From: Candidatus Hydrogenedentota bacterium
Lineage (GTDB): Bacteria > Hydrogenedentota > Hydrogenedentia > Hydrogenedentales > SLHB01
Direction: 5' to 3'
DNA length: 64,000 nt
NCBI GenBank assembly: GCA_029552745.1
Contig: JAKPDK010000182.1
Span: forward strand, 124,001-188,000
Shown here: positions 1 to 64,000 of the stretch, piece after piece
Position numbering within the stretch: the first letter of the stretch is position 1
Layout of the letters: every line of letters begins with the position of its first letter
Notes under the pieces: model-generated
What the model saw: only the letters and a program-made list of their open reading frames with translations
The model's database searches: none
Told to the model about the DNA's origin: nothing
Program-made: the position numbers and the translations under genes

Positions 1-708
1 GAAAAGCCGTTGGGACGAACGGTGGAGGAATGCCAGGAGGCCGTCCGGGTGGCTCAGAAACATCGCGTAAAACTTTACGTGGGGCATGTGGTACGTTTTT
101 TCCAGGAATTCGAGCGCATCCGGTCTGTGGTGTTGTCAGGGCGGATCGGTAAGGTGGGTTTTGTGAAAACCTACCGGGGCGGTATTTTCCCGCGGGGAGA
201 GGGGCTTTGGTTTCGTGATTATGCCCAAAGTGGGGGTGTTACCCTGGACACGATCATTCACGATTTTGATTGGATTCGCTATATGTGGGGCGACCCGAAA
301 CGAGTTTTTTGTCAGGCGTTGCTACGGGGAGACATCATTGATTACTCGCTGGTCACGTTGCGCATGAAGAACGACGTGCTTGCTCATGTGATTGGGACTT
401 GGGCGCACCCGGGTGGATTTCGCGTAAAAGTGGAGGTTTGTGGCGACAAAGGGATGGTTGGATACGATAGTAACGAGGCGCCTATAGAAAGTATGAAACG
501 GGAATCGGCTGGCGGGCAGCCAGGTATGATCGTGCCGGGTAGTCCTGTTCCGGTGAGTCCGTATCAATTGGAGTGGGAAGACTTTCGGGCTTGGTTAGAA
601 GGTAAGACATCGCCTCGGGTGACAGCCGAAGACGCTGTGTGGGCAGTAAAGATTTCGTTGGCGGCGTTGGAATCCGCCAAAACGAAAGAGCCCGTTGTTT
701 TTAACTGA
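1..708 (+). CDS. Gfo/Idh/MocA family oxidoreductase, 5' truncated
   Basis: The reading frame is open from base 1, so the true start lies upstream of the window. The first visible residues, EKPLG, match the EKP motif at the end of the Rossmann half in Gfo/Idh/MocA NAD(P)-dependent sugar or inositol dehydrogenases; roughly the first 95 residues are missing. The remaining 235 residues give the C-terminal beta-sheet domain, including a DTIIHDFDWIRYMWG stretch in which the His-Asp pair fits the usual catalytic region. The substrate cannot be told from this fragment. The following gene starts 33 bases downstream on the same strand. Confidence 0.88.
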   Translation, partial: EKPLGRTVEECQEAVRVAQKHRVKLYVGHVVRFFQEFERIRSVVLSGRIGKVGFVKTYRGGIFPRGEGLWFRDYAQSGGVTLDTIIHDFDWIRYMWGDPKRVFCQALLRGDIIDYSLVTLRMKNDVLAHVIGTWAHPGGFRVKVEVCGDKGMVGYDSNEAPIESMKRESAGGQPGMIVPGSPVPVSPYQLEWEDFRAWLEGKTSPRVTAEDAVWAVKISLAALESAKTKEPVVFN

Positions 709-741
709 TTTCACTGTGAAATCTGAAGAAAGGAACTCTTT

Positions 742-1539
742 ATGTCGGACGTTGAAACTAATCCATTTCCTGAACGGTCGCAAAGCCCGTCCCGTGGAAA
801 TAATACGTGCCTCATTGTGGGGGGAATAGGCTGTCTGGCGGTTATCTTTTTAGTGATTATTGTTGCCGCTTTGTTGTATTCCGGCACGAAAACAGTGGTA
901 TCGACCTTGGTAGAGCAGTTTACAGATGTGGCGCCGGCGTCTATGCCGGAAGTGGTGTTGACTGCGGAAGAGGTAGATTCTGCTATGCGCCGTTGGGATG
1001 AGTTCAAAAATGCGTTGTTGCAAAATCAGCCAGCGCCTACGCTTGTATTGACGTCTAACGATATCAATGCGCTCATCAAAAACCATCCGGATTGGGCGAT
1101 CGTCAAAGATCAAGCCTATGTAAACATCGAAGGAGATAAGGTTCAGGCGCAGGTTAGCGTCAGCCTGGAACCTTTTTCGACCATTCCTTTGTTTGGGAAG
1201 TATGTCAAAGGTCGGTATTTTAATGGCAAGGCAACGGTGGACGTGTTTGTGCGCAACGGGATGTTGTTTGTCACCGTAGAAGGTGCCGAGGTGAAGGGGC
1301 GGGCGCTTCCCCCAGAGGCGATTGCGGAATTGCGGCAGAAGAACATCGCTGAGGATATCCGCCAAAATCCGAATATCGCGGCAATACTGGACCGTGTCGA
1401 ACGTCTTGAAGTAGCGGACGGAAAAATTACCATTGTTCCTAAGATTGCCTCCGTTCAGACCAATTCACCGGGGGCATCGGAACAAGAGCCAGTTCAGGAA
1501 CCGGCAGCGTCGACTCCGGAACCGGTTTCAGCGTCTTGA
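742..1539 (+). CDS. Membrane-anchored protein of unknown function
   Basis: 265 residues; I do not recognise a named family. A short polar N-terminus (about 22 residues) is followed by one strong hydrophobic segment at residues 23-47 and then a soluble, presumably periplasmic, domain with alternating hydrophobic positions suggesting a beta-rich fold. The last 30 residues are a low-complexity Pro/Glu/Ser tail. The ATG is preceded by AAAGGA at a normal distance. It sits between the oxidoreductase fragment and another exported unknown protein on the same strand, possibly co-transcribed. Confidence 0.75.
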   Translation: MSDVETNPFPERSQSPSRGNNTCLIVGGIGCLAVIFLVIIVAALLYSGTKTVVSTLVEQFTDVAPASMPEVVLTAEEVDSAMRRWDEFKNALLQNQPAPTLVLTSNDINALIKNHPDWAIVKDQAYVNIEGDKVQAQVSVSLEPFSTIPLFGKYVKGRYFNGKATVDVFVRNGMLFVTVEGAEVKGRALPPEAIAELRQKNIAEDIRQNPNIAAILDRVERLEVADGKITIVPKIASVQTNSPGASEQEPVQEPAASTPEPVSAS

Positions 1540-1572
1540 TCGGTCCTCCGAATACGGGGGGAGGAGGTGTAC

Positions 1573-2775
1573 GTGAGACGGCATGCTAGTATGTCAAAGC
1601 AAAAGGTGGGGGGACGTTTTTTTCTGAGTGGGTTCTTGGCTCTTGTGTTGCTATGCCCGCTGTGTCTTGGGGCGCCGCCGCGCGGACAGTTGCAAGACCT
1701 AGTTACTTTCCAAGGTGATGGGTTTTCGCTAACGTATCCCTCCAGTTGGTTGCCGCTTAATGAAATTTGGGAAACGTATCAATTCCGCGAAGATCCCTTC
1801 CTGCACGCACAAGAGATTTGGGGAGTTGCTGACCCGGGCAGTCGGACGCGATGGGAAAAATACACGACGGCGGTGCATGTCCTGCGACGACAGATGCCGA
1901 CCGGACAGACCTTGAGAGATGTCTTTCATGCCACGTATGCGGCGATGCCCGAATCTTGTGCTGTCTTGTATGAGTCTGAGAGTGAGCTTCATGGGTTGCC
2001 AGTCTTGGAAAAGTCGTACAAACGTCCGCGTGGGGAATCTTGGTACCAATTTCGTGATATTTGGATAAACAAAGGCGGCACGATTTACATCATTTCTTGT
2101 CAGGTGTTGCCTCAAGGATTTCAGGATGCCAATCGGGCATTCAGCGTTATTCTCTCGAGCTTTTTCTTTGGGGAACCCCCTTCTCAGGAGGAACATTCCG
2201 GAAATGGCGCTAGTCAACCGCCCCGTTTGGAGGATATTCCGGATGGGAGGGATGTCAGCGTAGGAGGAGCTCCCCCCGAGTATACGTTTCGTTCGCTATG
2301 GAAGAGGGCATTGGTTGGCGCTCAACAATGGGAACCTGACGCGTACTTGGTATATGCCTGCGGGGAATATTTAAACGATCAGGGAGTGCCCTCGTCATGG
2401 ACCATCGTCTTTTGCTCCCGCAAGGCAAAAAAAGCTTGGCTCTGTCTCACGATTGACCCCTGGGGAAAAATCAGCGACACTTCCAAAGGCACCGGTTCTC
2501 CGCCGGGCGTTTTGGAATATGCTTCAGAGGCGCTCGCGGCTGCAAGACCTGTCCCTGCCGACCTTTTGGACAGCGACATGCTTTCGAAGCGCGCCATGAA
2601 AGCCGTGGAGGAGCGGTTTGGCATTGCGAGTCCTTGGGACCCTAAAACCATCGTATTGTGGGACAAGAATCAGTCACGAGCGGTCTGGATTTATCGATTT
2701 CGCACGGCAAAGGGGGATGCGTTCAAGGAGTTGCGTTTCGATGCGCGTACGGGTGCGGCGCTAAAAAACCCGTGA
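1573..2775 (+). CDS. Exported protein of unknown function
   Basis: About 400 residues. Candidate starts are GTG 1573, five bases after the strong GAGGAGGT at 1561-1568, and ATG 1591; the first is better placed for the ribosome. A signal peptide is visible (basic start, Leu/Val-rich core, then LCLGA before the mature part). The mature protein begins with a segment containing 'FSLTYPSSW', as in PsbP/DUF1795-like lipoprotein domains, but the match is weak. The C-terminal half has a PepSY-like pattern (a repeated '...AVEERFG...' helix and 'LRFDARTG' strand), also only suggestive. It converges with the nucleoside hydrolase gene, with 22 bases between the stops. Confidence 0.7.
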   Translation: MRRHASMSKQKVGGRFFLSGFLALVLLCPLCLGAPPRGQLQDLVTFQGDGFSLTYPSSWLPLNEIWETYQFREDPFLHAQEIWGVADPGSRTRWEKYTTAVHVLRRQMPTGQTLRDVFHATYAAMPESCAVLYESESELHGLPVLEKSYKRPRGESWYQFRDIWINKGGTIYIISCQVLPQGFQDANRAFSVILSSFFFGEPPSQEEHSGNGASQPPRLEDIPDGRDVSVGGAPPEYTFRSLWKRALVGAQQWEPDAYLVYACGEYLNDQGVPSSWTIVFCSRKAKKAWLCLTIDPWGKISDTSKGTGSPPGVLEYASEALAAARPVPADLLDSDMLSKRAMKAVEERFGIASPWDPKTIVLWDKNQSRAVWIYRFRTAKGDAFKELRFDARTGAALKNP

Positions 2776-2797
2776 AGTCTTCAGATTGGGGAACATA

Positions 2798-3745
2798 TCA
2801 GTACCCCGAAAGCCCTTCCGTCAAAGATTTTACGAGCAGGTCTTCGAAGGCATCTCGATTTTTGAAACGCAGGGCGCAACGGACGGGTCTGCCTGATTCA
2901 TCGGGAACAGTTGTGCCTTTATCATCTATACGCAATCGAATTGTTTCCACCTCACACAATTCTTCGCTAAAGGTGAGATACGCCGCAACGGTGTCAAATA
3001 GAATACTGCTGGCGTCGGGTGGATTTTGATTGCGGATGTCCCACATCTCGTAATTCTCGATAACGGTTTTTGCGCGTGGTGCGAGAGAATTCTTCACCTT
3101 TGCATATCGTTCCCCTTGCAGCCTTAGGGTGCCGCAAATATCTAATGGCGCCATGGTAATTTCCCACGGAGCGGCGAACACCGCCCGAGCGGCTTCGATA
3201 TCCTTATAGACGTTGTACTCGGGCACGCCGCCCGGTTTTCCGTCGTACCCAATATATACGCTGCCTGCCATGGTTACGACTCGCGCCTTTTTTGCTATGG
3301 ATGGATCGCGTTGGAGTGCTGCCAATAAATTGGTCTGAGGGCCGATGACGCAAAGCGTCACATTTTCCTGCGCCTTTTGAATGTGGTCGATCATGGCTTG
3401 GATGCCGTCTTGGTATATCTTGCCAGGATATTTTTCCAACGAATAGTCACCCAGCCATGCCGCCTGATGGATTCGTCGTTCGCTCGTTTTCTTGCCCACA
3501 CCAATGGGGATATCGGTGCGTCCCATGTGCTCTAAGATCTTGGCAACCAGGCGCGTTTTGGTGGGGGTATCGTCGGATGCGGTGACGATCAGTTTAAGAT
3601 CGACCTGCGGACAACCAAGCAACATGCCCAATGCCCAGGTGTCGTCTATATCATCGCCAAGGTCGGTATCGAGAATAACGGGTACCGGTGCTTGAAACGC
3701 TGCCAGAACCAAAGGAAACGGAAACAAGATAGACATACTTCGCAT
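2798..3745 (-). CDS. Inosine-uridine preferring nucleoside hydrolase family protein, exported
   Basis: 315 residues. After a short hydrophobic N-terminus that looks like a signal peptide comes DTDLGDDIDD at residues 26-35, the calcium-binding aspartate cluster of the IunH/nucleoside hydrolase fold, here with extra aspartates. 'LCVIGPQTNLLAAL' fits the family's conserved TxxGPLTNLA segment, and 'MAPLDICGTLR' fits the region carrying the metal ligand before the last helices. The family cleaves the N-glycosidic bond of ribonucleosides. The signal peptide suggests periplasmic action. A second, more divergent member is at 14845. Confidence 0.88.
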   Translation of the reverse strand: MRSMSILFPFPLVLAAFQAPVPVILDTDLGDDIDDTWALGMLLGCPQVDLKLIVTASDDTPTKTRLVAKILEHMGRTDIPIGVGKKTSERRIHQAAWLGDYSLEKYPGKIYQDGIQAMIDHIQKAQENVTLCVIGPQTNLLAALQRDPSIAKKARVVTMAGSVYIGYDGKPGGVPEYNVYKDIEAARAVFAAPWEITMAPLDICGTLRLQGERYAKVKNSLAPRAKTVIENYEMWDIRNQNPPDASSILFDTVAAYLTFSEELCEVETIRLRIDDKGTTVPDESGRPVRCALRFKNRDAFEDLLVKSLTEGLSGY

Positions 3746-3860
3746 GGGTGAATCTCCTTGTCAACAGGGGCTAGAATACAAGATAAACCGTACACAGACA
3801 AGTAGGCTCCGCCGGAAGCGAAGTCAGAGGTTTTTCAAGTGAAAGTTGCGAAACGATAAG

Positions 3861-3959
3861 ATGAACACGAGTTGGACATACTATCTTTACGTTGGCGTCT
3901 TGACGGGGGTGCTTGTTCTTTGGGCGATTATTGCTTTTTCCAACGACGATGAATCGTGA
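3861..3959 (+). CDS. 32-residue single-span membrane protein (hypothetical)
   Basis: A short frame from ATG 3861 to TGA 3957-3959. The product has a Tyr/Thr-rich start, one continuous hydrophobic segment (about residues 7-26, Val/Leu/Ile/Gly with Trp near the end) and an acidic C-terminus (NDDES). That layout is typical of real single-pass small proteins. No strong ribosome binding site is visible, which weakens the call. It ends five bases before the stop of the convergent zinc-ribbon gene. Confidence 0.45.
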   Translation: MNTSWTYYLYVGVLTGVLVLWAIIAFSNDDES

Positions 3960-3964
3960 ACTTT

Positions 3965-4339
3965 CTAACTAAGGTCGGTTTCGTCCGGAGTTTTAGGCTG
4001 GGAGAAACCTAAAGAACGTAAAAAACCGTCAATATTGATCTGGTCGGGGTCAACGCCTTGTTCCGGGTGGAAACGTAAAGGATTGCGGATGTAAATTCTC
4101 TGACAGGAGGGACAAAGGTCGAGTTCGAAGCTCTTGTAAACGCTTTCCTCGATTTCTTGTGGGTCTTTGTTTCGTAAACGCTCTATTAGTTCAAGAATTT
4201 CCTCCCGATGATCCCGTACGAGGTCCATGAGACTGACTTCCAGTTCATCATACGCTGCGCGGACCTCGATTTTCACCGTGTAGCGTAGATCTCCCTTGTG
4301 CATTTCTTTTCCGCAACCATCGCACCGGAAAGTCATCAT
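3965..4339 (-). CDS. Zinc-ribbon protein of unknown function
   Basis: About 124 residues from ATG 4339, chosen because GGAG lies nine bases upstream; an in-frame TTG at 4354 is the only longer alternative. Two CxxC pairs, CDGC near the N-terminus and CPSC in the last third, are placed to bind one zinc ion. Between them is a helical acidic segment (DLVRDHREEILELIERL). No enzymatic motif is visible. Terminator-type hairpin 4499-4528 separates it from the small-peptide operon on the same strand, so it is probably transcribed separately. Confidence 0.75.
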   Translation of the reverse strand: MMTFRCDGCGKEMHKGDLRYTVKIEVRAAYDELEVSLMDLVRDHREEILELIERLRNKDPQEIEESVYKSFELDLCPSCQRIYIRNPLRFHPEQGVDPDQINIDGFLRSLGFSQPKTPDETDLS

Positions 4340-4498
4340 CCTGGCTGTCTCCAAAATAGGAACGCATTAGCCAATTGGACTAGTATACCATGACTTCACG
4401 GGCATTTTCTGCTGTTATTTTCTGCTCACGAACATTCCCTATAACGGGACAATCATTACAACAGGACGACGTGTGTAAGCGATTGGCGCGTTGTAAAG

Positions 4499-4528
4499 AA
4501 AAAAGGCGGCTGAAGTTTCAGCCGCCTT
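4499..4528 (-). terminator. Rho-independent terminator of the small-peptide operon
   Basis: Read on the minus strand: a nearly perfect stem (AAGGCGGCTGAA paired with TTCAGCCGCCTT, bases 4503-4528) followed directly by six T's (4504-4499). It lies 16 bases after the stop codon of the last peptide gene (4545), so it most likely ends that operon's transcript. Confidence 0.9.
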
Positions 4529-4544
4529 CCGGAATTCACACGGC

Positions 4545-4706
4545 TTAGGATGCGCCGTTTTGTCCGCCTTTCCCCTTGTCGGCGGTAAGGTTCAAGATGA
4601 ATCCGAACACTTGGTCGAGCAGACCGGAGATATCTCCAGCGGTCAAACCCAAATCGTCTCCGTTGTCTTCGGCCTTTCTTAAGGTAATTCTTTTGACATG
4701 CTTCAT
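4545..4706 (-). CDS. Small peptide P1 of tandem four-gene family (53 aa)
   Basis: I recognise no named family. It begins MKHVKRITLRKA, the 12-residue block shared by all four tandem genes (consensus M-[KS]-H-[ILV]-x-[KR]-[VIL]-T). An acidic linker (EDNGDDLG), a hydrophobic amphipathic helix-like stretch (about residues 25-41, containing GLLDQVFGFILNL) and a Gly/Lys-rich tail (KGKGGQNGAS) follow. The helix and KGKG tail are also seen in P4, with about nine identities over 22 aligned positions. The start has AAAGGAG eight bases upstream. It is the last gene of the operon, followed by a terminator. The role is unknown; a precursor-peptide (leader plus variable core) or secreted signalling peptide are possibilities. 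Confidence 0.82.
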   Translation of the reverse strand: MKHVKRITLRKAEDNGDDLGLTAGDISGLLDQVFGFILNLTADKGKGGQNGAS

Positions 4707-4794
4707 ACTTTCTTCTCCTTTCTTTTCTCTTGTTGCAACGTTAGGACACCTTCTTGAAAATGCACCTTCTTAAAAACCTCGTCAAAGATGTCGA

Positions 4795-4902
4795 CTATTT
4801 TTTCAAAGGTAACATATCCGTAAGCTCATAACCGATATTCACAATTTCATCTTCAGATGGAATCTGTGCCTTTTTTACGGTAACTTTTTTCAAATGTTTC
4901 AT
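4795..4902 (-). CDS. Small peptide P2 of tandem family (35 aa, possibly frameshifted)
   Basis: It begins MKHLKKVTVKKA, the family block, preceded by AAAAGGAG ten bases upstream. In frame 0 it stops after 35 residues at TTG AAA AAA TAG. In the -1 frame, the sequence continues directly after the six A's as IVDIFDEVFKKVHFQEG and 14 more residues, ending in a TGA that overlaps the ATG of P1. The -1 extension resembles the amphipathic helix of P1 (ISGLLDQVFGFIL). So the intact gene may be 66 residues, with the break caused by slippage on the A-run, a real one-base deletion, or an assembly error. The 35-residue form is what the given sequence encodes. Confidence 0.72.
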   Translation of the reverse strand: MKHLKKVTVKKAQIPSEDEIVNIGYELTDMLPLKK

Positions 4903-4991
4903 CTTTCATTGTCTCCTTTTGCCCGTATGGCTTTAAAACCCGCGGCAACGCTCAAGTGATTCCCCGGGTTCTACTATTGTGAGGCGCCTGA

Positions 4992-5135
4992 TTAACTCAT
5001 GGAAGGCTGCTTCTTATCCATCAGCTCCAAGAACATTGCCGTGATTTCGCATTCCTGACAGGATGTACCTTGTACTTCTTCAAGCGGGAGTTCATAAACT
5101 GCCTTTTTCACCGTAACTTTATGAATATGACTCAT
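4992..5135 (-). CDS. Small peptide P3 of tandem family (47 aa, with CxxC)
   Basis: It begins MSHIHKVTVKKA, nearly identical to P2 over positions 5-12. An acidic middle part (VYELPLEEVQG), a CQEC pair at residues 26-29, and a short helix-like segment (EITAMFLELMDKK) follow. It is the only member with cysteines in the read frame. AAAGGAG stands 11 bases before the ATG. The gap to the next gene (P2) is 89 bases, close to the 83 and 88 bases at the other two junctions, suggesting origin by tandem duplication of a unit. Function unknown. Confidence 0.82.
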   Translation of the reverse strand: MSHIHKVTVKKAVYELPLEEVQGTSCQECEITAMFLELMDKKQPSMS

Positions 5136-5218
5136 TCTATTTATCTCTCCTTTCTGCGTCTATTTTTTGGATACTTACGTTATGGTACCTACAAATACCT
5201 GTTTGCAAAGTTTTGAGA

Positions 5219-5389
5219 TTATGTGGTCGTTCCGCTGGTGCTGTTCCCTTTTCCTTTCGCGGAAACCAGGTTGATATAAAAGGTTGTTAAAGTGGATAAA
5301 AGCGTGTTCATAGCTTGAAGGCGGACGGTGTCTTCGTCGTATTCATATTGCGCTAACTGAATGGCGGTCAATTTCTTGATGTGTGACAC
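5219..5389 (-). CDS. Small peptide P4 of tandem family (56 aa), GTG start
   Basis: First gene of the operon. The GTG start at 5389 is chosen because it aligns exactly with the initiator of the other three (SHIKKLT follows) and has GAGGAG about ten bases upstream. The rest has an acidic segment (YEYDEDT), a hydrophobic helix-like stretch (NTLLSTLTTFYINL) and a KGKG plus Ser/Thr/Gly tail (NSTSGTTT). The helix and KGKG align with P1, so P1 and P4 are the closest pair over full length. A TATAAT box lies 40 bases upstream. No processing or export gene is adjacent. Confidence 0.8.
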   Translation of the reverse strand: MSHIKKLTAIQLAQYEYDEDTVRLQAMNTLLSTLTTFYINLVSAKGKGNSTSGTTT

Positions 5390-5429
5390 GACACAAACGC
5401 TCCTCTTTCCTCGATCGGTCCTGCCTACT

Positions 5430-5458
5430 ATTATACACTTCTTGGCGAAAAAGTGTTA
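5430..5458 (-). promoter_or_regulatory. Promoter and possible operator of the small-peptide operon
   Basis: On the minus strand a perfect TATAAT (5435-5430) is placed for a start near 5423, about 34 bases before the GTG of P4. No good -35 is found at 17 bases (TAACAC). Instead an inverted repeat, ACACTT/AAGTGT (5435-5440 and 5451-5456), spans the spacer. A poor -35 with a palindrome over the spacer is common at activator- or repressor-controlled promoters; the regulator is unknown. Confidence 0.55.
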
Positions 5459-5581
5459 CAAGATGTGGTATCTTCGGCAGTTTTTCTCATGTTAGGTTGA
5501 GGGATTGAAGAGAGTATTTTCCATGAAGGTCATGAAGGGAAAGGCACCGACGCGAAGCGTCATAGGTAGGTTTGATCTTAT

Positions 5582-5612
5582 CCCCCCTTTATCCCCCCGC
5601 ACGCGGGGGGAT
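5582..5612. repeat. GC-rich hairpin cassette (copy near 5.6 kb)
   Basis: A perfect palindromic hairpin CCCCCCGC-ACGC-GGGGGG in ordinary intergenic DNA, related to copies at 45291 and 61330 that carry CCCCCGCGTGCG. As at those sites, 'gggctgaacc' follows (near 5682) and a copy of the dispersed 140-bp repeat lies just downstream. Confidence 0.6.
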
Positions 5613-5723
5613 GGCTCCCCAAAGTGTTGTTCTTTTGTCATACCTTCTTACTTCCTCCGCATGCCGTGGGGGACACAGGGAGGGCTGAACCCTTCGCAGG
5701 GGATTGAAAACTGTCCCAGTGCT

Positions 5724-5870
5724 GTCATTGCGAGGAGCCCCGCAGGGGCGACGCGGCAATCCCCTTGGGTATCCGGAGATTACGCCGTTCCTTGTACCCA
5801 GTCCTGTTGCGCTGCGCGCTCGAGGGGATTGCTTCTTTGCTTTGGGCGATTGCTTCTCGCAATGGCAACC
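5724..5870. repeat. Dispersed ~140-bp inverted-end repeat, copy 1
   Basis: It begins GTCATTGCGAGGAGC and ends TCTCGCAATGGCAAC, an inverted match. Inside are GCAATCCCC near the left end and GGGGATTGC near the right, a second inverted pair. It codes for nothing convincing. It fills much of the 550-base gap between the peptide operon promoter and the TIGR02757 gene. The same element, better preserved, recurs at 18332, 24106, 43585, 45421 and 61430. Confidence 0.8.
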
Positions 5871-5939
5871 GGGCGTATAAGTCCTGGCTTACCTCCTCGA
5901 TGGAGTGCCAAATGTTTGTGATGTTATGCACAAGATAGA

Positions 5940-6749
5940 ATGGGCCTCATTATGTATCGATTTCGAAAAGTCATGCTAGAAAGACTTAAGGTCGTATTTG
6001 AGGATTTGCGAACGAAGTACCACCGTGCTGAAGAGACCCGGCACGACCCCGTGCAGTTTGTCCGTCTCTTTTCCGTTCCCTCTGATAGGGAAATTGTGGG
6101 GCTTTTGGCTTCCTCGTTGGCTTTTGGGTCCGTGAAACAAATCATTCGTGCCACGAGCGATGTCTTGGTTAGGATGGACGGCTCGCCTACCTCCTTTTGT
6201 TCGCAAGATTTTCGAACCATAGATAGATGCTTGAAAGGTTTTTCGTACCGCTTTGTCTGCAGCCGTGAACTGGCGGAACTGCTGTATGCTACCGGACGAA
6301 TTCGAGAGTCATATGGTTCTTTACGTGCGTGTTTTTGTGAATATCTCCGCGAAAATGACGAAAATACTGAAAATGCGTTGCGTCAGTTTGTCCTGGTTCT
6401 AAGAAAATTAGGTAAAATGTCTGACAATTTTCTTGTTCCTACTCCATATTCGAAGAGTCCTTGCAAGCGGATGAATCTGTTCTTGCGATGGATGGTGCGA
6501 AAAGATGAAGTTGACCCCGGAGGATGGGAGGGAATACCGCGTTGGAAATTAATTGTTCCCTTGGATACCCATATATACAGAATGGGAATCGCCTGTGGCA
6601 TGACGAAACGCCGCGTTCCAGACGGGAAGACGGCGTTAGAAATAACGTCGTTTCTTAGGGCGATTTCGCAGGATGATCCACTTCGTTACGATTTTGCTCT
6701 GGTACGTTTTGGTGTAACGGGGGGTAACTGGCGGGATATATTGCGATAG
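5940..6749 (+). CDS. TIGR02757 family protein
   Basis: 269 residues. The C-terminal part, with 'LIVPLDTHIYRMG', 'KTALEITSFLRAI' and 'DPLRYDFALVRFGVT', matches the conserved signature of the TIGR02757/DUF2400 family of bacterial proteins of unknown function, which look like diverged helix-hairpin-helix DNA glycosylases. Length agrees with the family (about 230-270). ATG 5940 and ATG 5952 are both possible; neither has a clear ribosome site. A short hairpin follows at 6760-6778 without a T-run on this strand. Confidence 0.85.
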   Translation: MGLIMYRFRKVMLERLKVVFEDLRTKYHRAEETRHDPVQFVRLFSVPSDREIVGLLASSLAFGSVKQIIRATSDVLVRMDGSPTSFCSQDFRTIDRCLKGFSYRFVCSRELAELLYATGRIRESYGSLRACFCEYLRENDENTENALRQFVLVLRKLGKMSDNFLVPTPYSKSPCKRMNLFLRWMVRKDEVDPGGWEGIPRWKLIVPLDTHIYRMGIACGMTKRRVPDGKTALEITSFLRAISQDDPLRYDFALVRFGVTGGNWRDILR

Positions 6750-6836
6750 GAAAAAGCTTCCAAGGATGGACTCCTTGGGGCATAGCAAACGGTAGTAAAC
6801 ATAAGTAGTAACATGCGAAGAAGGAGGTAACGAATT

Positions 6837-7433
6837 ATGACCACACTTGTAACCAGTAAAGCACCGGAATTCACAGCTATGACGGTAATGCCGGACAATA
6901 CCATTGCTCCGAAGTCATTATCCGATTTGCGGGGTGGCAAATATGCCATCTTGTTCTTCTATCCTTTGGACTTCACGTTTGTATGTCCTTCGGAGATCAT
7001 TGCGTTTGATCAGAAACTTCCGGAATTTAAGAAACGTAACTGCGAGGTGATCGGTGTATCGGTGGATTCCCATTACACACATTTGGCTTGGAAAAATACG
7101 CCGGTTGAGAAGGGCGGTATTGGGAACATTCAGTATCCGCTGGTGTCTGACTTGTCAAAGAAGATCTCTCAAGATTACGGCGTATTGTTTAATAATGAAG
7201 TAGCGCTGCGTGGTTTGTTCTTGATTGACAAAGAAGGCATTGTGCGACATGCGCTGATTAACGATCTCCCGCTTGGCCGCAATGTGGATGAGGCGCTGCG
7301 TATGCTAGAGGCGCTCCAATTTACAGAGAAACATGGGGAGGTTTGTCCTGCGAACTGGAAAGAAGGCGAAGAGGGAATGAAGCCCACCCCCGAAGGTGTC
7401 GCCGAGTACCTAAGCAAGCACGCCAAATCGTAA
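6837..7433 (+). CDS. Typical 2-Cys peroxiredoxin (AhpC/Prx1 type)
   Basis: 198 residues reducing hydrogen peroxide and organic hydroperoxides in the cytoplasm. The peroxidatic cysteine is Cys50 in 'DFTFVCPSE', and the resolving cysteine is Cys170 in 'GEVCPANW', the pair expected of a typical 2-Cys enzyme. Length fits the family. AAGGAGGT lies at a good distance before the ATG, implying high expression. It is a single-gene unit: upstream TIGR02757 ends 87 bases before, and a terminator follows at 7488. The electron donor is not encoded nearby. Confidence 0.95.
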
Positions 7434-7487
7434 GACAGTTTCAGAGATTTTTCAACACACCCGATATCTTTCTCGAGGTGGAAGAGC

Positions 7488-7514
7488 CGATCCGTTTCCG
7501 GGTCGGCCTTTTCT
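7488..7514 (+). terminator. Rho-independent terminator after the peroxiredoxin gene
   Basis: GCCGATCC (7488-7495) pairs with GGGTCGGC (7502-7509), with a six-base loop and CTTTTCTGTTT after it. It lies 55 bases past the stop codon, in the convergent gap with the flippase-like gene. Confidence 0.8.
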
Positions 7515-7559
7515 GTTTGAATCGGTAGTTAAAGAGGTGCTTTCTCTGGGACGGTGCGT

Positions 7560-8612
7560 TTACTGCATTTTTTCGGTTTGTCGCGACAACTCAAAAAGGT
7601 TCAGTCCTTCGCGATATAGGGAAAACACGCCAAGTATGGCGACGCATACAAAGTTAGCAACGTGTGAGACAATTGCCAGAGCCAAAGCATCGCCGAGGTT
7701 CAAGTTTGGAATGGTCATCAAAAGACTCGCCACTACCCCCAATTGGAACTGTCCGATGAACCCGGGTGCCCCCGGAACGCTAATAAAAACCGCCACACCG
7801 ATTTGCATTACAAAAGGCGCATACCAAGGCCAGTCGAGGCGGAATGCCTCACATAGGGCAGCGGAAAACAGGACGAAACAGCCCCACGTGACGAGGTTAA
7901 AAGCCACCGATTTTGCCATATCCATTGGCGAGCGAAATACATGCAATCCTTGTGCGAAATGGTCTAGCAGCTTATGAACGCGTTCAGCGAGTTTTTGGGA
8001 TATTACCCCAAAGATGGCGTCAGACACCCGAATTACAAAAGCACGACTTATGTAGAGAGCAGCGAGACCCACGCACATGATGACGAAGAACAGCGCGGCA
8101 GCGGCTTCGGCTCGGTTCAAATACTCCGGCCGAATGAGGATATTGTCTTTCGTTCCTAGCACGGATGCAGGGATTTCCACCGGATGCGGACGGAACGAGA
8201 TCAGCGCGACCGCTATCATCGTGAGGAGTCCGATGAGGTCATTGACACGGTCAAGAGCAACCAACGCCAGACTTTGCGTGGCGGGGAGCCGTGTAAGTCG
8301 GGCGAGTACTACCGCGCGCACCAGTTCTCCAATGCGGGCTGGGAGTAAAAAGTTAGCCAGAAAACCAATTTGAGTGGCGCTGAAAAGGTTTCGAAAGGAC
8401 GTATGCGGGTGAACCGCTCGAACAATATATCCCCATCGTAGAATCCGGAAGAAGAAACTGGCGACCAAAGGTACCAGAGCACCAGCAAGCCATAAAGGAT
8501 CAGCTGCAAGAATCGACGTGCGGAACTCAGTCCAACTTGTACCACGGAACAGGATCGCCAACATGACGATCCCCACAACCAAACCAATAGCGGCTCTCAC
8601 ATAGTTTTTCAT
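7560..8612 (-). CDS. Flippase-like / lysylphosphatidylglycerol synthase transmembrane-region protein (UPF0104)
   Basis: 350 residues with about eight hydrophobic segments spread over the whole length. The N-terminal pattern 'SFFFRILRWGYIVRA' and the loop 'LLPARIGELVRAVVLARL' are hallmarks of the PF03706 membrane family (the flippase half of MprF, also AglD-like proteins). There is no C-terminal LPG synthetase domain, so it is probably a stand-alone lipid-linked glycan or phospholipid transporter. No glycosyltransferase is next to it, so the substrate is unknown. Confidence 0.87.
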   Translation of the reverse strand: MKNYVRAAIGLVVGIVMLAILFRGTSWTEFRTSILAADPLWLAGALVPLVASFFFRILRWGYIVRAVHPHTSFRNLFSATQIGFLANFLLPARIGELVRAVVLARLTRLPATQSLALVALDRVNDLIGLLTMIAVALISFRPHPVEIPASVLGTKDNILIRPEYLNRAEAAAALFFVIMCVGLAALYISRAFVIRVSDAIFGVISQKLAERVHKLLDHFAQGLHVFRSPMDMAKSVAFNLVTWGCFVLFSAALCEAFRLDWPWYAPFVMQIGVAVFISVPGAPGFIGQFQLGVVASLLMTIPNLNLGDALALAIVSHVANFVCVAILGVFSLYREGLNLFELSRQTEKMQ

Positions 8613-8793
8613 GTCTCTTTGTCCAACAAGCGGGAAGGGCGTACTATATCACATCGGCGCCGTTCGAAGGAATAGACCAGGAACAGGCGCGGAGGAATTT
8701 CCCAAATATCGTCACACGGTCGATATGGAATCTTGATACGATATATTCTGTTAAGACATTAAGGATACAAGTAACTTTTGAAGGAGATGGAAC

Positions 8794-9474
8794 ATGCTCA
8801 CGAAAAAAACATGGTATGTGCTGGTGTTGGTTGTTGGGTTGACGTGTTGGGTGTACGGCGAACCCGGTCAAGGGAAAGATGCAGCAGCCCAAGCTCAACC
8901 TCTCTTCAATGGCAAGGACTTTACGGGTTGGGTGCGATTTCTGCCGGATGCGAACGTGGATGCCGATACCGTTTGGCAGGTGAAAGACGGTGTAATTCAT
9001 TGCACGGGGACTCCTACAGGTTATTTGCGGACGGAACAGCCTTATGGGGATTATCGTCTGGAGTTGGAATGGCGCTGGGTAGAAAAGCCAGGTAACAGCG
9101 GGGTCCTTCTTCATATCACCGGGGATGACAAAGTTTGGCCGAAATCGATCGAGGCACAACTGAAAAGTGACAACGCCGGTGATTTTTATGTTATTGAGGG
9201 AACGGATTTCAAAGAACACGTCAATAAAGATGACCGCCGTGTGCCTAAAAAAATGGAGTCCAATGAAAAACCGATCGGCGAGTGGAACAAAATGGAGATA
9301 GAGTGCAAAGGTGACACCATAAAGGTCTATGTCAACGGCGTGTTGCAGAACGAGGCTACAGAGACCTCCGTGGTGAAAGGCATGATTGGTCTCCAGAGCG
9401 AAGGCGCGCCCATCGAATTTCGGAACATAGTTTTGAAACCGTTGCCTTCTTCGGTGCGCCGGGTTGAAAAATGA
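8794..9474 (+). CDS. DUF1080 (3-keto-disaccharide hydrolase-type) exported protein
   Basis: 226 residues. A signal peptide (basic start, Val/Leu-rich core to residue ~21) is followed by 'LFNGKDFTGWV', the hallmark opening of the DUF1080/PF06439 concanavalin-like domain, and later 'NSGVLLH' and 'WNKMEIECKGDTIKVYVNG', both typical. Some members hydrolyse 3-keto-glucosides; many are only known as sugar-binding domains in Planctomycetes and relatives. AAGGAGAT precedes the ATG. It is first of a likely three-gene run with pdxA and an AraC regulator (27- and 6-base gaps). Confidence 0.9.
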   Translation: MLTKKTWYVLVLVVGLTCWVYGEPGQGKDAAAQAQPLFNGKDFTGWVRFLPDANVDADTVWQVKDGVIHCTGTPTGYLRTEQPYGDYRLELEWRWVEKPGNSGVLLHITGDDKVWPKSIEAQLKSDNAGDFYVIEGTDFKEHVNKDDRRVPKKMESNEKPIGEWNKMEIECKGDTIKVYVNGVLQNEATETSVVKGMIGLQSEGAPIEFRNIVLKPLPSSVRRVEK

Positions 9475-9501
9475 AACATCCGTGGCGGAAGTGAAACCAG
9501 G

Positions 9502-10536
9502 ATGATTGACGAGGCTCTTTCGAATCGTACCCGCCCGATTGTCGGTATTACCATGGGCGACCCGGCAGGCATAGGGCCTGAGATTACCCTCAAGGCGCTT
9601 GTCGATCCGCGGGTTCTTCGTTCGTGTGTACCGGTTGTGTACGGCGATGTAGCGGTGTTGCGTCGGGTTGCCGAGTTATTGAGTTTGGATCTTCCCCCGT
9701 CCGTTTGTATTGCCGATTGGCGGAACGCCGGAATGGCGCCCGAGAGCGCGATCATCGTCGATTGTGGGGTGTTGACTCCGGAAGAGGTATGTCCGGGGGT
9801 TGTGTCCGCTGCGTGTGGTAAAGCGGCTTACACCTATCTTGCGGCTGCTGTGGCAGATGCGAAGTCAGGACGGATCAGCGCCATTTCCACTGCGCCGCTT
9901 CACAAAGAGGCATTGCATGCTGCAGGAGTGAATTATCCTGGACATACCGAAATTCTTGCGGCGCTCACCCACACGGAGCGGTATTGTATGATGCTGGCAT
10001 GCGACGAACTTTGTATTGGTTTTGTGACCACGCATGTCGCCCTGGCTGACGTATCACGGATTCTCTCGGTCGAACGCGTTTACGAGGTTATCCGGCTGAC
10101 CGCAGAGGCAGCGGCACGGCTCAGAACCCCATCCCCGCGTTTGTGTGTTTGTGGACTAAATCCTCATGCGGGAGAGGGTGGCTTGTTTGGCGAAGAAGAG
10201 CAAAATTATATCGTTCCCGCGATTAAGCGTGCCCTCGCTGAGGGACTGCGGGTCGAGGGGCCGATTCCTCCGGATACGGCGTTTTTGCCGGAACGTCGAG
10301 ACCTCACGGACGCTTATGTAGCGATGTATCACGATCAGGGGCACATTCCTTTCAAGATGCAGGCATTTGATCGCGGTGTCAATATTACGCTTGGACTGCC
10401 GATTGTTCGCACGAGCGTAGACCACGGCACGGCTTTTGACATCGCGTGGAAAGGCATCGCCAATCCGAATAGTCTTGTTCAAGCCATTCGATATGCTGTG
10501 CAGTTGAAAAGCTTCGAAAGCATGAAAAAAGGATAG
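9502..10536 (+). CDS. pdxA: 4-hydroxythreonine-4-phosphate dehydrogenase
   Basis: 344 residues. It carries 'GITMGDPAGIGPEI' at the start, 'TAPLHKEAL' with the substrate-binding Lys region, 'NPHAGEGGLFG' and 'AMYHDQGHIPFKM', all PdxA signatures; the histidines in TTHVAL, YHDQGH and VDHGTAFD supply the metal site. In DXP-dependent vitamin B6 synthesis it oxidises 4-phosphohydroxy-L-threonine. It lies between a sugar-related DUF1080 protein and an AraC regulator rather than next to pdxJ, so a PdxA2-like role in sugar-acid catabolism is an alternative. Confidence 0.93.
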   Translation: MIDEALSNRTRPIVGITMGDPAGIGPEITLKALVDPRVLRSCVPVVYGDVAVLRRVAELLSLDLPPSVCIADWRNAGMAPESAIIVDCGVLTPEEVCPGVVSAACGKAAYTYLAAAVADAKSGRISAISTAPLHKEALHAAGVNYPGHTEILAALTHTERYCMMLACDELCIGFVTTHVALADVSRILSVERVYEVIRLTAEAAARLRTPSPRLCVCGLNPHAGEGGLFGEEEQNYIVPAIKRALAEGLRVEGPIPPDTAFLPERRDLTDAYVAMYHDQGHIPFKMQAFDRGVNITLGLPIVRTSVDHGTAFDIAWKGIANPNSLVQAIRYAVQLKSFESMKKG

Positions 10537-10542
10537 CCCTGT

Positions 10543-11301
10543 ATGGCACAGATGCAATTAGCTTTTCTTTTCGAAAGCGTGACCCCGGCTCAAATGCACG
10601 TGCCCCAACACGTCCACGAAGTGCTGGAGTTCGTCTACTATGCGCGGGGCTGCGGCACTTCCACGATTGATCGCACCTTGCATTATGTCTGCCCGGGCGT
10701 GTTCACCATTACGCCTTCTGGTTTGTCGCATGACCAAGTGAATCATACCGAAATTGCATCGATATGCTTGGGCCTTCCAAAGAGTCCATTGGAAAGATTC
10801 GTAGGTTCTTGGCCTGATCATTCGGGAGACATGGGCATTGCTTGTCAAAAGCTTCTTGAGGAAACCCAAAACTATGGAATAGAAAATAATCGAGTCTTTG
10901 CAGGGTTACTCATGCAAGTGATTGCCTTAGCGGAACGACGGATTCGAGAGACCCCTGCCCTGTCGCGACACGAGTTGTTGATCGCTCAAGCACGGGCGTT
11001 GATCCGTCAACATGCCGGATGCATAACAGTGGCGGAACTCGCGGAAAAGCTTCACGTCAGTGCGAGCCATTTACGACACCTTTTCACGAAGTACGCTGAC
11101 CAGAGTCCAGCAGAATTGATCATACGCGCCCGTTTGGAACATGCCGTGCGTCTTCTCGCAGATCCGCAAAAGAGCATCCAAGAGGTCGCCTACGCCTGTG
11201 GTTTTTCTAGTCCCTATTATTTCAGCCGATTTTTCAAAGAAAGAACCGGTGCCCCGCCTTCCCAGATTCGAGATCACATAATCGGTTTAGACAAAAAATA
11301 G
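10543..11301 (+). CDS. AraC family transcriptional regulator
   Basis: 252 residues. The N-terminal cupin-like sensing domain contains 'HVHEVLEFVYYARGCGT'. The C-terminal ~100 residues hold two helix-turn-helix units, the first in 'TVAELAEKLHVSASHLRHLF', the second in 'IQEVAYACGFSSPYYFSRFFK', the canonical AraC signature. It starts six bases after the pdxA stop, so it is probably co-transcribed and may control the DUF1080-pdxA genes or a sugar regulon. The ligand is not deducible. Confidence 0.93.
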   Translation: MAQMQLAFLFESVTPAQMHVPQHVHEVLEFVYYARGCGTSTIDRTLHYVCPGVFTITPSGLSHDQVNHTEIASICLGLPKSPLERFVGSWPDHSGDMGIACQKLLEETQNYGIENNRVFAGLLMQVIALAERRIRETPALSRHELLIAQARALIRQHAGCITVAELAEKLHVSASHLRHLFTKYADQSPAELIIRARLEHAVRLLADPQKSIQEVAYACGFSSPYYFSRFFKERTGAPPSQIRDHIIGLDKK

Positions 11302-11453
11302 GCCGTTTTGTGCATTTACTTATTTTCCTCCTTGCTCTACTCTTCAGGTGTACAAGGTGCGAAGTCAATCGGTGAAACAACTTTTCGCCTTGTAGGGATT
11401 ACATTGCCCTTTTCGAGGGCGTTAACAAGAGGCATTAACAGGAGGAAAAGGAG

Positions 11454-12584
11454 ATGAAGAAGAAACTGGGTTTCACGTTAATTGAGTTATTGGTTGTGAT
11501 CGCGATCATAGCCATACTCGCGGCAATTCTATTGCCGGCTTTGGCGCGGGCACGTGAGGCGGCACGGCGTGCCAGTTGCCAGAACAACCTGAAGCAGTGG
11601 GGTCTGATTTTCAAGATGTTTGCCAGTGAGAACAGAACGGGAAAGTTTCCCTCCGGCTCTAACATAGCGGTGTGGGTCGACCACGCCGCGTTGGGGGGCC
11701 CCACGTCGTGGTGGCAGTATTGGAATCACCTCAAGGGGGTGAACGCCGCGGAACTGTACCCTGAGTATTGGACAGATCCTGCGATTGCGGTGTGTCCTTC
11801 GGATACACGTGCCTCGTTGGAACGGCAGTTGGTATGGTTCGATCAAGCCGTATTGCCACGGTTCATTAATGAAACGGACTATGTAAATGAGATCAAAAAA
11901 ACCGCAGATGCGGTAGCAGCGGCGGGACAGCCGGAAGCAGGTAAAGTCTGCCTGAACATGAAGCTTTCTCATCCGATTTCGTACATCTACTGGCCCTTTG
12001 CCGTGTCCCGGACAGTCGAGATGGTTGCATTGGACGACGTGATTTGGTGGTGGCATTTTTGGGATCGCGTGAACGCGTCAGGAACCGCATGGTGGGCACC
12101 GCTTGATGGTACTGCTTACGGCTGTATCAATTACCGTGGATTACCGGTACCTGGCTGGAACGACACGGACCTCGAGTGGTCTATCCTTCAAAATGGCGCC
12201 CTTTACAATTGGGAGATGAATGGATGGATCTCTTCCCCGGATGGAAAGCCGTTGCCTAAGCAGGTGTACCGGCTTAAAGAGGGAATCGAACGGTTTTTCA
12301 TTACCGATATCAACAATCCGGCTGCGGGTTCCAAAGCTCAAAGCAATATCATCGTTATGTATGACGCCTTTGGGGGAGGTTACGGGCGCAATGCGGGCGA
12401 TCCGCTAACCTTAAACTTCAACCATATTCCCGGGGGATCGAACGTCCTGTATATGGACGGTCATGTCTCTTTTGTGAAGTACGGCCAAGCTGCACCGCTG
12501 GAATATGCAACTCAGGGTGAAACCGGCAGCAACATGTTGGACTTTGCCCCATTAGTACTGCCTATTATGGGTGGTTACGAATAA
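11454..12584 (+). CDS. Prepilin-like protein, H-X9-DG type (first of three)
   Basis: 376 residues. The start [15 protein letters not shown] is a type IV prepilin leader: cleavage after Gly7, Phe at mature +1 and Glu at +5, followed by a hydrophobic helix ending '[20 protein letters not shown]'. The C-terminus has [17 protein letters not shown], the H-X9-DG signature of this pseudopilin family (DUF1559-related), abundant in Lentisphaerae, Planctomycetes and related phyla. AGGAGG/AAGGAG precede the ATG. It is exported to the cell envelope; its function is unknown. It is a single-gene unit closed by a terminator. Near-identical N-termini occur at 27137 and 46769. Confidence 0.93.
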
Positions 12585-12605
12585 GGATAAATGGGGTGAA
12601 GAGGA

Positions 12606-12656
12606 GACCCGCGGCGGCCACACATTCGTTCAGACACACCGCCGCGGGTCTTTTAT
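12606..12656 (+). terminator. Rho-independent terminator after the first prepilin gene
   Basis: A 12-bp perfect stem, GACCCGCGGCGG (12606-12617) with CCGCCGCGGGTC (12639-12650), with a 21-base loop and TTTTAT after it, 22 bases past the stop codon. Confidence 0.85.
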
Positions 12657-12734
12657 CTAACCTTGGTCATGGTTCTTCTCAAAGGGCAACTTCAGTAAAT
12701 TCGAAGCACCGAAAGCACGTGTCGGGAGAGAAAT

Positions 12735-13661
12735 ATGTCGCAAAAAATAACGATTGTCGGCAGTTATAACGTGGGGCTCTTTTTGAAGGGGGAACGGCTT
12801 CCCAAAAAAGGGGAAACCATCATCGGAGATTCGTTCCGGGAAAGTGGTGGTGGAAAAGGATCGAATCAGGCGGTCGCTGCAGCACTACTAGGAGCGGACA
12901 CGTCCTTCGTATGTCGCATTGGAGATGATCAATACGGCCAAAATGCTCTGAAGATGTATCAGAACTTTGGTATTTCAACCGACTATGTTTTCGTGGATCA
13001 AACTATTCATTCGGGGATAAGCGTCATTCTTATTGACAATGCGGGGAACAACATGATTTCCGTCGTGCCGGGAGCGAACTACCGCTTGAGCAAAACGGAT
13101 ATTGATTCCGCATCGTTGTTGTTTCGCTCGTCCGTGATGGTAGGCTTTCAGCTGGAAAACAAGCTAGATACCGTTCTTTACGGGATACGCGTTGCGAAGG
13201 AAACGGGCGCTCAAGTGATTTTGGACCCGGCGCCTGCTTTGGTTTTGCCTGATGACATCTTCCCTCTATTGGACTACATAAAGCCTAATGAGACGGAAGC
13301 TACCACCATAACGGGCATACCTGTCAATGACGTGGATTCGGCGGTTCGTGCGGGGGAATGGCTTGTAGAGCACGGTGTCAAGACAGCCATTGTGACCTTA
13401 GGCGAGGCGGGGGCTGTTGCTGTCGATGAGAAGGGGGCCTGTCATTATCCGGCTCCCAAAGTGAATTGTGTGGATGCAACCGGTGCGGGGGATATTTTCA
13501 GCGGCGCTTTCATGTGTGCCTTGTCACATGGGGAGTCTTTCGCGGATGCTATCGTGTTTGCCAACCATGCGGCGGCGCTGGCTTGTACGAAGCTTGGAGT
13601 GATTGAGGCAATTCCGAGCCGGGAAGATGTGTTGGGTTTTATGAAAGCCGGCGGTAGGTAA
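12735..13661 (+). CDS. rbsK: Ribokinase (PfkB family)
   Basis: 308 residues. 'GGGKGSNQAVAAALLGA' near residue 40 is the first PfkB signature with the ribose-binding GGKGxNQA; 'DATGAGDIFSGAF' near residue 250 is the second signature with the catalytic Asp and the anion hole. 'KPNETEA' is also typical. It phosphorylates ribose (or a similar sugar) with ATP in the cytoplasm. It opens a run with a URO-D-like gene nine bases later, a nucleoside-hydrolase-like gene and a GH42, so ribose from nucleoside cleavage is a reasonable substrate. Confidence 0.92.
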   Translation: MSQKITIVGSYNVGLFLKGERLPKKGETIIGDSFRESGGGKGSNQAVAAALLGADTSFVCRIGDDQYGQNALKMYQNFGISTDYVFVDQTIHSGISVILIDNAGNNMISVVPGANYRLSKTDIDSASLLFRSSVMVGFQLENKLDTVLYGIRVAKETGAQVILDPAPALVLPDDIFPLLDYIKPNETEATTITGIPVNDVDSAVRAGEWLVEHGVKTAIVTLGEAGAVAVDEKGACHYPAPKVNCVDATGAGDIFSGAFMCALSHGESFADAIVFANHAAALACTKLGVIEAIPSREDVLGFMKAGGR

Positions 13662-13669
13662 AGGGCGGA

Positions 13670-14770
13670 ATGATGCAACAAAAAAGTATCCGAGATCGTC
13701 TGCTTGACGTTTATCGTCACTGCCCCAAGAGCTCCCACGTTGCGGCAAGTTACGTGCGTTATCTGCCCAGAGGAGGCGGCGAAAGAGACTTGCGGAATCG
13801 GGGACTTGGTCTTATCGATTTTTATCCCGCCGTTTCTCTTTTGGCGCCTGCATGGCATACGCAAGAAGGATACATTTCGGAAGTCCGGGATGCCGTGTTT
13901 CACATCGAGCATTTTACCGAAGGCGGGATGCCAACGGAAAAGCGGTCGTATCATACTCCTCTCGGTACGGTTTCGCAGATTACGCAAAAAGACCCGCAAT
14001 ACCACAGCGATTGGACCCGGAGACACTATATAACGGAGACCGAAGATTACGGAGTGGTACAGTACCTGGTGGAAAACACGGTTTTTCAGAATCACCATGA
14101 CGCGATCCGAAGCCGCCTGTGCGATTTGGGAGAGGATGGCGTTTTGCTGGCACGGTTGGACCGAAGTCCTTTCCAGAAGATTTTGGTGGAACTTTCAAAA
14201 CCCGACCAGTTCTTGATGGACATGCTGGTACGGACCCCCGAGGCGCTTTCTTTGCTAGAGGCTTTGCGAGAGCGTTTGTTGGAACAGGTGGAATTGGCAT
14301 GTTCTTCTCCAGCGGAATTGATATGGCAGCCGGACAACTTGTCGGGAGATATGACCCCACCCGACCTCTTCGAAGAGTTTGTTTTATCTTTTTATGAAGA
14401 AGCAGCAGCACGGGTTCGCCGGGCGGGCAAGGTTTATGTGGTGCATATGGATGGACGTATGAAGTCGTTACGCGACATGATTGCGGCGAGTAGCATTCCT
14501 GTCATCGAGTCGTTTTCGTTGCCCGATATGGGGAACGATATGACACTAGAGGAAGCCTGTGCCGCCTGGCCGTCTAAAGTCATACTACCGAACTTTCCCT
14601 CCTCCTGGTGTGAGAAAGAGGAGGATGAGATTCGAGGACAACTTGCCGCAACGATCAAGGCGATACCTCAAGGACGTGGCGTTGTCATTCAGATCAGCGA
14701 GGACCTTCCTCCGCGTCAGTGGTACAGGGTGGGGAAATTATTGACAGAGGTTACAGAGGATAGATCGTGA
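13670..14770 (+). CDS. Uroporphyrinogen decarboxylase-like (URO-D/MtaA superfamily) protein
   Basis: 366 residues with the superfamily's general layout: an N-terminal 'IRDRLLDVYRH', a mid-protein stretch on Asp/Asn-rich loops ('WQPDNLSGDMTPPDLFEEFVLSFYEE') where methyltransferase members bind substrate, and a C-terminal barrel end ('PQGRGVVIQISEDLPP'). The His-x-Cys zinc motif of MtaA-type methyltransferases is replaced by HMDG ('VYVVHMDGRM'). It lacks the uroporphyrinogen-binding signatures, so it is not a heme enzyme. It probably handles methyl groups or a metabolite, but the substrate is unknown. It starts nine bases after rbsK. Confidence 0.82.
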   Translation: MMQQKSIRDRLLDVYRHCPKSSHVAASYVRYLPRGGGERDLRNRGLGLIDFYPAVSLLAPAWHTQEGYISEVRDAVFHIEHFTEGGMPTEKRSYHTPLGTVSQITQKDPQYHSDWTRRHYITETEDYGVVQYLVENTVFQNHHDAIRSRLCDLGEDGVLLARLDRSPFQKILVELSKPDQFLMDMLVRTPEALSLLEALRERLLEQVELACSSPAELIWQPDNLSGDMTPPDLFEEFVLSFYEEAAARVRRAGKVYVVHMDGRMKSLRDMIAASSIPVIESFSLPDMGNDMTLEEACAAWPSKVILPNFPSSWCEKEEDEIRGQLAATIKAIPQGRGVVIQISEDLPPRQWYRVGKLLTEVTEDRS

Positions 14771-14844
14771 TATGGTGACACGCGGCGCTCACAAATTCAG
14801 AAGACGCCCCCATTTTGTTGGCTTTCATGGAAAGGAGACCTGTA

Positions 14845-15984
14845 ATGAATGCTCAACGCCTCGTGTTTGTTGCTTTGGCAAGTTTGATTTCTGGAGTTAG
14901 CGACGCTATGGATGAGCATGGAGTGACAGAAAGGACCCAGACAATGCCCGTACAACTTATTCATACTGCAGATTTGTACCACCCCCCTTGTGACCCAGAT
15001 GATCACTGGGACGTTGCTTCTCTGTACGCGCTAGTTAAAATGGGACGGGTCGAACTCCTGGGCGTGGTAATCGATCATCCCTTGCCTCCAGATGAAAATG
15101 GAATTGTCCCGATGGGGGCGGGCGAGCCGGCCGTGCAAGCCATCGCCCAACTGAACTACATAACGGGGTCGGCTGTTGTGCCCGCTGTGGGTACAGGAAT
15201 TCCATTTCAGCAAGCTTTCTCCGGGAACGGGAAATGTCTTGCTGACTTCCGAGCCGCGAGATTTATCTTGGAAACCCTTCGTCGGGCTTCCCAACCGGTT
15301 GTCATTTCTATCGCTGGGTCTTGCCGAGATGTAGCGATTGCCAGCAAATTCGACCCCGGTTTGTTTCAAGAGAAATGCGCCGGTATCTACCTAAACGCCG
15401 GTGCGGCCTTCTCCAGCCTTCCGGGAAACCACGACAAAGAATGGAACGTGGCTTTGGATCCGGCGGCGTACCGACAGATTTTTGAGATTCCGTGTCCGAT
15501 ATATTGGATGCCTTGTTTCGACGACTTGGCGCGATTTGAGTCGCACGCGCATGGATCCTATTGGCGTTTTCGCCAGGGGGATGTGCTTGACCATCTTTCG
15601 CCTGCGGTACAAAACTATTTTTTATATGCCCTTTCCCGAAGCACAGACCAACGTTGGTTGAGTCAAATCTTAGGTGGTGTAAACAGCGTGGCTTTGGAGA
15701 TCCAGAGCAAGTCGTACCGAAATATGTGGTGCACGGCGGGGTTTCTTCATCTTGCGGGACTAACGGTCACCCGTGCCGGCGATCTTGTGCCGCGTTTTGA
15801 TATACCGGAATCCGAAACGCTCTTCCATTTTCGACCGGTGCGAATCTCCTGGGAAAACTCGGGCGCAAACCGGTGGGAACCGACTGATCAACCCGGACGG
15901 CATTTCTTGTTTGAAGTGAACGACGTTGAGAAATACAAGTCAACTATGCCGACGATATTACGAAAACTGCTTGAGAAGCTCTAA
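14845..15984 (+). CDS. Nucleoside hydrolase-like exported protein
   Basis: 379 residues from ATG 14845, chosen for AAAGGAG about eight bases upstream. A hydrophobic N-terminus ('LVFVALASLISGVSDA') is a probable signal peptide. 'HTADLYHPPCDPDDHWDVASLYAL' corresponds to the Ca-binding loop of nucleoside hydrolases, but the order of aspartates is changed (DPDDHWD instead of DTDxGxDD). Later 'PVVISIAGSCRDVAIAS' fits the family's GPLTNLA position. Divergence at the metal loop means activity is uncertain. Its position after rbsK supports a nucleoside or N-glycoside role. Confidence 0.72.
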   Translation: MNAQRLVFVALASLISGVSDAMDEHGVTERTQTMPVQLIHTADLYHPPCDPDDHWDVASLYALVKMGRVELLGVVIDHPLPPDENGIVPMGAGEPAVQAIAQLNYITGSAVVPAVGTGIPFQQAFSGNGKCLADFRAARFILETLRRASQPVVISIAGSCRDVAIASKFDPGLFQEKCAGIYLNAGAAFSSLPGNHDKEWNVALDPAAYRQIFEIPCPIYWMPCFDDLARFESHAHGSYWRFRQGDVLDHLSPAVQNYFLYALSRSTDQRWLSQILGGVNSVALEIQSKSYRNMWCTAGFLHLAGLTVTRAGDLVPRFDIPESETLFHFRPVRISWENSGANRWEPTDQPGRHFLFEVNDVEKYKSTMPTILRKLLEKL

Positions 15985-16061
15985 AACTCTCTTCAGGTTG
16001 CTCCTTTGCGACAAACGCAGTTTCCGCTTGGGCAAGTGACTAATGTAGGGGAGTATTACGC

Positions 16062-18092
16062 ATGACAGAAACCAAAACCGGACAAGCCAAACAAACAGTA
16101 TCCAAATCTTCAGCGCCCCGCATTCGCGTAGGAGTGACGTATTATCCGGAACATTGGGGAAAAGCACGCCTGGGCATTGACATTCCGTTGATGCGGGAAG
16201 CGGGCATTCAAATCGTGCGGATGGGTGAGTTTGCTTGGTCTCGTTTGGAGCCCTCTGAGGGGAGGTACGATTTCTCTTGGCTCGAAGAAGCTGTCAATGC
16301 CTTCGGACAAGCCGGCATTTCCGTTGTATTGGGAACACCTACCGCGGCACCACCGGCCTGGTTTCATCAGAAATACGATGTCTATCCGCGCGACGAATGG
16401 AAGAGACCGCTCGGGTTCGGCACGCGGCTGCAGCGCTGTTTGAACCACCCTGTGATGCGAGAATCCAGTCGGCGTATTACCGAAGCGATGGCGCGTCATT
16501 TTGGTCATAATCCCTTTGTGGAAGCCTGGCAAACCGACAACGAACTCACTCAAAATTACTGTTATTGTGATTACTGTGCCAAGGCGTTTCGAGAATGGCT
16601 CGCCGATAAATATGGTTCGCTTGACAATCTGAACCGAGCGTGGGGCACCGTGTTTTGGAGTCAGGAATATTCAGACTGGGAGCAAATCCCCTTGCCCTGG
16701 TTCGCCAAGTGCGGTATGGCACATAACCCATCCCTGCAATTGGACTATAGAAGGTTCCAGTCCGACGCTACGGTGACGTTTCAACAAGAGCAAGTAAATA
16801 TTCTGCGTTGTCTTTGCCCAGGCCAAAAAATCACACACAACATCATGGGACTTAATGATTCCATGGATTATTTTGCTTTGGCGGCGGATTGGGATTTTGC
16901 CGCTTGGGACAACTACCCCATCACGCCGTGGGGGGAAAACGGCATGCGGGTTCCCTTAGGGCATGACGTTACCCGGGGGATGAAGAATCGCGCTTTTTGG
17001 ATCATGGAAGAACAAGCGGGAATCACCGGCTGGGAAATGATGGGACCCCAGACGGAACCAGGGCAAATACGCGCATGGGCGTGGCAAGCCGTCTCGCATG
17101 GAGCTGAGACAATTCTGTTTTTCCGTTGGCGGTCTTGTCTTTACGGCACGGAACAATATTGGCATGGTATTTTGAATCACGACGGGGTCCCCCGACGCCA
17201 TTTCCAGGAAGTGAAACAGTTGGCAAAAGAATTTGGGGAATTGTCGCCTTTCTTGTCAGGGGCTGAGGTTCGCTCTGACGTCGCGATCGTACACGACGCA
17301 GACCAACACTACGGGTACCATATTCAGCCGCAGGTGCGGGGCATGGGGCTTTGGGACCAAATACTTCGGTTTTATACGCCGTTGTGGAGGTGGGGTGTCA
17401 ATGTCGACCTTGTGTCACCGGCAGCGGATTTCTCGCCGTATAGACTTGTCATTCTGCCGGGTTGGTACATTTTGAGTGATGAGTTTGCTGATAAGGTTCG
17501 TCAATACGTGAGCCGTGGCGGAACTGTCGTCATGAATCCCCGCACCGGCGTCAAAAATATTGACAACGTTTGTGTCCAAATCCCGTTGCCGGGTTTATTA
17601 AGAGATGTAGCGGGTATCACCGTAGCTGAATATAGCCCAATGGCAGAAAAGGTTGGTTCTGTGCAATTCCGAGACCAAAATACAGCAAGTATTTCGGTTT
17701 GGGCAGACCAACTCCTTCTGGATACCGCTGAGCCTTTCGCGTGGTATCGGGACTCTATCTATGCTGGCAAACCCGCCGTGACATGCAACGATTTTGGGAA
17801 AGGCAAAGCGTGGTATTGCGGCACTTTCGGTGACGAAGGCTTTTATCATATTTTTCTCAAGCAGATATTGAACGAATGCGGCATCTCCTCTTGGGATGGA
17901 TTGCCCAAGGGCACCAGTGTCAGAACCCTATATCGCGAAGGGAAAAGATACACCATTTTGGTGAATCTTGAAGGACAGGAAAAACAACTTTCTCTCCCGG
18001 GGGATTGGAAAATGCTTTTGGGTGAGCAGGGACTGAACACACTGACGCTGAAGGCGTATGGCATTGCTGTTCTTGAGAGTGATCGTAGCTAG
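16062..18092 (+). CDS. GH42 beta-galactosidase-type glycosidase
   Basis: 676 residues. 'VGVTYYPEHW' is the family's N-terminal signature; Glu161 in 'WQTDNEL' is the acid/base (Asn-Glu pair) and Glu near 315 in 'FWIMEEQAG' fits the nucleophile region. Cysteines in 'YCYCDYCAKAF' fit the zinc cluster of GH42. Domains: TIM barrel to ~390, a trimerisation/flavodoxin-like domain ('VSPAADFSPYRLVILPGWY'), and a small C-terminal beta domain. There is no signal peptide, so it is cytoplasmic. It hydrolyses terminal beta-galactosides from imported oligosaccharides. It is last in the rbsK run. Confidence 0.93.
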   Translation: MTETKTGQAKQTVSKSSAPRIRVGVTYYPEHWGKARLGIDIPLMREAGIQIVRMGEFAWSRLEPSEGRYDFSWLEEAVNAFGQAGISVVLGTPTAAPPAWFHQKYDVYPRDEWKRPLGFGTRLQRCLNHPVMRESSRRITEAMARHFGHNPFVEAWQTDNELTQNYCYCDYCAKAFREWLADKYGSLDNLNRAWGTVFWSQEYSDWEQIPLPWFAKCGMAHNPSLQLDYRRFQSDATVTFQQEQVNILRCLCPGQKITHNIMGLNDSMDYFALAADWDFAAWDNYPITPWGENGMRVPLGHDVTRGMKNRAFWIMEEQAGITGWEMMGPQTEPGQIRAWAWQAVSHGAETILFFRWRSCLYGTEQYWHGILNHDGVPRRHFQEVKQLAKEFGELSPFLSGAEVRSDVAIVHDADQHYGYHIQPQVRGMGLWDQILRFYTPLWRWGVNVDLVSPAADFSPYRLVILPGWYILSDEFADKVRQYVSRGGTVVMNPRTGVKNIDNVCVQIPLPGLLRDVAGITVAEYSPMAEKVGSVQFRDQNTASISVWADQLLLDTAEPFAWYRDSIYAGKPAVTCNDFGKGKAWYCGTFGDEGFYHIFLKQILNECGISSWDGLPKGTSVRTLYREGKRYTILVNLEGQEKQLSLPGDWKMLLGEQGLNTLTLKAYGIAVLESDRS

Positions 18093-18331
18093 CGCGCTCA
18101 AGGTCCTCTCTTTTGGAAGCGTAAAATCCCCTATGTGCCGGGTGGAGACAATGCCGATTGCGTCTTAGGGGTCAGCCCCGTCGACTAAAGGAAAACAGCA
18201 TTTCGTCGTCGTAAGAGACTGGACGCGGAGTTGGGAACAAAGTAATTGCGCCTTTCCTATCTGTCGGTTGCATGAGCTCATAAACGTTTGGCACTGCATC
18301 GAGAAGGCAGACCTGGACTTACACGCCCCGG

Positions 18332-18471
18332 TTGTCATTGCGAGGAGCGAGTCTTCGAAGTGACGAAGCAATCCCCTTAACCGCGTAGCGCAAGAGGACT
18401 TGGGGCAGGGGCATCTCCGGATACCCGAGGGGGTTCCCACGTCGTCCCTTCGGGGCTCCTCGCAACGACAA
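18332..18471. repeat. Dispersed ~140-bp inverted-end repeat, copy 2
   Basis: TTGTCATTGCGAGGAGC at the left, GCTCCTCGCAACGACAA at the right: nearly perfect 17-bp inverted ends. GAAGCAATCCCC and the 'ACCGCGTAGCGCAAGAGGAC' centre are shared with the other copies. It lies between the GH42 gene and the structured RNA. The flanking 18093-18331 holds nothing else I can support. Confidence 0.85.
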
Positions 18472-18500
18472 GGGCAAAGGTGTTGGACTTGTACACCGGT

Positions 18501-18530
18501 TTGCGCCTAAAGTCGATTTTGTGGTAGTAT
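18501..18530 (+). promoter_or_regulatory. Putative promoter of the structured RNA
   Basis: TTGCGC (18501-18506), an 18-base spacer, then TAGTAT (18525-18530). Transcription would start near 18537, upstream of the first hairpin of the RNA. Confidence 0.5.
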
Positions 18531-18536
18531 CTTAGT

Positions 18537-18800
18537 AGTTCGAAGCCGGGTTTCCGGCGGCTTGATGAAAGGATAACGTGTTTTGTTGAACCGGCAGAGC
18601 GCCACACTTCAAACAGTTGCTTGTTGCAACATCGCGGTAGTTACCGTGGTGGGTGTGGGGGTGCGTCTGTCGGTATTCGCGGTGCGAATTCCGACAGCGG
18701 CCTTAAGCTCTGAGGTGCCTCCTATGCGGTAACCGAATCCGTCGAAAGAAATAGCCGAATCGCCGCAGGGCTTAAGGAAAAAGCCCTGCGGTTCTTTTTT
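18537..18800 (+). ncRNA. Structured RNA with terminator (6S-like or cis-regulatory leader)
   Basis: About 260 bases without a convincing frame but with several strong pairings: CTGTCGG-T-ATTCGC / GCGAAT-T-CCGACAG (18667-18697) as a central hairpin, flanked by GTTACCG upstream and CGGTAAC downstream, which can pair over ~80 bases to close an enclosing stem. 'GCCTTAAGCTCTG' after the hairpin resembles the segment following the central bubble in 6S RNA. It ends in a strong terminator. It could be a 6S-type RNA or a 5' leader controlling the genes at 18832/18953; family assignment is a guess. Confidence 0.5.
18763..18800 (+). terminator. Strong rho-independent terminator ending the structured RNA
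   Basis: CCGCAGGGCTT (18763-18773) pairs perfectly with AAGCCCTGCGG (18781-18791), followed by TTCTTTTTT. It comes 32 bases before the next ORF start, so it either ends an independent RNA or acts as an attenuator. Confidence 0.92.
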
Positions 18801-18831
18801 GGGTGTGTAACCAAAACAAGGAGAACGAAAG

Positions 18832-19023
18832 ATGATGAGCTGGATACGTTCCACACACGCAGAGGCAGTCCGAGTGTGCATCGAGACGCGTGACTCGATG
18901 ACATGGAAATGGGCACTGGTTTTTTTAGGTCGATCAGGAAAGGGTAGTTCCTATGGGAAATTTTCACGCGGCTTTTTGGGAAATTGCCACGGACTCAGCC
19001 TATCTGGAGAACGTCGCTGTTGA
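18832..19023 (+). CDS. Possible small ORF with strong ribosome site upstream of the sigma-like gene
   Basis: 63 residues from ATG 18832, with AAGGAG eight bases upstream. The protein shows no domain or membrane segment, has a Ser/Gly-rich end and overlaps the next gene's start by ~70 bases in another frame. The good ribosome site is the only reason to keep it. It may be a leader peptide coupling translation to the sigma-like gene, or not a gene at all. Confidence 0.25.
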   Translation: MMSWIRSTHAEAVRVCIETRDSMTWKWALVFLGRSGKGSSYGKFSRGFLGNCHGLSLSGERRC

Positions 19024-19378
19024 ACGAGGCCTTTGGTTTGAAACCCAAGAAGACAGGAATAGACGATACGCGTTTCGGGATTTCTTTCGTCGGGTTATGC
19101 CTGTTGTTCGAGAAGTCATCGCTTCTGAACTAACTCCTCGTCAAAGGCAGATTGTGAACTTGTATTACTTTCACAATATGCGTCAGGAGGAGATTGCGGC
19201 GGCACTCAAGATTGGGCAGTCTACAGTAAGCCGACACTTGTTCGGTACCGTTCGGAACGGAAAACGCATTGGTGGTGCGATTCCGAAATTGCAACGGGCG
19301 GTCGCCCGCATGGAAAATGGTAGACTGCGCGCGCCGTTGGCTCAACTCGAACGCGATTTATTGGCGAGTGCTTCGTAA
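18953..19378 (+). CDS. Stand-alone sigma-70 region-4-like DNA-binding protein
   Basis: 141 residues. 'ASELTPRQRQIVNLYYFHNMRQEEIAAALKIGQSTVSRHL' is a sigma-70 region 4 helix-turn-helix with the preceding conserved helix. No region 2 (-10 recognition and core-binding helices) is present in the ~75 N-terminal residues, so it cannot be a conventional sigma factor by itself. It may be an autonomous region-4 regulator or one part of a split sigma. GGAAAGG lies about nine bases before ATG 18953, and an in-frame TAG upstream blocks longer starts. A structured RNA precedes it. Confidence 0.78.
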   Translation: MGNFHAAFWEIATDSAYLENVAVERGLWFETQEDRNRRYAFRDFFRRVMPVVREVIASELTPRQRQIVNLYYFHNMRQEEIAAALKIGQSTVSRHLFGTVRNGKRIGGAIPKLQRAVARMENGRLRAPLAQLERDLLASAS

Positions 19379-19445
19379 GATGGCAGACCCGCGAAAAGGT
19401 CATGCAAAAAATTAGAAACCTCGCCGGAAGTACGCGGATTAAATG

Positions 19446-19624
19446 TTGACAAGGGATGTTTTTTCGGTGTAAATTTTTCTTGTAAGATGGACGTGGTTTG
19501 TGGTAAACTGAAGTTCCTGTGAAGAGAGCGTACGAGTAAAGTGCGCGGGGGCAAGTCGCACCGAAGAGGGAGAGCGGCGATGCCTTCTAATCACTTGACA
19601 GGAATGAAAGAGTTGTGGTTAAAT
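19446..19624 (+). promoter_or_regulatory. Stacked promoters and leader upstream of the OmpA/Pal gene
   Basis: Three promoter-like pairs with identical 18-base spacers lie in the 289-base gap: TTGACA 19446 / TAAATT 19470, TTGTAA 19480 / TAAACT 19504, and TTGACA 19595 / TTAAAT 19619. The last would give a short leader to the OmpA start, the first two a ~150-base leader containing the hairpin GTGCG...CGCAC (about 19540-19560). Multiple promoters suit a highly expressed envelope protein. Confidence 0.5.
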
Positions 19625-19667
19625 GTTGGGTAAACGTAAAGATTAAGCGGAAGAGGAGATGACCATC

Positions 19668-20318
19668 ATGAAAAAGCTGATCGTGAGCGCGCTGGCAATT
19701 AGTTTTGTGCTTGCGTGCGGAACCGCGTTGGCGTATCAACCGAAAGTTTGGGATGACCTTTCCTGGTGGGGCCAGAGCGGGGCAACACCCGCGCCTGTGA
19801 AGGACGCGGTCCGTTCCGGTTACTGGTGGTGGCCCACTCAACCTGCGTCGAATTCGGGTGATTCGGAACTTTGGGGCAATCGGGGCGTCGTTTATGCCCA
19901 GTACCAAGAGAAAGTAGCAGAACCGGCACCACCGCCTCCGCCGCCTCCGGTAGAGCCTCCGAAACCCTCCTGGCAAAAGCCTGTGCTCAACAACATTCTG
20001 TTTGACTTCGACAAAGCCATTCTGAAACCTGAAGGGCAGGCGATTGCTGACCAAGTCGTGCAGCACATGAAAGAATGGCCGAACACGGTGGTGACGATTG
20101 AAGGTCACACCTGCAGCATTGGTACTGAAGAATACAATATGGGCTTGGGTCAGCGCCGTGCGGACTCGGTGAAGAAGTACATGGTCGAGAAGGGCATTGA
20201 TGCTTCTCGAATCACGACGGTCAGTTATGGTGAGAGCCGGCCGGCTGTGCCGAATGACACGCCTGCAAATCGCAAACTGAATCGCCGTGCCGTGTTTGAT
20301 GTAACGATTAAACAGTAA
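19668..20318 (+). CDS. OmpA/Pal-family peptidoglycan-binding envelope protein
   Basis: 216 residues from ATG 19668; the ATG at 19659 is too close to GAGGAG (19653-19658), while 19668 has the normal spacing. A clear signal peptide ends near 'GTALA'. A ~60-residue Trp-rich segment and a Pro-rich hinge (seven consecutive prolines) lead into the OmpA-C domain: 'ILFDFDKAILKPEG', 'IEGHTCSIGTEEYNMGLGQRRADSVKKYM' and 'NRRAVF', with the Asp/Arg that hold diaminopimelate. There is no lipobox Cys at the signal end, so it is probably periplasmic or beta-barrel-associated rather than Pal itself. It implies an outer membrane. Confidence 0.92.
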   Translation: MKKLIVSALAISFVLACGTALAYQPKVWDDLSWWGQSGATPAPVKDAVRSGYWWWPTQPASNSGDSELWGNRGVVYAQYQEKVAEPAPPPPPPPVEPPKPSWQKPVLNNILFDFDKAILKPEGQAIADQVVQHMKEWPNTVVTIEGHTCSIGTEEYNMGLGQRRADSVKKYMVEKGIDASRITTVSYGESRPAVPNDTPANRKLNRRAVFDVTIKQ

Positions 20319-20353
20319 CCCTTTATCCGTTGTCAGTTAGGTTGGTTTGTTTG

Positions 20354-20392
20354 CCGCTCCACCTTGAGCGAGGTGGAGCGGTTTTATTTTTT
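20354..20392 (+). terminator. Rho-independent terminator after the OmpA/Pal gene
   Basis: Perfect 11-bp stem CCGCTCCACCT (20354-20364) / AGGTGGAGCGG (20371-20381) with a six-base loop and TTTTATTTTTT after it. Confidence 0.92.
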
Positions 20393-20502
20393 GTTTTTTG
20401 TCTATGTTTCGTCATAAAGTAATTGAATTATGTCTTTGTGCTGTTTTTCCGGCACAGTTTGGTAAAGGTGTCTTCCTGTGTGTTTTTTGAAGTGGATTAA
20501 CT

Positions 20503-21144
20503 GTGCTTCGTGTAACAGAGATTTTTAAGAGCATCCAAGGCGAATCCTCGTGGGCAGGTATGCCCTGTGTGTTCGTTCGGCTCACTGGATGTCCTTTGCG
20601 ATGTATCTGGTGTGACACCCCATACGCCTACGGGGAAGGCACCGAGATGTCTGTTGAAGATATAATCGCTCAGGTCGAGACGTTTGGCACCCCCTTGGTG
20701 GAAATTACTGGTGGGGAGCCGCTTGCCCAACCCGCGTGTCCGAATTTGGCGAGGGAGTTGCTCGCACATGGCAAAACGGTTTTATGTGAAACCAGTGGAG
20801 CATTACCTATTGACCTGTTGCCCGCAGGGGTTATTCGGATCATGGACCTCAAATGTCCCGGAAGCGGCGAATCGGAACGCAATGACTGGAACAATATCCC
20901 TAAGTTGACGAAAAACGATGAGGTCAAGTTCGTAATTGCCGATCGGAACGACTACGAATGGGCACAGAAAACCCTGTGGAAATATGATTTGCATAATCGG
21001 TGTCGCGCAGTTCTTTTTTCTCCGGCTTGGGGCATTTTGGACGCCGCACAACTTGCCGACTGGATGCTCGAGGATAATGTTCCCTGCCGGTTACAGTTGC
21101 CGCTTCACAAGATACTTTGGCCTGAAATTACGCGAGGACGTTAA
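20503..21144 (+). CDS. queE: 7-carboxy-7-deazaguanine synthase
   Basis: 213 residues, GTG start. It is a radical SAM enzyme of queuosine/7-deazaguanine synthesis converting carboxytetrahydropterin to 7-carboxy-7-deazaguanine. 'FKSIQGESSWAGMPCVFVRLTGCPLRCIWCDTPYA' holds the family's GES and [4Fe-4S] CxxxCxxC cysteines (CPLRCIWC); 'EITGGEPLAQ' is the SAM-binding GGEP. Length fits. The rest of the pathway (queC, queD, folE) is not in the window. It precedes the sulfatase-like gene by 24 bases on the same strand. Confidence 0.95.
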   Translation: MLRVTEIFKSIQGESSWAGMPCVFVRLTGCPLRCIWCDTPYAYGEGTEMSVEDIIAQVETFGTPLVEITGGEPLAQPACPNLARELLAHGKTVLCETSGALPIDLLPAGVIRIMDLKCPGSGESERNDWNNIPKLTKNDEVKFVIADRNDYEWAQKTLWKYDLHNRCRAVLFSPAWGILDAAQLADWMLEDNVPCRLQLPLHKILWPEITRGR

Positions 21145-21168
21145 TACAACTAAGAAAGGGGAAGTGTC

Positions 21169-22575
21169 ATGAACATCATTTTGGTTATCTTTGACTCGTT
21201 GAGAAAAGACTGCTTAAGCGTGTATGGTCGACCCTATTGGGGTGAGGTGAAAACGCCGCATTTTGATGCATTTGCGGAGCAATCGCTGGTTATGACGCGC
21301 GCATATCCTGAGGCGCTTCCTACCTTGCCCGCGAGACGCGCCATCTATACGGGGAAAAAGGTGTATCCCTTCCATGAAGGGGATTTTCGGCAAAAAGGGG
21401 ACTTTGTAGGGGCGCCGGGATGGGGACCCATTCCCGAAAAACAAGCCACGCTGGCAGAAATCTTGTCCAAAGCAGGCTACCGAACAGCGCTGATATCCGA
21501 TGTATACCACATGTTCAAACCCTCGAAAAACTTCTGGCGCGGATTTCACCAATGGACATTCTTGCGAGGGCAAGAAACGGACCCGGCAAGGTCAGGACCA
21601 AGGCTCAGTCAAAAAGAGATAGATTACTGGTTGCCGAAAGAACTTCAGAACGAACAGAGCATTCAGTTCATCACCCAGTGTATCCTGAACATGCGGGACC
21701 GCGTCCGTGAGGAAGACTATTTTGCGCCGCGTGTACTACGGGAAGCCGCGCTCTGGTTGGAACAGAACCAAGATGCCGACTCGTTCTTTTTGACCATTGA
21801 ATCATTCGATCCACATGAACCGTGGCTCGTGCCTCCCCATTACGTCCGCATGTATTTGGATGATTTATCCATACCTGAGCAGGTTAAATCGGCTTATGCT
21901 GATCAGGCGCTGTCGGATCAACTCTTGCGTAGAACCCAAGCCAACTACAGCGCCGCCGTAACGCTATGCGACCGTTGGTTTGGGTTTTTCCTGGAACAGA
22001 TGCGCGTGCTGGGTTTGCTTGATAATACGCTCATCCTCTTCACGGCTGACCACGGTCATTCCATCGGAGACCGCGGATTTTGTGGCAAAAGGGGCTATCC
22101 CTCGATGCCCGAAGTATTCGATATCCCCTTGTTTATCCGTTTTCCTGGAGCCGAACACGCTGGGACCGTAAGCGACATGTTTGTGCAGCACATTGATATT
22201 ACAGCGACGATTTTGGACATGGCGGGTGTGGAACCGCCGGAGCCTATCGACGGGGTGCCCTTTATTGAGGATGCGTTGGCGGGCAGGCCGGGACAGCGGG
22301 ATCATGTTACAGTGGCATGGGGCACGTATCCGACGGTGATCACCCGGAAATGGTGGTTTAACTGTACCGTGTTGGGCACACAGTGTCGTCTCTATGACCT
22401 AGAGGCGGCTGACCCCTTTGCTCGGGATATCGCCTCGGAACATCCTGATGTTCTTGAAGAAATGTTCGCCTATGCCATCAATGATGCGGTTGGCGGTTTC
22501 CCGGACTGGTTGATCGAAATGGCAAGAAAAGGCACGGATGCGCCCGGTTGTACCGTGCTTGCCGCACGAAAATAG
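21169..22575 (+). CDS. Sulfatase-fold hydrolase with Thr at the nucleophile position
   Basis: 468 residues of the alkaline phosphatase/sulfatase superfamily: 'VIFDSLRKDCLSVYG' gives the first metal loop, 'FTADHGHSIGDRG' the second Asp-His. In the signature C/S-x-P-x-R the first residue is Thr52 ('PTLPARRAIYTGK'), so the formylglycine of true sulfatases cannot form. Thr nucleophiles are known in phosphodiesterase and phosphoethanolamine-transferase branches of this superfamily. There is no signal peptide, so it is cytoplasmic. AAAGGGG precedes the ATG. Call it sulfatase-like; the substrate may be a phosphoester. Confidence 0.88.
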   Translation: MNIILVIFDSLRKDCLSVYGRPYWGEVKTPHFDAFAEQSLVMTRAYPEALPTLPARRAIYTGKKVYPFHEGDFRQKGDFVGAPGWGPIPEKQATLAEILSKAGYRTALISDVYHMFKPSKNFWRGFHQWTFLRGQETDPARSGPRLSQKEIDYWLPKELQNEQSIQFITQCILNMRDRVREEDYFAPRVLREAALWLEQNQDADSFFLTIESFDPHEPWLVPPHYVRMYLDDLSIPEQVKSAYADQALSDQLLRRTQANYSAAVTLCDRWFGFFLEQMRVLGLLDNTLILFTADHGHSIGDRGFCGKRGYPSMPEVFDIPLFIRFPGAEHAGTVSDMFVQHIDITATILDMAGVEPPEPIDGVPFIEDALAGRPGQRDHVTVAWGTYPTVITRKWWFNCTVLGTQCRLYDLEAADPFARDIASEHPDVLEEMFAYAINDAVGGFPDWLIEMARKGTDAPGCTVLAARK

Positions 22576-22622
22576 ACAGGCTTTTACTTTGTTTAGCTGT
22601 GACGGAAACGGGCACCGGTGAG

Positions 22623-23888
22623 TTACCCGCATCTCTTTTCGATTTCTTCGTAAGCGATTTCAACCCATCGGGCTAACCGCCGTGGTTCGTTGCAAATGGT
22701 ATGGACATCTTTCAAAATCAGTTCCACCGTGTTATTTCTAGCGATATCTAACGTTGCGGCGATGTCCTTGCGGATTACCTCTTCGTCAAAGTCCGGTGTG
22801 CTGACGTATGCCGGATTTGGTTTTCGTGAGAAGACGTAGTGGTTTCCCATCGCTTCCGCCATATAAGCTTGGTCGCACCAAGGGGAGATGGATACCCTTC
22901 GGAGGTTGGGGAAACGACGGATGATGTTCCATTTCAAGTGCAAAGGTTCACAACAACCGTAGTAACATAAGCCGAACTGCTGCACAATGGGCAATTGGTA
23001 ACGGAACACGAACTCTTCAAACATTTCCGGACCGACCTCGCTGGTTTCTTGCGATTCGCTCAGTACCCAGAGATCCTTGCGTCGAACAGGATTTCCCGGC
23101 GTCCAGTCTTTTTGAGGGAGGTCTTCCGTAAATCCCATGCTACCCGAACCGATGTAATCATTCTCGTTGTTCAAGGCATAGAGACCTTCTTGTTCGAGCC
23201 ATTCGGTAATATGCAAGAGGTCGTCGCGGAGAAACGCCATCAGACGATGCACGCCGTCTGGGTTGATACACATATAGGTCATAAATTGTTCCAAGCCGAC
23301 CAAATCGATCGCTGTCTGAGTCATGCCGGTTGTCCACCAAAAACCACCACGCTGTCTTACCGTCAAGATGCCATCAAAAACTTGCGTCAAAAGATCGCGC
23401 CACGCGAGCGAACCTTCTCGATCAACGGAGATGTGCCGAAAATGGAGTTTGTCGAAATCCTTTTCCAAATCTTGCAGAGGTGGGTCCCATCGCCGGCTGG
23501 AGACATTGCCGCTGACTCGCTCGGCATAGTGTTGCACCGACTGGACGCCGAAGTCGCTCATGTGGACTTTCCAATTCCAATCAATGTAAGGCAATACCAC
23601 GTGGTCGTCTTTCAAAAACTCAAATCGGAAGATCTCGTATGCCAGGGAACGTTCCACTTGGCGCGCCCATTCTTCTCGACAGCGTAGTTCGGAACAAGGG
23701 AGCAACTCAAAGGCGACACCCCCTTCGACCAGCACCATAGGACGTTCCCCTTCGAATCGGTCGTGCTTATACCAGAGTCGGCGCCGTTCCTGGTTGATGG
23801 GACTCTCGGCGATCTCCCGTTTTCTTACGCCCAATTTACGAAGGATTTCTACATCTTCCGGGACCACCTTCCACGCCGTTTCGCTCAT
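22623..23888 (-). CDS. Uroporphyrinogen decarboxylase-like protein, CCE variant
   Basis: 421 residues from ATG 23888; an open frame extends further upstream but crosses non-coding DNA. It has URO-D/MtaA superfamily features: 'WVLSESQETSEVGPEMFEEFVFRYQLPIVQQFGLCYYGCCEPLHLKW', in which the methyltransferase-type metal motif is YGCCEP, then 'ISPWCDQ', and a C-terminal barrel strand. It is longer than MtaA (~340) and belongs to a variant common in Lentisphaerae and Armatimonadota-like genomes. It converges with the sulfatase-like gene. Substrate unknown. Confidence 0.8.
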   Translation of the reverse strand: MSETAWKVVPEDVEILRKLGVRKREIAESPINQERRRLWYKHDRFEGERPMVLVEGGVAFELLPCSELRCREEWARQVERSLAYEIFRFEFLKDDHVVLPYIDWNWKVHMSDFGVQSVQHYAERVSGNVSSRRWDPPLQDLEKDFDKLHFRHISVDREGSLAWRDLLTQVFDGILTVRQRGGFWWTTGMTQTAIDLVGLEQFMTYMCINPDGVHRLMAFLRDDLLHITEWLEQEGLYALNNENDYIGSGSMGFTEDLPQKDWTPGNPVRRKDLWVLSESQETSEVGPEMFEEFVFRYQLPIVQQFGLCYYGCCEPLHLKWNIIRRFPNLRRVSISPWCDQAYMAEAMGNHYVFSRKPNPAYVSTPDFDEEVIRKDIAATLDIARNNTVELILKDVHTICNEPRRLARWVEIAYEEIEKRCG

Positions 23889-24105
23889 ATTGCACCGCCT
23901 TTCAATTTGTGGAAACGGCTTATTATAAATCCCCGCGTGGAAAGAAAAGAAGGCTTGAATACATGGATAAGCCTGCGGGTTTGCATCGAGAAACATTACA
24001 CAATGAGGGGTGTTGTTCATCCCGCTAGCGACTTCACAGACACCCGTCTCCCGCCCAATGGCGTCCGCGCTTGGGGCAATCATGTTTCCAAACATCGCCT
24101 CCGGG

Positions 24106-24246
24106 TTGTCATTGCGAGGAGCGGAGTCTCCGATGGGACGAAGCAATCCCCTGAACCGCGTAGCGCAAGAGGACCCAGGGATAGTCATTCACGAATTCCC
24201 GAGGGGATTGCCGCGTCGTGCCTGACGGCATTCCTCGCAGTGACAA
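24106..24246. repeat. Dispersed ~140-bp inverted-end repeat, copy 3
   Basis: TTGTCATTGCGAGGAGCGG at the left and CCTCGCAGTGACAA at the right, with internal CAATCCCCT / AGGGGATTG and centre 'ACCGCGTAGCGCAAGAGGAC' identical to copy 2. It occupies the middle of the 578-base gap between the divergent URO-D and HDAC-like genes; nothing else is evident there. Confidence 0.85.
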
Positions 24247-24466
24247 TAGGGGGCAGCGCAAGAGGCGGTGGGTCTTGGGCACCTTCTCGAAGCAAGGATG
24301 GGTGCGCCACTTCGTGTCGTCCCCCGTCGATTTCCCACACAGATTGTCACCTCATCCTTTCACAACTCCTCTGAGTGACAGGGAAAAGGGTGCCGGACGA
24401 GTACAACCGTTTGATTCGGGGTGAGCGGCTACCTAAGATGTTAACTCTAGCAAGAAGGCACGTCGT

Positions 24467-25378
24467 ATGAAACGAATAGGATTTTTTTGTCCACGGGAGT
24501 GTCTGCTGCACGATACAGGCAGGGGACACCCCGAGCAGCCCAGCCGTTTGATTGTCATTCGGGAAAAGATCCTAGAAGAGGCGTTGCCGGTGACGTTTCT
24601 AGCAACTGACCCCGCGTCTGAATCGGATTTACTTCGGGCTCATACCGAAAAACATGTCGCGCTCATTCGGCGGCTTTGTGCCGAAGGTACTCCCGCGGAT
24701 GCAGATACACCGGTATGCCCGAACTCATGGGATGCGGCATGTTATGCGGCGGGCGCTGGCATCACCGCAGCCCAAGCCATTTTGGATGGCCGAATCGATT
24801 CGGCGTTCTGTGCCGTTCGGCCTCCTGGGCATCATGCAGAAACGAACCGCGCTATGGGGTTTTGCTTGTTTAACAATGCGGCCGTGCTCGCGGGGTGGCT
24901 GCAACATGTCGGTGGGCTGTCGCGAGTCGCGATTATCGACTGGGACGTGCATCACGGTAACGGGACGCAAGAGATATTCTACGAGAACGTTTCGGTATAC
25001 TATGCCAGCATTCATCAGTCTCCCCTTTATCCAGGAACGGGTTTTGATCATGAACGTGGCGTTTCACAAACGAATTTGAACATCCCTTTGCCGCCTCATT
25101 CAGAGCCGGAAACTTGGGAAACAGTTTTGCGGGAACGTGTCGTCCCTGAGTTTCAACGTTTCAACCCCGAGTTCTTGATCGTATCGTGCGGCTTTGACGC
25201 CCATCGGCTCGATCCGTTAAGTGATCAGCTCCTGGAAAGTCGACATTTCGACGGGATGACCGACGTATTACGGGAAGTGGGATGCGACAAGGTGATCTCC
25301 CTTTTGGAAGGGGGGTACCATAATGAGGCATTGGCAGAATCCGCTGTGGCACATATCACACGTCTCATGGAAAATTAG
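24467..25378 (+). CDS. Histone-deacetylase family (AcuC/AphA-like) deacetylase
   Basis: 303 residues. 'HTEKHVALIRRL', 'VRPPGHHAETNRAMGFCLFNNAA' (tandem active-site histidines), 'IIDWDVHHGNGTQEIFYE' (zinc ligands Asp and His), 'SCGFDAHRLDPL' (third ligand) and 'LLEGGYH' (catalytic Tyr) are all present, so the enzyme should be active. Bacterial members act on acetyl-lysine, acetylpolyamines or acetoin-related substrates. Length matches the family. The permease gene follows after 17 bases, possibly in the same operon. Confidence 0.93.
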   Translation: MKRIGFFCPRECLLHDTGRGHPEQPSRLIVIREKILEEALPVTFLATDPASESDLLRAHTEKHVALIRRLCAEGTPADADTPVCPNSWDAACYAAGAGITAAQAILDGRIDSAFCAVRPPGHHAETNRAMGFCLFNNAAVLAGWLQHVGGLSRVAIIDWDVHHGNGTQEIFYENVSVYYASIHQSPLYPGTGFDHERGVSQTNLNIPLPPHSEPETWETVLRERVVPEFQRFNPEFLIVSCGFDAHRLDPLSDQLLESRHFDGMTDVLREVGCDKVISLLEGGYHNEALAESAVAHITRLMEN

Positions 25379-25395
25379 AAGTTCGGAGAAGGGTT

Positions 25396-26958
25396 GTGGG
25401 CAAGTATCTTTCTCGCATGGACACCTATTTCGGCATATCTGGGAGTGGTTCAACTTTGTCCAAAGAGGTCATCGGGGGTTTTACCACGTTCGCGACGATG
25501 AGTTACATCATTTTTGTTCAGCCGACGGTGCTCAGTGCCGCGGGTATGCCGTTTGGGTCGGTATTAATGGCTACGTGCTTTTCCGCATGTTTTGCATCGG
25601 TGCTGATGGGGATACTGGCGCGTTATCCGGTGGCGTTAGCGCCCGGTATGGGCGAGAACTTTCTGTTTGCATTTACCGTGTGCGGTCCGTTGGCGTTGGG
25701 TGGAATGGGTTTTAGTTGGCAAGCGGGGCTAGCCATTGTCCTGATTTCCGGCGTATTGTTTGTCTTTATTTCTTTGTTCGCCATTCGCACGAAACTGATG
25801 ACGGTGCTGCCTAATTGTCTCAAAAATGCGATCGGTCCTGCGATTGGTATGTTCATCGCGTTTATCGGCCTGCAATGGGGCGGGATTATTGCACCGAGCC
25901 CCGCGACTATGGTTAGGTTAGGAAACCTTCATCGTGCCGCACCTCTTATTACGCTATTGGGCGTAACGGTGATAGCCGTCTTGATGGCGCGGGGGATTCC
26001 CGGAGGCATTCTCCTAGGTATCTTGTTCACGTACGCTGCGGGCTTGATGACCGGCGTCTTGCAGGCCGAAACACTCTCTCAGGTTTCTTTGCGTGCGTGG
26101 ATCATTACTGTTTTGCTGGCGTTTGGGGCATTTGTGTTGACCTATGTGTCGTTTGCGCACCGAATGAAGCACCCTAAAAAGGTTGCGTTGGGTGTTGCTT
26201 GTCTGTTTTGGGCTGCATTATTTAGTCTATGGACGCCATTTCGGTTAGTGGGATTGCCTGCCAACTTGTCCTTTGACACGTTTTTTAGCCTTCATTTCGG
26301 TGAACTCGCCACGCAGTGGGACAAAACCATTATTGCCATTGCTTTGTTCTTTTTTCTTGACCTGTTTGACACCGTGGGCACTTTGGTGGGAGTTGCTAGC
26401 CATGCAGGGCTCCTCAACTCGGACGGGAAATTGCCGCGTGCCGGGCGTGCCTTTTTTGCCGACGCCGCCGGGACGTGTGCCGGCGCGCTCTTTGGTACCT
26501 CCACGGTAACAAGTTACATTGAAAGTGTTTCGGGCGTCGCGGCAGGGGCACGAACCGGATTGGCTGCTGTTGTAGCCGGTAGCTGTTTTTTGCTCGCAAT
26601 TTTCTTGTCTCCGGTGGTGGAAGTAGTTGGCAAAGACTATGGACCGGTTTTTTATAATGTCGATGCTTCAGCGCCGCACGTGGCGATGTACCCTGCGGTA
26701 GCGCCTGCGCTTATCGTAGTTGGTCTGCTCATGATGCGTGCGCTGAAAAACGTGAATTGGGATGATATCACAGAGGCGTTACCTGCGTTTTTCACCTTGG
26801 CGATTATGGTGTTTGGCTATGGCATTACGGAAGGTATCGCGATGGGCTGTATTTCGTTTGCTGTCGTCAAGACTGTCAGCGGCCGTTGGCGTGAAGTGCA
26901 TCCGCTCATGTATGTTGTCGCGGGTTTACTGCTGTTGAGATATTCCCTTCTTGTTTGA
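25396..26958 (+). CDS. Guanine/hypoxanthine permease, NCS2/AzgA family
   Basis: 520 residues, GTG start, about 12-14 membrane spans. 'EVIGGFTTFATMSYIIFVQPTVLSAAGMP', 'ALAPGMGENFLFAFTV' and 'FFLDLFDTVGTLVGVASHAGLL' are the conserved substrate and helix motifs of AzgA-type purine:proton symporters. A few residues differ from the classical family (GMGENFLFAF instead of GMGLNAYF), so specificity may be altered. With two nucleoside hydrolases in the window, purine base salvage is a plausible role. Confidence 0.9.
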   Translation: MGKYLSRMDTYFGISGSGSTLSKEVIGGFTTFATMSYIIFVQPTVLSAAGMPFGSVLMATCFSACFASVLMGILARYPVALAPGMGENFLFAFTVCGPLALGGMGFSWQAGLAIVLISGVLFVFISLFAIRTKLMTVLPNCLKNAIGPAIGMFIAFIGLQWGGIIAPSPATMVRLGNLHRAAPLITLLGVTVIAVLMARGIPGGILLGILFTYAAGLMTGVLQAETLSQVSLRAWIITVLLAFGAFVLTYVSFAHRMKHPKKVALGVACLFWAALFSLWTPFRLVGLPANLSFDTFFSLHFGELATQWDKTIIAIALFFFLDLFDTVGTLVGVASHAGLLNSDGKLPRAGRAFFADAAGTCAGALFGTSTVTSYIESVSGVAAGARTGLAAVVAGSCFLLAIFLSPVVEVVGKDYGPVFYNVDASAPHVAMYPAVAPALIVVGLLMMRALKNVNWDDITEALPAFFTLAIMVFGYGITEGIAMGCISFAVVKTVSGRWREVHPLMYVVAGLLLLRYSLLV

Positions 26959-27136
26959 ACCCCGCTCTTCTCGGGCGCCGGTGTTGCCCCTTATCAACCC
27001 CTTTTGCAGATTTCTGAAACGATATTAATCTTCCTTTAATACTCCTCCGCCATACTCTTCCTGTCTGAAGAGAAGTGCACTGACCTGCAGACGAACCATT
27101 CAGAAAAAAGCAAAAACATTAGAAGGAGGAGAAATT

Positions 27137-28003
27137 ATGCGGAGAAAGGGATTTACCCTCATTGAACTTTTGGTGGTCATTGCGATCATCGCAATTCTAG
27201 CAGCAATTTTGTTGCCGGCTTTGGCACGGGCACGGGAAGCTGCCCGGAGAGCTTCGTGTCAAAACAACCTGAAACAGCTCGGTATCATCTTCAAAATGTA
27301 TTCTGGGGAAAACCGGGACATGTTTCCGCCGAAAGTCGCCCCGTACTATTTGCATTGGCCCATGCAGCCTGGTGATGACCCCTGTTGGATACCGGAGCCA
27401 AAGTCCATTTACCCCGAGTACATGACGGATGCGAAAGTGATGTTGTGTCCGTCGGATCCCGAAGGGGAAGAGGTTTTCAAACCAGGTTGGTCGGGCACGT
27501 GGGTCAACTCGGAGGGCAAACTGGATATCCAGCCAGATGGAAGCGGCCAGTTTGCAAAGCAAGGCGATTCTTCGTATACGTACATCGGCTTCGTCATTCC
27601 TCGCGATAATCGCTACCTGATGAATTGGCCAAATTACAACCCGCCGTCCCAACTTGCGGGACTGCCCTTGGTTCTTGGTTCGTTGATGCCGATCTTCTTG
27701 TATCCGGATAAAGATTTCACGCTCAATCATCCCACGTTAGGTCCGCAGAAAGTCATGCGCATCAAGGAAGGCATTGAGCGTTTCTTTATTACGGATATCA
27801 ATAATCCCGCAGGTGCGACCACGGCACAATCCTCCGTGGCTGTTATGTGGGACGTTCTGAGCACAGCGGTTCAGGATTTCAACCACATCCCGGGCGGATC
27901 GAATGTCCTTTTCATGGATGGTCATGTGGAATTTGAGCGTTGGCCACAGACTACGTTCCCTGTCAATCCTTATCTGGCGTACATTTCTAGTTCGGCAAGC
28001 TAA
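27137..28003 (+). CDS. Prepilin-like protein, H-X9-DG type (second of three)
   Basis: 288 residues. The leader [14 protein letters not shown] (cleavage after Gly5) and the helix to '[17 protein letters not shown]' are almost the same as in the protein at 11454. The C-terminus contains [19 protein letters not shown] and '[17 protein letters not shown]', shared with the other two. The middle part, with 'CPSDPEGEE', is variable. AGGAGG precedes the ATG, and a terminator follows, so it is a monocistronic, well-expressed exported subunit. Confidence 0.93.
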
Positions 28004-28037
28004 TTAACTTTGGGAAGGAATGCCCGAGAGAGAAAAA

Positions 28038-28079
28038 GCGCGGCGGGATAAGGCGCAATCCCGCCGCGCGGTTTTCTTT
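28038..28079 (+). terminator. Rho-independent terminator after the second prepilin gene
   Basis: 12-bp stem GCGCGGCGGGAT (28038-28049) / ATCCCGCCGCGC (28058-28069), eight-base loop, then GGTTTTCTTTG. It stands in the convergent gap with gmd. Confidence 0.9.
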
Positions 28080-28091
28080 GTAAAAAGCACA

Positions 28092-29102
28092 TTACGGCAA
28101 AGGCTCGATACCTTCCCGTTTCTCTCGTTCTGCCAGTTCCATATCGGCATCCACCATAAGACGCACGAGTTCTTTGAAGGTCACGCGAGGTTTCCAACCC
28201 AACACCGTACGCGCCTTGGTGGCGTCGCCCACCACCGAGTCCACCTCTGTCGGACGCCGAAATCTCGGGTCGATACGTACAAAATCCCGATAATCCAAGT
28301 CTAGGTAGCCAAAAGCTTCTTCTAAAAAATCTCTGACAGAATGGGTTTCGCCAGTGGCAACGACGTAATCATCGGGTTTTTCTTGTTGTAACATCAACCA
28401 CATCGCCTCGACATAATCTTTGGCATAGCCCCAGTCGCGGCGTGCTTCGAGGTTGCCGAGATACAACTCTTTTTGGAGGCCTAATTTGATACGTGTCGCG
28501 GCGCGCGTGATCTTTCGGGTGACAAAAGTTTCCCCACGTCGCGGACTCTCGTGATTAAACAAGATACCGTTGCAGGCGAAAAGGTTGTATGCCTCTCGAT
28601 AGTTCACGGTGATCCAATATGCGAACACTTTCGAAACCGCATACGGACTGCGCGGATAGAATGGCGTTGTTTCCCGCTGGGGAGTCTCCCTTGCCCAGCC
28701 GAACATTTCGCTACTAGACGCCTGATAGAACTTCGCAGGTAGCCCGGTGTCGCGCAGCGCCTCCAGCATCCTCAGGGCACCCATTGCGGTCACATCAGCC
28801 GTGTGGATCGGCGTATCAAAGCTGACTCGCACGTGGCTTTGCGCACCGAGGTTGTATATCTCATCGGGCTGTACGGTTGCTAATACATCTGTCAGTGTCG
28901 CGGAATCGGTCAAATCGCCATACAACAAGTGGAGTCGCGCGTCGGGAGTATCCGGGTCACAGCACAAATGGGCGATACGGCTGGTATTTACGGTGCTCGA
29001 CCGCCGAATTAACCCATAAACTTCATATCCCTTGCTCAAAAGCAATTCCGCCAGATACGACCCATCTTGGCCTGTTATCCCTGTGACTAGTGCCTTTTTC
29101 AT
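28092..29102 (-). CDS. gmd: GDP-mannose 4,6-dehydratase
   Basis: 336 residues from ATG 29102, chosen because AGGAG is 11 bases upstream and homologs start [12 protein letters not shown]-binding '[13 protein letters not shown]', catalytic 'SSSEMFG' and 'YAVSK' (Tyr-x-x-x-Lys), '[15 protein letters not shown]' and '[15 protein letters not shown]' are canonical. It makes GDP-4-keto-6-deoxymannose for GDP-fucose or GDP-rhamnose, feeding surface glycans. The reductase (fcl/rmd) is not adjacent. It ends the minus-strand nucleotide-sugar block. Confidence 0.96.
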
Positions 29103-29168
29103 TTTGTGATGACTCCTGTCTAATCTCGTCGCCACTGCCGTTACATTTTTTCAGGTTTGGGCACGTAT

Positions 29169-29774
29169 TCAAAACCGGATTTCATAACCAATGCACAAAT
29201 GGGGTTCCAGCGGGTGGCGGGTGATGATCTCGTACTGCTGTTTTATTCTGGGCCACTCTTCCGGCAGACAGACGCAGTACAAGTACTCGATTCCGATACG
29301 TCCTTTTTCCAACGCACAGTCAATTGCCTCCGTGGCTTTCATACGGAATCGATAATGGCGTCCTATTTCCCGCATACCCAAACGGGCATAGTATCGTTGC
29401 GCTGCGCGGTCTTGAGTCCAGAACTCCAGACGATGAAATCCCTTCCGTTTGGCATCTTCCACCGTGGCGTCGATCAGCAATCTACCGATATTATGTCCGG
29501 CGAATTCGGGTAGCCTACCGAACTCCAGAACATAGCCGCCTCTGCTGTCATTGAGAAAACAAAGCTCGCCGGGTTCGTTTTCGTATTGGGTATCCGTAAG
29601 GCCGACGATCCGTCCCTCGGCAATTGCTACAAGCCGCGTCGACTCGTATCCCTCATAGTTGGGTCTTTCCTGGATACTGTAGTTCCAAGCATGCGAGATG
29701 CTCAGAATGATCGCGTGGACCCGCATCCACTCTTGTTCGTCTTCTTCTCGGTATTCCCGAATCTCGATCTCCAC
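29169..29774 (-). CDS. GNAT family N-acetyltransferase
   Basis: 201 residues, GTG start. 'VLEFGRLPEFAGHNIGRLLIDATVEDAKRKGFHRLEFWTQ' gives the GNAT fold's acetyl-CoA pyrophosphate loop (HNIGRLL replacing R/QxxGxG/A) and following helix; 'AAQRYYARLGMREIGRHYRFRM' is the closing beta-alpha unit. The acceptor is unknown; the location between gmd and a UDP-sugar pyrophosphorylase allows an amino-sugar acceptor but does not prove it. Confidence 0.85.
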   Translation of the reverse strand: MEIEIREYREEDEQEWMRVHAIILSISHAWNYSIQERPNYEGYESTRLVAIAEGRIVGLTDTQYENEPGELCFLNDSRGGYVLEFGRLPEFAGHNIGRLLIDATVEDAKRKGFHRLEFWTQDRAAQRYYARLGMREIGRHYRFRMKATEAIDCALEKGRIGIEYLYCVCLPEEWPRIKQQYEIITRHPLEPHLCIGYEIRF

Positions 29775-29859
29775 CGTTGCACTTCCCGGTCAACGTCCCG
29801 AACCTAGCGGGCTGCGTCGCTACTGTATGTCACCAGAATAGGGACAGACAAAAACTGTT

Positions 29860-31320
29860 TCACCCGACAGAGGTTTCCAGCGCGCCATCCGATGTAATGG
29901 ATACGTTGCCGGTAATCTTGTCGGGTTTACCTTGTAGTTTCTGCACCAATTCGTCTTTAGACCACGCAAATAAGGGGCTGATCTCTATGAGTACCGATAC
30001 GTGCCCTTTGTCATCACGGGGCACCGACCAGCCTGCTGCTTCCAACCATTCACCCCAATAGTCGCTCATGGCTTGCCGCGCTGCTTCCACGCTATTTTCA
30101 CCTCGGAGTTGTTTAATCGGTGTGTACTCCCCGTGCCGCCGAATCTCCAACGCGATAGGCTTGTGGCGGATAAATCGTAACGCATCAAACACGAAGGTTT
30201 CGAATTTGTACCCGTTCGGTTTGTCAGGTTTGATGAGTTCCCCCGTTTCGTTCAGGAAAGGTATCTTCTTATGGGCACGCCACCAGGGGAACTGACGATA
30301 CGCTGCGTAGACCCGCTCGATAAATGGCACGTTCAGAATATGGATGGCTGAGTTGCCGGCGTAGTAAACGGGCATACCGTCAGGGGTTGTCTCCAAAAGT
30401 TGGGGATAGAGGTCCAGTGCCGAGTACTCAATCACACGATAGACACCATCGCACAGGCAATGGACACCGACGGCTTCCCGAGGTCCTTCCCGCCGGTGGA
30501 CTTTGGACGACATTTCGCCACCGCGCAGGAGGTGATATCCGATAAAATATGGATCCGCAACTTGGACAGTCCAATTGTCTACCTGAAAGTAACTTAAGGT
30601 ATCTACACCCCGGCGAAGACAGTCCTTTGAGATGCCGTTTTCCACCACCGCAGGGATTACACCCCCGTGTCCATTGGGGTTCCGTGCAAGACGATACGGT
30701 GCCTCCAACATGAACTTGCCCCGTTCGTCGACACAAGGCACCATGCGTTGGACAAAAAAGGTTACATCGGTTGGATTTAGCCCGAAAAACTGATGTTGTT
30801 CAAAGAATGCTCGTGTGGCCTCGGCATTGGCTTCACTGACCATAATGTACCAAGGCAAGATGCAATCATAACGGCGTTGAATGTTACGGATTTTTTCTGC
30901 GTGGTAGGCAAACAGCGACTTACCAGTAAGAGGTCCTATTGGGAAAGCCCCTTTGGGACCCTCGTACCCTAACCGGGTGCCTTGCCCACCCGCTACCAAT
31001 AATAAACCGACGCGTCCTGCACGCAGCGCCTCTTCCCCCGTATCTTTTGCTTCGCGCGCATCAGGACGAGACGGATCTACGGGCGGAATCACGGGCACGG
31101 GCTCAATATGATTAAAATGCTCCGTCTCCGGCTCGTTCAATACCCAGCGCTCGATCAGATGGTCGGTGGTGTGAAAATCGATTTCTTCGATTTGCTGCAG
31201 CAGGATAGCCCGTTCTTTTTCGTTGAGCTTTTCCCAGAACCGAAGGACATGTTCCTGACCATGTTCCGCAAGACGCGTGTAGGCTTCTTCAAAGGTCAAT
31301 GCCACGTCGCCAAACTCCAT
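29860..31320 (-). CDS. UDP-sugar pyrophosphorylase (UAP1/UDPGP type)
   Basis: 486 residues. 'VGLLLVAGGQGTRLGYEGPKGAFPIGP' carries the nucleotide-binding GGxGTRLG and Lys typical of the eukaryotic-type UDPGP family (UAP1, UDP-N-acetylglucosamine or UDP-glucose pyrophosphorylase); 'NPNGHGGVIPA' and 'YFQVDNWTV' fit the uridine and sugar loops. It forms UDP-GlcNAc or UDP-glucose from UTP and sugar-1-phosphate. Location next to a GlcNAc-type kinase favours amino sugar, as inference. Cytoplasmic. Confidence 0.9.
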   Translation of the reverse strand: MEFGDVALTFEEAYTRLAEHGQEHVLRFWEKLNEKERAILLQQIEEIDFHTTDHLIERWVLNEPETEHFNHIEPVPVIPPVDPSRPDAREAKDTGEEALRAGRVGLLLVAGGQGTRLGYEGPKGAFPIGPLTGKSLFAYHAEKIRNIQRRYDCILPWYIMVSEANAEATRAFFEQHQFFGLNPTDVTFFVQRMVPCVDERGKFMLEAPYRLARNPNGHGGVIPAVVENGISKDCLRRGVDTLSYFQVDNWTVQVADPYFIGYHLLRGGEMSSKVHRREGPREAVGVHCLCDGVYRVIEYSALDLYPQLLETTPDGMPVYYAGNSAIHILNVPFIERVYAAYRQFPWWRAHKKIPFLNETGELIKPDKPNGYKFETFVFDALRFIRHKPIALEIRRHGEYTPIKQLRGENSVEAARQAMSDYWGEWLEAAGWSVPRDDKGHVSVLIEISPLFAWSKDELVQKLQGKPDKITGNVSITSDGALETSVG

Positions 31321-31396
31321 TTCCTACTATCTGAGACATTTGTTCCACACTTAGCAAATAGACAATTCTAAGCCCGGAGCAGCCAATAAGTTGGAG

Positions 31397-32479
31397 CTAT
31401 TTGGGTTGAATGAGCCCAAATACGGTGATGTTTGCGGGAGCCGATTGGTCTCCGCTGGTTACTATGAAACGAAGCGAACCTTTAATGCGACCGCTCCCAG
31501 CGTTGGGGGACACTGTGAAATCGATGTAAGCGGATTCCGGCTGTTCCCCGGGTCGGGCAACCGCTGTAAGGTCTTTGCCCGAAAACGTCACTTCACTCAC
31601 GGTAATGGGCGATGCAGCGGAGATCGTCACTTTTGCCGGCAGTTCTTCACCGGGAGCGACCTTGCCTAATTGCAAGACACGCGCCGGTTCTGTCGTAAAG
31701 AAAGAGGTGACTTCAGCTGCCACAATAACCGGGAATCCTTTCGGAAACCGTTTACAATTGGTCACGAGGCGAACGTATTCGGCTAGACGGCCTGCGGGCG
31801 CTTCCGGCAAGAGACGCGCGGTAATGATGTATTCTTTTTTGTCGGGATTTGTCCATTCTTCTTTGGGGCGTTCAGCAAACGATACTTCGAGGCCTTCCAA
31901 CGGGTGGGCACCCAGATCGAGTCCTGTCAGTTCCACCGGCGCCTCCTGCATTTGTCGGAGCAGAATGGTTTTTTCGACGGTTTGTCCCTTTGGAACGATG
32001 CCGAAATCGAACATCGTAGGCTCGATCGTAAACTCCGGATCGATTTTCCCATGTACGTCGAGAAGGATGAAGTCGAGACTGGGATCGTTCGAACGCACCG
32101 TAACGCTTTTTTGAAAGGCAAAACTGTACACGTCTTTGTTGGGGTCAAATTCGATGATGAGGTCCCCTGTACCGCCGGGCAGAATTGTGGTCTTGTCCAT
32201 CCGTCCCGTGATGCAAGGGCAGGAGCCTTGAACTGATAAGATCCTCAAGGGAGCTCTGCCTTCATTACGAATTTTCACAATGTGTTGTGTCGGTTCGGAG
32301 TTACTGATAGTGCCCATGTCAATGACAGTCTGGTCGATAACCATTCTGGGACGTTCGCCCGATTCGGGTATGTTGGATGTGTCAATTGGAGTTTGTCGGG
32401 CCCGCAATGTCGCAAACAGTACAAAGCCAAAAATAACCGCACCAACAAGGACTACGACGTGACTGCTCCGAATTTTCAT
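31397..32479 (-). CDS. DUF1573 domain protein, membrane-anchored
   Basis: 360 residues. One hydrophobic segment at about residues 8-25, then two or three immunoglobulin-like DUF1573 repeats: 'VIDMGTISNSEPTQHIVKIRNEGRAPLRILSVQGSCPCI' and 'FDFGIVPKGQTVEKTI', each with the family's 'F/IDFG-I' opening. Probably periplasmic. It starts four bases after the kinase stop, so the two are translationally close. Function of DUF1573 is not established; cysteines in SCPC may be metal or disulfide sites. Confidence 0.85.
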   Translation of the reverse strand: MKIRSSHVVVLVGAVIFGFVLFATLRARQTPIDTSNIPESGERPRMVIDQTVIDMGTISNSEPTQHIVKIRNEGRAPLRILSVQGSCPCITGRMDKTTILPGGTGDLIIEFDPNKDVYSFAFQKSVTVRSNDPSLDFILLDVHGKIDPEFTIEPTMFDFGIVPKGQTVEKTILLRQMQEAPVELTGLDLGAHPLEGLEVSFAERPKEEWTNPDKKEYIITARLLPEAPAGRLAEYVRLVTNCKRFPKGFPVIVAAEVTSFFTTEPARVLQLGKVAPGEELPAKVTISAASPITVSEVTFSGKDLTAVARPGEQPESAYIDFTVSPNAGSGRIKGSLRFIVTSGDQSAPANITVFGLIQPK

Positions 32480-32483
32480 GGTT

Positions 32484-33494
32484 TTACCCCATCGTGAACG
32501 AGACGCCTGTGCGCGCTGATACCGCGCGAAGCGACTGTTTCAGGTTTTCGTATGCTGCGTCGGTAATTGGGTGGTCTATCTCGATTCCGAGTAATAATGC
32601 ACCAACAACCGGTTCAAACATGGGCATCACGGGACGGGCATTGGGGCATACTGTGTGAATAACGGTGCGCATGGCATCTTGTAGTACCGGGCTCTTGCTC
32701 TTGAAAACGCTGCCTGCCATGACGACCTCGAAGGTCTCGTTGGTCATTTCAAGTTTGCGCGCTACGGCGTTTACCATTTTGCCAAGATACCGACCGCCTT
32801 CTTCCAAGATGCCGCATGCAGCCGCATCCCCTTCAAAGGCTGCTTCGCCAACCAATTTTGCCATCGGCTCCAAATCAGATTCTGTGAGTTGTCTGCGATA
32901 GAGTTTGTAAAACAATTCCTCTACGTCAGAACAGCCCGACCGCTTCACAAATTTCTCAGTCAACCGTGTGGGGGGAATGATGCCGTCGCGTGCTTGCCAC
33001 ACCCGACGAAGTCCGGCTTTCCCTATATCGGTACCGGTGCATTCATCGCCGAACTCTCCACCCAGACCGCCAACGCGCGCTTCCACGCCTGCCTGATTTC
33101 TACCGGCGCAGACACAACCTGTCCCGCAGGCGATGACAATCCCGTACGGATTTCGCGTGCCACCGCGCAAACCCGCCATGGAATCATTACGAAACACGCG
33201 TTTAATAGAACCAAACAACGGCGTGAAGATTTCCCGCTCCAACATGTCATAATCTTCCGGCAAATCGGCGCCCGCAATACCCATCCCGATACCGGCAATT
33301 TGGTTCAATGACAAACCGGCATCGTGCAAGGCGTCCTCTACGGCTTTCCGATTTTCTCGCGCGGCGGGCTCCACGCCGTAGACTTCATAGTTACCGGTGC
33401 CAGCTTTCCCAAAACCGTAGATGTTTCCATTTTCGTCGCCGATGAGGCAGTAGGTTTTTGTTGCACCGGCATCCAAGCCTAGATAAAACGCCAT
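32484..33494 (-). CDS. N-acetylglucosamine kinase-like, BadF/BadG/BcrA/BcrD ATPase family
   Basis: 336 residues from ATG 33494. 'YLGLDAGATKTYCLIGD' is the phosphate-1 loop of the ASKHA sugar-kinase fold; 'GIVIACGTGCVCAGR' and 'VVMAGSVFKS' are phosphate-2 and adenosine motifs. The family includes human-type NAGK, so an amino-sugar substrate is likely; glucosamine is also possible. It heads the minus-strand block DUF1573 - UDPGP - GNAT - gmd. Start choice: GGAAGGA lies 13 bases upstream; longer in-frame starts lack better sites. Confidence 0.87.
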   Translation of the reverse strand: MAFYLGLDAGATKTYCLIGDENGNIYGFGKAGTGNYEVYGVEPAARENRKAVEDALHDAGLSLNQIAGIGMGIAGADLPEDYDMLEREIFTPLFGSIKRVFRNDSMAGLRGGTRNPYGIVIACGTGCVCAGRNQAGVEARVGGLGGEFGDECTGTDIGKAGLRRVWQARDGIIPPTRLTEKFVKRSGCSDVEELFYKLYRRQLTESDLEPMAKLVGEAAFEGDAAACGILEEGGRYLGKMVNAVARKLEMTNETFEVVMAGSVFKSKSPVLQDAMRTVIHTVCPNARPVMPMFEPVVGALLLGIEIDHPITDAAYENLKQSLRAVSARTGVSFTMG

Positions 33495-33604
33495 GACCGT
33501 TCGATATCCTTCCCTAAAAAACATATGGAACGACAAAAGCGAATAATAGCATACGAAACAGCCTGACGGGATAGCAAACCACCGTACTGGAGGAATACAG
33601 ACTG

Positions 33605-33633
33605 TTGACTTGTATGCGGGCTATCTCTAGGAT
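33605..33633 (+). promoter_or_regulatory. Promoter upstream of the exported TIM-barrel gene
   Basis: TTGACT (33605-33610), 17-base spacer, TAGGAT (33628-33633), ahead of the ATG at 33755, leaving a ~115-base leader. It sits in the 260-base divergent gap. Confidence 0.5.
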
Positions 33634-33754
33634 AGGCGAAGTGCTGTTTTGGTGGATATTGAGTTGTTGCTTGATGGCAAGAGGCGAGCGGGGAAAGAGT
33701 GGTGGCGCCGTGGCAAAACGTAGTGCGGGCGATTTACAAGAAGGAGGGTGAGGA

Positions 33755-35839
33755 ATGAGTGTGGGGTTGCTTCTTCTAGCTGTTGCTTTGCTTGGACAAG
33801 CGGATTTTCAGGAGCGGACGGCTGTAGCACAGCGTCTCGACCTGGGTGAATCAGCGCCGGATTGGTTGGTGGAATCGGAGTCGTACATCTTTGCGCCGCG
33901 GCTGGAAGACTGGGAGGCGCTTGCCCAATCTAAAGTGGCATTTGTGACGCATTGTCCTGTCAACCGCGAGTTCTTTGACCGGTGTCATGCTCTGGGTATT
34001 CGGTGTTTTCCATATGTGACCTTCTACCAAGGTTTTGCCACACAAACGTACCAGGGAGTCAACCTCAAGGATCATCAGGACTTTGTCGAAATCGATGCGG
34101 AAGGCAATCTGAAACGCACGGGTTTTTGGGAATCCGAAGACGCCAAGAACATGTATACCACGTGTCCGGACGTTCAGGCGTATCAAGATGCGATGGTAGA
34201 TTGGGTCAGACGTTTGATGGAAATGGGTGCGGACGGCGTGTTTGTGGATAACCTGTCAAGCCGGGTGGAATGTTACGGTCCGAAATTCAGCAAACACCAA
34301 CATATGTACAACGATCCCAATCATGCGTTTGCCATGCTATTAAAGCGCGTTCGTGAGGTAGTAAAACAATACAAACCGGATGGCGCGGTGTTGGGCAATT
34401 CAGCGAATCCGCCCTCTTTGCCTCGAGAATTTTGGAAGTATCTTGATGCAGAGATGCTGGAGTCGTACATATGTACATGGGTTAGCAACGACCGCTGGTT
34501 TGATTGGAAAGACCATTGGCATAAAGCAGGCGTTGATTTGCAGGATTTTGTGCGCGCCGGCAAACAGATTCAGGCATTAAGCTACTTAGGGCATACTCCC
34601 TACGGCGTTCGGGAAGATGCCTTTTTCTGCTATGCGAGCGCACGACTTGCTGGCTTTGTCTGGAGCGGCGGCTCACCGTCCGATGAGAACGTGGCTGACC
34701 TGTATCGGTTGCGGTTGGGTAAAGCGTGCGGACCGGAACAAGAGCAGAATGGCGTTTATTATCGCGTATTTGAGCGGGGCATGGTAGCGGTAAACCCTGA
34801 CAAGGAGAATGCCAGAGAAATAGATTTGGTTCCGACGATTTCGTGTCACAGGTTGCTGGATGTATTTGGGGGCGGGGTGCAGAGCTGGGAGGCTACGGGC
34901 TCCCGAGGGTACCGATTAGCCACCGACCTTCCTCACAGCGGCAGCCACAGCATTTATTGCGCCACCGACAATCTTTCTGAGAGTGCGGGTGCCTTGCAGG
35001 TTGTCGAGTTGAATCAGTCCTCACCTGTTCCCATTACCTTGGGAGGCTGGAGCAGGGCGCAAGAGGTCAGCGGCGAGAAAAATGGTGACTATAGCGTCTA
35101 TGCTGACATCTTGTACACGGATGGCACCTGGCTCTATGGCCAGATTGCTGCGTTTGACACGGGCACGCACGATTGGCAACACAGCACGATTACGGTTCAT
35201 CCTGAAAAGCCCATAAAAAGCATTACGTTGAATCTCTTATTGCGCGATAAGACAGGTCGCGCCTGGTTTGACAATATTTCTGTTATTTCAGAAGGGACGG
35301 AGTATGTGCGGAACGGGGATTTGGAGCAAACGAGTATGAAAGGACGCTTATTGGATTTGACAGAGACAGGCAAACTTGAGATCCCGAGATACTCGGGGCG
35401 GGTTTACCTTTTCCTTCCCGACGATAAGAACGAACTTTCGGTTGCGGGGCCGCGGTTGACCGTGGTGACCTCGCCGGCTTTGGGTGAGGTACGGTTCCGA
35501 GTGGATGGTTTTGATTACTGGACGCATAGCGGACGCTGGACGACACAATTTGAGCTGGGCTCCCTTTTCGGATCATTCGCGATCGCGTTTGAAAAGCCAG
35601 GAAAACATACCGTCGAAATAGTGGATGTGGTTCCGTCGGATATGAAGACGCCCGCCGGCTACGGCACCGGGGAACGACTGGGTACGTTCATGGACCCGTC
35701 TAATCCTGTCAAGCCTAGCGAGGGTAAAAAGTTCAAGTTCCGAGAATGGGAAGGCGGCGTAAAGACACCTCAGATAGAACTGGATGTCTCCGAAAATACG
35801 GTTTTAAGAGCGATATTTGATGTTGAATTGCCCAAGTGA
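33755..35839 (+). CDS. Exported putative TIM-barrel glycosidase with C-terminal beta domains
   Basis: 694 residues. A short signal peptide (Leu/Ala-rich, ending near 'LLGQA'). Residues ~40-350 look like a (beta/alpha)8 barrel of the GHL/DUF4015-like kind: 'VAFVTHCPVNREFFDRCHALGIRCFPYVTFYQG', 'MGADGVFVDNLSSR' with the usual D-N/D on a barrel strand, and 'GAVLGNSANPPSLP'. The second half has a jelly-roll carbohydrate-binding-like domain ('VRNGDLEQ', 'WFDNISVISEG'). The substrate is unknown. AAGGAGG precedes the ATG. It begins the plus-strand sugar block. Confidence 0.78.
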   Translation: MSVGLLLLAVALLGQADFQERTAVAQRLDLGESAPDWLVESESYIFAPRLEDWEALAQSKVAFVTHCPVNREFFDRCHALGIRCFPYVTFYQGFATQTYQGVNLKDHQDFVEIDAEGNLKRTGFWESEDAKNMYTTCPDVQAYQDAMVDWVRRLMEMGADGVFVDNLSSRVECYGPKFSKHQHMYNDPNHAFAMLLKRVREVVKQYKPDGAVLGNSANPPSLPREFWKYLDAEMLESYICTWVSNDRWFDWKDHWHKAGVDLQDFVRAGKQIQALSYLGHTPYGVREDAFFCYASARLAGFVWSGGSPSDENVADLYRLRLGKACGPEQEQNGVYYRVFERGMVAVNPDKENAREIDLVPTISCHRLLDVFGGGVQSWEATGSRGYRLATDLPHSGSHSIYCATDNLSESAGALQVVELNQSSPVPITLGGWSRAQEVSGEKNGDYSVYADILYTDGTWLYGQIAAFDTGTHDWQHSTITVHPEKPIKSITLNLLLRDKTGRAWFDNISVISEGTEYVRNGDLEQTSMKGRLLDLTETGKLEIPRYSGRVYLFLPDDKNELSVAGPRLTVVTSPALGEVRFRVDGFDYWTHSGRWTTQFELGSLFGSFAIAFEKPGKHTVEIVDVVPSDMKTPAGYGTGERLGTFMDPSNPVKPSEGKKFKFREWEGGVKTPQIELDVSENTVLRAIFDVELPK

Positions 35840-35920
35840 CTCTGCCGCGTGGAACAAGCGGCTACTTGATAAGAGGCGGTCTATTGCACGGAATACCCAG
35901 CAGGGGTAAAGGTGACAATT

Positions 35921-37018
35921 ATGAATTTCGCCGAACTCAACGCGCGCATTTTTCGCAAAGAGTCCGTCCCCCAAGTGCTTTGGCAGCCGCGTTTGGAACA
36001 TTGGTACAACGTCAACAAACGCGAAGGAACCTTACCAGAACGCTACCGGGATATGTCGCTGTTAGAGGTGTTCGATGACCTGAACTGTTCTGTCCGGCCC
36101 TACTGGGCGTTTAATTCGTGCATACAAATAAAGGATGATCTCAGTGTCCGGCAGGAACACGAAACCCACGGCGAACGCGATATCACGGTCACCCATACCC
36201 CCGCTGGAGATCTGGTTTCCGTTCAGAAAAGGGCGAGCCGTTCTCATCATCCGGAGAAGTATCCGGTCGTCACTGCCGAAGATATGAAGGTGATGGAATG
36301 GATATTGACGCATCGCACGGTGACTTTTGACCATGAAAAGTACCGGCAAGCGTGTGCCCTCATTGGGGACCGCGCTGCGCCAAGTATCTACATCTCTCGT
36401 GTCAATGTCATGCGTCTCATCATCGATTTCATGGGGTTTGAAAACGGATTGCGGGCACTTTTCGAAATGCCAAAAGAGACCGAACATCTCCTTCGGACGA
36501 TTAACGAAACGGATGATCTTTTGTTAGATGTTGTTTGCGAAAGCCCAATTGAGATTGTGAACTTTGGCGACAACGTGCATCAGATGCTGTGCCCACCGCC
36601 CCTTTTCAAGAAATGGGTCATGCCAGAGTACATTCGCCGTAACGAAATCCTTCATGGTGCCGGCAAGAAGACCTATCCGCATTGGGACGGTGATTGTAAA
36701 CAACTGCTAGTCTATGTGCGCGATTGTGGCTTCGATGGGTATGAGGCCCTTACGCCGCTCCCGCAGGGTGATGTCACCTTGGAAGAGATACGGGATGCGT
36801 TTGGGGACGAACTGATTCTACTGGACGGGATTCCTTGTACGGATTTTTTGCCGACGGAACCCTTGGAAGGCTTGATGGAAAGAACACGGAAGTGTATTGA
36901 GTATTTTCATCCGCGGTTGGTGCTGGGTATTTCGGACGAGTTATCGCCCGTCGGAGACATCGAACGAGTACGGCTTGTGAGTGAAATAGTGCGTGAGTAC
37001 GAAACGCGTAATACCTGA
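35921..37018 (+). CDS. Uroporphyrinogen decarboxylase-like protein, HWD variant
   Basis: 365 residues from ATG 35921 (AAAGG eight bases upstream; the in-frame GTG at 35912 overlaps that site). C-terminal 'GAGKKTYPHWDGDCKQLLVYVRDCGFDGYEALTPLPQGDVTLEEIRDAFGDELILLDGIPC' follows the MtaA-type barrel end: zinc motif position is HWDGDC, then the 'E...L.P..GD..L' segment and the next barrel strand. Mid-protein 'FGDNVHQ' fits the substrate loop. It lies between a glycosidase and GH29 fucosidase, suggesting a role in sugar or methyl-sugar catabolism (inference). Confidence 0.8.
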   Translation: MNFAELNARIFRKESVPQVLWQPRLEHWYNVNKREGTLPERYRDMSLLEVFDDLNCSVRPYWAFNSCIQIKDDLSVRQEHETHGERDITVTHTPAGDLVSVQKRASRSHHPEKYPVVTAEDMKVMEWILTHRTVTFDHEKYRQACALIGDRAAPSIYISRVNVMRLIIDFMGFENGLRALFEMPKETEHLLRTINETDDLLLDVVCESPIEIVNFGDNVHQMLCPPPLFKKWVMPEYIRRNEILHGAGKKTYPHWDGDCKQLLVYVRDCGFDGYEALTPLPQGDVTLEEIRDAFGDELILLDGIPCTDFLPTEPLEGLMERTRKCIEYFHPRLVLGISDELSPVGDIERVRLVSEIVREYETRNT

Positions 37019-37065
37019 CCTCTGTTCGTTGAATGCGGCAGCGGTTGTGGCACGAAAGGAGATAC

Positions 37066-38415
37066 ATGATGCATACGGCCTTTTTGTTGAGTTGGGTTGT
37101 CAGTAACCTTCCTGCAGGTGTTGCGCCACCTGTCCCTTTGGAACCTGTTCCAACACCCCAACAGCTCGCATGGCATGAGATGGAAATGGGGCTCTTCTGT
37201 CACTTTGGAGTGAATACCTTTTTAGACCAGGAATGGGGCGATGGAACAGAATCGCCGGATGTGTTTCAACCGTCGGAGCTTAATCCGCGTCAATGGGTGC
37301 AAGTCGCGCGAGCGTGTGGAATGAAGTATCTCGTGTTTACAGCAAAACATCACGACGGCTTTTGTCTTTTTCCTTCAGCGTACACGACGCACAGTGTGGC
37401 GTCTTCCTCATGGAGACAAGGAAAAGGCGATGTTGTGCGCGAAGTGGCGGAAGCATGTCACGAACAGGGTCTCATGTTTGGTGTTTATTTATCGCCGTGG
37501 GATCGACATGAACCGTCGTATTCGGAGCCGAGCCGATATGACGAGTTTTACAAGAACCAGCTGCGCGAACTTTTGACGCAATATGGCCCCGTGGGAGAGG
37601 TTTGGCTAGATGGGGCCGGAAGTGCGGGTCACACATATGACTGGGAAGGGTACTTTGCGTTGGTGCGTTCATTACAGCCCAATGCTTTGATCGCTATCTG
37701 TGGGCCTGACATTCGCTGGGTGGGCAATGAAGACGGGCTTGCACCGGATACCGTATGGTACGTGCAAGAACGTGATGGAAAGCCCGTCTGGTATCCGCCA
37801 GAATGCGATGTTCCTATCCGAAAACAGTATTGGTTTTTTCACACCCACACAGAAAACACGATACGCACACCGGAGGAACTGCTTGAAATCTACTACCGTT
37901 CCGTGGGGCGGGGTGCCGGCTTGCTATTGAACATTGCTCCCGATCGACGTGGACTCCTTCCGGACGAAGACGTTGTTGCTTTGAAAGAGATGTGGAGAAT
38001 TGTATCGACTACATTTCGCACGAATCTCGCTGAAAACAAGCCAATAATAGCTTCCAATGTGCGTGGGAATGACCTGCAATATGCCGCCGAAAACCTTGTT
38101 GACAGCAATGCCAATACGTATTGGGCAACCGATGACGGCGTCACCACGGCTGTGATAGAAGTTGATCTTGGTGTGCCAACGCGGTTTAATCGCACGATGT
38201 TGCAGGAACATTTGCCCTTAGGGCAACGAATCGAAGCCTACGTGGTCGAGGTGCATGAAAACGGGAATTGGAAAACCGTGATCGAAGGAACCTCCATAGG
38301 ACACAAACGTTTGGATCGTTTTTCCGATGTTTCTGCAGATAAAGTACGGGTCACTATACGTAAAGCGAAGGCGTGCCCGGTGTTGCGTGGTTTTGGTGTA
38401 TACTGTGCTCCCTGA
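37066..38415 (+). CDS. Alpha-L-fucosidase (GH29) with C-terminal discoidin-like domain, exported
   Basis: 449 residues from ATG 37066 (AAAGGAG five bases upstream). A hydrophobic N-terminus is a likely signal peptide. 'GLFCHFGVNTF', 'YLVFTAKHHDGFCLFPS' and 'GEVWLDGAG' with the nucleophile Asp near residue 180 are GH29 hallmarks; 'RGAGLLLNIAPDRRGLLPDED' closes the catalytic barrel. Residues ~330-449 ('NKPIIASNVRG...LVDSNANTYWATDD') are an F5/8 type C (discoidin, CBM32-like) domain. It releases fucose from glycans outside the cytoplasm. Confidence 0.94.
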   Translation: MMHTAFLLSWVVSNLPAGVAPPVPLEPVPTPQQLAWHEMEMGLFCHFGVNTFLDQEWGDGTESPDVFQPSELNPRQWVQVARACGMKYLVFTAKHHDGFCLFPSAYTTHSVASSSWRQGKGDVVREVAEACHEQGLMFGVYLSPWDRHEPSYSEPSRYDEFYKNQLRELLTQYGPVGEVWLDGAGSAGHTYDWEGYFALVRSLQPNALIAICGPDIRWVGNEDGLAPDTVWYVQERDGKPVWYPPECDVPIRKQYWFFHTHTENTIRTPEELLEIYYRSVGRGAGLLLNIAPDRRGLLPDEDVVALKEMWRIVSTTFRTNLAENKPIIASNVRGNDLQYAAENLVDSNANTYWATDDGVTTAVIEVDLGVPTRFNRTMLQEHLPLGQRIEAYVVEVHENGNWKTVIEGTSIGHKRLDRFSDVSADKVRVTIRKAKACPVLRGFGVYCAP

Positions 38416-38441
38416 AGACAACGAGGAGTGAATGAAATCGC

Positions 38442-39953
38442 ATGAGTACGTATCTTCTTGAAATGCGTGATATTGTGAAGCGGTTTCCGGGCGTTTTGGC
38501 TGTAAACAAGGCACAATTGACGCTGTATCCGGGCGAGGTACATTGCCTTGTGGGAGAGAACGGCGCCGGCAAGTCGACGTTGATGAAAATCCTTTCTGGT
38601 GCGGAATCTCTTGATTCGGGGCAGATTTTCATTGATGGCAATCCGGTGCAAATTCAATCACCGCATCACGCCCAGCTGTTGGGCATCAGCATGATCTATC
38701 AGGAGTTCAATTTAAGTCCTTATATGAGCGTGGCGGAGAACATTTATCTCGGGAGGGAGCCACGTATCGGCAAGACGCCGTTTATTGACTGGCGCCGGAT
38801 GTATGCGGAGTCACGTGTGCTACTTCAAAAGATGCGCATTGATATCGATGTGCGCCGGCCAATAAATACTTGCAGTGTAGCGCAACAACAGATGGTCGAA
38901 ATTGCCAAAGCCATTTCGCGTAACGCGCGGATCATCGTGATGGACGAACCATCCGCCACGTTAACGGATCATGAGCTGGAAGCGCTCTTCGAACTGATTC
39001 GTGAGTTAAAGACGCAGGGCATAGGCATGATCTACATCTCCCATCGTTTGGAGGAGATCTTCCAGATTGGGGATCGGGTCACGGTGATGCGGGACGGACA
39101 ATATGTCGACACAAACCCGGTGCATGCCCTCGACAAAGAACAAATCATTCGCCGGATGGTCGGTCGGGACCTCACGGAAGAGTTTCCCAAAGAAATTTTC
39201 CCGATAGGTCGAGAGCGGCTTCGTGTGGAGAATTTGACGCGACACGGCGTTTTCGAAAACATCAGTTTTTCACTTCGGGAGGGGGAAATTGTTGGCTTGA
39301 CTGGTTTGGTCGGCGCGGGACGGACCGAAGTGGCACGGGCAATATTTGGCGCTGACCCCATCGATGCGGGACGCATTTTCCTGGATGGTGCCGAAATCCA
39401 TGTTCGGACGCCGCAAGACGCCATACGTCAAGGGATAGGTTTACTTACGGAAGACAGGAAAAACCAGGGATTGATCCTCGCCATGACGGTTCGCGAGAAC
39501 ACCACGTTGGCTAATCTGAAGACATTGGTTCGATTCTTGTTCATTGATAGACATCGGGAGCGTGAAGTAACCGAGAAATATATCCGGGAACTCCAGATCA
39601 AAACCCCGTCTACCGAACAAATCGCTCAAAATTTAAGCGGTGGAACGCAACAAAAAGTTGTCTTGGCAAAATGGCTTTTTTCTCAATCGAAGATTCTCAT
39701 TTTCGATGAGCCGACAAGGGGGATAGACGTGGGCGCGAAAGTGGAGATCTATAAGTTGATGAACGAGCTTCTGCGAAAAGGCGTATGCATTCTGATGATT
39801 TCCAGTGAGCTGCCTGAAGTGCTTGGCATGTGTGACCGAATTCTCGTGATGCACGAAGGACGTCTTGCCGGCGAACTCACACGCGCCGAAGCCACGCAAG
39901 AAGGTATCATGCGCCTTGCCACTGGTGCCGGTGTTCCAACGAAAACGACGTAA
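38442..39953 (+). CDS. Sugar ABC transporter ATP-binding protein (RbsA/MglA type)
   Basis: 503 residues with two ATPase halves. The first has Walker A '[14 protein letters not shown]', the Q-loop and '[12 protein letters not shown]' (Walker B); its signature '[14 protein letters not shown]' replaces LSGGQ. The second half has a degenerate Walker A ('[16 protein letters not shown]') and '[15 protein letters not shown]'. This is the pattern of CUT2 monosaccharide importers (ribose, galactose, xylose). No permease or binding-protein gene is adjacent; the next gene is on the opposite strand. It follows a fucosidase by 26 bases, so a fucose-like sugar is possible. Confidence 0.93.
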
Positions 39954-39999
39954 GAATACACTCCCGGCGGGTTGTATTTCGGCCTTCGCGCTTTTGCTG

Positions 40000-40914
40000 C
40001 TATTCGTCCATGAATGTTGTGCCGGGTTCCACCAATGGTTTTAATTTTGCGATATCGTATTTGTTAGAAACGGAGCCCGCTTTGCTCATCCAAAAGGCTT
40101 CCCAGTCTGCGGCGTTATCAAAGTCCACCAGGCTGTCCTGTGTGCTCCATATCCATTTTAAGGACTCTCGGCAGGTTTTTTGTACACGCAGTTCTGGGTC
40201 ATTCCACGCCGCAAGCAGAAGTGGCGTTGCTTCTTTCAAGTGTAAGGCGCCGAAGGCATAGGCTGCCGCAACACGAACTTCTTCCGATGGGTCTACTAGC
40301 CCTCGGGCAATGAGGTCCGCACTACCCGTATCACCTGTTTCCCCCAGTAGCCGTATCGCAGCTGCTCGTGTGAGCGCATCAGGGTGTTCCACTTGGCTGA
40401 GTAACAACGGGCGTGCACGACGTGGGTTCAACTCGCAAAGGATCTCCAGAACGCCAGGGATGAAACGCGGCAACATGGAGGGCAACCATACCTCAAAATA
40501 GCGGAACAGGTCGGCTTCTTTGCCCATCGCAATTAATTCGTTCTTGCCGCGGATGCGTTCGTCCTCGTTTTGGGAAGTCATCCAGCCGAGGAATTGACTT
40601 ACTTGGACGCGCTGTTCCGCCGTCAGACCGGTACGCTCCCGCATTTCTTTCTCGCGTTCCGCTGCTTGTGCTTTGAGTTTTTCGAGGTCGAACCCGCCCG
40701 TCTTCTCGTTTTTTTCAACTCGTAACACTTCGGAAGCGCGGAATACGCTTTCCCTGTTGCCTATGCGAAGGCGCACGTGGTCGCTGGATTCAGAGACAAT
40801 CACTCCATCGACGTGAACACCACTTTTCAGATACACCGTATCGGCGTAAAGGGTGGCACAGAAGAGAAGCATAGCACCGGTGAAGGTTGTTTTAACGAAT
40901 AGTTCAGCTCTCAT
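40000..40914 (-). CDS. HEAT-repeat protein, exported
   Basis: 304 residues from ATG 40914 (AAAGGGAG ten bases upstream). A signal peptide ('GAMLLFCATLYA') leads to a small beta part ('DTVYLKSGVHVDGVIVSESSDHVRLRIGN'), as in other exported Planctomycete/Lentisphaera proteins, and then two or three HEAT/armadillo-like helical repeats ('DALTRAAAIRLLGETGDTGSADLIARGLVDPSEEVRVAAAYAFGAL'), as in PBS-lyase repeats. Such repeats usually bind proteins. It starts 34 bases after the PilX-like gene, so likely in the same transcript. Confidence 0.85.
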   Translation of the reverse strand: MRAELFVKTTFTGAMLLFCATLYADTVYLKSGVHVDGVIVSESSDHVRLRIGNRESVFRASEVLRVEKNEKTGGFDLEKLKAQAAEREKEMRERTGLTAEQRVQVSQFLGWMTSQNEDERIRGKNELIAMGKEADLFRYFEVWLPSMLPRFIPGVLEILCELNPRRARPLLLSQVEHPDALTRAAAIRLLGETGDTGSADLIARGLVDPSEEVRVAAAYAFGALHLKEATPLLLAAWNDPELRVQKTCRESLKWIWSTQDSLVDFDNAADWEAFWMSKAGSVSNKYDIAKLKPLVEPGTTFMDE

Positions 40915-40948
40915 ACGCGGTTGCTCCCTTTCCAAAATCCTACTGTGG

Positions 40949-43213
40949 TCACGTCGTTCCGTCTTGTTGTGGAAGATTAGCGTATACCAGCCGCCGAAAA
41001 GCCACTTGCTGCGTATCTTCCAGAGACCAGAACCGTTGCACGCGGCGGTCGTAGTAGAGCAGGAAGCTCTTGTTCCCGTAAGTGCCGTCGCCAGCTGTCA
41101 ACACGCCGAGATCAGGACAAATAATTGCCCCACGCACGGTCATTTTTCCGTCGGTGTAGGACCCGTGGCGTGCCCGGCTACGTACAATGCAGAAAATCGC
41201 ATTGTTGCTATAGAGTAACCCGTCGAACTGGAAACGTCTGCCGCTGGAAGGCCGAGATTGTTCGTCCTGCCACCAAATCTGACGAAGCGTAGTTTCACTG
41301 ATCCAGTTCCCGCGGGGATTCATATAATGGAAGGCGGCGTTGTTCAAGCGGTCCGGTGAGACGCCTCGAGCCACAATATAGTCGACGAGATTTTGAACAC
41401 CCCCGCCGCTTTCATCGTATCGCACAGCGTGTTCATCCGGGGGATGGTGGTAGCAATACAGCGCGTCGGGTTGGCTATCGCGTAACCCGTAAAACCGGGG
41501 GATGTAGTTCGGGTCCTGCATCATTTTGCTTACTTCTTTATTGTTGAACAGCATGAGCTCGGACGTGGTAAAACTAAATTGTTGTCCTGTCCGGGTCACT
41601 GGGTTGCCGTTAGCATCCAACATCGTGGCTTCGATTCTCCCAGGATCAATGACTCCAGGATCGAAATACCCGTAGCGCAAGGTCTGAGTCACCTTATTCA
41701 ACGTGACATTTGCTGTTTTATTGGCTTCACGGCAGCGGATACTATAAGCCCTGTTAGGATATTTGCTCGTGTCCTGCGTGTGATTTTTGCCACGGATCGT
41801 TAAATAGTCTCCGATGAGGATGCTACCACCGCTGACAAGAGCCAAGCCGTTTTCCGTCCCGTCTGCGGCGCGTCCGAACTCTCCTGGTGCGTCGGCGTAG
41901 GTGACATCGCCCACGACGTAGGTGTTACCCCGCACAAAGAGTTGCCCCCAACCTTTTACTTTCCCTTTGATAACGAGGTCACCGTTAATGGCGACATTAC
42001 CGTCAATTCGTATGGGGTTTTCGTCGGTGCCCACGAGAACCAGATTGCCGTTGTAGGTACCGGTGGTGGTCAAATCGTTCAAAGCCGTGTTGGGAGTAGC
42101 TGGGAGGGAGTTTCCCGAGTAAAACTCCCCTTCGGGTACACCGTACGCAATGCCGCCCGTAATAGATCCGCTTACGGTGTTCATGACTCTTGCAAACTCG
42201 TCATCGTCCACATATCGGTTTTCGTTATCGTCGCCGAAAGGCGCCGGGAAGTGGGTCGGTACATCGCCATCGGTCATCAAAGCCGGGTCATCAGGATAGT
42301 TCATATAGAAATTGGCGAACTGTTGGAGTTTTCCATCGGGTCCCGGTTGCCCCGCCACGGCGGGTTGCGGTCCGACGAGTTCACCGGTCGTAGGATTTTG
42401 TAGTAATTTTCCATTGGTGGTGTTGAAGCCGAACATACCGAAATGGCCAGAGCAACCCGCTAATTGCGCTGCGGTGAGGGGTGTGCCCGAGGGATTCGTG
42501 ATGACACCCCGTGTGTAAACGGTTCCGGCAAATCTGGAGTCAGCTTCCGTTGTTCGTATCAGCAGAGATTCCAGTGTGGCAACCTTAATTCGGTCAAACG
42601 TCCCGTAAGTGGACGGATCTCCCAGACTCCTCTCGAGGTCGAGCGCGCGAAATTCTGCATGACACAGAATGCAGTTGATGTTGTTGGCAAGTACTGCAAA
42701 GCCAAAGCCGGTAAAAGGCGCTCCTGACACGCGTACGGTTTGCGAAGCCCGGCGGGTCTCCCCGTTGTATTGCGCCGTAACGGTCAACGTCATGTTAGAG
42801 CCTGTCATGTCGTCCGTTCGGTCAATGCGCAGATTAGTTACCACAGCGCCACCCGCCAGTTGACGAGGGGCGCTTTCAGTAATAAGCACGCGGGAGCCGC
42901 TGTCCAGCGTACCGTTGCCGTCACGGTCTTCTGTGTTCGGTAAAAAGTTGTTGATGAAAACCCTGTAGGACGCCAGGTTGCCGGTGGTGTTACCGTTGCC
43001 CACAACGTATTGGTTCCAGATTTGCTGGATGCCGATATCGATTCCCGCCTTGCAGGCTTCGTCTAGCACCATGTTGCGCACGGCGGCATCGGTGGCACGT
43101 TTCGCACCATACACCTGGCTGACCACCATCGTAATGGCGCCTGCCAAAATAATGATGGCAAGCAATACCATCATCATGGCAATACCTTCTTGATTTCTTC
43201 GAATTGTTGTCAT
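40949..43213 (-). CDS. PilX-like exported protein with CxxCH and polymer-forming-type domain
   Basis: 754 residues from ATG 43213 (GAGGAGG eight bases upstream). 'RRNQEGIAMMMVLLAIIILAGAITMVV' is a PilX-type N-terminal membrane helix. C181-I-L-C184-H185 forms a c-type heme motif, unusual in this family. 'EDRDGNGTLDSG' and 'DDNENRYVDDDEF' are EF-hand-like calcium loops. The middle ('NVAINGDLVIKGKVKGWGQLFVRGNTYVVGDV') is a bactofilin/DUF7305-like beta solenoid. It probably works in a pilus or secretion system, together with minor pilins; other pilus genes are not nearby. The function of the CxxCH is open. Confidence 0.8.
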   Translation of the reverse strand: MTTIRRNQEGIAMMMVLLAIIILAGAITMVVSQVYGAKRATDAAVRNMVLDEACKAGIDIGIQQIWNQYVVGNGNTTGNLASYRVFINNFLPNTEDRDGNGTLDSGSRVLITESAPRQLAGGAVVTNLRIDRTDDMTGSNMTLTVTAQYNGETRRASQTVRVSGAPFTGFGFAVLANNINCILCHAEFRALDLERSLGDPSTYGTFDRIKVATLESLLIRTTEADSRFAGTVYTRGVITNPSGTPLTAAQLAGCSGHFGMFGFNTTNGKLLQNPTTGELVGPQPAVAGQPGPDGKLQQFANFYMNYPDDPALMTDGDVPTHFPAPFGDDNENRYVDDDEFARVMNTVSGSITGGIAYGVPEGEFYSGNSLPATPNTALNDLTTTGTYNGNLVLVGTDENPIRIDGNVAINGDLVIKGKVKGWGQLFVRGNTYVVGDVTYADAPGEFGRAADGTENGLALVSGGSILIGDYLTIRGKNHTQDTSKYPNRAYSIRCREANKTANVTLNKVTQTLRYGYFDPGVIDPGRIEATMLDANGNPVTRTGQQFSFTTSELMLFNNKEVSKMMQDPNYIPRFYGLRDSQPDALYCYHHPPDEHAVRYDESGGGVQNLVDYIVARGVSPDRLNNAAFHYMNPRGNWISETTLRQIWWQDEQSRPSSGRRFQFDGLLYSNNAIFCIVRSRARHGSYTDGKMTVRGAIICPDLGVLTAGDGTYGNKSFLLYYDRRVQRFWSLEDTQQVAFRRLVYANLPQQDGTT

Positions 43214-43317
43214 AGGCAACCCTCCTCTCAACGAGTCGGAGAAAATACCCTGCCGCGCCGTGTCCAGTCGCGCGGTACGTCCACACTGGCGAGAGCCTAT
43301 TGGCTTCGCCAAGCGGA

Positions 43318-43354
43318 ATTATACCATATCATGAGCAATTTTACGCATATCATG
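43318..43354 (-). promoter_or_regulatory. Promoter and putative operator of the PilX-like gene
   Basis: On the minus strand TATAAT lies at 43323-43318, about 105 bases before the ATG. Two direct copies of CATATCATG, at 43325-43333 and 43346-43354, are spaced 21 bases (two helix turns). They cover the spacer and the -35 position, which has no recognisable -35. This is typical of a regulator-dependent promoter; the regulator is unknown. Confidence 0.45.
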
Positions 43355-43584
43355 TGCCAAATTCCGCTTATTTGCACAAAAAACGTAAGCACTTATGTAA
43401 AAAACACTTAGAAAAACATTTCCAAATGGGCGACAGGTTATCAGAAATACAAATTGACAAAAAATTGACAATTGGACAAAGAAATGCACAAAAATGAGAG
43501 GGAATAAACACTGGTCGGGCGACCTCAGAGGGCCGCCGCTACATTGTTAAGGGTAGCGCCTTTTTGTCCGTTGTCCCCCCCAGG

Positions 43585-43731
43585 TTGTCATTGCAAGGAG
43601 CGAGTTTTCGAAGCGACGAAGTAATCCCCTCAACCGCTTAGCGCGAGAGAAGCCGGCGTAATGTCATGTACCCACCCAAATCCCCGCGGCGATTGCCGCG
43701 TCGTGCCTGGCGGCACTCCTCGCAATGACAA
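43585..43731. repeat. Dispersed ~140-bp inverted-end repeat, copy 4
   Basis: TTGTCATTGCAAGGAGC at the left, CTCCTCGCAATGACAA at the right. Internal 'GAAGTAATCCCCTCAACCGC' and 'GATTGCCGCGTCGTGCCTGGCGGCA' match the other copies. A partial right end (GGGTTCCTCGCAACAAC) follows at about 43770. The remaining AT-rich gap (43360-43560) contains three TTG(G)ACA-type repeats near 43454-43478, but no gene. Confidence 0.85.
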
Positions 43732-43859
43732 CCGGGGGTGTTGGAGCGGGCGAGCGTCGTGCCCCGGGGTTCCTCGCAACAACGGCTAGGGGAAAAGCGC
43801 AAGAAAATAATGCGCGGAAAGCAAGACGCTCGTGTGTATCTACGCTTTGGCAGAATCTC

Positions 43860-44963
43860 TTATACGTACCAGCCATATGAATGTGCTGTTTGGTACATGG
43901 CAATAACATTTTCGGTGGGACTATTGTCTTGGAGTGCGTGAGTGGGAGCAAAGGCGTAGCCGCCACCGGGCATCATGACATCTAGAACATGTTTACAATC
44001 GGCGACGACGTCATCAACTGTGCCGAATGAAACGGGTCCAGCGGTGCTAATGCACCCGTGGAACGACAATCTGCCGCCAAATGTGGCTTTCAAATACTCC
44101 GGAGACATGTTAGCGGCTTCCGGTTGAAGCGTGTCCACGGCGTCTATACCCATCTCGATAAAATCTTCATATGCCCAGCTACTCGACCCGCAGGTGTGGA
44201 TCATGACAGGCAAACCGAAAGACTTTGCCATGTCCACCACTCGTTGGTGCCGGGGTCTTATCATGCGGCGATACATTTCGAGGCTGATGAGCGGCGCATG
44301 TTGGGTGCCGAGGTCTTCTCCCATCCACACGAAGTCAATACGCCCCTTTGCGGCCTCGATGGTACGACGTTTTACTTCCAGTAAAATGTCCAGACGTCGA
44401 TCTACGTAGAGCTGCCACGCGGGGTTTTCGGTGATGATGTCCAACATGACTTGCTCCATGTTTCGAATCATGCCGGAACTGTTGATAATATCTCCCAGGC
44501 CAGGGCCCCCGACGTACAGTGCGTACGGCTCAAACGCTTTGCATGCGGCATCAACCACGCTGTAATCGAAATGGTCAGGATTGGGCATGGGCCAGGCGGC
44601 GATTTCTTCTTCCGTGGCGTCGCGCAGTGGAAAATCACAAAAGTCTTCATAAGCGCCGGTGCCATGTTCCACGTGGCGTGTCCGTATGCCAAATTGCGGA
44701 CACACATTCCGTCCCGGTACTTCAGGATGCAGCCGAGGTCCCACGTAGGGGACTCCGACTCCGCGAAAGTCCACGCCCAGAGCTTGCAGGAGGCCTTCAT
44801 GATCGTTTTGGGAAAGTCCCAGCGCCTTTTTCAATCGGGCGTCAATGCCTGGATTGGCAGAATAGTTGATGGGGACCCTATCCGGCTCCGAACGCGCGAA
44901 AAAAGCTAAAACACGTTCTCTCGGGGTCATTTTGCCTGGACGGACAGATAGCACGGAAGACAT
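43860..44963 (-). CDS. Uroporphyrinogen decarboxylase/MtaA-like methyltransferase, HTC variant
   Basis: 367 residues. 'TPRERVLAFFARSEPDRVPINYS' is the superfamily's N-terminal sequence. 'LPVMIHTCGSSSWAYEDFIEMGIDAVDTLQPEAANM' contains His-Thr-Cys, the MtaA/MtbA zinc-binding H-x-C, followed by the conserved 'L.P....M'. 'LSFHGCISTAGPVSFGT' is the next barrel strand with a further Cys. This is the paralog most like methylcobamide:CoM-type methyltransferases; the corrinoid partner is not in the window. GGGAGG lies six bases before ATG 44963. Confidence 0.85.
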   Translation of the reverse strand: MSSVLSVRPGKMTPRERVLAFFARSEPDRVPINYSANPGIDARLKKALGLSQNDHEGLLQALGVDFRGVGVPYVGPRLHPEVPGRNVCPQFGIRTRHVEHGTGAYEDFCDFPLRDATEEEIAAWPMPNPDHFDYSVVDAACKAFEPYALYVGGPGLGDIINSSGMIRNMEQVMLDIITENPAWQLYVDRRLDILLEVKRRTIEAAKGRIDFVWMGEDLGTQHAPLISLEMYRRMIRPRHQRVVDMAKSFGLPVMIHTCGSSSWAYEDFIEMGIDAVDTLQPEAANMSPEYLKATFGGRLSFHGCISTAGPVSFGTVDDVVADCKHVLDVMMPGGGYAFAPTHALQDNSPTENVIAMYQTAHSYGWYV

Positions 44964-45140
44964 GTATTCCTCCCGGTTCGGTTTGGTAATTTTCTAACAA
45001 CATTTGCCGCGCGGCCTTCAATTGGAATGTGCGGCAATTCGTTATCATACCTGATTTGGAAAGGGAAACGCCATCGTGCGGTGTCAAGCAATTTGGAAAA
45101 CATCTTTGAAAGGGATTCATCCTGAACATGGGCGCAGTAG

Positions 45141-45190
45141 GGGCAACCCCCCGTGGTTGCCCAACCTTTGGTCCCCCCGCGTGCGGGGGA
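45141..45190. repeat. GC-rich hairpin cassette (copy A near 45.1 kb)
   Basis: GGGCAACCCCCCGTGGTTGCCC is a hairpin, followed by CCCCCCGCGTGCGGGGG, another hairpin. The same pair recurs at 61297-61345. It is part of the 834-base intergenic stretch 44964-45797, which has no gene. Confidence 0.65.
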
Positions 45191-45290
45191 TTTTGTGCTG
45201 TTCGGTTTGCCGAAGCTACCCCGTGTTAGGTTTCCCAGCGTGCGGGCGGATACAATTGTGATTGATGAGATTAAACGACGGCAGGAGACG

Positions 45291-45370
45291 GTCCCCCCGC
45301 GTGCGGGGGGATAGAGGGGGGCTGAACCGTGGGACGGTAACGTGGTAGGTCAAGGCATGCCTCGCACCAT
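45291..45370. repeat. GC-rich hairpin cassette (copy B near 45.3 kb)
   Basis: CCCCCCGCGTGCGGGGGG, then 'AGGGGGGCTGAACCGTG', 'CGTGGTAGGTCAAGGCATGCCTCGC', ending just before the dispersed 140-bp repeat. The same order of blocks occurs at 61330-61410. Confidence 0.65.
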
Positions 45371-45420
45371 ACACGGGATGGAGGGACACCAGACACGACA
45401 ACCTCTCGCGTTACCCCCCG

Positions 45421-45564
45421 CTGTCATTGCGAGGAGCGAGTCCCCGAAGCGACGAAGCAATCCCCTCAACCGCGCAGCGCAAGAGAACCCACAAAGCATT
45501 GATTATCCTCAAAATCCCCGGGGGATTGCCGTGTCGTGCCTAGCGGCACTCCTCGCAATGACAA
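45421..45564. repeat. Dispersed ~140-bp inverted-end repeat, copy 5
   Basis: CTGTCATTGCGAGGAGCGAG to GCACTCCTCGCAATGACAA, including 'GAAGCAATCCCCTCAACCGCGC' and 'GGGGATTGCCGTGTCGTGCCTAG'. It is followed by ~75 bases ('GGGGGAGACGTAGCGCAAGAGGATAGCGGGTAAAGC') that recur after the partial copy near 48.4 kb. Confidence 0.85.
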
Positions 45565-45706
45565 TGGGGGAGACGTAGCGCAAGAGGATAGCGGGTAAAG
45601 CAAAGTCCTGGGGGTTATTTCCAATCCCCTCGGTACCCGCAGACACGCCTGTCTTAGTAGGTCTGAGACATTGTCTTCCAGGGAAGGACAGTCGCGAAAA
45701 AGATTT

Positions 45707-45738
45707 CCCCCTGGACTCACGAGGGAGCCCAGGGGGAA
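45707..45738 (-). terminator. Terminator-type hairpin downstream of the third prepilin gene
   Basis: CCCCCTGGACTC / GAGCCCAGGGGG forms a stem (one mismatch) ~60 bases past the stop at 45798. On the minus strand it is followed by AAATCTTTTT, an acceptable T-run. Confidence 0.6.
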
Positions 45739-45797
45739 CCAAGAGGAGGACGTGTCCTCTGAGGATGGATTTAGCTAGTCAAGTTACGCGAACTACA

Positions 45798-46769
45798 TCA
45801 CGTTGCGCTGGTGATCGCGCCTGCTACTTTTGCAAACCCTTGTGTCACCGGCGGTTTGCTCGGGTACTTCAAGAATTCAACATGGCCGTCCATGAACAAC
45901 ACATTCGCACCACCCGGAATATGGTTGAATTCATCAACCTTCGTCGCCAAAACGTCCCACATCACCGGAAGCGTGCTCTGTGCCATTGCCGCGCCAGCTG
46001 GATTGTTGATGTCCGTAATCAGGAACCGCTCAATACCTTCCTTCAAACGGTTCACTCGTGTACCCATGCCGCCATTGCCAGCACCATTCGTTGTCAAATT
46101 CTTGTCCGTCGTGGTGATGGCATTGATAGCATTGATTTTCTGCGGCGTCGTCGGCGGCCAGTTGGGGACTACTGCTGAAAACATCTGCTCTAGCAACTCG
46201 ATGTACTGCGTCGGACCGGTCATGGTCGCATCAAACGTAATTTCAAACGCTGCCAAAATCGTCGCCAAAGTCGCCGTGGTCTTCTGCAAGTCGGTGTCTG
46301 CGATCTTGTCAAGGACCCAGCCCATGTACACATAGCTGTTGTCGATCGCTTTCATGCATTTCCCACCATGCGTGGTGTACGTCAGGTCCGTCACGCACCA
46401 TGAACCGTCCGATTTCTTGAACATGTCGATGTCCGTATTCGTATCGGACGGGCACACGGCAATGGCGATATCCGTCAAATACTCCGGATAAATCTCCAAC
46501 GGAGTCGGACCAAATGCGATTGCCAATGTTCCCGGGGCATTCGCGATCGGGGGCGTGTAGAACTTCAGCAACATGGACGGGAACATGTCTTTGTTTTCGC
46601 CGCTATACATCTTGTAAATCAGACCCCATTGTTTGAGGTTGTTCTGGCAGCTTGCCCGACGAGCGGCTTCACGAGCACGCGCCAGCGCCGGTAGCAAAAT
46701 CGCCGCAAGAATCGCTATGATTGCGATCACCACCAGCAGTTCGATCAGCGTAAAACCTTTCCTCTTCAT
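45798..46769 (-). CDS. Prepilin-like protein, H-X9-DG type (third of three)
   Basis: 323 residues from ATG 46769 (AAAGGAG eight bases upstream). It has the leader [14 protein letters not shown], the same N-terminal helix and '[19 protein letters not shown]', '[17 protein letters not shown]' and [19 protein letters not shown] at the C-terminus. The middle is Ala/Thr/Ile-rich with an insertion of ~70 residues compared with the protein at 27137. It is a single-gene unit with its own promoter. Exported; function unknown. Confidence 0.93.
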
Positions 46770-46921
46770 GATGACTCTCCTTTGTTTGTTTTGACCATTG
46801 CCCAATACATCACCGAGAACTCACAGCTCCCGCGACCCATCCTCTCGCCGCGGTCGCCGTCATCTCCAAAACCCTACAACATCATTTGCGCCAACTTAAA
46901 CTTTGGCGTGTCACCGATAGT

Positions 46922-46950
46922 AAAATAGCACAAATCAAACAAAAAGTCAA
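46922..46950 (-). promoter_or_regulatory. Promoter of the third prepilin gene
   Basis: On the minus strand TTGACT (46950-46945), a 17-base spacer and TATTTT (46927-46922), about 150 bases before the ATG. The 455-base gap 46770-47224 is otherwise AT-rich with no gene I can support. Confidence 0.6.
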
Positions 46951-47224
46951 GAAGTTTTTTGTGCCAAGAATCATCTTGTCGTGAATTGTCTTGAGTCGGA
47001 GGGGTTCCATTCGAAACTGAGACAGACAGTAGCATAATCTGTCAACAAATTTGATAACCCATAGCTCTTTCGAGTCCAGAATTGCGCAGAATCAACAAAA
47101 ATTGGGACATTCGTAAAAAAGAGAAAAATGCAGATTATTGTCTATAGTCACCGATTGACATTATTTGTCCCCTACGGACATACCCCCGCGGGTAATGCCT
47201 CATAAATCTACACCCTTAAAAGGC

Positions 47225-48184
47225 TTAGCCCAACGTTTTCTGAACCACGTTCCGCATGGCGTCAATCCCCATGCGAGCCACTTCTTTTGGGTCGCGCTCC
47301 CAGTAGTCCCGCCGGAAGATTTCAAGGGACAAGGGGCCGTCGTATCGAATCTCGATTAACATTTTCAAGGTACGTTCTAACGGCAAGACGCCTTCTCCCG
47401 GCAGGATTCGGTGTTCATCTCCCAATTGTTCTCGGGCCGGTTCTGTCGGGGCGTCGTTCCAATGAAAATCCGCAATGAAATGCCCTTGAATATGTCGTAC
47501 CCCTTCAAACCCCGAACCACCACGGTACAAGTGAAACGTATCCATAATGAGACAAGCATCCGGATCATCGGCATCTATCGCGACGGCGCAGGCTTGCCCG
47601 AGGCGATGCACCCCCTTGAAAAACCCCACAAACTCAAAAGCCGTGATGATCCCAAACTCCTCCCGAGCGATACTCAGCAGACGTCGGTAACAGGCTGCGC
47701 CCCATTTCAGATCAAAATCTTCACGGTCAGGTTGCGGAATTGCCGCAACATGTCGGGAACCCACCGCCGCCGCCATCCGCATGCGATTTCGGGTCGCTTC
47801 CAACGAAGCATCAAACTCCTCCTGAGTGGGCGGCATACACTGCCATAGCCCGATCACGTTCGGCACAAAAAGCCCCGCGTCCTGGATCTTCTTTCCCAAA
47901 TCGCGCAAGTCCCCGCCTTCTCCCTCGTACTTCTCTAGTTCGTTAATCCAAAGCTCGATACCGTCAAAGCCCGCATCTTTTGCTGCGGCAATTTTATCGT
48001 CCAGCGATGCTGGGCGAATCGTACTTGTGTTCAGCACCAGAGGCCAAGGGCTTCGTCCACCTTGATAGGACCATGACTTTGAGTCATTCGGGTTAGTTGC
48101 GGACGTCTTCTCTACGGTTACCCCATCGGTTTGCGCCATCAAGAACCCTGCCGCGCCCGCACGTAAGAAAGATCGACGATCCAT
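47225..48184 (-). CDS. Xylose-isomerase-like TIM-barrel (sugar phosphate isomerase/epimerase) protein, Tat-exported
   Basis: 319 residues. The N-terminus 'MDRRSFLRAGAAGFLMA' is a Tat signal (RRSFLR). 'LDDKIAAAKDAGFDGIELWINEL', 'TAFEFVGF', 'IMDTFHLYRGGSG' and 'ADFHWNDAP' carry the metal-binding Glu, Asp, His and Asp typical of the AP endonuclease 2 / xylose isomerase-like superfamily (PF01261). Such exported members in Planctomycete-like bacteria are thought to act on keto-sugars; the substrate is unknown. It lies 3' of an intergenic region with repeats and is not clearly linked to neighbours. Confidence 0.88.
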   Translation of the reverse strand: MDRRSFLRAGAAGFLMAQTDGVTVEKTSATNPNDSKSWSYQGGRSPWPLVLNTSTIRPASLDDKIAAAKDAGFDGIELWINELEKYEGEGGDLRDLGKKIQDAGLFVPNVIGLWQCMPPTQEEFDASLEATRNRMRMAAAVGSRHVAAIPQPDREDFDLKWGAACYRRLLSIAREEFGIITAFEFVGFFKGVHRLGQACAVAIDADDPDACLIMDTFHLYRGGSGFEGVRHIQGHFIADFHWNDAPTEPAREQLGDEHRILPGEGVLPLERTLKMLIEIRYDGPLSLEIFRRDYWERDPKEVARMGIDAMRNVVQKTLG

Positions 48185-48357
48185 ATAACACTCCCTAGCG
48201 TTCAGCGCCTCTATCCCACACGCTGTACATTAACGAAAAACCATGCAAAAAACAACATTTTATTCTCTCTTTTTTGCGGGTAGGACGCTTGGTTCCACTC
48301 TATTTGTTGCGTTGTTTATCCGTTCAGATGGGGGAAGGGAGTTATTCTCCCCCGCGT

Positions 48358-48401
48358 TGTCGTTGGGGGGGAGTGCCGGCAGGCACTCCTCGCAATGACA
48401 A
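48358..48401. repeat. Collapsed partial copy of the dispersed repeat (6a)
   Basis: TTGTCGTTGGGGGGGAG, the hairpin GAGTGCC-GG-CAGGCACTC, and CTCGCAATGACAA: both ends of the element with most of the middle deleted. The rest of the 682-base gap 48185-48866 has no supported gene. Confidence 0.65.
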
Positions 48402-48465
48402 CGGGGGAGACGTAGTGCATGAGGACAACGGGTAAAGCCGAGTCCGGGGCTATTTCCAATTCCTC

Positions 48466-48510
48466 AGGGGATTGCCACGTCGTGCCTAGCGGCACTCCTC
48501 GCAATGACAA
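48466..48510. repeat. Half copy of the dispersed repeat (6b)
   Basis: AGGGGATTGCCACGTCGTGCCTAGCGGCACTCCTCGCAATGACAA is the right half of the element, 65 bases after the partial copy 6a, with a linker like that following copy 5. Confidence 0.7.
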
Positions 48511-48866
48511 CCGGGGCACCGGGAGGGCGAGCACGGGGGCTCGCCCCTACAAGGGATAACGGCGTGGGGGACAGGGGAACAATGCGGGAGGCGTCACTAA
48601 AAAGAAAACAGCCTCTGTTGTGCCTCAACACGAAATGAGCTCGTACTAGGATTTTCCGAACCTTTCAAAGAAAATGGGTCCAATCCACTCCTAATTTGAT
48701 CGATAGAGGCTCTTTTGTTAATGTTTTGAGGCAGTCGTCATCTGGTCTCAGGGTTCTGTCTGCACTCCATTGGCGTGATCGTTGCCAGGCTTTTGGGGTT
48801 TTCTTTTCCTGTGACGACTCCCGATCAAATAACGGTGCCTTTAGCAGAGACACAGCATAGGTGAGT

Positions 48867-50477
48867 ATGAGCGAACAACGGCTATTGTTAAGTGGAAACG
48901 AGGCGGTCGCATTGGCAGCCCGCGACGCAGGGGTACGTCTGGGCACAGGTTACCCGGGCACGCCTTCGACGGAAATATTGGAAGAGTTCGACGCCTTGGG
49001 GGGCCACGCGCAGTGGGCGCCCAACGAGAAGGTGGCATTAGAGGTAGGCATTGGTGTGTCGTGGGGGGGCGGCCGAACGCTGGTTACGATGAAACATGTT
49101 GGAGTCAATGTTGCCGCTGACCCATTGTTTACGCTGGCGTACACGGGGGTTGCTGCAGGCCTTGTCATTGTGTCTGCCGACGATCCGGGTATGGCGTCAA
49201 GCCAAAATGAGCAAGACAATCGCCGCTACGCCGTTGCCTCAGGTGTACCCATGCTGGAGCCTTCGGATTCTCAAGAGGCATATGATTTTGCTCTTCAGGC
49301 ATTTACCCTGTCTGAGATGTTTTCCCTTCCCATTCTATTTCGTATGACCACGCGGGTGTGCCATTCCAAAACCGTAGTCAAACGGAAGGAGCCTACGGCA
49401 GCGCCGCCATCCCGTGCGTACCAACGCGACATCCCCGGACGGGTGATGATACCGGCATATGCAAGGCCTGCGCACCGTCGTCTCCGAGAAAAACTTCATA
49501 AGGTATATGACTGGACGGAGTCGTGTGGTCTGAACTACGAAATCCTTAACGATTTGTCTTTAGGAATAATTACCTCAGGCGTAACCTACATGCACGCCCG
49601 GGAGGCGGCTCCCGATGCCTCTTTCTTGAAACTAGGCGCAACTTATCCCATCCCCGTAGAAAAAATGCGGGTGTTTGCCTCCAAAGTGAAACGCTGTCTG
49701 GTTATCGAAGAAGGTGACCCCTATTTGGAAGAAGCGGCGCGTGCTGCGGGCATTCCCGTTGAGGGAAAGTCGGAAGCATTCCGCTTTGGGGAGCTAAACG
49801 TGTCGCGCGTGCGACGCATCCTCGCCGGGGAAAATACAGAACCCGCTCCCGAGACGGCCGGCGGTGTGCCGCCTCGGCTGTGTCCCACATGCCCTCATCG
49901 GCTTGTGTTCATGGCGCTGGGGCGTTTGGGTTGCGTCGTTGCGGGAGATATTGGATGTTACACCCTTGGTGTGTTGCCGCCTTTCGAGGCGATGGACTCC
50001 TGTGTGTGTATGGGGGCAAGCATAGGAGTCGGCTTAGGGTTACGCCACGCCATGCCGGATGCGGAAGCCAAGCGCGTGGTCAGCGTTATCGGCGATAGCA
50101 CGTTCATCCACAGCGGCATTACCGGTATCGTGGAAATGGTCTATAATCCACCGAAGACCGGCCATGTTGTAATCATCCTTGATAATGGTACGACTGCGAT
50201 GACGGGTTTACAGGAACACCCCGGAACAGGACGGGCACTCGACCATCAACCGGCGAATCAAGTGATTATCGAAGAAATTTGTCGCGCTATTGGAGTAACC
50301 GATGTGCATGTGGTTGACCCAGTAGCATCCGGTGTGGAGGAGTTCGAATCGCTTGTCCGCAAATGTCTTGATAATCAAAAATTAACCGTAATCGTTGCCC
50401 GTCGGCCATGTGCTTTGCTTGAGAGAAAACTAAAGGCATTGAACGCAGCGTCTCAAACAGTTTGTTCAGGAACTTGA
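48867..50477 (+). CDS. iorA: Indolepyruvate ferredoxin oxidoreductase alpha subunit, lacking the C-terminal ferredoxin domain
   Basis: 536 residues from ATG 48867 (AGGTGAGT close upstream; a GTG six bases earlier is possible). It oxidatively decarboxylates aryl pyruvates to aryl-acetyl-CoA. 'RLLLSGNEAVALAARDAGVRLGTGYPGTPST' opens the pyrimidine-binding half; 'CPTCPHR', 'GDIGCYTLG' and 'IGDSTFIHSGITGI' with 'ILDNGTTAMTGLQEHPG' form the thiamine diphosphate site. Homologs continue ~100 residues with an eight-cysteine 2[4Fe-4S] domain; this one stops after 'VARRPCALLERK'. iorB follows after four bases. Confidence 0.92.
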   Translation: MSEQRLLLSGNEAVALAARDAGVRLGTGYPGTPSTEILEEFDALGGHAQWAPNEKVALEVGIGVSWGGGRTLVTMKHVGVNVAADPLFTLAYTGVAAGLVIVSADDPGMASSQNEQDNRRYAVASGVPMLEPSDSQEAYDFALQAFTLSEMFSLPILFRMTTRVCHSKTVVKRKEPTAAPPSRAYQRDIPGRVMIPAYARPAHRRLREKLHKVYDWTESCGLNYEILNDLSLGIITSGVTYMHAREAAPDASFLKLGATYPIPVEKMRVFASKVKRCLVIEEGDPYLEEAARAAGIPVEGKSEAFRFGELNVSRVRRILAGENTEPAPETAGGVPPRLCPTCPHRLVFMALGRLGCVVAGDIGCYTLGVLPPFEAMDSCVCMGASIGVGLGLRHAMPDAEAKRVVSVIGDSTFIHSGITGIVEMVYNPPKTGHVVIILDNGTTAMTGLQEHPGTGRALDHQPANQVIIEEICRAIGVTDVHVVDPVASGVEEFESLVRKCLDNQKLTVIVARRPCALLERKLKALNAASQTVCSGT

Positions 50478-50481
50478 TTCT

Positions 50482-51012
50482 ATGAAAAAGACAACAAATA
50501 TCGTCGTGGCAGGACTTGGGGGGCAAGGGGTCATTACTGCCTCCGACATTTTAGCGGAGGCGGCATTCCGCGCGGGTTTTGACGTGAAAAAGAGTGAAAT
50601 ACATGGTATGAGCCAGCGGGGCGGGTCGGTCAGCAGCGATGTGCGCTATGGAGAAGTCGTGTTTAGCCCGATGGTTCCTGAAGGCGAGGCAGACTTTCTG
50701 GTTGTGCTTGACCCTTCCCAAATCGAATACAACAGACACGTGTTGCATCCGCAAGGGGAATTGATTACACCGGATATCTTTTTTGACGAAGACGAAGGCA
50801 TATCCGATTTGGATGATCTGGATGCGGACGAGACGATTCCTATCACCAAGCGAACACTGAACACGGCGGTGCTGGGAGCTCTGAGTGCAAGACTGGAGAT
50901 TCCCGAGTCCGCTTGGTTGGAGGCAATTGCGGCTAATTTGCGTTCAGCCTATCTTAACGATAATACTGAAGCATTCCTATTTGGCAGACGTCGGAACAAT
51001 TCCGGAGCGTGA
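50482..51012 (+). CDS. iorB: Indolepyruvate ferredoxin oxidoreductase beta subunit
   Basis: 176 residues. '[52 protein letters not shown]' is the gamma-type domain (PF01558) of 2-oxoacid:ferredoxin oxidoreductases, with GxGGQG and the SQRGG loop. It forms the IorAB complex with the preceding gene. Length (usually ~180-200) is normal. The gap to iorA is four bases and paaK follows after 25, so a co-transcribed aryl-pyruvate to aryl-acetyl-CoA module is strongly implied. Confidence 0.95.
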
Positions 51013-51037
51013 TAGTGAGGTAAGAGGGAGAAAGGTG

Positions 51038-52372
51038 ATGATGGCACAGCATACGGGAGGAAGCGGAAGGAGGTTTCATCCGTTAAGCGCCCCTGATTTC
51101 TTGCCCAGAGGCAAACTCGAACTACTCCAATTGTATCGGTTGCAAGAGACCGTACATCGGGCGTATGCAAACGTCGCATTCTATCGGGAACAGATGGACA
51201 AACTCGGCGTGAGACCCGAGGACATCCATTCGATGGACGACATCCGCCGGTTACCCATGACCGTCAAAACCGACCTGCGCGACAATTATCCCTTCGGCCT
51301 TTTTGCAAGTCCGATGAGAGAGGTGGTGCGGCTCCACGCATCCAGTGGGACGACAGGCAAACCAACGGTTGTTGCGTATACCCGCGAAGACGTGGAAGTC
51401 TGGACAGAAGTCATGGTCCGCTCGTTCGTGTCTTGCGGGTTGCACGAGGGAGACATCATCCAAAATGCCTACGGGTACGGTTTATTTACCGGAGGACTGG
51501 GCGCCCACTACGGTGCAGAAGCCTTGGGGGCCACCGTAATCCCCATTTCCGGCGGCAACACCGACCGGCAGATCATGGTGCTCCAAGATTTTGGCGTCAC
51601 GGCTATTTGTTGTACGCCTAGCTACTTTGTGCACATTATCGAACGAGCCCGAGAACTTGGCGTTGATATTCGCTCCTTACCGTTGCGGGCGGGGGTATTC
51701 GGAGCGGAACCCTGGACCGAAGCCGTGCGAAAACACGTGGAAGAAAATGCCAATATCAAAGCCTACGATATTTATGGTTTGTCCGAGATTATTGGTCCCG
51801 GCGTGGCAATAGAATGCGAACAACAAGATGGTCTCCATTTGTTTGAAGACCATTTTTATCCCGAAATTATCTCTCCGGAAACGGGCGAACCGCTGCCCGA
51901 CGGTGAAGAAGGGGAGTTAGTGCTAACGACTTTAAGCAAACGTGCGATGCCCCTCCTTCGCTATCGGACACGAGATATCACCCGGATCATTCCGGAGCCC
52001 TGTCCGTGTGGTAGAACCATTCGACGTATCCGACGCATCGGACGCCGCTCGGATGATATGTTCATCATTCGTGGGGTCAATGTGTATCCTTCCCAAGTGG
52101 AGGCGGCGTTACTCGAGGTAGAGGGCACATTGCCTCATTACCAGATTATTTTGACGCGCTCCAAGGGTTTGGACGAGATGGAAGTCCAAGTCGAAGTGAC
52201 ACCGAACTTCTTCAGCGACCGCGTGAGCGAGCTGGAGAATCTTCGCAACGCGATTGCCAGAGCGATAGAACACACCATCGGTATTCGAGCCAAGATTAGC
52301 CTTGTCGAACCGCACACCATCGAACGCAGCATGGGCAAGGCGAAACGGGTGTTTGACAAACGAGAAGGATAG
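51038..52372 (+). CDS. paaK: Phenylacetate--CoA ligase (first copy)
   Basis: 444 residues from ATG 51038. It activates phenylacetate (or indoleacetate) with CoA and ATP, or runs in reverse to save ATP from the IorAB product. '[17 protein letters not shown]' is the P-loop-like AMP-binding motif; '[13 protein letters not shown]' and '[10 protein letters not shown]' are the next signatures; 'CPCGRT' fits the Zn/Cys loop; '[15 protein letters not shown]' carries the C-terminal catalytic Lys. Length matches PaaK (~440). Confidence 0.95.
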
Positions 52373-52456
52373 TGGTTTGGGGAAGCACGTGATACAACGC
52401 AGGGACAAAACACATCCGCCGTTAACGAAGGATGAAGTGAAGAAAGGAAGAGTACC

Positions 52457-52894
52457 ATGAAACTCAAGCAGCTGTCTCTTTTCCTTGAGAATAAGCCGGC
52501 ACGTCTGAAGACGCCATGTAAAGCTTTAGCGGATGCAGGGATCAACATCTTAACCTTATCTTTGGCGGATACGCAGCAGTTCGGCATTTTACGCCTGCTC
52601 GTCGAGGACTGGGAAAAAGGCAAGCGCGTTCTGGAGGAAGCAGGGTGTGTGGTCAACGTAACGGAAGTTGTCGCCGTCGAAGTGGAAGACCGTCCTGGCG
52701 GATTGGCTTCGCTTCTGGATGTCATCGAGCAAGCCGGTATCAACATCGAGTACATGTATGCTTTCACTTTTGGACGAGGGGACAAAGCAGTCATGATCTT
52801 TCGATTTGACGCACCGGACGCGGCCATTGAAGCCTTGCAACAAAGTGGGATTAACCCAGTCCAGAGCGTGACCTTATACGAACGTTCTCGGTGA
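52457..52894 (+). CDS. Tandem ACT-domain protein
   Basis: 145 residues made of two ACT domains: residues 1-70 ('LSLFLENKPARLKTPCKALADAGINI') and 72-145 ('VAVEVEDRPGGLASLLDVIEQAGINIEYMYAF'), each with the betaalphabeta-betaalphabeta pattern and the RPG/KPA ligand-binding turn. This is the small regulatory protein usually encoded between IorAB and PaaK genes; it probably senses an aromatic amino acid. AGGAAG precedes the ATG. Confidence 0.92.
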   Translation: MKLKQLSLFLENKPARLKTPCKALADAGINILTLSLADTQQFGILRLLVEDWEKGKRVLEEAGCVVNVTEVVAVEVEDRPGGLASLLDVIEQAGINIEYMYAFTFGRGDKAVMIFRFDAPDAAIEALQQSGINPVQSVTLYERSR

Positions 52895-52938
52895 GATTTG
52901 CTCAGGCAATGGGCGCTCACGACAAATCGAGGTAAGGC

Positions 52939-54252
52939 ATGGAGTCTTTTGTTATAGAAAACCGTATATGGGATCCGGTAGAAACGATGCCACGTTCGGA
53001 ACTGCGAGCCCTGCAGTTGGTGCGTTTGCGTGCACTGGTGGAACGGGCGGCCGCCATTCCGTTGTATCGAGAGGCATTCAAAGAAAACGGCATCACACCC
53101 GATGAAATCCGGTCCCTTGATGACATCCGTAGGCTTCCTTTTACTACCAAAGAGGATATGCGTAAGCATTATCCTCTAGGTTTGCTAGCCGTACCCCGCG
53201 AAAAGATCGCCCGTATACACGGCTCTTCCGGCACTACAGGAAAGCCGACCTTCGTCGCTTATACCGCGGAAGACATGCGGATTTGGGCGGACCTGTGCGC
53301 CCGTTTTCTCGTTGCCGGGGGACTCCGTCCGGAACATCTCGTGCACATTGCATTTGGGTACGGTTTATTCACGGGCGGATTTGGATTGCATTATGGTGTG
53401 GAACGTGTTGGAGCCGCGGTTGTCCCCGCAGCAGCGGGCAATACTCCCCGACAGGTCATGTTGATTCGCGACCTTGGCGCTGATGTCCTCGTGTGCACCC
53501 CGAGTTATGCCTTGCAAATCGCTGAAGGCGCCCGCGCCGAGGGGATTGATCCAAGAACTCTCCCGTTACGGTTTGGACATTTCGGAGGGGAGCCGTGGAC
53601 AGAAGATATGCGACGGCAAATTGAGCAGGAGCTTGATTTGCTCGCCTTCAATAACTATGGACTCAGTGAAGTCGTCGGACCCGGAGTCAGCGGTGAGTGC
53701 GCCGCGCGCGATGGCATGCACATCCAAGAAGACCATTTCCTTGTGGAATGTGTTGACCCGGAAACCTTGGAACCTGTGCGAGATTATGAATACGGTGAAC
53801 TAGTTTTTACCACGCTTACCAAACAAGGGACGCCGGTTATCCGATACCGAAGTAGAGATATCGCCGCGCTCGATCCTTGTCCATGTCCGTGCGGACGGAC
53901 AACGGTTCGCATGAGTCGGGTGATGGGACGAACCGATGACATGCTTATCATTCGTGGAGTCAATGTGTTTCCGTCCCAAATCGAAGAGGCCTTGTTGCGC
54001 GTCGAAGGCACCGCCCCGCATTATCAAATTGTTGTAGAACGTCCCGGTGCTTTGGATGAACTCACAGTGCGCGTGGAAGTGAGACCCGAGATTTTCTCCG
54101 ACAAGATGAGTCAAATGCAAGCCCTGCGTGACCGCATTGATCGAGAAATCCAGTCGATTACAGGCATCCGCGTACGAGTAGAACTGGTGGAGCCACAAAC
54201 CATAGAAAGATCGCCTGGAAAAGCCAAACGCGTGTTGGACCTTCGGAAATAA
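52939..54252 (+). CDS. paaK: Phenylacetate--CoA ligase (second copy)
   Basis: 437 residues, with the same motifs as the first copy: '[17 protein letters not shown]', 'NNYGLSEVVGPGVSGEC', 'RYRSRDIAAL', 'CPCGRTT', 'IERSPGKAKRVLDLRK'. About half of the residues appear identical to the first copy by eye, so they diverged after an old duplication and may prefer different aryl acids. It is the last gene of the iorAB-paaK-ACT-paaK operon. Confidence 0.95.
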   Translation: MESFVIENRIWDPVETMPRSELRALQLVRLRALVERAAAIPLYREAFKENGITPDEIRSLDDIRRLPFTTKEDMRKHYPLGLLAVPREKIARIHGSSGTTGKPTFVAYTAEDMRIWADLCARFLVAGGLRPEHLVHIAFGYGLFTGGFGLHYGVERVGAAVVPAAAGNTPRQVMLIRDLGADVLVCTPSYALQIAEGARAEGIDPRTLPLRFGHFGGEPWTEDMRRQIEQELDLLAFNNYGLSEVVGPGVSGECAARDGMHIQEDHFLVECVDPETLEPVRDYEYGELVFTTLTKQGTPVIRYRSRDIAALDPCPCPCGRTTVRMSRVMGRTDDMLIIRGVNVFPSQIEEALLRVEGTAPHYQIVVERPGALDELTVRVEVRPEIFSDKMSQMQALRDRIDREIQSITGIRVRVELVEPQTIERSPGKAKRVLDLRK

Positions 54253-54320
54253 AGCATTCCTCTGAAGCGATTGGGCTTTGTTTTAAGCCTATTTACGAAA
54301 TTCCCGCAGTTTTTTCACTC

Positions 54321-54349
54321 TTGCATTAAAAATACCAAAAGAGTATCAT
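54321..54349 (+). promoter_or_regulatory. Promoter of the beta-CASP RNase gene
   Basis: TTGCAT (54321-54326), 17-base spacer, TATCAT (54344-54349), about 22 bases before the TTG start, which has GGAGG just upstream. It separates this gene from the paaK operon. Confidence 0.6.
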
Positions 54350-54370
54350 TTAAGATGTCGGAGGTTTTGT

Positions 54371-55738
54371 TTGCGTACGGTTACTTTTAGATCATTAGGC
54401 GGCGGATCCAGCATTGGCGCCAATTGCTATGTCGTCGGAATCCAGCACGACCATATCATGCTGGACTGCGGCGTACATCCCAAAAAGGAGGGTTTGGAGG
54501 CGCTTCCCGACTTGGAAGCGTTGGAATCCCCTCCTTTAGGCGTTCTTATATCCCACGCCCACATTGACCACTGCGGTGCGCTTCCGTGCCTGATGCAGCG
54601 TTTTCCGTCGATTTCTTGTTACGGGACCGTTCCCACGTTGAGTATTATGGACAGGATGCTGCACAACAGCGTATCCGTGATGGAAACGTTGTCGCAGGAG
54701 CAAGGCATTCCCGGCTATCCCCTGTATTTTCATAAGCACGTGGACAAGTTATTCCGCAAGGTTTTTGGAATCAGCTATCATCGCGAATTTGTCCTAGCAC
54801 CCAAAAAGCCGTTTCGCGCAGCGTTTTATCCCAGCGGTCATGTGTTGGGAAGCGCCAGTATATTGCTGCGTTCTCCTCATCATAGCTTGTTATACACAGG
54901 TGATATTTGCATGACGCATCAAGAACTCATGGCTGGGCTGAAACCTCTTGACCCATCTCTTCGCATTGATACACTGGTTATCGAATCTACCCGCGCTGCA
55001 CACGAAGAAGACGAGAGCGCCGTTTTCCAGAGTGAAGTGGAACGTTTTGCAGGGGAAAGCGCAAAAGTGCTCAAACGCGGTGGATCCATATTGGTACCAT
55101 CGTTTGCTCTGGGGAGAAGCCAGGAAATGCTTAACATCATTTCCCGGTTGATTCGGAGCAAGAAAGTGCCTGCCGTGCCCGTGTACGCGTCGGGCTTGAG
55201 CCGCGCAATATATGAAATCTACAGCCGCTATACTCAATACCTACGCCCCGACGCTGACCTGAGACCTCTATTCGAATTTCCCCGTATTGGAGATGTGTGG
55301 GATCCCAAGGTGCGGCGGGAACTGTTGAAACGCCCGTCGTTTATCGTCGCTACCAGCGGCATGATGTTGGAAAATACGCCGTCGGCTCTGATGGCAAGCG
55401 AAATGGTGCGCTCGAACCGACACGCCATCTTTTTCGTAGGGTACCTCGATCCCGATACGTTAGGATATAAAGTTCTTCACGCCAAGAGCGGTGATGCCCT
55501 GAGTTTCGAAATCGACGGTGCCCCTGTTTCGATTGAGATGGAAAACCGACAGAGTTTCAATTTAAGCGCTCACGCGCACCGCGACGAACTGATCGATTTC
55601 ATCTATGCCATTCGACCCAAAAACGTCGTCTTTGTCCATGGCGACCCCGAGGCTGTGGATTGGATGTATGCCCGCTGCGATGGAGACTTCAATAAATATC
55701 GTCTAGAAAAAGATGAGACCATCACGTTGGAAGCGTAA
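54371..55738 (+). CDS. Metallo-beta-lactamase / beta-CASP family RNase-like protein
   Basis: 455 residues with TTG start (GGAGG six bases upstream). 'SHAHIDHCGALP' is the metallo-beta-lactamase HxHxDH motif; 'LGSASILL', 'YTGDICM' and later 'LSAHAHRDELIDFI' complete the metal site and the beta-CASP insert ('PSFALGRSQEMLNII', 'VATSGMMLE'). This is the CPSF73/RNase J relative type often called RNA-processing or mRNA 3'-end exonuclease. Cytoplasmic. The next gene starts three bases after its stop. Confidence 0.92.
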   Translation: MRTVTFRSLGGGSSIGANCYVVGIQHDHIMLDCGVHPKKEGLEALPDLEALESPPLGVLISHAHIDHCGALPCLMQRFPSISCYGTVPTLSIMDRMLHNSVSVMETLSQEQGIPGYPLYFHKHVDKLFRKVFGISYHREFVLAPKKPFRAAFYPSGHVLGSASILLRSPHHSLLYTGDICMTHQELMAGLKPLDPSLRIDTLVIESTRAAHEEDESAVFQSEVERFAGESAKVLKRGGSILVPSFALGRSQEMLNIISRLIRSKKVPAVPVYASGLSRAIYEIYSRYTQYLRPDADLRPLFEFPRIGDVWDPKVRRELLKRPSFIVATSGMMLENTPSALMASEMVRSNRHAIFFVGYLDPDTLGYKVLHAKSGDALSFEIDGAPVSIEMENRQSFNLSAHAHRDELIDFIYAIRPKNVVFVHGDPEAVDWMYARCDGDFNKYRLEKDETITLEA

Positions 55739-55741
55739 ATC

Positions 55742-56689
55742 ATGCCTCGCCGGCGCTTTCCATTTGTCCAAACCCTAATTGCCCCTCTTGCTGTCGGTTT
55801 CGGGTTGACTACCGCGCGTCTGCCTTTGCCTTTGTGTCGGTTAATCGGGAGATGGCTCGGGCGGGCAGCCTATTTTCTCGTGCCGAAAGTTCGGCAAGTG
55901 GCTTACGCCAACCTCCGTGCGGCATATGGAAGCGACTTATCGGCGGCTGAACGAAAACGTATTGCAAAATGCGCCGCGGAAAACATGGGAATTGTTGCGG
56001 CGGAATTCAGCCATATCTTCTCCATCTCGCCGGAATTCGTCGCGCAAAACATCATCATTCATGGAAAAGAACATTTTGATTTCTCTCGAGGCGGACTCAT
56101 CCTTGGCGCCCATTTGGGCAACTGGGAGTGGATGGCGCCCGTCGTTCAAACGTTTTTCCCCCGCACCGCAGAAGTTGTGCGGCCTCTCGATCATCCGATG
56201 TTGGATCGTTTTGTCGATCGGATTCGACGTTCCAACGGAGTGGTTACCATTCGGAAAGAAGGTGCGGGCGCAGAAGTAGTGAGTCTGCTACGACAAGGAT
56301 ACCTTGTGGGTGTGCTCGCCGACCAGAGCCCGCGACAAAGTGCCGTGCCCGTGAAATTTTTCGGCAAAACCTGTTGGGCAACCGTGGCGCCTATCTTGGC
56401 GGCGCTTCGCGCTAAAGTACCCGTGTACGTGATGTCGTTGACTCGAGAACCAGATGGCCGTTATTGCATGACCATTTCGCCGCCCTTGGATTGGAATACT
56501 CCCGCGAATCTTCGAGCCGCACTCCCCGCGTTCGCACAAGAGGTCCAAAATCTGCTGGAAGCACTCGTACGCGCTCGCCCCGAACAATGGCTTTGGGCAC
56601 ATCGAAGATGGAAGACGCGACCAAGACTCGAGGAAGAATGGCTTGCGCGATACGGGACGATTTTTCCCTCAACCGATCCGGAAGGCTAG
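55742..56689 (+). CDS. Lysophospholipid/KDO2-lipid A acyltransferase-like (LpxL/HtrB family)
   Basis: 315 residues. An N-terminal hydrophobic stretch precedes the acyltransferase fold: 'LILGAHLGNWEWM' carries the HxxxxE/D active-site motif, 'VGVLADQSPRQSAVPVKFFG' the second conserved block. These enzymes add acyl chains to lipid A or other glycolipids at the inner membrane. Presence supports an outer membrane with LPS-type lipid. It converges with the glycosyltransferase cluster at 56690. Confidence 0.93.
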   Translation: MPRRRFPFVQTLIAPLAVGFGLTTARLPLPLCRLIGRWLGRAAYFLVPKVRQVAYANLRAAYGSDLSAAERKRIAKCAAENMGIVAAEFSHIFSISPEFVAQNIIIHGKEHFDFSRGGLILGAHLGNWEWMAPVVQTFFPRTAEVVRPLDHPMLDRFVDRIRRSNGVVTIRKEGAGAEVVSLLRQGYLVGVLADQSPRQSAVPVKFFGKTCWATVAPILAALRAKVPVYVMSLTREPDGRYCMTISPPLDWNTPANLRAALPAFAQEVQNLLEALVRARPEQWLWAHRRWKTRPRLEEEWLARYGTIFPSTDPEG

Positions 56690-56693
56690 ACGC

Positions 56694-57869
56694 TTAGAAA
56701 GATTTTCCCAGCAACTTTTCGTAAGCGGCAGCCAATTCCGCAGCTGTTTTGCGCACATCAAAATATGTCTCCGCACGGAGCCGCGCTGCTTGCCCCAAAG
56801 ATGTCCGAAAATTGGCATCCGAAATCATCTTTTCAAGCGCGTCGTGGAGCGCAACGAAATCTGCCGTTTGACATAACAGGGCTGCATCTCCCGCAATCTC
56901 CGGGATCGCACCACTTGCCGCCGCCACAGTCGGTATGCCACATGCCATTGCCTCCAACAGCGCCATGCCAAACTGTTCTTGCCACTGAGGCGTGGGAACA
57001 CTGGGAAACACGAAAATGTCCGCAAGGCGATAAAGGCTGGGCATCTCACTATACGGACGCGAACCTATAAAAAGGCAGTGCTGACGTAACCCGAGCCTTT
57101 CTATTAGTTGTTCTATCCGTTCCCGTCCGGGTCCCGAGCCCACAATGAGTAAACGAATATCCCGCTTCTCCAACCTCGTGTGGTGCACCAACTCATGTAA
57201 TGCAAAAAGTAGGACATCCAGACCTTTGCGTGGTAGAAACCAACCGACAAACAAGAGCACCAACGCGTCTTCTTTGATACCCCATGCCGCACGGTCTGCT
57301 TGTCCCGGTACAAATAGCTCGACGTCCACTCCGGGATTGATTCTGATAATTCGTTCTTCCGCCACTCCTTCAAGCAGCAATGTCCGACGCGACCGCTCCG
57401 TATAAACCAAGAACAATGAGGCGGATTCTATCACCTTTTGTTTTCTGCGCCGAATCGCGGGCGATGTTTCCATATTAAAGGGAATATTGTCCCACACCAT
57501 GACCGACACAGGAATCCGAAAACGAGAACCGGCGTTTACCGCCTCTTCGGTCCAATCCGTAAACAACTCCCAAGTTTGTATCAGATCAAATTGCTGCAAT
57601 CGGTCTGCGAAGGGCAAGATTCGTGGCTCCCGGTGAGCGTACCGTTCTAACAGCCTGTTTTTGATTCGTATCAACGGATTTCCCGCTTGGGTGTCAAAAA
57701 AAATCGGCTCAATAGGAAAACGAGCGGAACCATCGTCTCGTTCCGAAAAATACCGCTGGATTTCGGATTCGGCGCGAAAACAGACAATATGTGGTTTGTT
57801 CGGAAGCAACCTGAAGGGGCGCAGATGCCACGGGTTAAACCGATTACCCATCAATAATGCGAGATTCAA
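56694..57869 (-). CDS. GT4-family glycosyltransferase
   Basis: 391 residues, TTG start (ATG 57851 also possible). 'VVGWFLPRKGLDVLLFALHEL' lies at the second Rossmann domain and 'EQFGMALLEAMACGIPTVAAASGAIPEIAGDAALL' is the nucleotide-sugar (E-x7-E) motif of GT4 retaining transferases. It probably adds a hexose to a surface glycan. It is last of the minus-strand cluster GT2-GT2-methyltransferase-acyltransferase-GT4. Confidence 0.92.
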   Translation of the reverse strand: MNLALLMGNRFNPWHLRPFRLLPNKPHIVCFRAESEIQRYFSERDDGSARFPIEPIFFDTQAGNPLIRIKNRLLERYAHREPRILPFADRLQQFDLIQTWELFTDWTEEAVNAGSRFRIPVSVMVWDNIPFNMETSPAIRRRKQKVIESASLFLVYTERSRRTLLLEGVAEERIIRINPGVDVELFVPGQADRAAWGIKEDALVLLFVGWFLPRKGLDVLLFALHELVHHTRLEKRDIRLLIVGSGPGRERIEQLIERLGLRQHCLFIGSRPYSEMPSLYRLADIFVFPSVPTPQWQEQFGMALLEAMACGIPTVAAASGAIPEIAGDAALLCQTADFVALHDALEKMISDANFRTSLGQAARLRAETYFDVRKTAAELAAAYEKLLGKSF

Positions 57870-57889
57870 GCGAAATACACCTCAAAGCG

Positions 57890-58423
57890 TTATTTCCGCG
57901 TTTCTGCCTTGTCTTCACCCCAGAAATGGCGCTCGAGAATACGACGCGCTTCCTGCGGGTCGTTGGGAATATCAATATGCCGGGCAAGGCATTTCTGTTC
58001 GTATTCTTCGATCGTACAGATGAAACGGGCAGGATTACCGGCAACCACCGTGTTTGGCGGTACGTCCTTGGTGACCACACTGCCGGCGCCCACAATCGAA
58101 TTGGGTCCAATGACTACGTTCGGCAAAATAGTGACATTCACTCCAATCTGACAATTATCGCGGATCTCGATCTTCCCAAATGCGGTCAACGATTCATATT
58201 TGTCTTGAAAAGGCCAAGTCAGGTTATGATTGACAAACGTCACGTCGTTCGAAATACACACATGGTTGCCGATGCGAATCAGCCACGGTTCGCTCCCAAA
58301 ATTAGCGGTATAGATCCGACATCGCTCACCCACTTGAACTCCCATTTCCCGCAATGTCTTAATCACGGTCTCTTGGGAACCATAACGTAACTTGAACTTT
58401 TGTATGAGGCGCAGCAAACCCAC
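57890..58423 (-). CDS. Hexapeptide-repeat O-acetyltransferase (WbbJ/LbH type)
   Basis: 177 residues, GTG start. Left-handed beta-helix repeats ([LIV]-G-x(4) units: 'IRIGNHVCISNDVTFVNHNL', 'IRDNCQIGVNVTILPNVVIGPNSIVGAGSVVTKDVPPNTVVAGNPAR') identify an acyltransferase of the maltose/WbbJ type acting on sugars. His in 'NHNL' is the likely catalytic base. It probably O-acetylates a glycan residue made by the neighbouring transferases. Confidence 0.93.
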   Translation of the reverse strand: MGLLRLIQKFKLRYGSQETVIKTLREMGVQVGERCRIYTANFGSEPWLIRIGNHVCISNDVTFVNHNLTWPFQDKYESLTAFGKIEIRDNCQIGVNVTILPNVVIGPNSIVGAGSVVTKDVPPNTVVAGNPARFICTIEEYEQKCLARHIDIPNDPQEARRILERHFWGEDKAETRK

Positions 58424-58532
58424 CGAAGTTTCTCCAGTATTCCCTCAGTTCATTATAACTTAACAACTTACGAAATGACTCGAAACATGCCTCTTCCCAA
58501 TCTTACGGTCGGGTGTAAAACCATTGGAAACA

Positions 58533-59300
58533 TCAAACCGCATCAAAACGCCAAAACGCGTGCATACTCATCCAGGATATAAGGTTACTGAATAACGGCT
58601 CTGCTGCGGCAAAAAACTTTTGCAAAAAGTACCGAACACTTTCGGGCATGTTCGGATGGTCTACCCAGGGAAACAGCCCTACTCCGATTTCCTTCGAATA
58701 CATCTTTCGGGCACCCACCGAAAACCCGCCAGAGGAAAACAACTTCTGCACACGCCAAAGAGTCAACGGGGATTCATATTCTTGGGGCTGCCATCTTCCA
58801 AAGGGCGCCCACGTGTAAGGTTTGTAAGTCCCAGACTTTTCGCACCACCATTTTAGCAATCCCGCAACATTGGTATAGTTCGGAACAGACAAAAACACAC
58901 TTCCTCCCCGACGTAACACCCGCCGAAACTCGCTCACCGCGTGCTCCGGATATGGGAAATGCTCAAAGGCATCAATACAGAACAATAGGTCGAAAGCGCC
59001 ATCGGAAAATGGAAGGTTCTCGGCACTGCCGAGAACAAACGGAAACGCCACGCGACTTGCCACGAGGTCGATGCCCACATAGCGGCTCCGAGATTCCTGC
59101 ACCAGTTCACAGGCGAATCCCCGTCCACAGCCAATGTCCAATACTGCCCGATTTTCTAAAGAAATACCCAAATCTCGCAACGTCGAAAGAAACAGCGCCG
59201 TCTGAAGCTGGTCGACGCCGCCGAAGGGCGAACTAACCATACGCGGGTGGCTCGTATAATACCGTTGGATACGTTCCACGATCTCTCGTCGTTCGCTCAT
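58533..59300 (-). CDS. SAM-dependent methyltransferase (class I)
   Basis: 255 residues from ATG 59300; an open frame upstream would overlap the preceding gene's end, so the shorter start is chosen. 'NRAVLDIGCGRGFACELVQ' is motif I (SAM binding), 'VGIDLVAS' motif II and 'LPFSDGAFDLLFCIDAFEHFPYPEHAVSEFRRVLRRGGSVFLSVP' motifs III-IV. The substrate is presumably a sugar or lipid intermediate of the surface-glycan cluster. Confidence 0.9.
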   Translation of the reverse strand: MSERREIVERIQRYYTSHPRMVSSPFGGVDQLQTALFLSTLRDLGISLENRAVLDIGCGRGFACELVQESRSRYVGIDLVASRVAFPFVLGSAENLPFSDGAFDLLFCIDAFEHFPYPEHAVSEFRRVLRRGGSVFLSVPNYTNVAGLLKWWCEKSGTYKPYTWAPFGRWQPQEYESPLTLWRVQKLFSSGGFSVGARKMYSKEIGVGLFPWVDHPNMPESVRYFLQKFFAAAEPLFSNLISWMSMHAFWRFDAV

Positions 59301-59328
59301 AAAGTCTTTTTGCTTTGTCTGCAGCGCA

Positions 59329-60186
59329 TCAATACCATCTCGGTTTCGTAGCCCAGGCTGAGCCAAAATACACTGCCAAAGGTCTTGCTACGGGATACAA
59401 CCACTCGGCAAAAGTCCGCAATCGCCCCCGTAGTGCTTCTCGGAACCATATGCCGTAGGGACACGCCACAGTCAAATCCACCAGGGCATCCCGAAGCCCG
59501 TAAGAAAACCCCATTTCCCGAAGGGCAAATCCTTCGTTGGCGCAACGTTGCAGCATGCGTCCAAAAGGATAATGGTGATGATGAAATACAGGCGCATCCT
59601 CCGGGAACGCTATGCGTAAGCCTGCGGCGTGTAACTTCATCTGAAATTGGAAGTCCTCTCCCAGCGACTGGGGGGCAATATGAAATCTTTCCCAAACTTC
59701 CCGCCGAACAGCCGCATTGGCGAATGAAAAACCTTTCCCGTAGTGAGCACGAAAAGCACGCATTTCGCCCGTAAAATAGAACCGTCCGTTTTTCTCCCAC
59801 TGAAACTGGCGATACGGACGTTCAGGATCAGGCAGGGAATGCCCACAAGAAGCCCCCACCTCGCAATTTGAAAGAGGACGAATGAGATTCTCCAACCAGT
59901 CTTCGCTTGCAGGCACTGCATCTTGCGATAGATGCACCACGATCGGCGAAGATGCCTCCGCAAAGAGTCGCTCACGTAGAGACCCCCAATCGAAATCGGA
60001 GTCAGGAAACTTTACTACCCGCACACCACGTGCCCCCAAGACCTCTCGGGTCTCGTCCCGTGAGCCCCAGTCGATCGCGAGAAGTTCCACAGACTTGTCG
60101 GTGCGCTGCCGGGATACCGCATCCAACAACCGGGCGATTGTCCCGATTGCATTCCGTGTGGGCACCCCAATGGTTACGTCAGGCAT
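59329..60186 (-). CDS. GT2-family glycosyltransferase (rhamnosyltransferase-like)
   Basis: 285 residues. 'VTIGVPTRNAIGTIARLLDAVSRQRTDKSVELLAIDWGSRDETREVL' gives the GT-A nucleotide-binding half; 'VVHLSQDAVPASEDWLENLI' holds the DxD-like QDA; 'SFANAAVRREVWE' and 'GEDFQFQMKL' (ED) are the acceptor and catalytic regions, as in rhamnosyltransferase-type GT2 enzymes. It overlaps the preceding gene by eight bases, so is translationally coupled. Confidence 0.92.
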   Translation of the reverse strand: MPDVTIGVPTRNAIGTIARLLDAVSRQRTDKSVELLAIDWGSRDETREVLGARGVRVVKFPDSDFDWGSLRERLFAEASSPIVVHLSQDAVPASEDWLENLIRPLSNCEVGASCGHSLPDPERPYRQFQWEKNGRFYFTGEMRAFRAHYGKGFSFANAAVRREVWERFHIAPQSLGEDFQFQMKLHAAGLRIAFPEDAPVFHHHHYPFGRMLQRCANEGFALREMGFSYGLRDALVDLTVACPYGIWFREALRGRLRTFAEWLYPVARPLAVYFGSAWATKPRWY

Positions 60187-61210
60187 CGCGTGGACCTTCC
60201 GACGGCGTGACCGTCACCCTTTCACCCATTCGCTCGGCGACATTGACGGGTAAAAGCATGCGCGCCAACAATTGCGTGTCAACCTTGCGACGACGTTGGA
60301 TTCGAACTCTCTCTCGGCAAGCGTGAGGCAAGGCAGCCAGTGTTTTTCCCAAAGTCTCTGCAACCTTTTTCAGCGCATACAAAAACCCCTTGGATGACCG
60401 CGCCACAGTAAAGACTCTTCCAATTTGATGCCGATGTTCCCGTAAAATCGCTCCACCATGCCGAAACAACAGAGCCTTGGGCATATTCTTGACAACGAGC
60501 AAACAGTGGTTGCGGCAACATTGCTGCGCCCGCCACACATGTCTCCCTTCCAGACTCGCCGAGCCCACATGATAGGACAACGCATCCGGAACGATCACCG
60601 CACGGAAACCCGCAAGCCGCGCACGAAACGACAGGTCGGCGTCCTCAAAATAAGCCCCGAATACTTCATCAAACAAGCCTATTTCCTCAAACAAATCCGC
60701 ACGATACAATGCCGCACCTGCCGACACGCCAAATGCCTCTGACGTGAGCCTGAACTCTTTTCGTAATACCCCATAGCCTATTGATACAGGCCTACCATTT
60801 TGCAACATGGCATCACCGGCACAAAAAACGGTATCCGGTTTTTCTCGAAAGAGAACATACGGGGCAAACATGGCCGCCGAGTCATCGCAGCGCCGCGCCG
60901 CACTCACCAAATGTTCCACACAGTTTGGCGCCAGCACCATGTCGTTATTCAAGAGAAAAATCAGCGGAGAGGAAGCCGTCTGGATACCGGCATTTACCGC
61001 AGACGCAAACCCCCGATTCGCGCTCATCTTCACTACTAATACGTCAGGCGCGTTCTGAGCCAGCCATTGACACGTGTCATCGGTCGAACCATCATCCACG
61101 ACGATCACCTGATAATCACGAAAAGTCTGCGCTTGAATACTGGCAAGACACGCCATCAGGAGTTCCCGATGGTTCCATGTCGGAATAACGATAGCAACCT
61201 TATGCGTCAC
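60179..61210 (-). CDS. GT2-family glycosyltransferase, first gene of surface-glycan cluster
   Basis: 343 residues, GTG start. 'VAIVIPTWNHRELLMACLASIQAQTFRDYQVIVVDDGSTDDT' is the canonical GT2 nucleotide-binding start, 'FLLNNDMVLAPN' the DxD equivalent, 'GAALYRADLFEEIGLFDEVFGAYFEDADLSFRARLAGFR' the ED motif with acceptor loop. A C-terminal helical part follows. It begins the operon of five glycan genes. Confidence 0.94.
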   Translation of the reverse strand: MTHKVAIVIPTWNHRELLMACLASIQAQTFRDYQVIVVDDGSTDDTCQWLAQNAPDVLVVKMSANRGFASAVNAGIQTASSPLIFLLNNDMVLAPNCVEHLVSAARRCDDSAAMFAPYVLFREKPDTVFCAGDAMLQNGRPVSIGYGVLRKEFRLTSEAFGVSAGAALYRADLFEEIGLFDEVFGAYFEDADLSFRARLAGFRAVIVPDALSYHVGSASLEGRHVWRAQQCCRNHCLLVVKNMPKALLFRHGGAILREHRHQIGRVFTVARSSKGFLYALKKVAETLGKTLAALPHACRERVRIQRRRKVDTQLLARMLLPVNVAERMGERVTVTPSEGPRDA

Positions 61211-61296
61211 GAATCTTCTTTCCCTTCTGACAATCTATCGCTTCCATTTTAGCGAACCACGCCCAGCTGGAAAACATTTATATCTTCGAGCCTTTT

Positions 61297-61410
61297 GTAG
61301 GGGCAACCCCCGGTGGTTGCCCAATGTTAAATCCCCCGCGTGCGTGGGAATAAAGGGGGGCTGAATCGTGCGACCGTGGCGTGATAGGGGCGAGGCATGC
61401 CTCGCCCATC
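61297..61410. repeat. GC-rich hairpin cassette (copy near 61.3 kb)
   Basis: In order: GGGGCAACCCCCGGTGGTTGCCC hairpin, CCCCCGCGTGCGTGGG, 'AGGGGGGCTGAATCGTG' and GGCGAGGCATGCCTCGCC (a palindrome). The order equals that at 45141-45370. Then a copy of the dispersed repeat starts at 61430. Confidence 0.7.
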
Positions 61411-61429
61411 TTACCCAGGCATTTGTGGC

Positions 61430-61574
61430 TGTCATTGCGAGGAGCGCGTCCCCGACGCGAGGCAGCAATCCCCTCGGCCGCGCAGCGCAAGAGGACTGCG
61501 TGCAACGGCGGGGTTTTCTCCTAACACACGAGGGGATTGCCACGTCGTGCCTTCGGCACTCCTCGCAATGACAA
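61430..61574. repeat. Dispersed ~140-bp inverted-end repeat, copy 7
   Basis: TGTCATTGCGAGGAGCGCG to GCACTCCTCGCAATGACAAC, with CAATCCCCT and AGGGGATTG inside, and centre 'CGCGCAGCGCAAGAGGAC'. It occupies the 597-base gap 61211-61807 together with the hairpin cassette; no gene is seen in the remainder. Confidence 0.85.
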
Positions 61575-61807
61575 CGGCGGGGGCGATGGGGGGAGCAGGT
61601 TTTCTGTTCAGAAATGTGGGAGGGTGCAAGACCTTGCGCCCCTACAGAACCCCGAGGAGATTGCAACCGTGCTCCTAATGGGCTTCTTACAATGCGAAGG
61701 CACGGGCAATGTACTTAAACTTCAACTTGTAATTACATTTACCAACAGTATAATGTGTTTGCCAACGCTTATCTGGCTGTTGGGCATTGGAATCAAAGGA
61801 TTTTGGA

Positions 61808-64000
61808 ATGGAAAATAAAGTTCCTCCCGTAACGCGCATCGCTCCTGATCATCCCCTGATTATCTTGCAAACCTCAAATCGCTTTGGCGATTGTGACGAA
61901 GACTACGGTATCCGCGCCGACAAGCGGGAAGAAGCTGTGCGCCACGGCAAAGAAGCGGTACGAGCCTGGCGCGAAGCCGTACCGGACGACATTAAGCCCT
62001 ATTGTCAGTTACAAATCGAGGTGCGGACAAGAGACCATACGGACCGGTACGAGACGTTTCGCCGGATTTTTTCGGAGCTGGAAGCGGCAAACATACCCGC
62101 CAATTTACAGTTTGCCGATCCGCACGTCCAGTTTGTTTTTGACCCAGAATACATAGAGCGCCTGACCGAGGAGTTTTCATATATCAAGACCTATACCATT
62201 ACGGAGAACCGCTTCGAGCACTACAGTCCTTATAATGTACCAAGATATGCCACGCCTCCGGAAGTGCGGTACACCATCGACATCATTCATTTGGCGGCGA
62301 AACATGGCAAGCACTTAGTTATTCCGCTGCAAGATTTGAAATGGATGCACATCGGTGCAGACCGATTGAATCAACCCCTGCGGCAAGCATTAGAAGAATA
62401 CGGCGAGTACGTCATCCCCGTAAATGAACATATCGGACCACGCCACATTCAGCGTCAAACGGCAGTTTGGGGGTTCTGGGTAGCCGGGCTGGTGCAGCAT
62501 TGGGGGGTGGAGCCCCAATCCTGGTGGTATGAAAACGCCCGCATGATCGAACCTGGCGTTTTCGGACAACGGGAGCCGAACAACACCCGTATCATGCCGC
62601 CCGACCTTTACCGCGCCATGATTCTACTCGGCGCCAGTATGGGGGCAACCGTTTATGACTTTGAACCGTTCTGGGATTTGTTCGATTACGACAACTCCGT
62701 CTGTTGGAAACGGTTCATATACCCGACGTTGATGGAAATCATCCAACGAAAAATGATTCCCACCCGCGAACAGGTGCTCGAAAAGATCAAAGTAGCTTAT
62801 CAATATAAAGAAGTCGGCGATATCCGGGAATTTCACGAAATCCTGAAAGATATTGATTGGATAGGGGATGCAGGGTTGCTGTCCCGCGCCGCCTATGGGC
62901 TTTGGCAGCGATATCTGGAACACGAGTTGATTCCCAATAAGAGCCGTTACTATTACATCCCTTTGTTGCCTCCAAATACCCCAAAACATGCTCTTGACCG
63001 GTTTGAAAAATTGATTCACGTACAAGAGTGCAACACAGAGGAAGAGTATCAGAGAATCTTAGATACCTACTATCCGGAACCGGAGGACAAGGGGGCCGCC
63101 TGGATTACCACGATTAACGGTTATACCTACGTGATGCAGACCCATGAGAACCTGTACGAACGTCAAACCTATTCCATACTTGTGCCCAAGCCCGTGCGCG
63201 AACTCGCCGCAGAACGTGACCCGCAAGGAGTTCGGTTAACCTGGGGTGCTGTCGAGGGAGCCTCGATGTACCACGTGTACCGATTAGAGGGGACTTCTTT
63301 GCCTGCACCCAACGGGTTTTCCACAACCGTCTGGAAAGCAGGAGAAGCCCCTCTCGATGATCCTGAATTAATGTCTGCTGGCATAACACACGTCAAAGAC
63401 ATTCCTTTCCGTCGCCCTGATCCGATACAGGCATACGCCCACACCGAACAGACCTCTTTTTTGGATAAGAATGCCGAAGTGGGAAAGAGTTACGTGTATA
63501 CCGTAACAGCCACCACTCCGGTTATGGAACGCAAAGAAGGTACCGTAAACTATCTTGATTACCTCGTTTTTAGTCGAACCGAAAGCCAACCCGTCGTTCA
63601 GATCCTTGTCATGGCGGAAGGCAGCATACACACCCAGCCAGTTGAAGATCCGAAAGACCAGCGCCCCGCTTCTCAAGTTTGGCATCCCATCTGGGAAGGC
63701 GTACCCGATGGATGCCGCGATATGGCACAAAAGATCGTCGCACGAATAGATGAGTTCAAAGAAGCGTATGACTCCAGAGATCTGGAACGAGTGAAAGACT
63801 TGTACAGTCGATCGTACACGGACCCCAACGGCTATCATTGGGAGTATGCATACCGGGCGTGGAAATGGTGGTTTTTCCGGAACAATTCCTTCTGTATGCT
63901 GCGACAAATACGCCGATGGGACTTCTCGGATTACGAACGAACCGGGGAAGTTCGTGTGCGCCTCTTTTCACTCTTCCGAGCTTGTCGATATGACGACCAG
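61808..64000 (+). CDS. Large GH98-like putative glycosidase, 3' truncated by the window end
   Basis: An open frame from ATG 61808 runs without stop to base 64000 (731 codons visible). Residues ~15-330 look like a (beta/alpha)8 barrel ('PLIILQTSNRFGDCDEDYG', 'KHLVIPLQDLKWM', 'YVIPVNEHIGPRH', 'GASMGATVYDFEPFWD'), reminiscent of the GH98 endo-beta-galactosidase family; the assignment is tentative. Residues ~475-590 are a fibronectin III-like domain ('GVRLTWGAVEGASMYHVYRLEG') with an insert; a helical Trp-rich part follows at the edge. No signal peptide is visible at ATG 61808. Confidence 0.6.
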   Translation, partial: MENKVPPVTRIAPDHPLIILQTSNRFGDCDEDYGIRADKREEAVRHGKEAVRAWREAVPDDIKPYCQLQIEVRTRDHTDRYETFRRIFSELEAANIPANLQFADPHVQFVFDPEYIERLTEEFSYIKTYTITENRFEHYSPYNVPRYATPPEVRYTIDIIHLAAKHGKHLVIPLQDLKWMHIGADRLNQPLRQALEEYGEYVIPVNEHIGPRHIQRQTAVWGFWVAGLVQHWGVEPQSWWYENARMIEPGVFGQREPNNTRIMPPDLYRAMILLGASMGATVYDFEPFWDLFDYDNSVCWKRFIYPTLMEIIQRKMIPTREQVLEKIKVAYQYKEVGDIREFHEILKDIDWIGDAGLLSRAAYGLWQRYLEHELIPNKSRYYYIPLLPPNTPKHALDRFEKLIHVQECNTEEEYQRILDTYYPEPEDKGAAWITTINGYTYVMQTHENLYERQTYSILVPKPVRELAAERDPQGVRLTWGAVEGASMYHVYRLEGTSLPAPNGFSTTVWKAGEAPLDDPELMSAGITHVKDIPFRRPDPIQAYAHTEQTSFLDKNAEVGKSYVYTVTATTPVMERKEGTVNYLDYLVFSRTESQPVVQILVMAEGSIHTQPVEDPKDQRPASQVWHPIWEGVPDGCRDMAQKIVARIDEFKEAYDSRDLERVKDLYSRSYTDPNGYHWEYAYRAWKWWFFRNNSFCMLRQIRRWDFSDYERTGEVRVRLFSLFRACRYDDQ

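Follow-up and report, generated by a model that had tools for sequence, protein, structure and literature searches.

Four short genes lie in tandem on the minus strand of the window, by which we mean the whole 64,000-nt stretch analysed here, and no enzyme gene adjoins them. To what kind of system do such peptides belong, and where is the rest of it? We think it reasonably probable that the four peptides, P1 to P4, are an unlinked 'satellite' precursor set of a RiPP-like, perhaps lysine-acylating system conserved through Candidatus Hydrogenedentota. The features of the locus are the following:

5430..5459, minus strand: promoter-like GTAACA-18-TATAAT, a consensus match, 5' of P1
5219..5389, minus strand: P1, 56 aa, GTG start, MSHIKKLTAIQLAQ... 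TTFYINLVSAKGKGNSTSGTTT; leader, hydrophobic stretch and KGKG
4992..5135, minus strand: P2, 47 aa, MSHIHKVTVKKAVYELPLEEVQGTSCQECEITAMFLELMDKKQPSMS
4795..4902, minus strand: P3, 35 aa, MKHLKKVTVKKAQIPSEDEIVNIGYELTDMLPLKK
4545..4706, minus strand: P4, 53 aa, MKHVKRITLRKAEDNGDDLGLTAGDISGLLDQVFGFILNLTADKGKGGQNGAS; subtype B (LDxVFGFxLxL...KGK)
4671..4706 in P4, 4867-4902 in P3 and 5100-5135 in P2, minus strand: 36-nt leader-coding repeat
4501..4530, minus strand: intrinsic-terminator-like hairpin with a 13-bp stem, 3' of P4

An ORF check returned the four frames exactly as the initial annotation had described them, spanning 4545-5389 with lengths of 56, 47, 35 and 53 codons and gaps of 83, 89 and 88 bp. 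All frames and leaders are intact, and a purine-rich site lies 5' of each gene. The shared N-terminal block claimed earlier was borne out as well: the leader M-[KS]-H-[ILV]-x-[KR]-[ILV]-T common to P1-P4 has four matches in the 64-kb window, against none per window in 40 mononucleotide shuffles. The 36-nt leader-coding repeat, 78% identical and present in three of the four genes, supports the earlier suggestion of duplication. The proposed promoter and terminator both exist as sites, and the hairpin contains a perfect 12-nt inverted repeat (4503-4514/4517-4528), but neither kind of site is more numerous than in shuffles of the region. An Rfam search of the region retrieved nothing at the curated threshold, the best match (E=0.046) falling on the terminator-like stretch. 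The peptides received no known-family name from Pfam or NCBIfam searches, with no family above cut-off; in Pfam, P1-P4 gave a single sub-threshold match, to an unrelated family. Directly 3' of the operon (3965-4354, minus strand), a 129-aa protein with CxxC pairs likewise matches no Pfam family above cut-off.

The window belongs to a Candidatus Hydrogenedentota MAG of 4.36 Mb that is 99.7% complete. Searching this genome with P4 and then with a profile retrieved eight peptides in three places, namely the window contig (C27), contig C109 (three in a row) and contig C23 (one). P1, P2 and P3 match the family profile at E=1.5e-11, 1.7e-8 and 3.3e-8, respectively, each being itself among the profile sequences. 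The three C109 peptides head a six-gene cassette encoding two acetyltransferase-like proteins (GNAT1 and GNAT2), a CPBP protease, an ABC ATPase, an ABC permease and a large protein that we call the hub, with about 500 bp between the last full-length peptide and the start of the enzyme genes. There is no physical link between this cassette and the window operon. The initial annotation had stated that nothing typical of a RiPP cluster is adjacent to the four genes; this is true at the window locus, but the machinery is present on C109 of the same genome, and no maturation genes are seen near the operon because they lie elsewhere.

Three cassette products pass their Pfam cut-offs: GNAT2 (Acetyltransf_3, E=2e-18), the Rce1-like CPBP protease (E=1.4e-8), in which the catalytic EExxxR and histidines are conserved, and the ABC ATPase (E=2.1e-28). 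GNAT1 is matched weakly in the window's genome (E=0.0067) and passes the cut-off in a relative. The permease has no Pfam match in the window's genome; its ortholog in G005, a genome of the same family, matches ABC-2 below cut-off (E=3.8e-6). The cassette holds, in a fixed order, genes for a putative leader protease (CPBP) and a putative exporter made up of the ABC ATPase and the ABC-2-like permease. The full set, peptides-GNAT-GNAT-CPBP-ABC-ABC-hub, was found at 33 of the 60 hub loci in near-identical order with few small variations, and most of the other loci show the same order cut by contig ends. In most cassettes, several peptide subtypes follow one another, the last having the form RADAFxDFxNxxxRAWxDFxxxKKNE. 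The idea of leader-plus-core precursors, raised on the window alone, gains substance from these 33 loci, where same-leader relatives stand directly 5' of a maturase-like RRE/SPASM/GNAT protein, CPBP protease and ABC exporter machinery.

Some cassettes have further features. Between the C109 array and GNAT1, there is a 13-codon leader-only frame, MKHIKSCTLPRPG (L007:11092-11133, plus strand), with a purine-rich site 5' of it; this frame is absent from every other cassette examined. At 11 loci spanning several families (L046, L049, L052, L054, L134, L156, L157, L161, L166, L173 and L190), gltB-gltD, which encode glutamate synthase, precede the array by 140-505 bp; in L138 and L167 the distance is about 2 kb. 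The vicinity of gltB-gltD is possibly the ancestral position of the array.

The hub has 638 aa, arranged as RRE, radical-SAM-like barrel, SPASM and GNAT. In the PDB, its profile best matched CteB, a SCIFF radical SAM/SPASM maturase, at E=5e-44 over profile positions 4-423, N-terminal RRE included, while positions 511-623 matched RimL-type acetyltransferases. The AlphaFold model (pLDDT 89, pTM 0.72) begins with a bbb-aaa fold as in RREs, followed by the barrel, SPASM and GNAT regions, and its best fold match in the PDB is CteB (E=2e-18). The hub shares the layout of CteB/SCIFF-type maturases of ranthipeptides and sactipeptides. However, it departs from them in several respects. The radical-SAM motif CxxxCxxC occurs in none of the 47 hub homologs, and the loop expected to carry it is variable and modelled with low confidence. 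A GNAT domain is fused to the C-terminus. Cysteines are invariant at four SPASM positions (392, 395, 401 and 424) and, as a C-x2-C, on the RRE strand (25 and 28). The substrates, in turn, mostly lack cysteine (173 of 198 cores). Judged by motif, the hub is a pseudo-radical-SAM protein, and its RRE-like domain is a candidate leader-binding domain of the maturation machinery. Neither Pfam nor NCBIfam searches named the whole hub as a known family.

Because one fixed operon unites precursors of the leader-core type with an RRE, a membrane protease and an exporter, leader-guided processing and export is the best reading of the system, and one in which we have good confidence.

Homologs in related genomes, named as a check in the initial annotation, are widespread. 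The peptide profile detected family members in 61 of the 68 Hydrogenedentota genomes searched and the hub profile retrieved 62, mostly as a single copy per genome. Four genomes, all of one family, have neither. Presence of the two is correlated (Fisher p=6e-4, related genomes not being independent). Two genomes have the peptide and no hub: one carries its peptide after gltBD, close to the end of a contig, and the other has a completeness of 60%. When 318 genomes from outside the phylum were searched, three hub matches appeared, all limited to the generic SPASM region and none full-length, and the peptide profile had no match at E<=1e-4; this search also serves as a control for false positives from so short a profile. 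Short open frames abound in any window, a point in favour of P1-P4 being chance ORFs. With no leader match per shuffled window and a family present throughout the phylum and absent from those 318 genomes, this explanation has a negligible probability and is already refuted by the homologs. Carriage on plasmids was also rejected, since the matches obtained were all of a generic radical-SAM type and fell short of 80% coverage of the hub.

The family comprises 198 unique peptides with a common leader and subtype-specific cores. Leader position 3 is histidine in at least 90% of a 36-peptide alignment. Codon substitution, a second check proposed with the initial annotation, is strongly purifying and not random-like: dN/dS is 0.02-0.31 in 35 pairs of related family peptides, which do not include P1-P4, as their genus is represented by one genome and no relatives are close enough. 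The description of a conserved N-terminus followed by a variable remainder was half right. Within a subtype, cores are conserved rather than hypervariable, being as constrained as leaders (pN/pS of 0.19 and 0.21, respectively, in family pairs).

Lysine is near-invariant in the cores. When the core is taken as the residues after residue 15, lysine is absent from a single one of the 198 unique cores, against a mean of 40 in shuffled cores (minimum 25 in 1000 trials). The result holds when peptides are chosen by leader and ribosome site only (1/178 lysine-free), and none of six other residues tested shows a lysine-like constraint. In most cores, the first lysine is found where the most hydrophobic 15-mer ends or a little further on; a substantial minority have it elsewhere.

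Acylation of lysine or ornithine side chains in RiPPs by GNATs has precedents (PMC9505594, PMC13060382). GNAT1, GNAT2 and the hub GNAT domain align to one another, and GNAT2 is extremely conserved. None of the three, however, has a conserved P-loop [Q/R]xxGx[G/A], the motif being either missing or variable. This speaks against simple acetylation and leaves the acyl donor, or activity at all, uncertain. The donor could be something other than acetyl-CoA, or at least one GNAT domain could be structural. In the RiPP acylase NpuN, the loop is clearly kept in one of two GNAT domains (PMC13060382). Selidamides and nostolysamides resemble the present system in having GNAT enzymes, leader-tagged precursors and a conserved side-chain amine in the core (PMC9505594, PMC13060382). 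Here, in contrast, there is no recognisable Nif11/NHLP leader (P1-P4 in Pfam; four peptides scanned in NCBIfam), the GNATs are RimL/SpeG-like single domains lacking the P-loop rather than tandem GNATs, and the cassette has no lanthionine synthetase. Lysine acylation is our best guess for the chemistry, a tentative one to which we give slightly less than even weight.

Several of these observations would also agree with leader-directed export without modification. The SPASM protein and the GNATs would then be leader-reading chaperone pseudoenzymes, and unmodified hydrophobic peptides would build a multi-subunit envelope structure. The radical-SAM cluster motif has been lost in the hub, the GNAT P-loops are not conserved, cassettes encode ordered distinct peptides that end with the conserved RADAF...KKNE subtype, the system is near-universal in the phylum and its cores are under purifying selection. 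We nevertheless regard this explanation as unlikely, although it is the likeliest of the alternatives. Three separate GNAT domains are retained, GNAT2 almost without change, and the SPASM cysteines are invariant. The constraint on lysine is hard to explain if the residue is not used, but lysine could mark a membrane boundary.

As to the window operon itself, extra family peptides are found far from the cassette in many genomes. Subtype B (LDRVFGFVLELV..KGK), to which P4 belongs, stands alone at seven loci of other genomes, so unlinked members are maintained elsewhere. A core-only (leaderless) profile of subtype B, built without P4, gave E=1.1e-8 for P4 and a weak match to P1 (E=0.001); the core ranked after them scored 0.12. 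No relatives of the P2 and P3 cores were found by core-only profile. Taken with the isolation of the operon from any enzymes and the position of P1-P4 outside the selection measurement, the latter result fits a decayed or independent relic, in which the leader persists by descent and is no longer handled by the cassette. This is improbable in our judgement, considering the four intact frames, with their leaders and upstream purine-rich sites, and the persistence of P4-like peptides on their own. On contig C23 (L006:9840-11915, minus strand), the genes after the solitary family peptide encode a 126-aa PqqD-like protein (Pfam E=2.6e-7), a permease of the FtsX type and an ATPase resembling LolD, an arrangement partly syntenic in G005. 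The PqqD-like protein was rejected as a general component, its relatives occurring in 7 of 68 genomes and having a family peptide nearby in two.

The prochlorosins provide a precedent: their common-leader precursors share one enzyme, and some lie beside it whereas others are dispersed singly in the genome (PMC10783134). Prochlorosins differ from the present family, whose leader is short (about 12-15 residues), whose cores are conserved by subtype rather than hypervariable and whose cassette has no LanM. Given this precedent and the shared leader, the cassette may act on P1-P4 in trans.

Peptide weapons are usually patchy and fast-evolving. The short peptides described here are hydrophobic and carry a basic residue close to the end; they could be antimicrobial or cannibalism-type peptides of the sporulation-killing-factor (skf) kind, the CPBP protease and ABC proteins providing processing, export and immunity. 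The skf cluster does contain comparable parts: a small precursor, an RRE-bearing radical-SAM maturase, a putative protease and an ABC pair (PMC8172795). In contrast to skf, the Hydrogenedentota loci each encode several distinct precursors, have three GNAT domains and lack a radical-SAM motif, and they are nearly phylum-wide. A system with constrained cores that nearly all members of the phylum retain, most of them in one copy, is not what would be expected of a weapon, and no dedicated immunity gene was seen. We consider this role about as doubtful as that of a relic.

Returning to leader-guided maturation of an unlinked precursor set, the steps could be as follows. The leader would dock as a strand on the RRE of the hub, in trans in the case of the window operon. 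The hub and the two stand-alone GNATs would transfer an acyl-type group to the core lysine, and the CPBP protease would remove the leader at the membrane. The ABC-2 transporter would then deliver a set of several different hydrophobic peptides, which would work jointly, either within the envelope or outside it. An envelope role is suggested by the hydrophobicity of the cores and by retention in nearly all genomes of the phylum.

The system probably works like a RiPP pathway, with parts common to skf and CteB-type systems (PMC8172795). The features that define radical-SAM families are lacking (no CxxxCxxC, and cores mostly without cysteine), as are the leader and P-loop of selidamides. It stands at about even chances that we are dealing with a new leader-guided class ancestral to the phylum, in which a former radical-SAM maturase, now GNAT-fused, would be a leader-reading scaffold without radical chemistry that serves an ordered peptide set as well as unlinked satellites. 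We found no description of the peptide/hub system in the open-access literature, a scope outside which most subscription journals fall.

RiPP systems are mostly patchy accessory clusters. This one is retained across a phylum, generally in one copy per genome, and its cores are constrained, which points to a role in basic cell biology rather than warfare. The hub is a natural case of a radical-SAM/SPASM-type protein that has lost the cluster motif and is still conserved, which makes a scaffold role of RRE and SPASM testable. Orphan small-peptide operons such as this one can be assigned by their leader to machinery elsewhere in the genome.

Two further features of the window are recorded here. 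A 376-aa protein with a prepilin-type N-terminus is encoded at 11454-12584 (plus strand). An interspersed repeat of about 150-210 bp, 72-77% identical, occurs at 5720-5930, 17719-17920, 44862-45013 and 60877-61023 of the window and at L007:9738-9909; copies stand upstream of both peptide arrays in the window's genome.

Follow-up and report, generated by a model that had tools for sequence, protein, structure and literature searches.

An interrupted copy in an array of short peptide genes from a Candidatus Hydrogenedentota bacterium and the apparently undescribed peptide family to which it belongs

We analysed a stretch of 64,000 nucleotides of Candidatus Hydrogenedentota DNA, referred to below as the window. 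Near its beginning, four short open reading frames (ORFs), which we call P4, P3, P2, and P1, follow one another head to tail on the minus strand. P4, P3, and P1 are intact, and P2 alone looks broken. The features of this array are listed here in window coordinates:

5430-5435, minus strand: TATAAT, a candidate -10 element upstream of P4 (consensus scan; 2 found vs 1.7 expected in shuffles)
5389-5219, minus strand: P4, array member 1, 56 aa, GTG start
5135-4992, minus strand: P3, array member 2, 47 aa
4902-4795, minus strand: P2 frame-0 ORF, 35 aa, last codons TTG AAA AAA TAG
4825-4798, minus strand: 28-nt interval, any net -1 change within which would connect frame 0 of P2 to the extension
4803-4798, minus strand: run of six A (A6), immediately 5' of the TAG at 4797-4795
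4798-4703, minus strand: -1 register extension of P2, 31 residues, then TGA
4776-4747, minus strand: near-tandem repeat with a 16-nt period, copies at 4776-4763 and 4760-4747
4706-4545, minus strand: P1, array member 4, 53 aa
4501-4530, minus strand: hairpin resembling an intrinsic terminator 3' of P1 (inverted repeat I1, 13 pairs; regional count not above shuffles)

Together, the TATAAT and the hairpin would make the array a single transcription unit, both types of match being no commoner than in shuffled sequence. Neighboring genes include those for a nucleoside hydrolase, a DUF2400 protein, a peroxiredoxin, and a 129-residue protein without a match. This last protein (window 3965-4354, minus strand) has a CxxC...CxxC arrangement and no Pfam match, and the 5' end of its gene (4301-4328) shows short DNA matches in several genomes of the taxonomic family. 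For the array itself, we found no convincing DNA homologs in 39 other genomes of the order, where the best non-self matches spanned 21-39 nt, and none in phages.

At the protein level, the four ORFs belong to a family of short peptides that share the N-terminal motif M-K-H-[IVL]-x-x-[IV]-[TS], relaxed to M-[KSR]-H-[IVL]-x-x-[IVL]-[TS] among the members in the same genome. The residues K-A usually come next, and in most members the C-terminal stretch is hydrophobic or amphipathic. P2 fits this family: it starts with MKHLKKVT, has AGGAG upstream, and scores 20.5 bits against a profile of 79 other members. Within its own genome, P4 matched profile A1 at an E-value of 1.1e-19, and P2 matched the same profile at 3.6e-12, with P4 and P2, like P3, being themselves rows of that profile. 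Searching the same genome with P1 and an eight-row profile recovered more members on two further contigs (C109 and C23), and a DNA pattern for the N-terminus, combined with reading of the loci, added three single members and two neighbors of one. P1-like proteins were found in two genomes of the taxonomic family (loci L050/L078 and L071/L079).

In frame 0, P2 translates as MKHLKKVTVKKAQIPSEDEIVNIGYELTDMLPLKK, a peptide of 35 residues (4902-4795, minus strand), and its 3' end, TTGAAAAAATAG at 4806-4795, contains the A6 run and the TAG. The -1 register continues as IVDIFDEVFKKVHFQEG plus 14 residues and stops at a TGA (4705-4703) that overlaps the P1 ATG (4706-4704). Thus, three claims of a preliminary description of this DNA are borne out from the sequence: frame 0 stops at TTG AAA AAA TAG, the -1 register has no stop before a TGA overlapping the P1 start (ATGA), and the joined product would have 66 residues (35 + 31). 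The A-run also exists as described, at 4803-4798 rather than at the ~4800-4797 first given. According to the codon table, the -1 register is shut by a TGA at 4828-4826 and opens directly after it, so a net -1 change could lie anywhere in the following 28 nt. The A6 run is therefore one candidate for the site of that change rather than a proven one.

An open -1 register alone is weak evidence that the extension once coded for protein. Scored by the codon usage of its own genome, however, the register reached 7.59 bits over 19 codons, a value equalled or exceeded by only 1 of 718 open off-frame windows compared to 57 of 772 in-frame windows. Open intergenic windows attained this level in 26 of 5039 cases, and open shuffles in 14 of 5053. 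The 11 codons that stop where the first copy of the 16-nt-period repeat stops scored 5.69, equalled in 11 of 9211 off-frame windows, with all of these codon tests applying to one short stretch that was chosen post hoc. Moreover, an 18-residue stretch of the extension is amphipathic to a degree seen in 251 of 20000 shuffles. A segment like the hydrophobic or amphipathic C-terminus of the family is present in the -1 extension of P2, where the family profile lends it no support, and is doubtful in frame 0. Because of this gene-like codon usage and amphipathicity, we consider that the extension was probably formerly coding.

Similarity to other members did not add to this picture. The extension had been thought to resemble the helix of P1, a likeness that was not significant by alignment: its score of 24 was matched by 625 of 3000 shuffles, and the frame-0 tail of P2 reached the same score of 24 against the P1-like C-termini. 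Alignments to those C-termini that were equal or better came from 195 of 1996 windows of real proteins and 72 of 1266 off-frame windows. Adding the extension to P2 raised the family-profile score by only 0.2 bit. One unbroken amphipathic helix spanning the junction was also considered and is ruled out, as the faces of the two parts lie 167 degrees apart.

These results bear on the strongest rival explanation, in which P2 is naturally short and stops at its TAG, and the extension is a spacer whose register is open by coincidence. The 88-nt gap that frame 0 leaves before P1 resembles the other array gaps of 83 and 89 nt, and gaps vary widely in the family. P2 also ends in KK, as the helix ends of many members do, and the homology of the extension to the family is not significant. 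A length of 35 residues is within the range of the family, given that two members of 28 residues exist. The codon usage and amphipathicity of the -1 register argue in the other direction, as does the length of P2 relative to most of the family. Among the 80 members gathered initially, P2 (35 aa) was shorter than all the others (38-73 aa), a count made after removing a 32-residue motif ORF (MSVHMGM...) that is antisense to another member, and it was the third shortest of 121 distinct motif ORFs. On balance, a naturally short P2 seems possible but unlikely. The two 28-residue ORFs occur at one locus (L040, G006:C9), carry the motif, are rich in Pro and Ala, and have ribosome-binding-like sequences.

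The motif-ORF counts took in only ORFs with a ribosome-binding-like sequence, and one listing of them covered the plus strand only (45 ORFs, compared to 4 on the minus strand). Loci L143-L178 stand outside the listing of 121 ORFs and 65 adjacent pairs.

The extension contains a second irregularity. Two copies of a short sequence, TTTTTAAGAAGGTG (4776-4763) and TTTTCAAGAAGGTG (4760-4747), are identical at 13 of 14 positions and spaced 16 nt apart. A comparable pair at this spacing appeared in none of 1000 dinucleotide shuffles and in 1 of 324 window tiles; Tandem Repeats Finder at score 30 did not report the repeat. Since 16 is not divisible by three, the repeat alters the register. Shortly 3' of the second copy, a TAA (4743-4741, minus strand) lies in the register of the first copy, and the 66-residue product therefore probably carries a tail that is not original. 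The last residues of that product are encoded in the ribosome-binding region of P1, and an ATGA overlap is absent from all 65 adjacent family pairs listed, one of which has a value of -171 and overlaps in a different way. For these two reasons, it is unlikely that the joined 66-residue product was the ancestral protein.

This outcome also affects the view that the A-run was missequenced or misassembled and that the true P2 gene is in one frame throughout. Homopolymers are frequent error sites on some sequencing platforms, and the genome is an assembly of 188 contigs. However, the product of such a corrected gene would be the one that ends in the ribosome-binding region of P1 with the ATGA overlap just described. 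An error in the run would also leave unexplained the duplication in the extension, which does not depend on it. Furthermore, the 43 long open ORFs of the window contain 15 A6 and 5 A7 runs, although this is a weak argument because these ORFs were selected as open. We regard an error in the A-run as rather improbable.

Programmed ribosomal or transcriptional slippage, giving products of 35 and 66 residues, is an explanation that we consider very unlikely. An A6 run before a stop would let the P-site tRNA-Lys re-pair one base back, and the -1 register is both open and coding-like. Tandem slippage, however, follows the heptamer rule X XXY YYZ, and the G AAA AAA T of P2 is not such a heptamer. The RNA downstream of it folds at -10.2 kcal/mol (z +0.46), and 132 of 200 shuffles fold equally well. 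Termination of the extension within the P1 ribosome-binding site likewise argues against a programmed product. Finally, no convincing P2 ortholog, with this arrangement or otherwise, was found in 24 other genomes of the taxonomic family (best non-self E-value 0.73), and no other member with the same break was seen among the 121 distinct motif ORFs.

A further idea is that P2 is a recombinant of array genes, its N-terminal half having been joined out of frame to the C-terminal half of another member. The many similar N-termini in arrays would favor such events. A segment that ends at the A6 run just before the stop, ATGTTACCTTTGAAAAAA (4798-4815, minus strand), matches the start of P2, ATGAAACATTTGAAAAAA (4885-4902), at 15 of 18 positions. 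This match is only modestly rare, being equalled in 13 of 1000 shuffles and 7 of 324 window tiles, and the sequence 3' of the A-run is unlike an N-terminus. Recombination is the least probable of the explanations that we weighed.

Overall, we favor the explanation that P2 is a family copy that lost its reading frame by mutation, to which we assign a probability of about one half. A net -1 change within 4825-4798 would end translation at the TAG, and the duplication with a 16-nt period would be a second frame-altering change. We prefer decay to programmed slippage because the frame is altered twice, a slippery heptamer and a stable structure downstream are both missing, and no ortholog could be found. 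The preliminary description had left slippage, a fresh mutation, and an assembly error side by side; mutation gains from the coding-like extension, the frame-changing duplication, and the lack of another member with the same break among the 121 ORFs, and programmed slippage loses from the missing heptamer and fold. By itself, P2 would be an ordinary broken gene copy. The family and an operon associated with it are more interesting, although their function is inferred.

The family extends well beyond this genome. In its taxonomic family, 22 of 25 genomes matched the profile at an E-value of 5 or less, many of them with tandem arrays. A 45-row profile matched 58 of the 62 phylum genomes that are at least 80% complete at an E-value of 1 or less, with up to 14 matches per genome and one genome (G001) matching at 0.99 only. 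Among 21 outgroup genomes used as a control, none matched at an E-value of 0.1 or less and two matched at 1 or less. The peptides make up an apparently undescribed family found phylum-wide, and the literature searched yielded no description of such a peptide/operon system.

A comparison of loci identified neighbor genes that are shared around the peptides of relatives. In the genome of the window, the corresponding genes form an operon, which contains a fusion of a SPASM domain and a GNAT (acetyltransferase) domain:

L073:9326-16745 (G000:C109): own-genome operon, in the order three peptides, GNAT, GNAT, CAAX protease, ABC ATPase, likely permease, SPASM/GNAT fusion
C109:175828-177738: SPASM/GNAT fusion, 638 residues, SPASM domain TIGR04085 above cut-off

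The first of the two GNATs is a weak match (E-value 0.0067), the protease is CAAX/Rce1-like, and the membrane protein, which has no Pfam match, is likely a permease. This operon and the window array lie on different contigs (C109 and C27) of the same 188-contig assembly, and no operon-type genes were found flanking the array. Elsewhere in the genome, the single peptide on contig C23 (L074:7341-9416) adjoins genes for a PqqD-like protein (TIGR03859, E-value 2.4e-6, under the family cut-off) and an ABC transporter.

The fusion protein combines two recognizable parts. A profile of 31 homologs aligned to CteB over positions 4-433 (E-value 2e-40) and to RimL-type acetyltransferases over positions 522-635. 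In agreement with this, a structure model of the fusion (mean pLDDT 84.6) had 5wgg_A as its best fold match (E-value 5e-19), followed by acetyltransferases. Of the hallmarks of a radical SAM peptide maturase, the fusion has the barrel and SPASM scaffold and has lost the CxxxCxxC of the SAM cluster. This motif occurs in none of the 33 full-length fusion homologs examined and is absent from the own-genome protein as well, and the aligned cysteines of CteB are missing at the corresponding position. Close relatives of the protein are nearly all from Hydrogenedentota, with one labelled Nitrospiraceae and two labelled uncultured bacterium, and all of the Hydrogenedentota records among the relatives listed are metagenome-assembled genomes (MAGs).

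The fusion protein was found in 57 of the 62 phylum genomes, and the five genomes without it all belong to one family, f4. Four f4 genomes (G056, G057, G058, and G059) have neither the fusion nor peptides, and one (G027) is without the fusion yet has three peptide matches. The joint absence in f4 suggests a linkage of fusion and peptides but may reflect a single loss. Physical linkage is seen for one peptide branch, KADAF...KKNE, with the consensus MKHIRxISxxRADAFxDFxNAxWRAWxDF...KKNE. A strong match to this peptide occurred in 49 of the 62 genomes, 18 of which have the fusion on a separate contig. In all 31 genomes with both on one contig, the peptide gene is on the same strand as the fusion gene and 3.85-4.88 kb upstream of it. 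Peptide genes of this branch are thus linked to enzyme and transporter genes, whereas those of the window array are not.

Based on gene content, we suggest how these parts might work together. The peptides probably share a leader, the conserved MKHI..[TS]..KA segment, which one protein would recognize. Modification and export would then act on the C-terminal part, which is variable and mostly amphipathic. Leader recognition is suggested because a short common N-terminus is found on variable peptides and because a CteB-like protein is present. The candidate recognition protein is the fusion, specifically its CteB-like N-terminal part, which we take to be a peptide-binding domain, as in CteB. 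In such a scheme, the GNATs would acylate, the protease would cleave, and the ABC proteins would export. The window array, being unlinked to the operon, would be served in trans. The family would thereby operate like a system for ribosomally synthesized and post-translationally modified peptides (RiPPs), with modification and export as predicted steps.

Extended to the phylum, this leads to a tentative proposal that we hold at somewhat less than even odds. A RiPP-like system may be encoded in nearly every Hydrogenedentota genome, built around a radical-SAM maturase scaffold that lost its iron-sulphur/SAM site and became fused to an acetyltransferase. One recognition protein would serve peptides with the MKHI leader both in cis and in distant arrays, and members would be gained and lost over time, with P2 as a member in decay. 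If this is true, a maturase scaffold without radical chemistry would have been turned into a platform for recognition or acetylation. Both the family of 35-70-residue proteins and the one-per-genome operon seem to occur almost throughout this phylum, most knowledge of which comes from metagenome assemblies.

When compared to known systems, the peptides matched no named RiPP precursor family, as neither Pfam nor NCBIfam contained a family above cut-off for the nine peptides tested. Weak matches to AHSP, SpoIIE_N, and target_X_rSAM fell below cut-off and are regarded as chance. The PqqD-family peptide chaperones offer one point of likeness in the C23 peptide, which stands beside a PqqD-like protein and ABC genes; by contrast, the PqqD-like gene is outside the window array and did not appear in the conserved clusters of the operon. 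The fusion is closest to the SCIFF maturase CteB (PDB 5WGG/5WHY) and related radical SAM/SPASM maturases (TIGR03974, NF040492, and TIGR03906), which it resembles in profile, fold, and SPASM domain. It differs from CteB by lacking CxxxCxxC and carrying a C-terminal GNAT, and the Hydrogenedentota peptides, unlike SCIFF peptides, are not Cys-rich. In prochlorosin-like systems, RiPP precursors have a common leader and many unlinked copies. Compared to these, the common motif of the Hydrogenedentota family is very short, there is no known cleavage site, and modification is deduced from genes. Still, the family resembles prochlorosin-like precursors in its conserved N-terminus and variable C-terminus, in having several copies per genome that are both tandem and scattered, and in the modification-like and export-like genes near one of its peptide branches.
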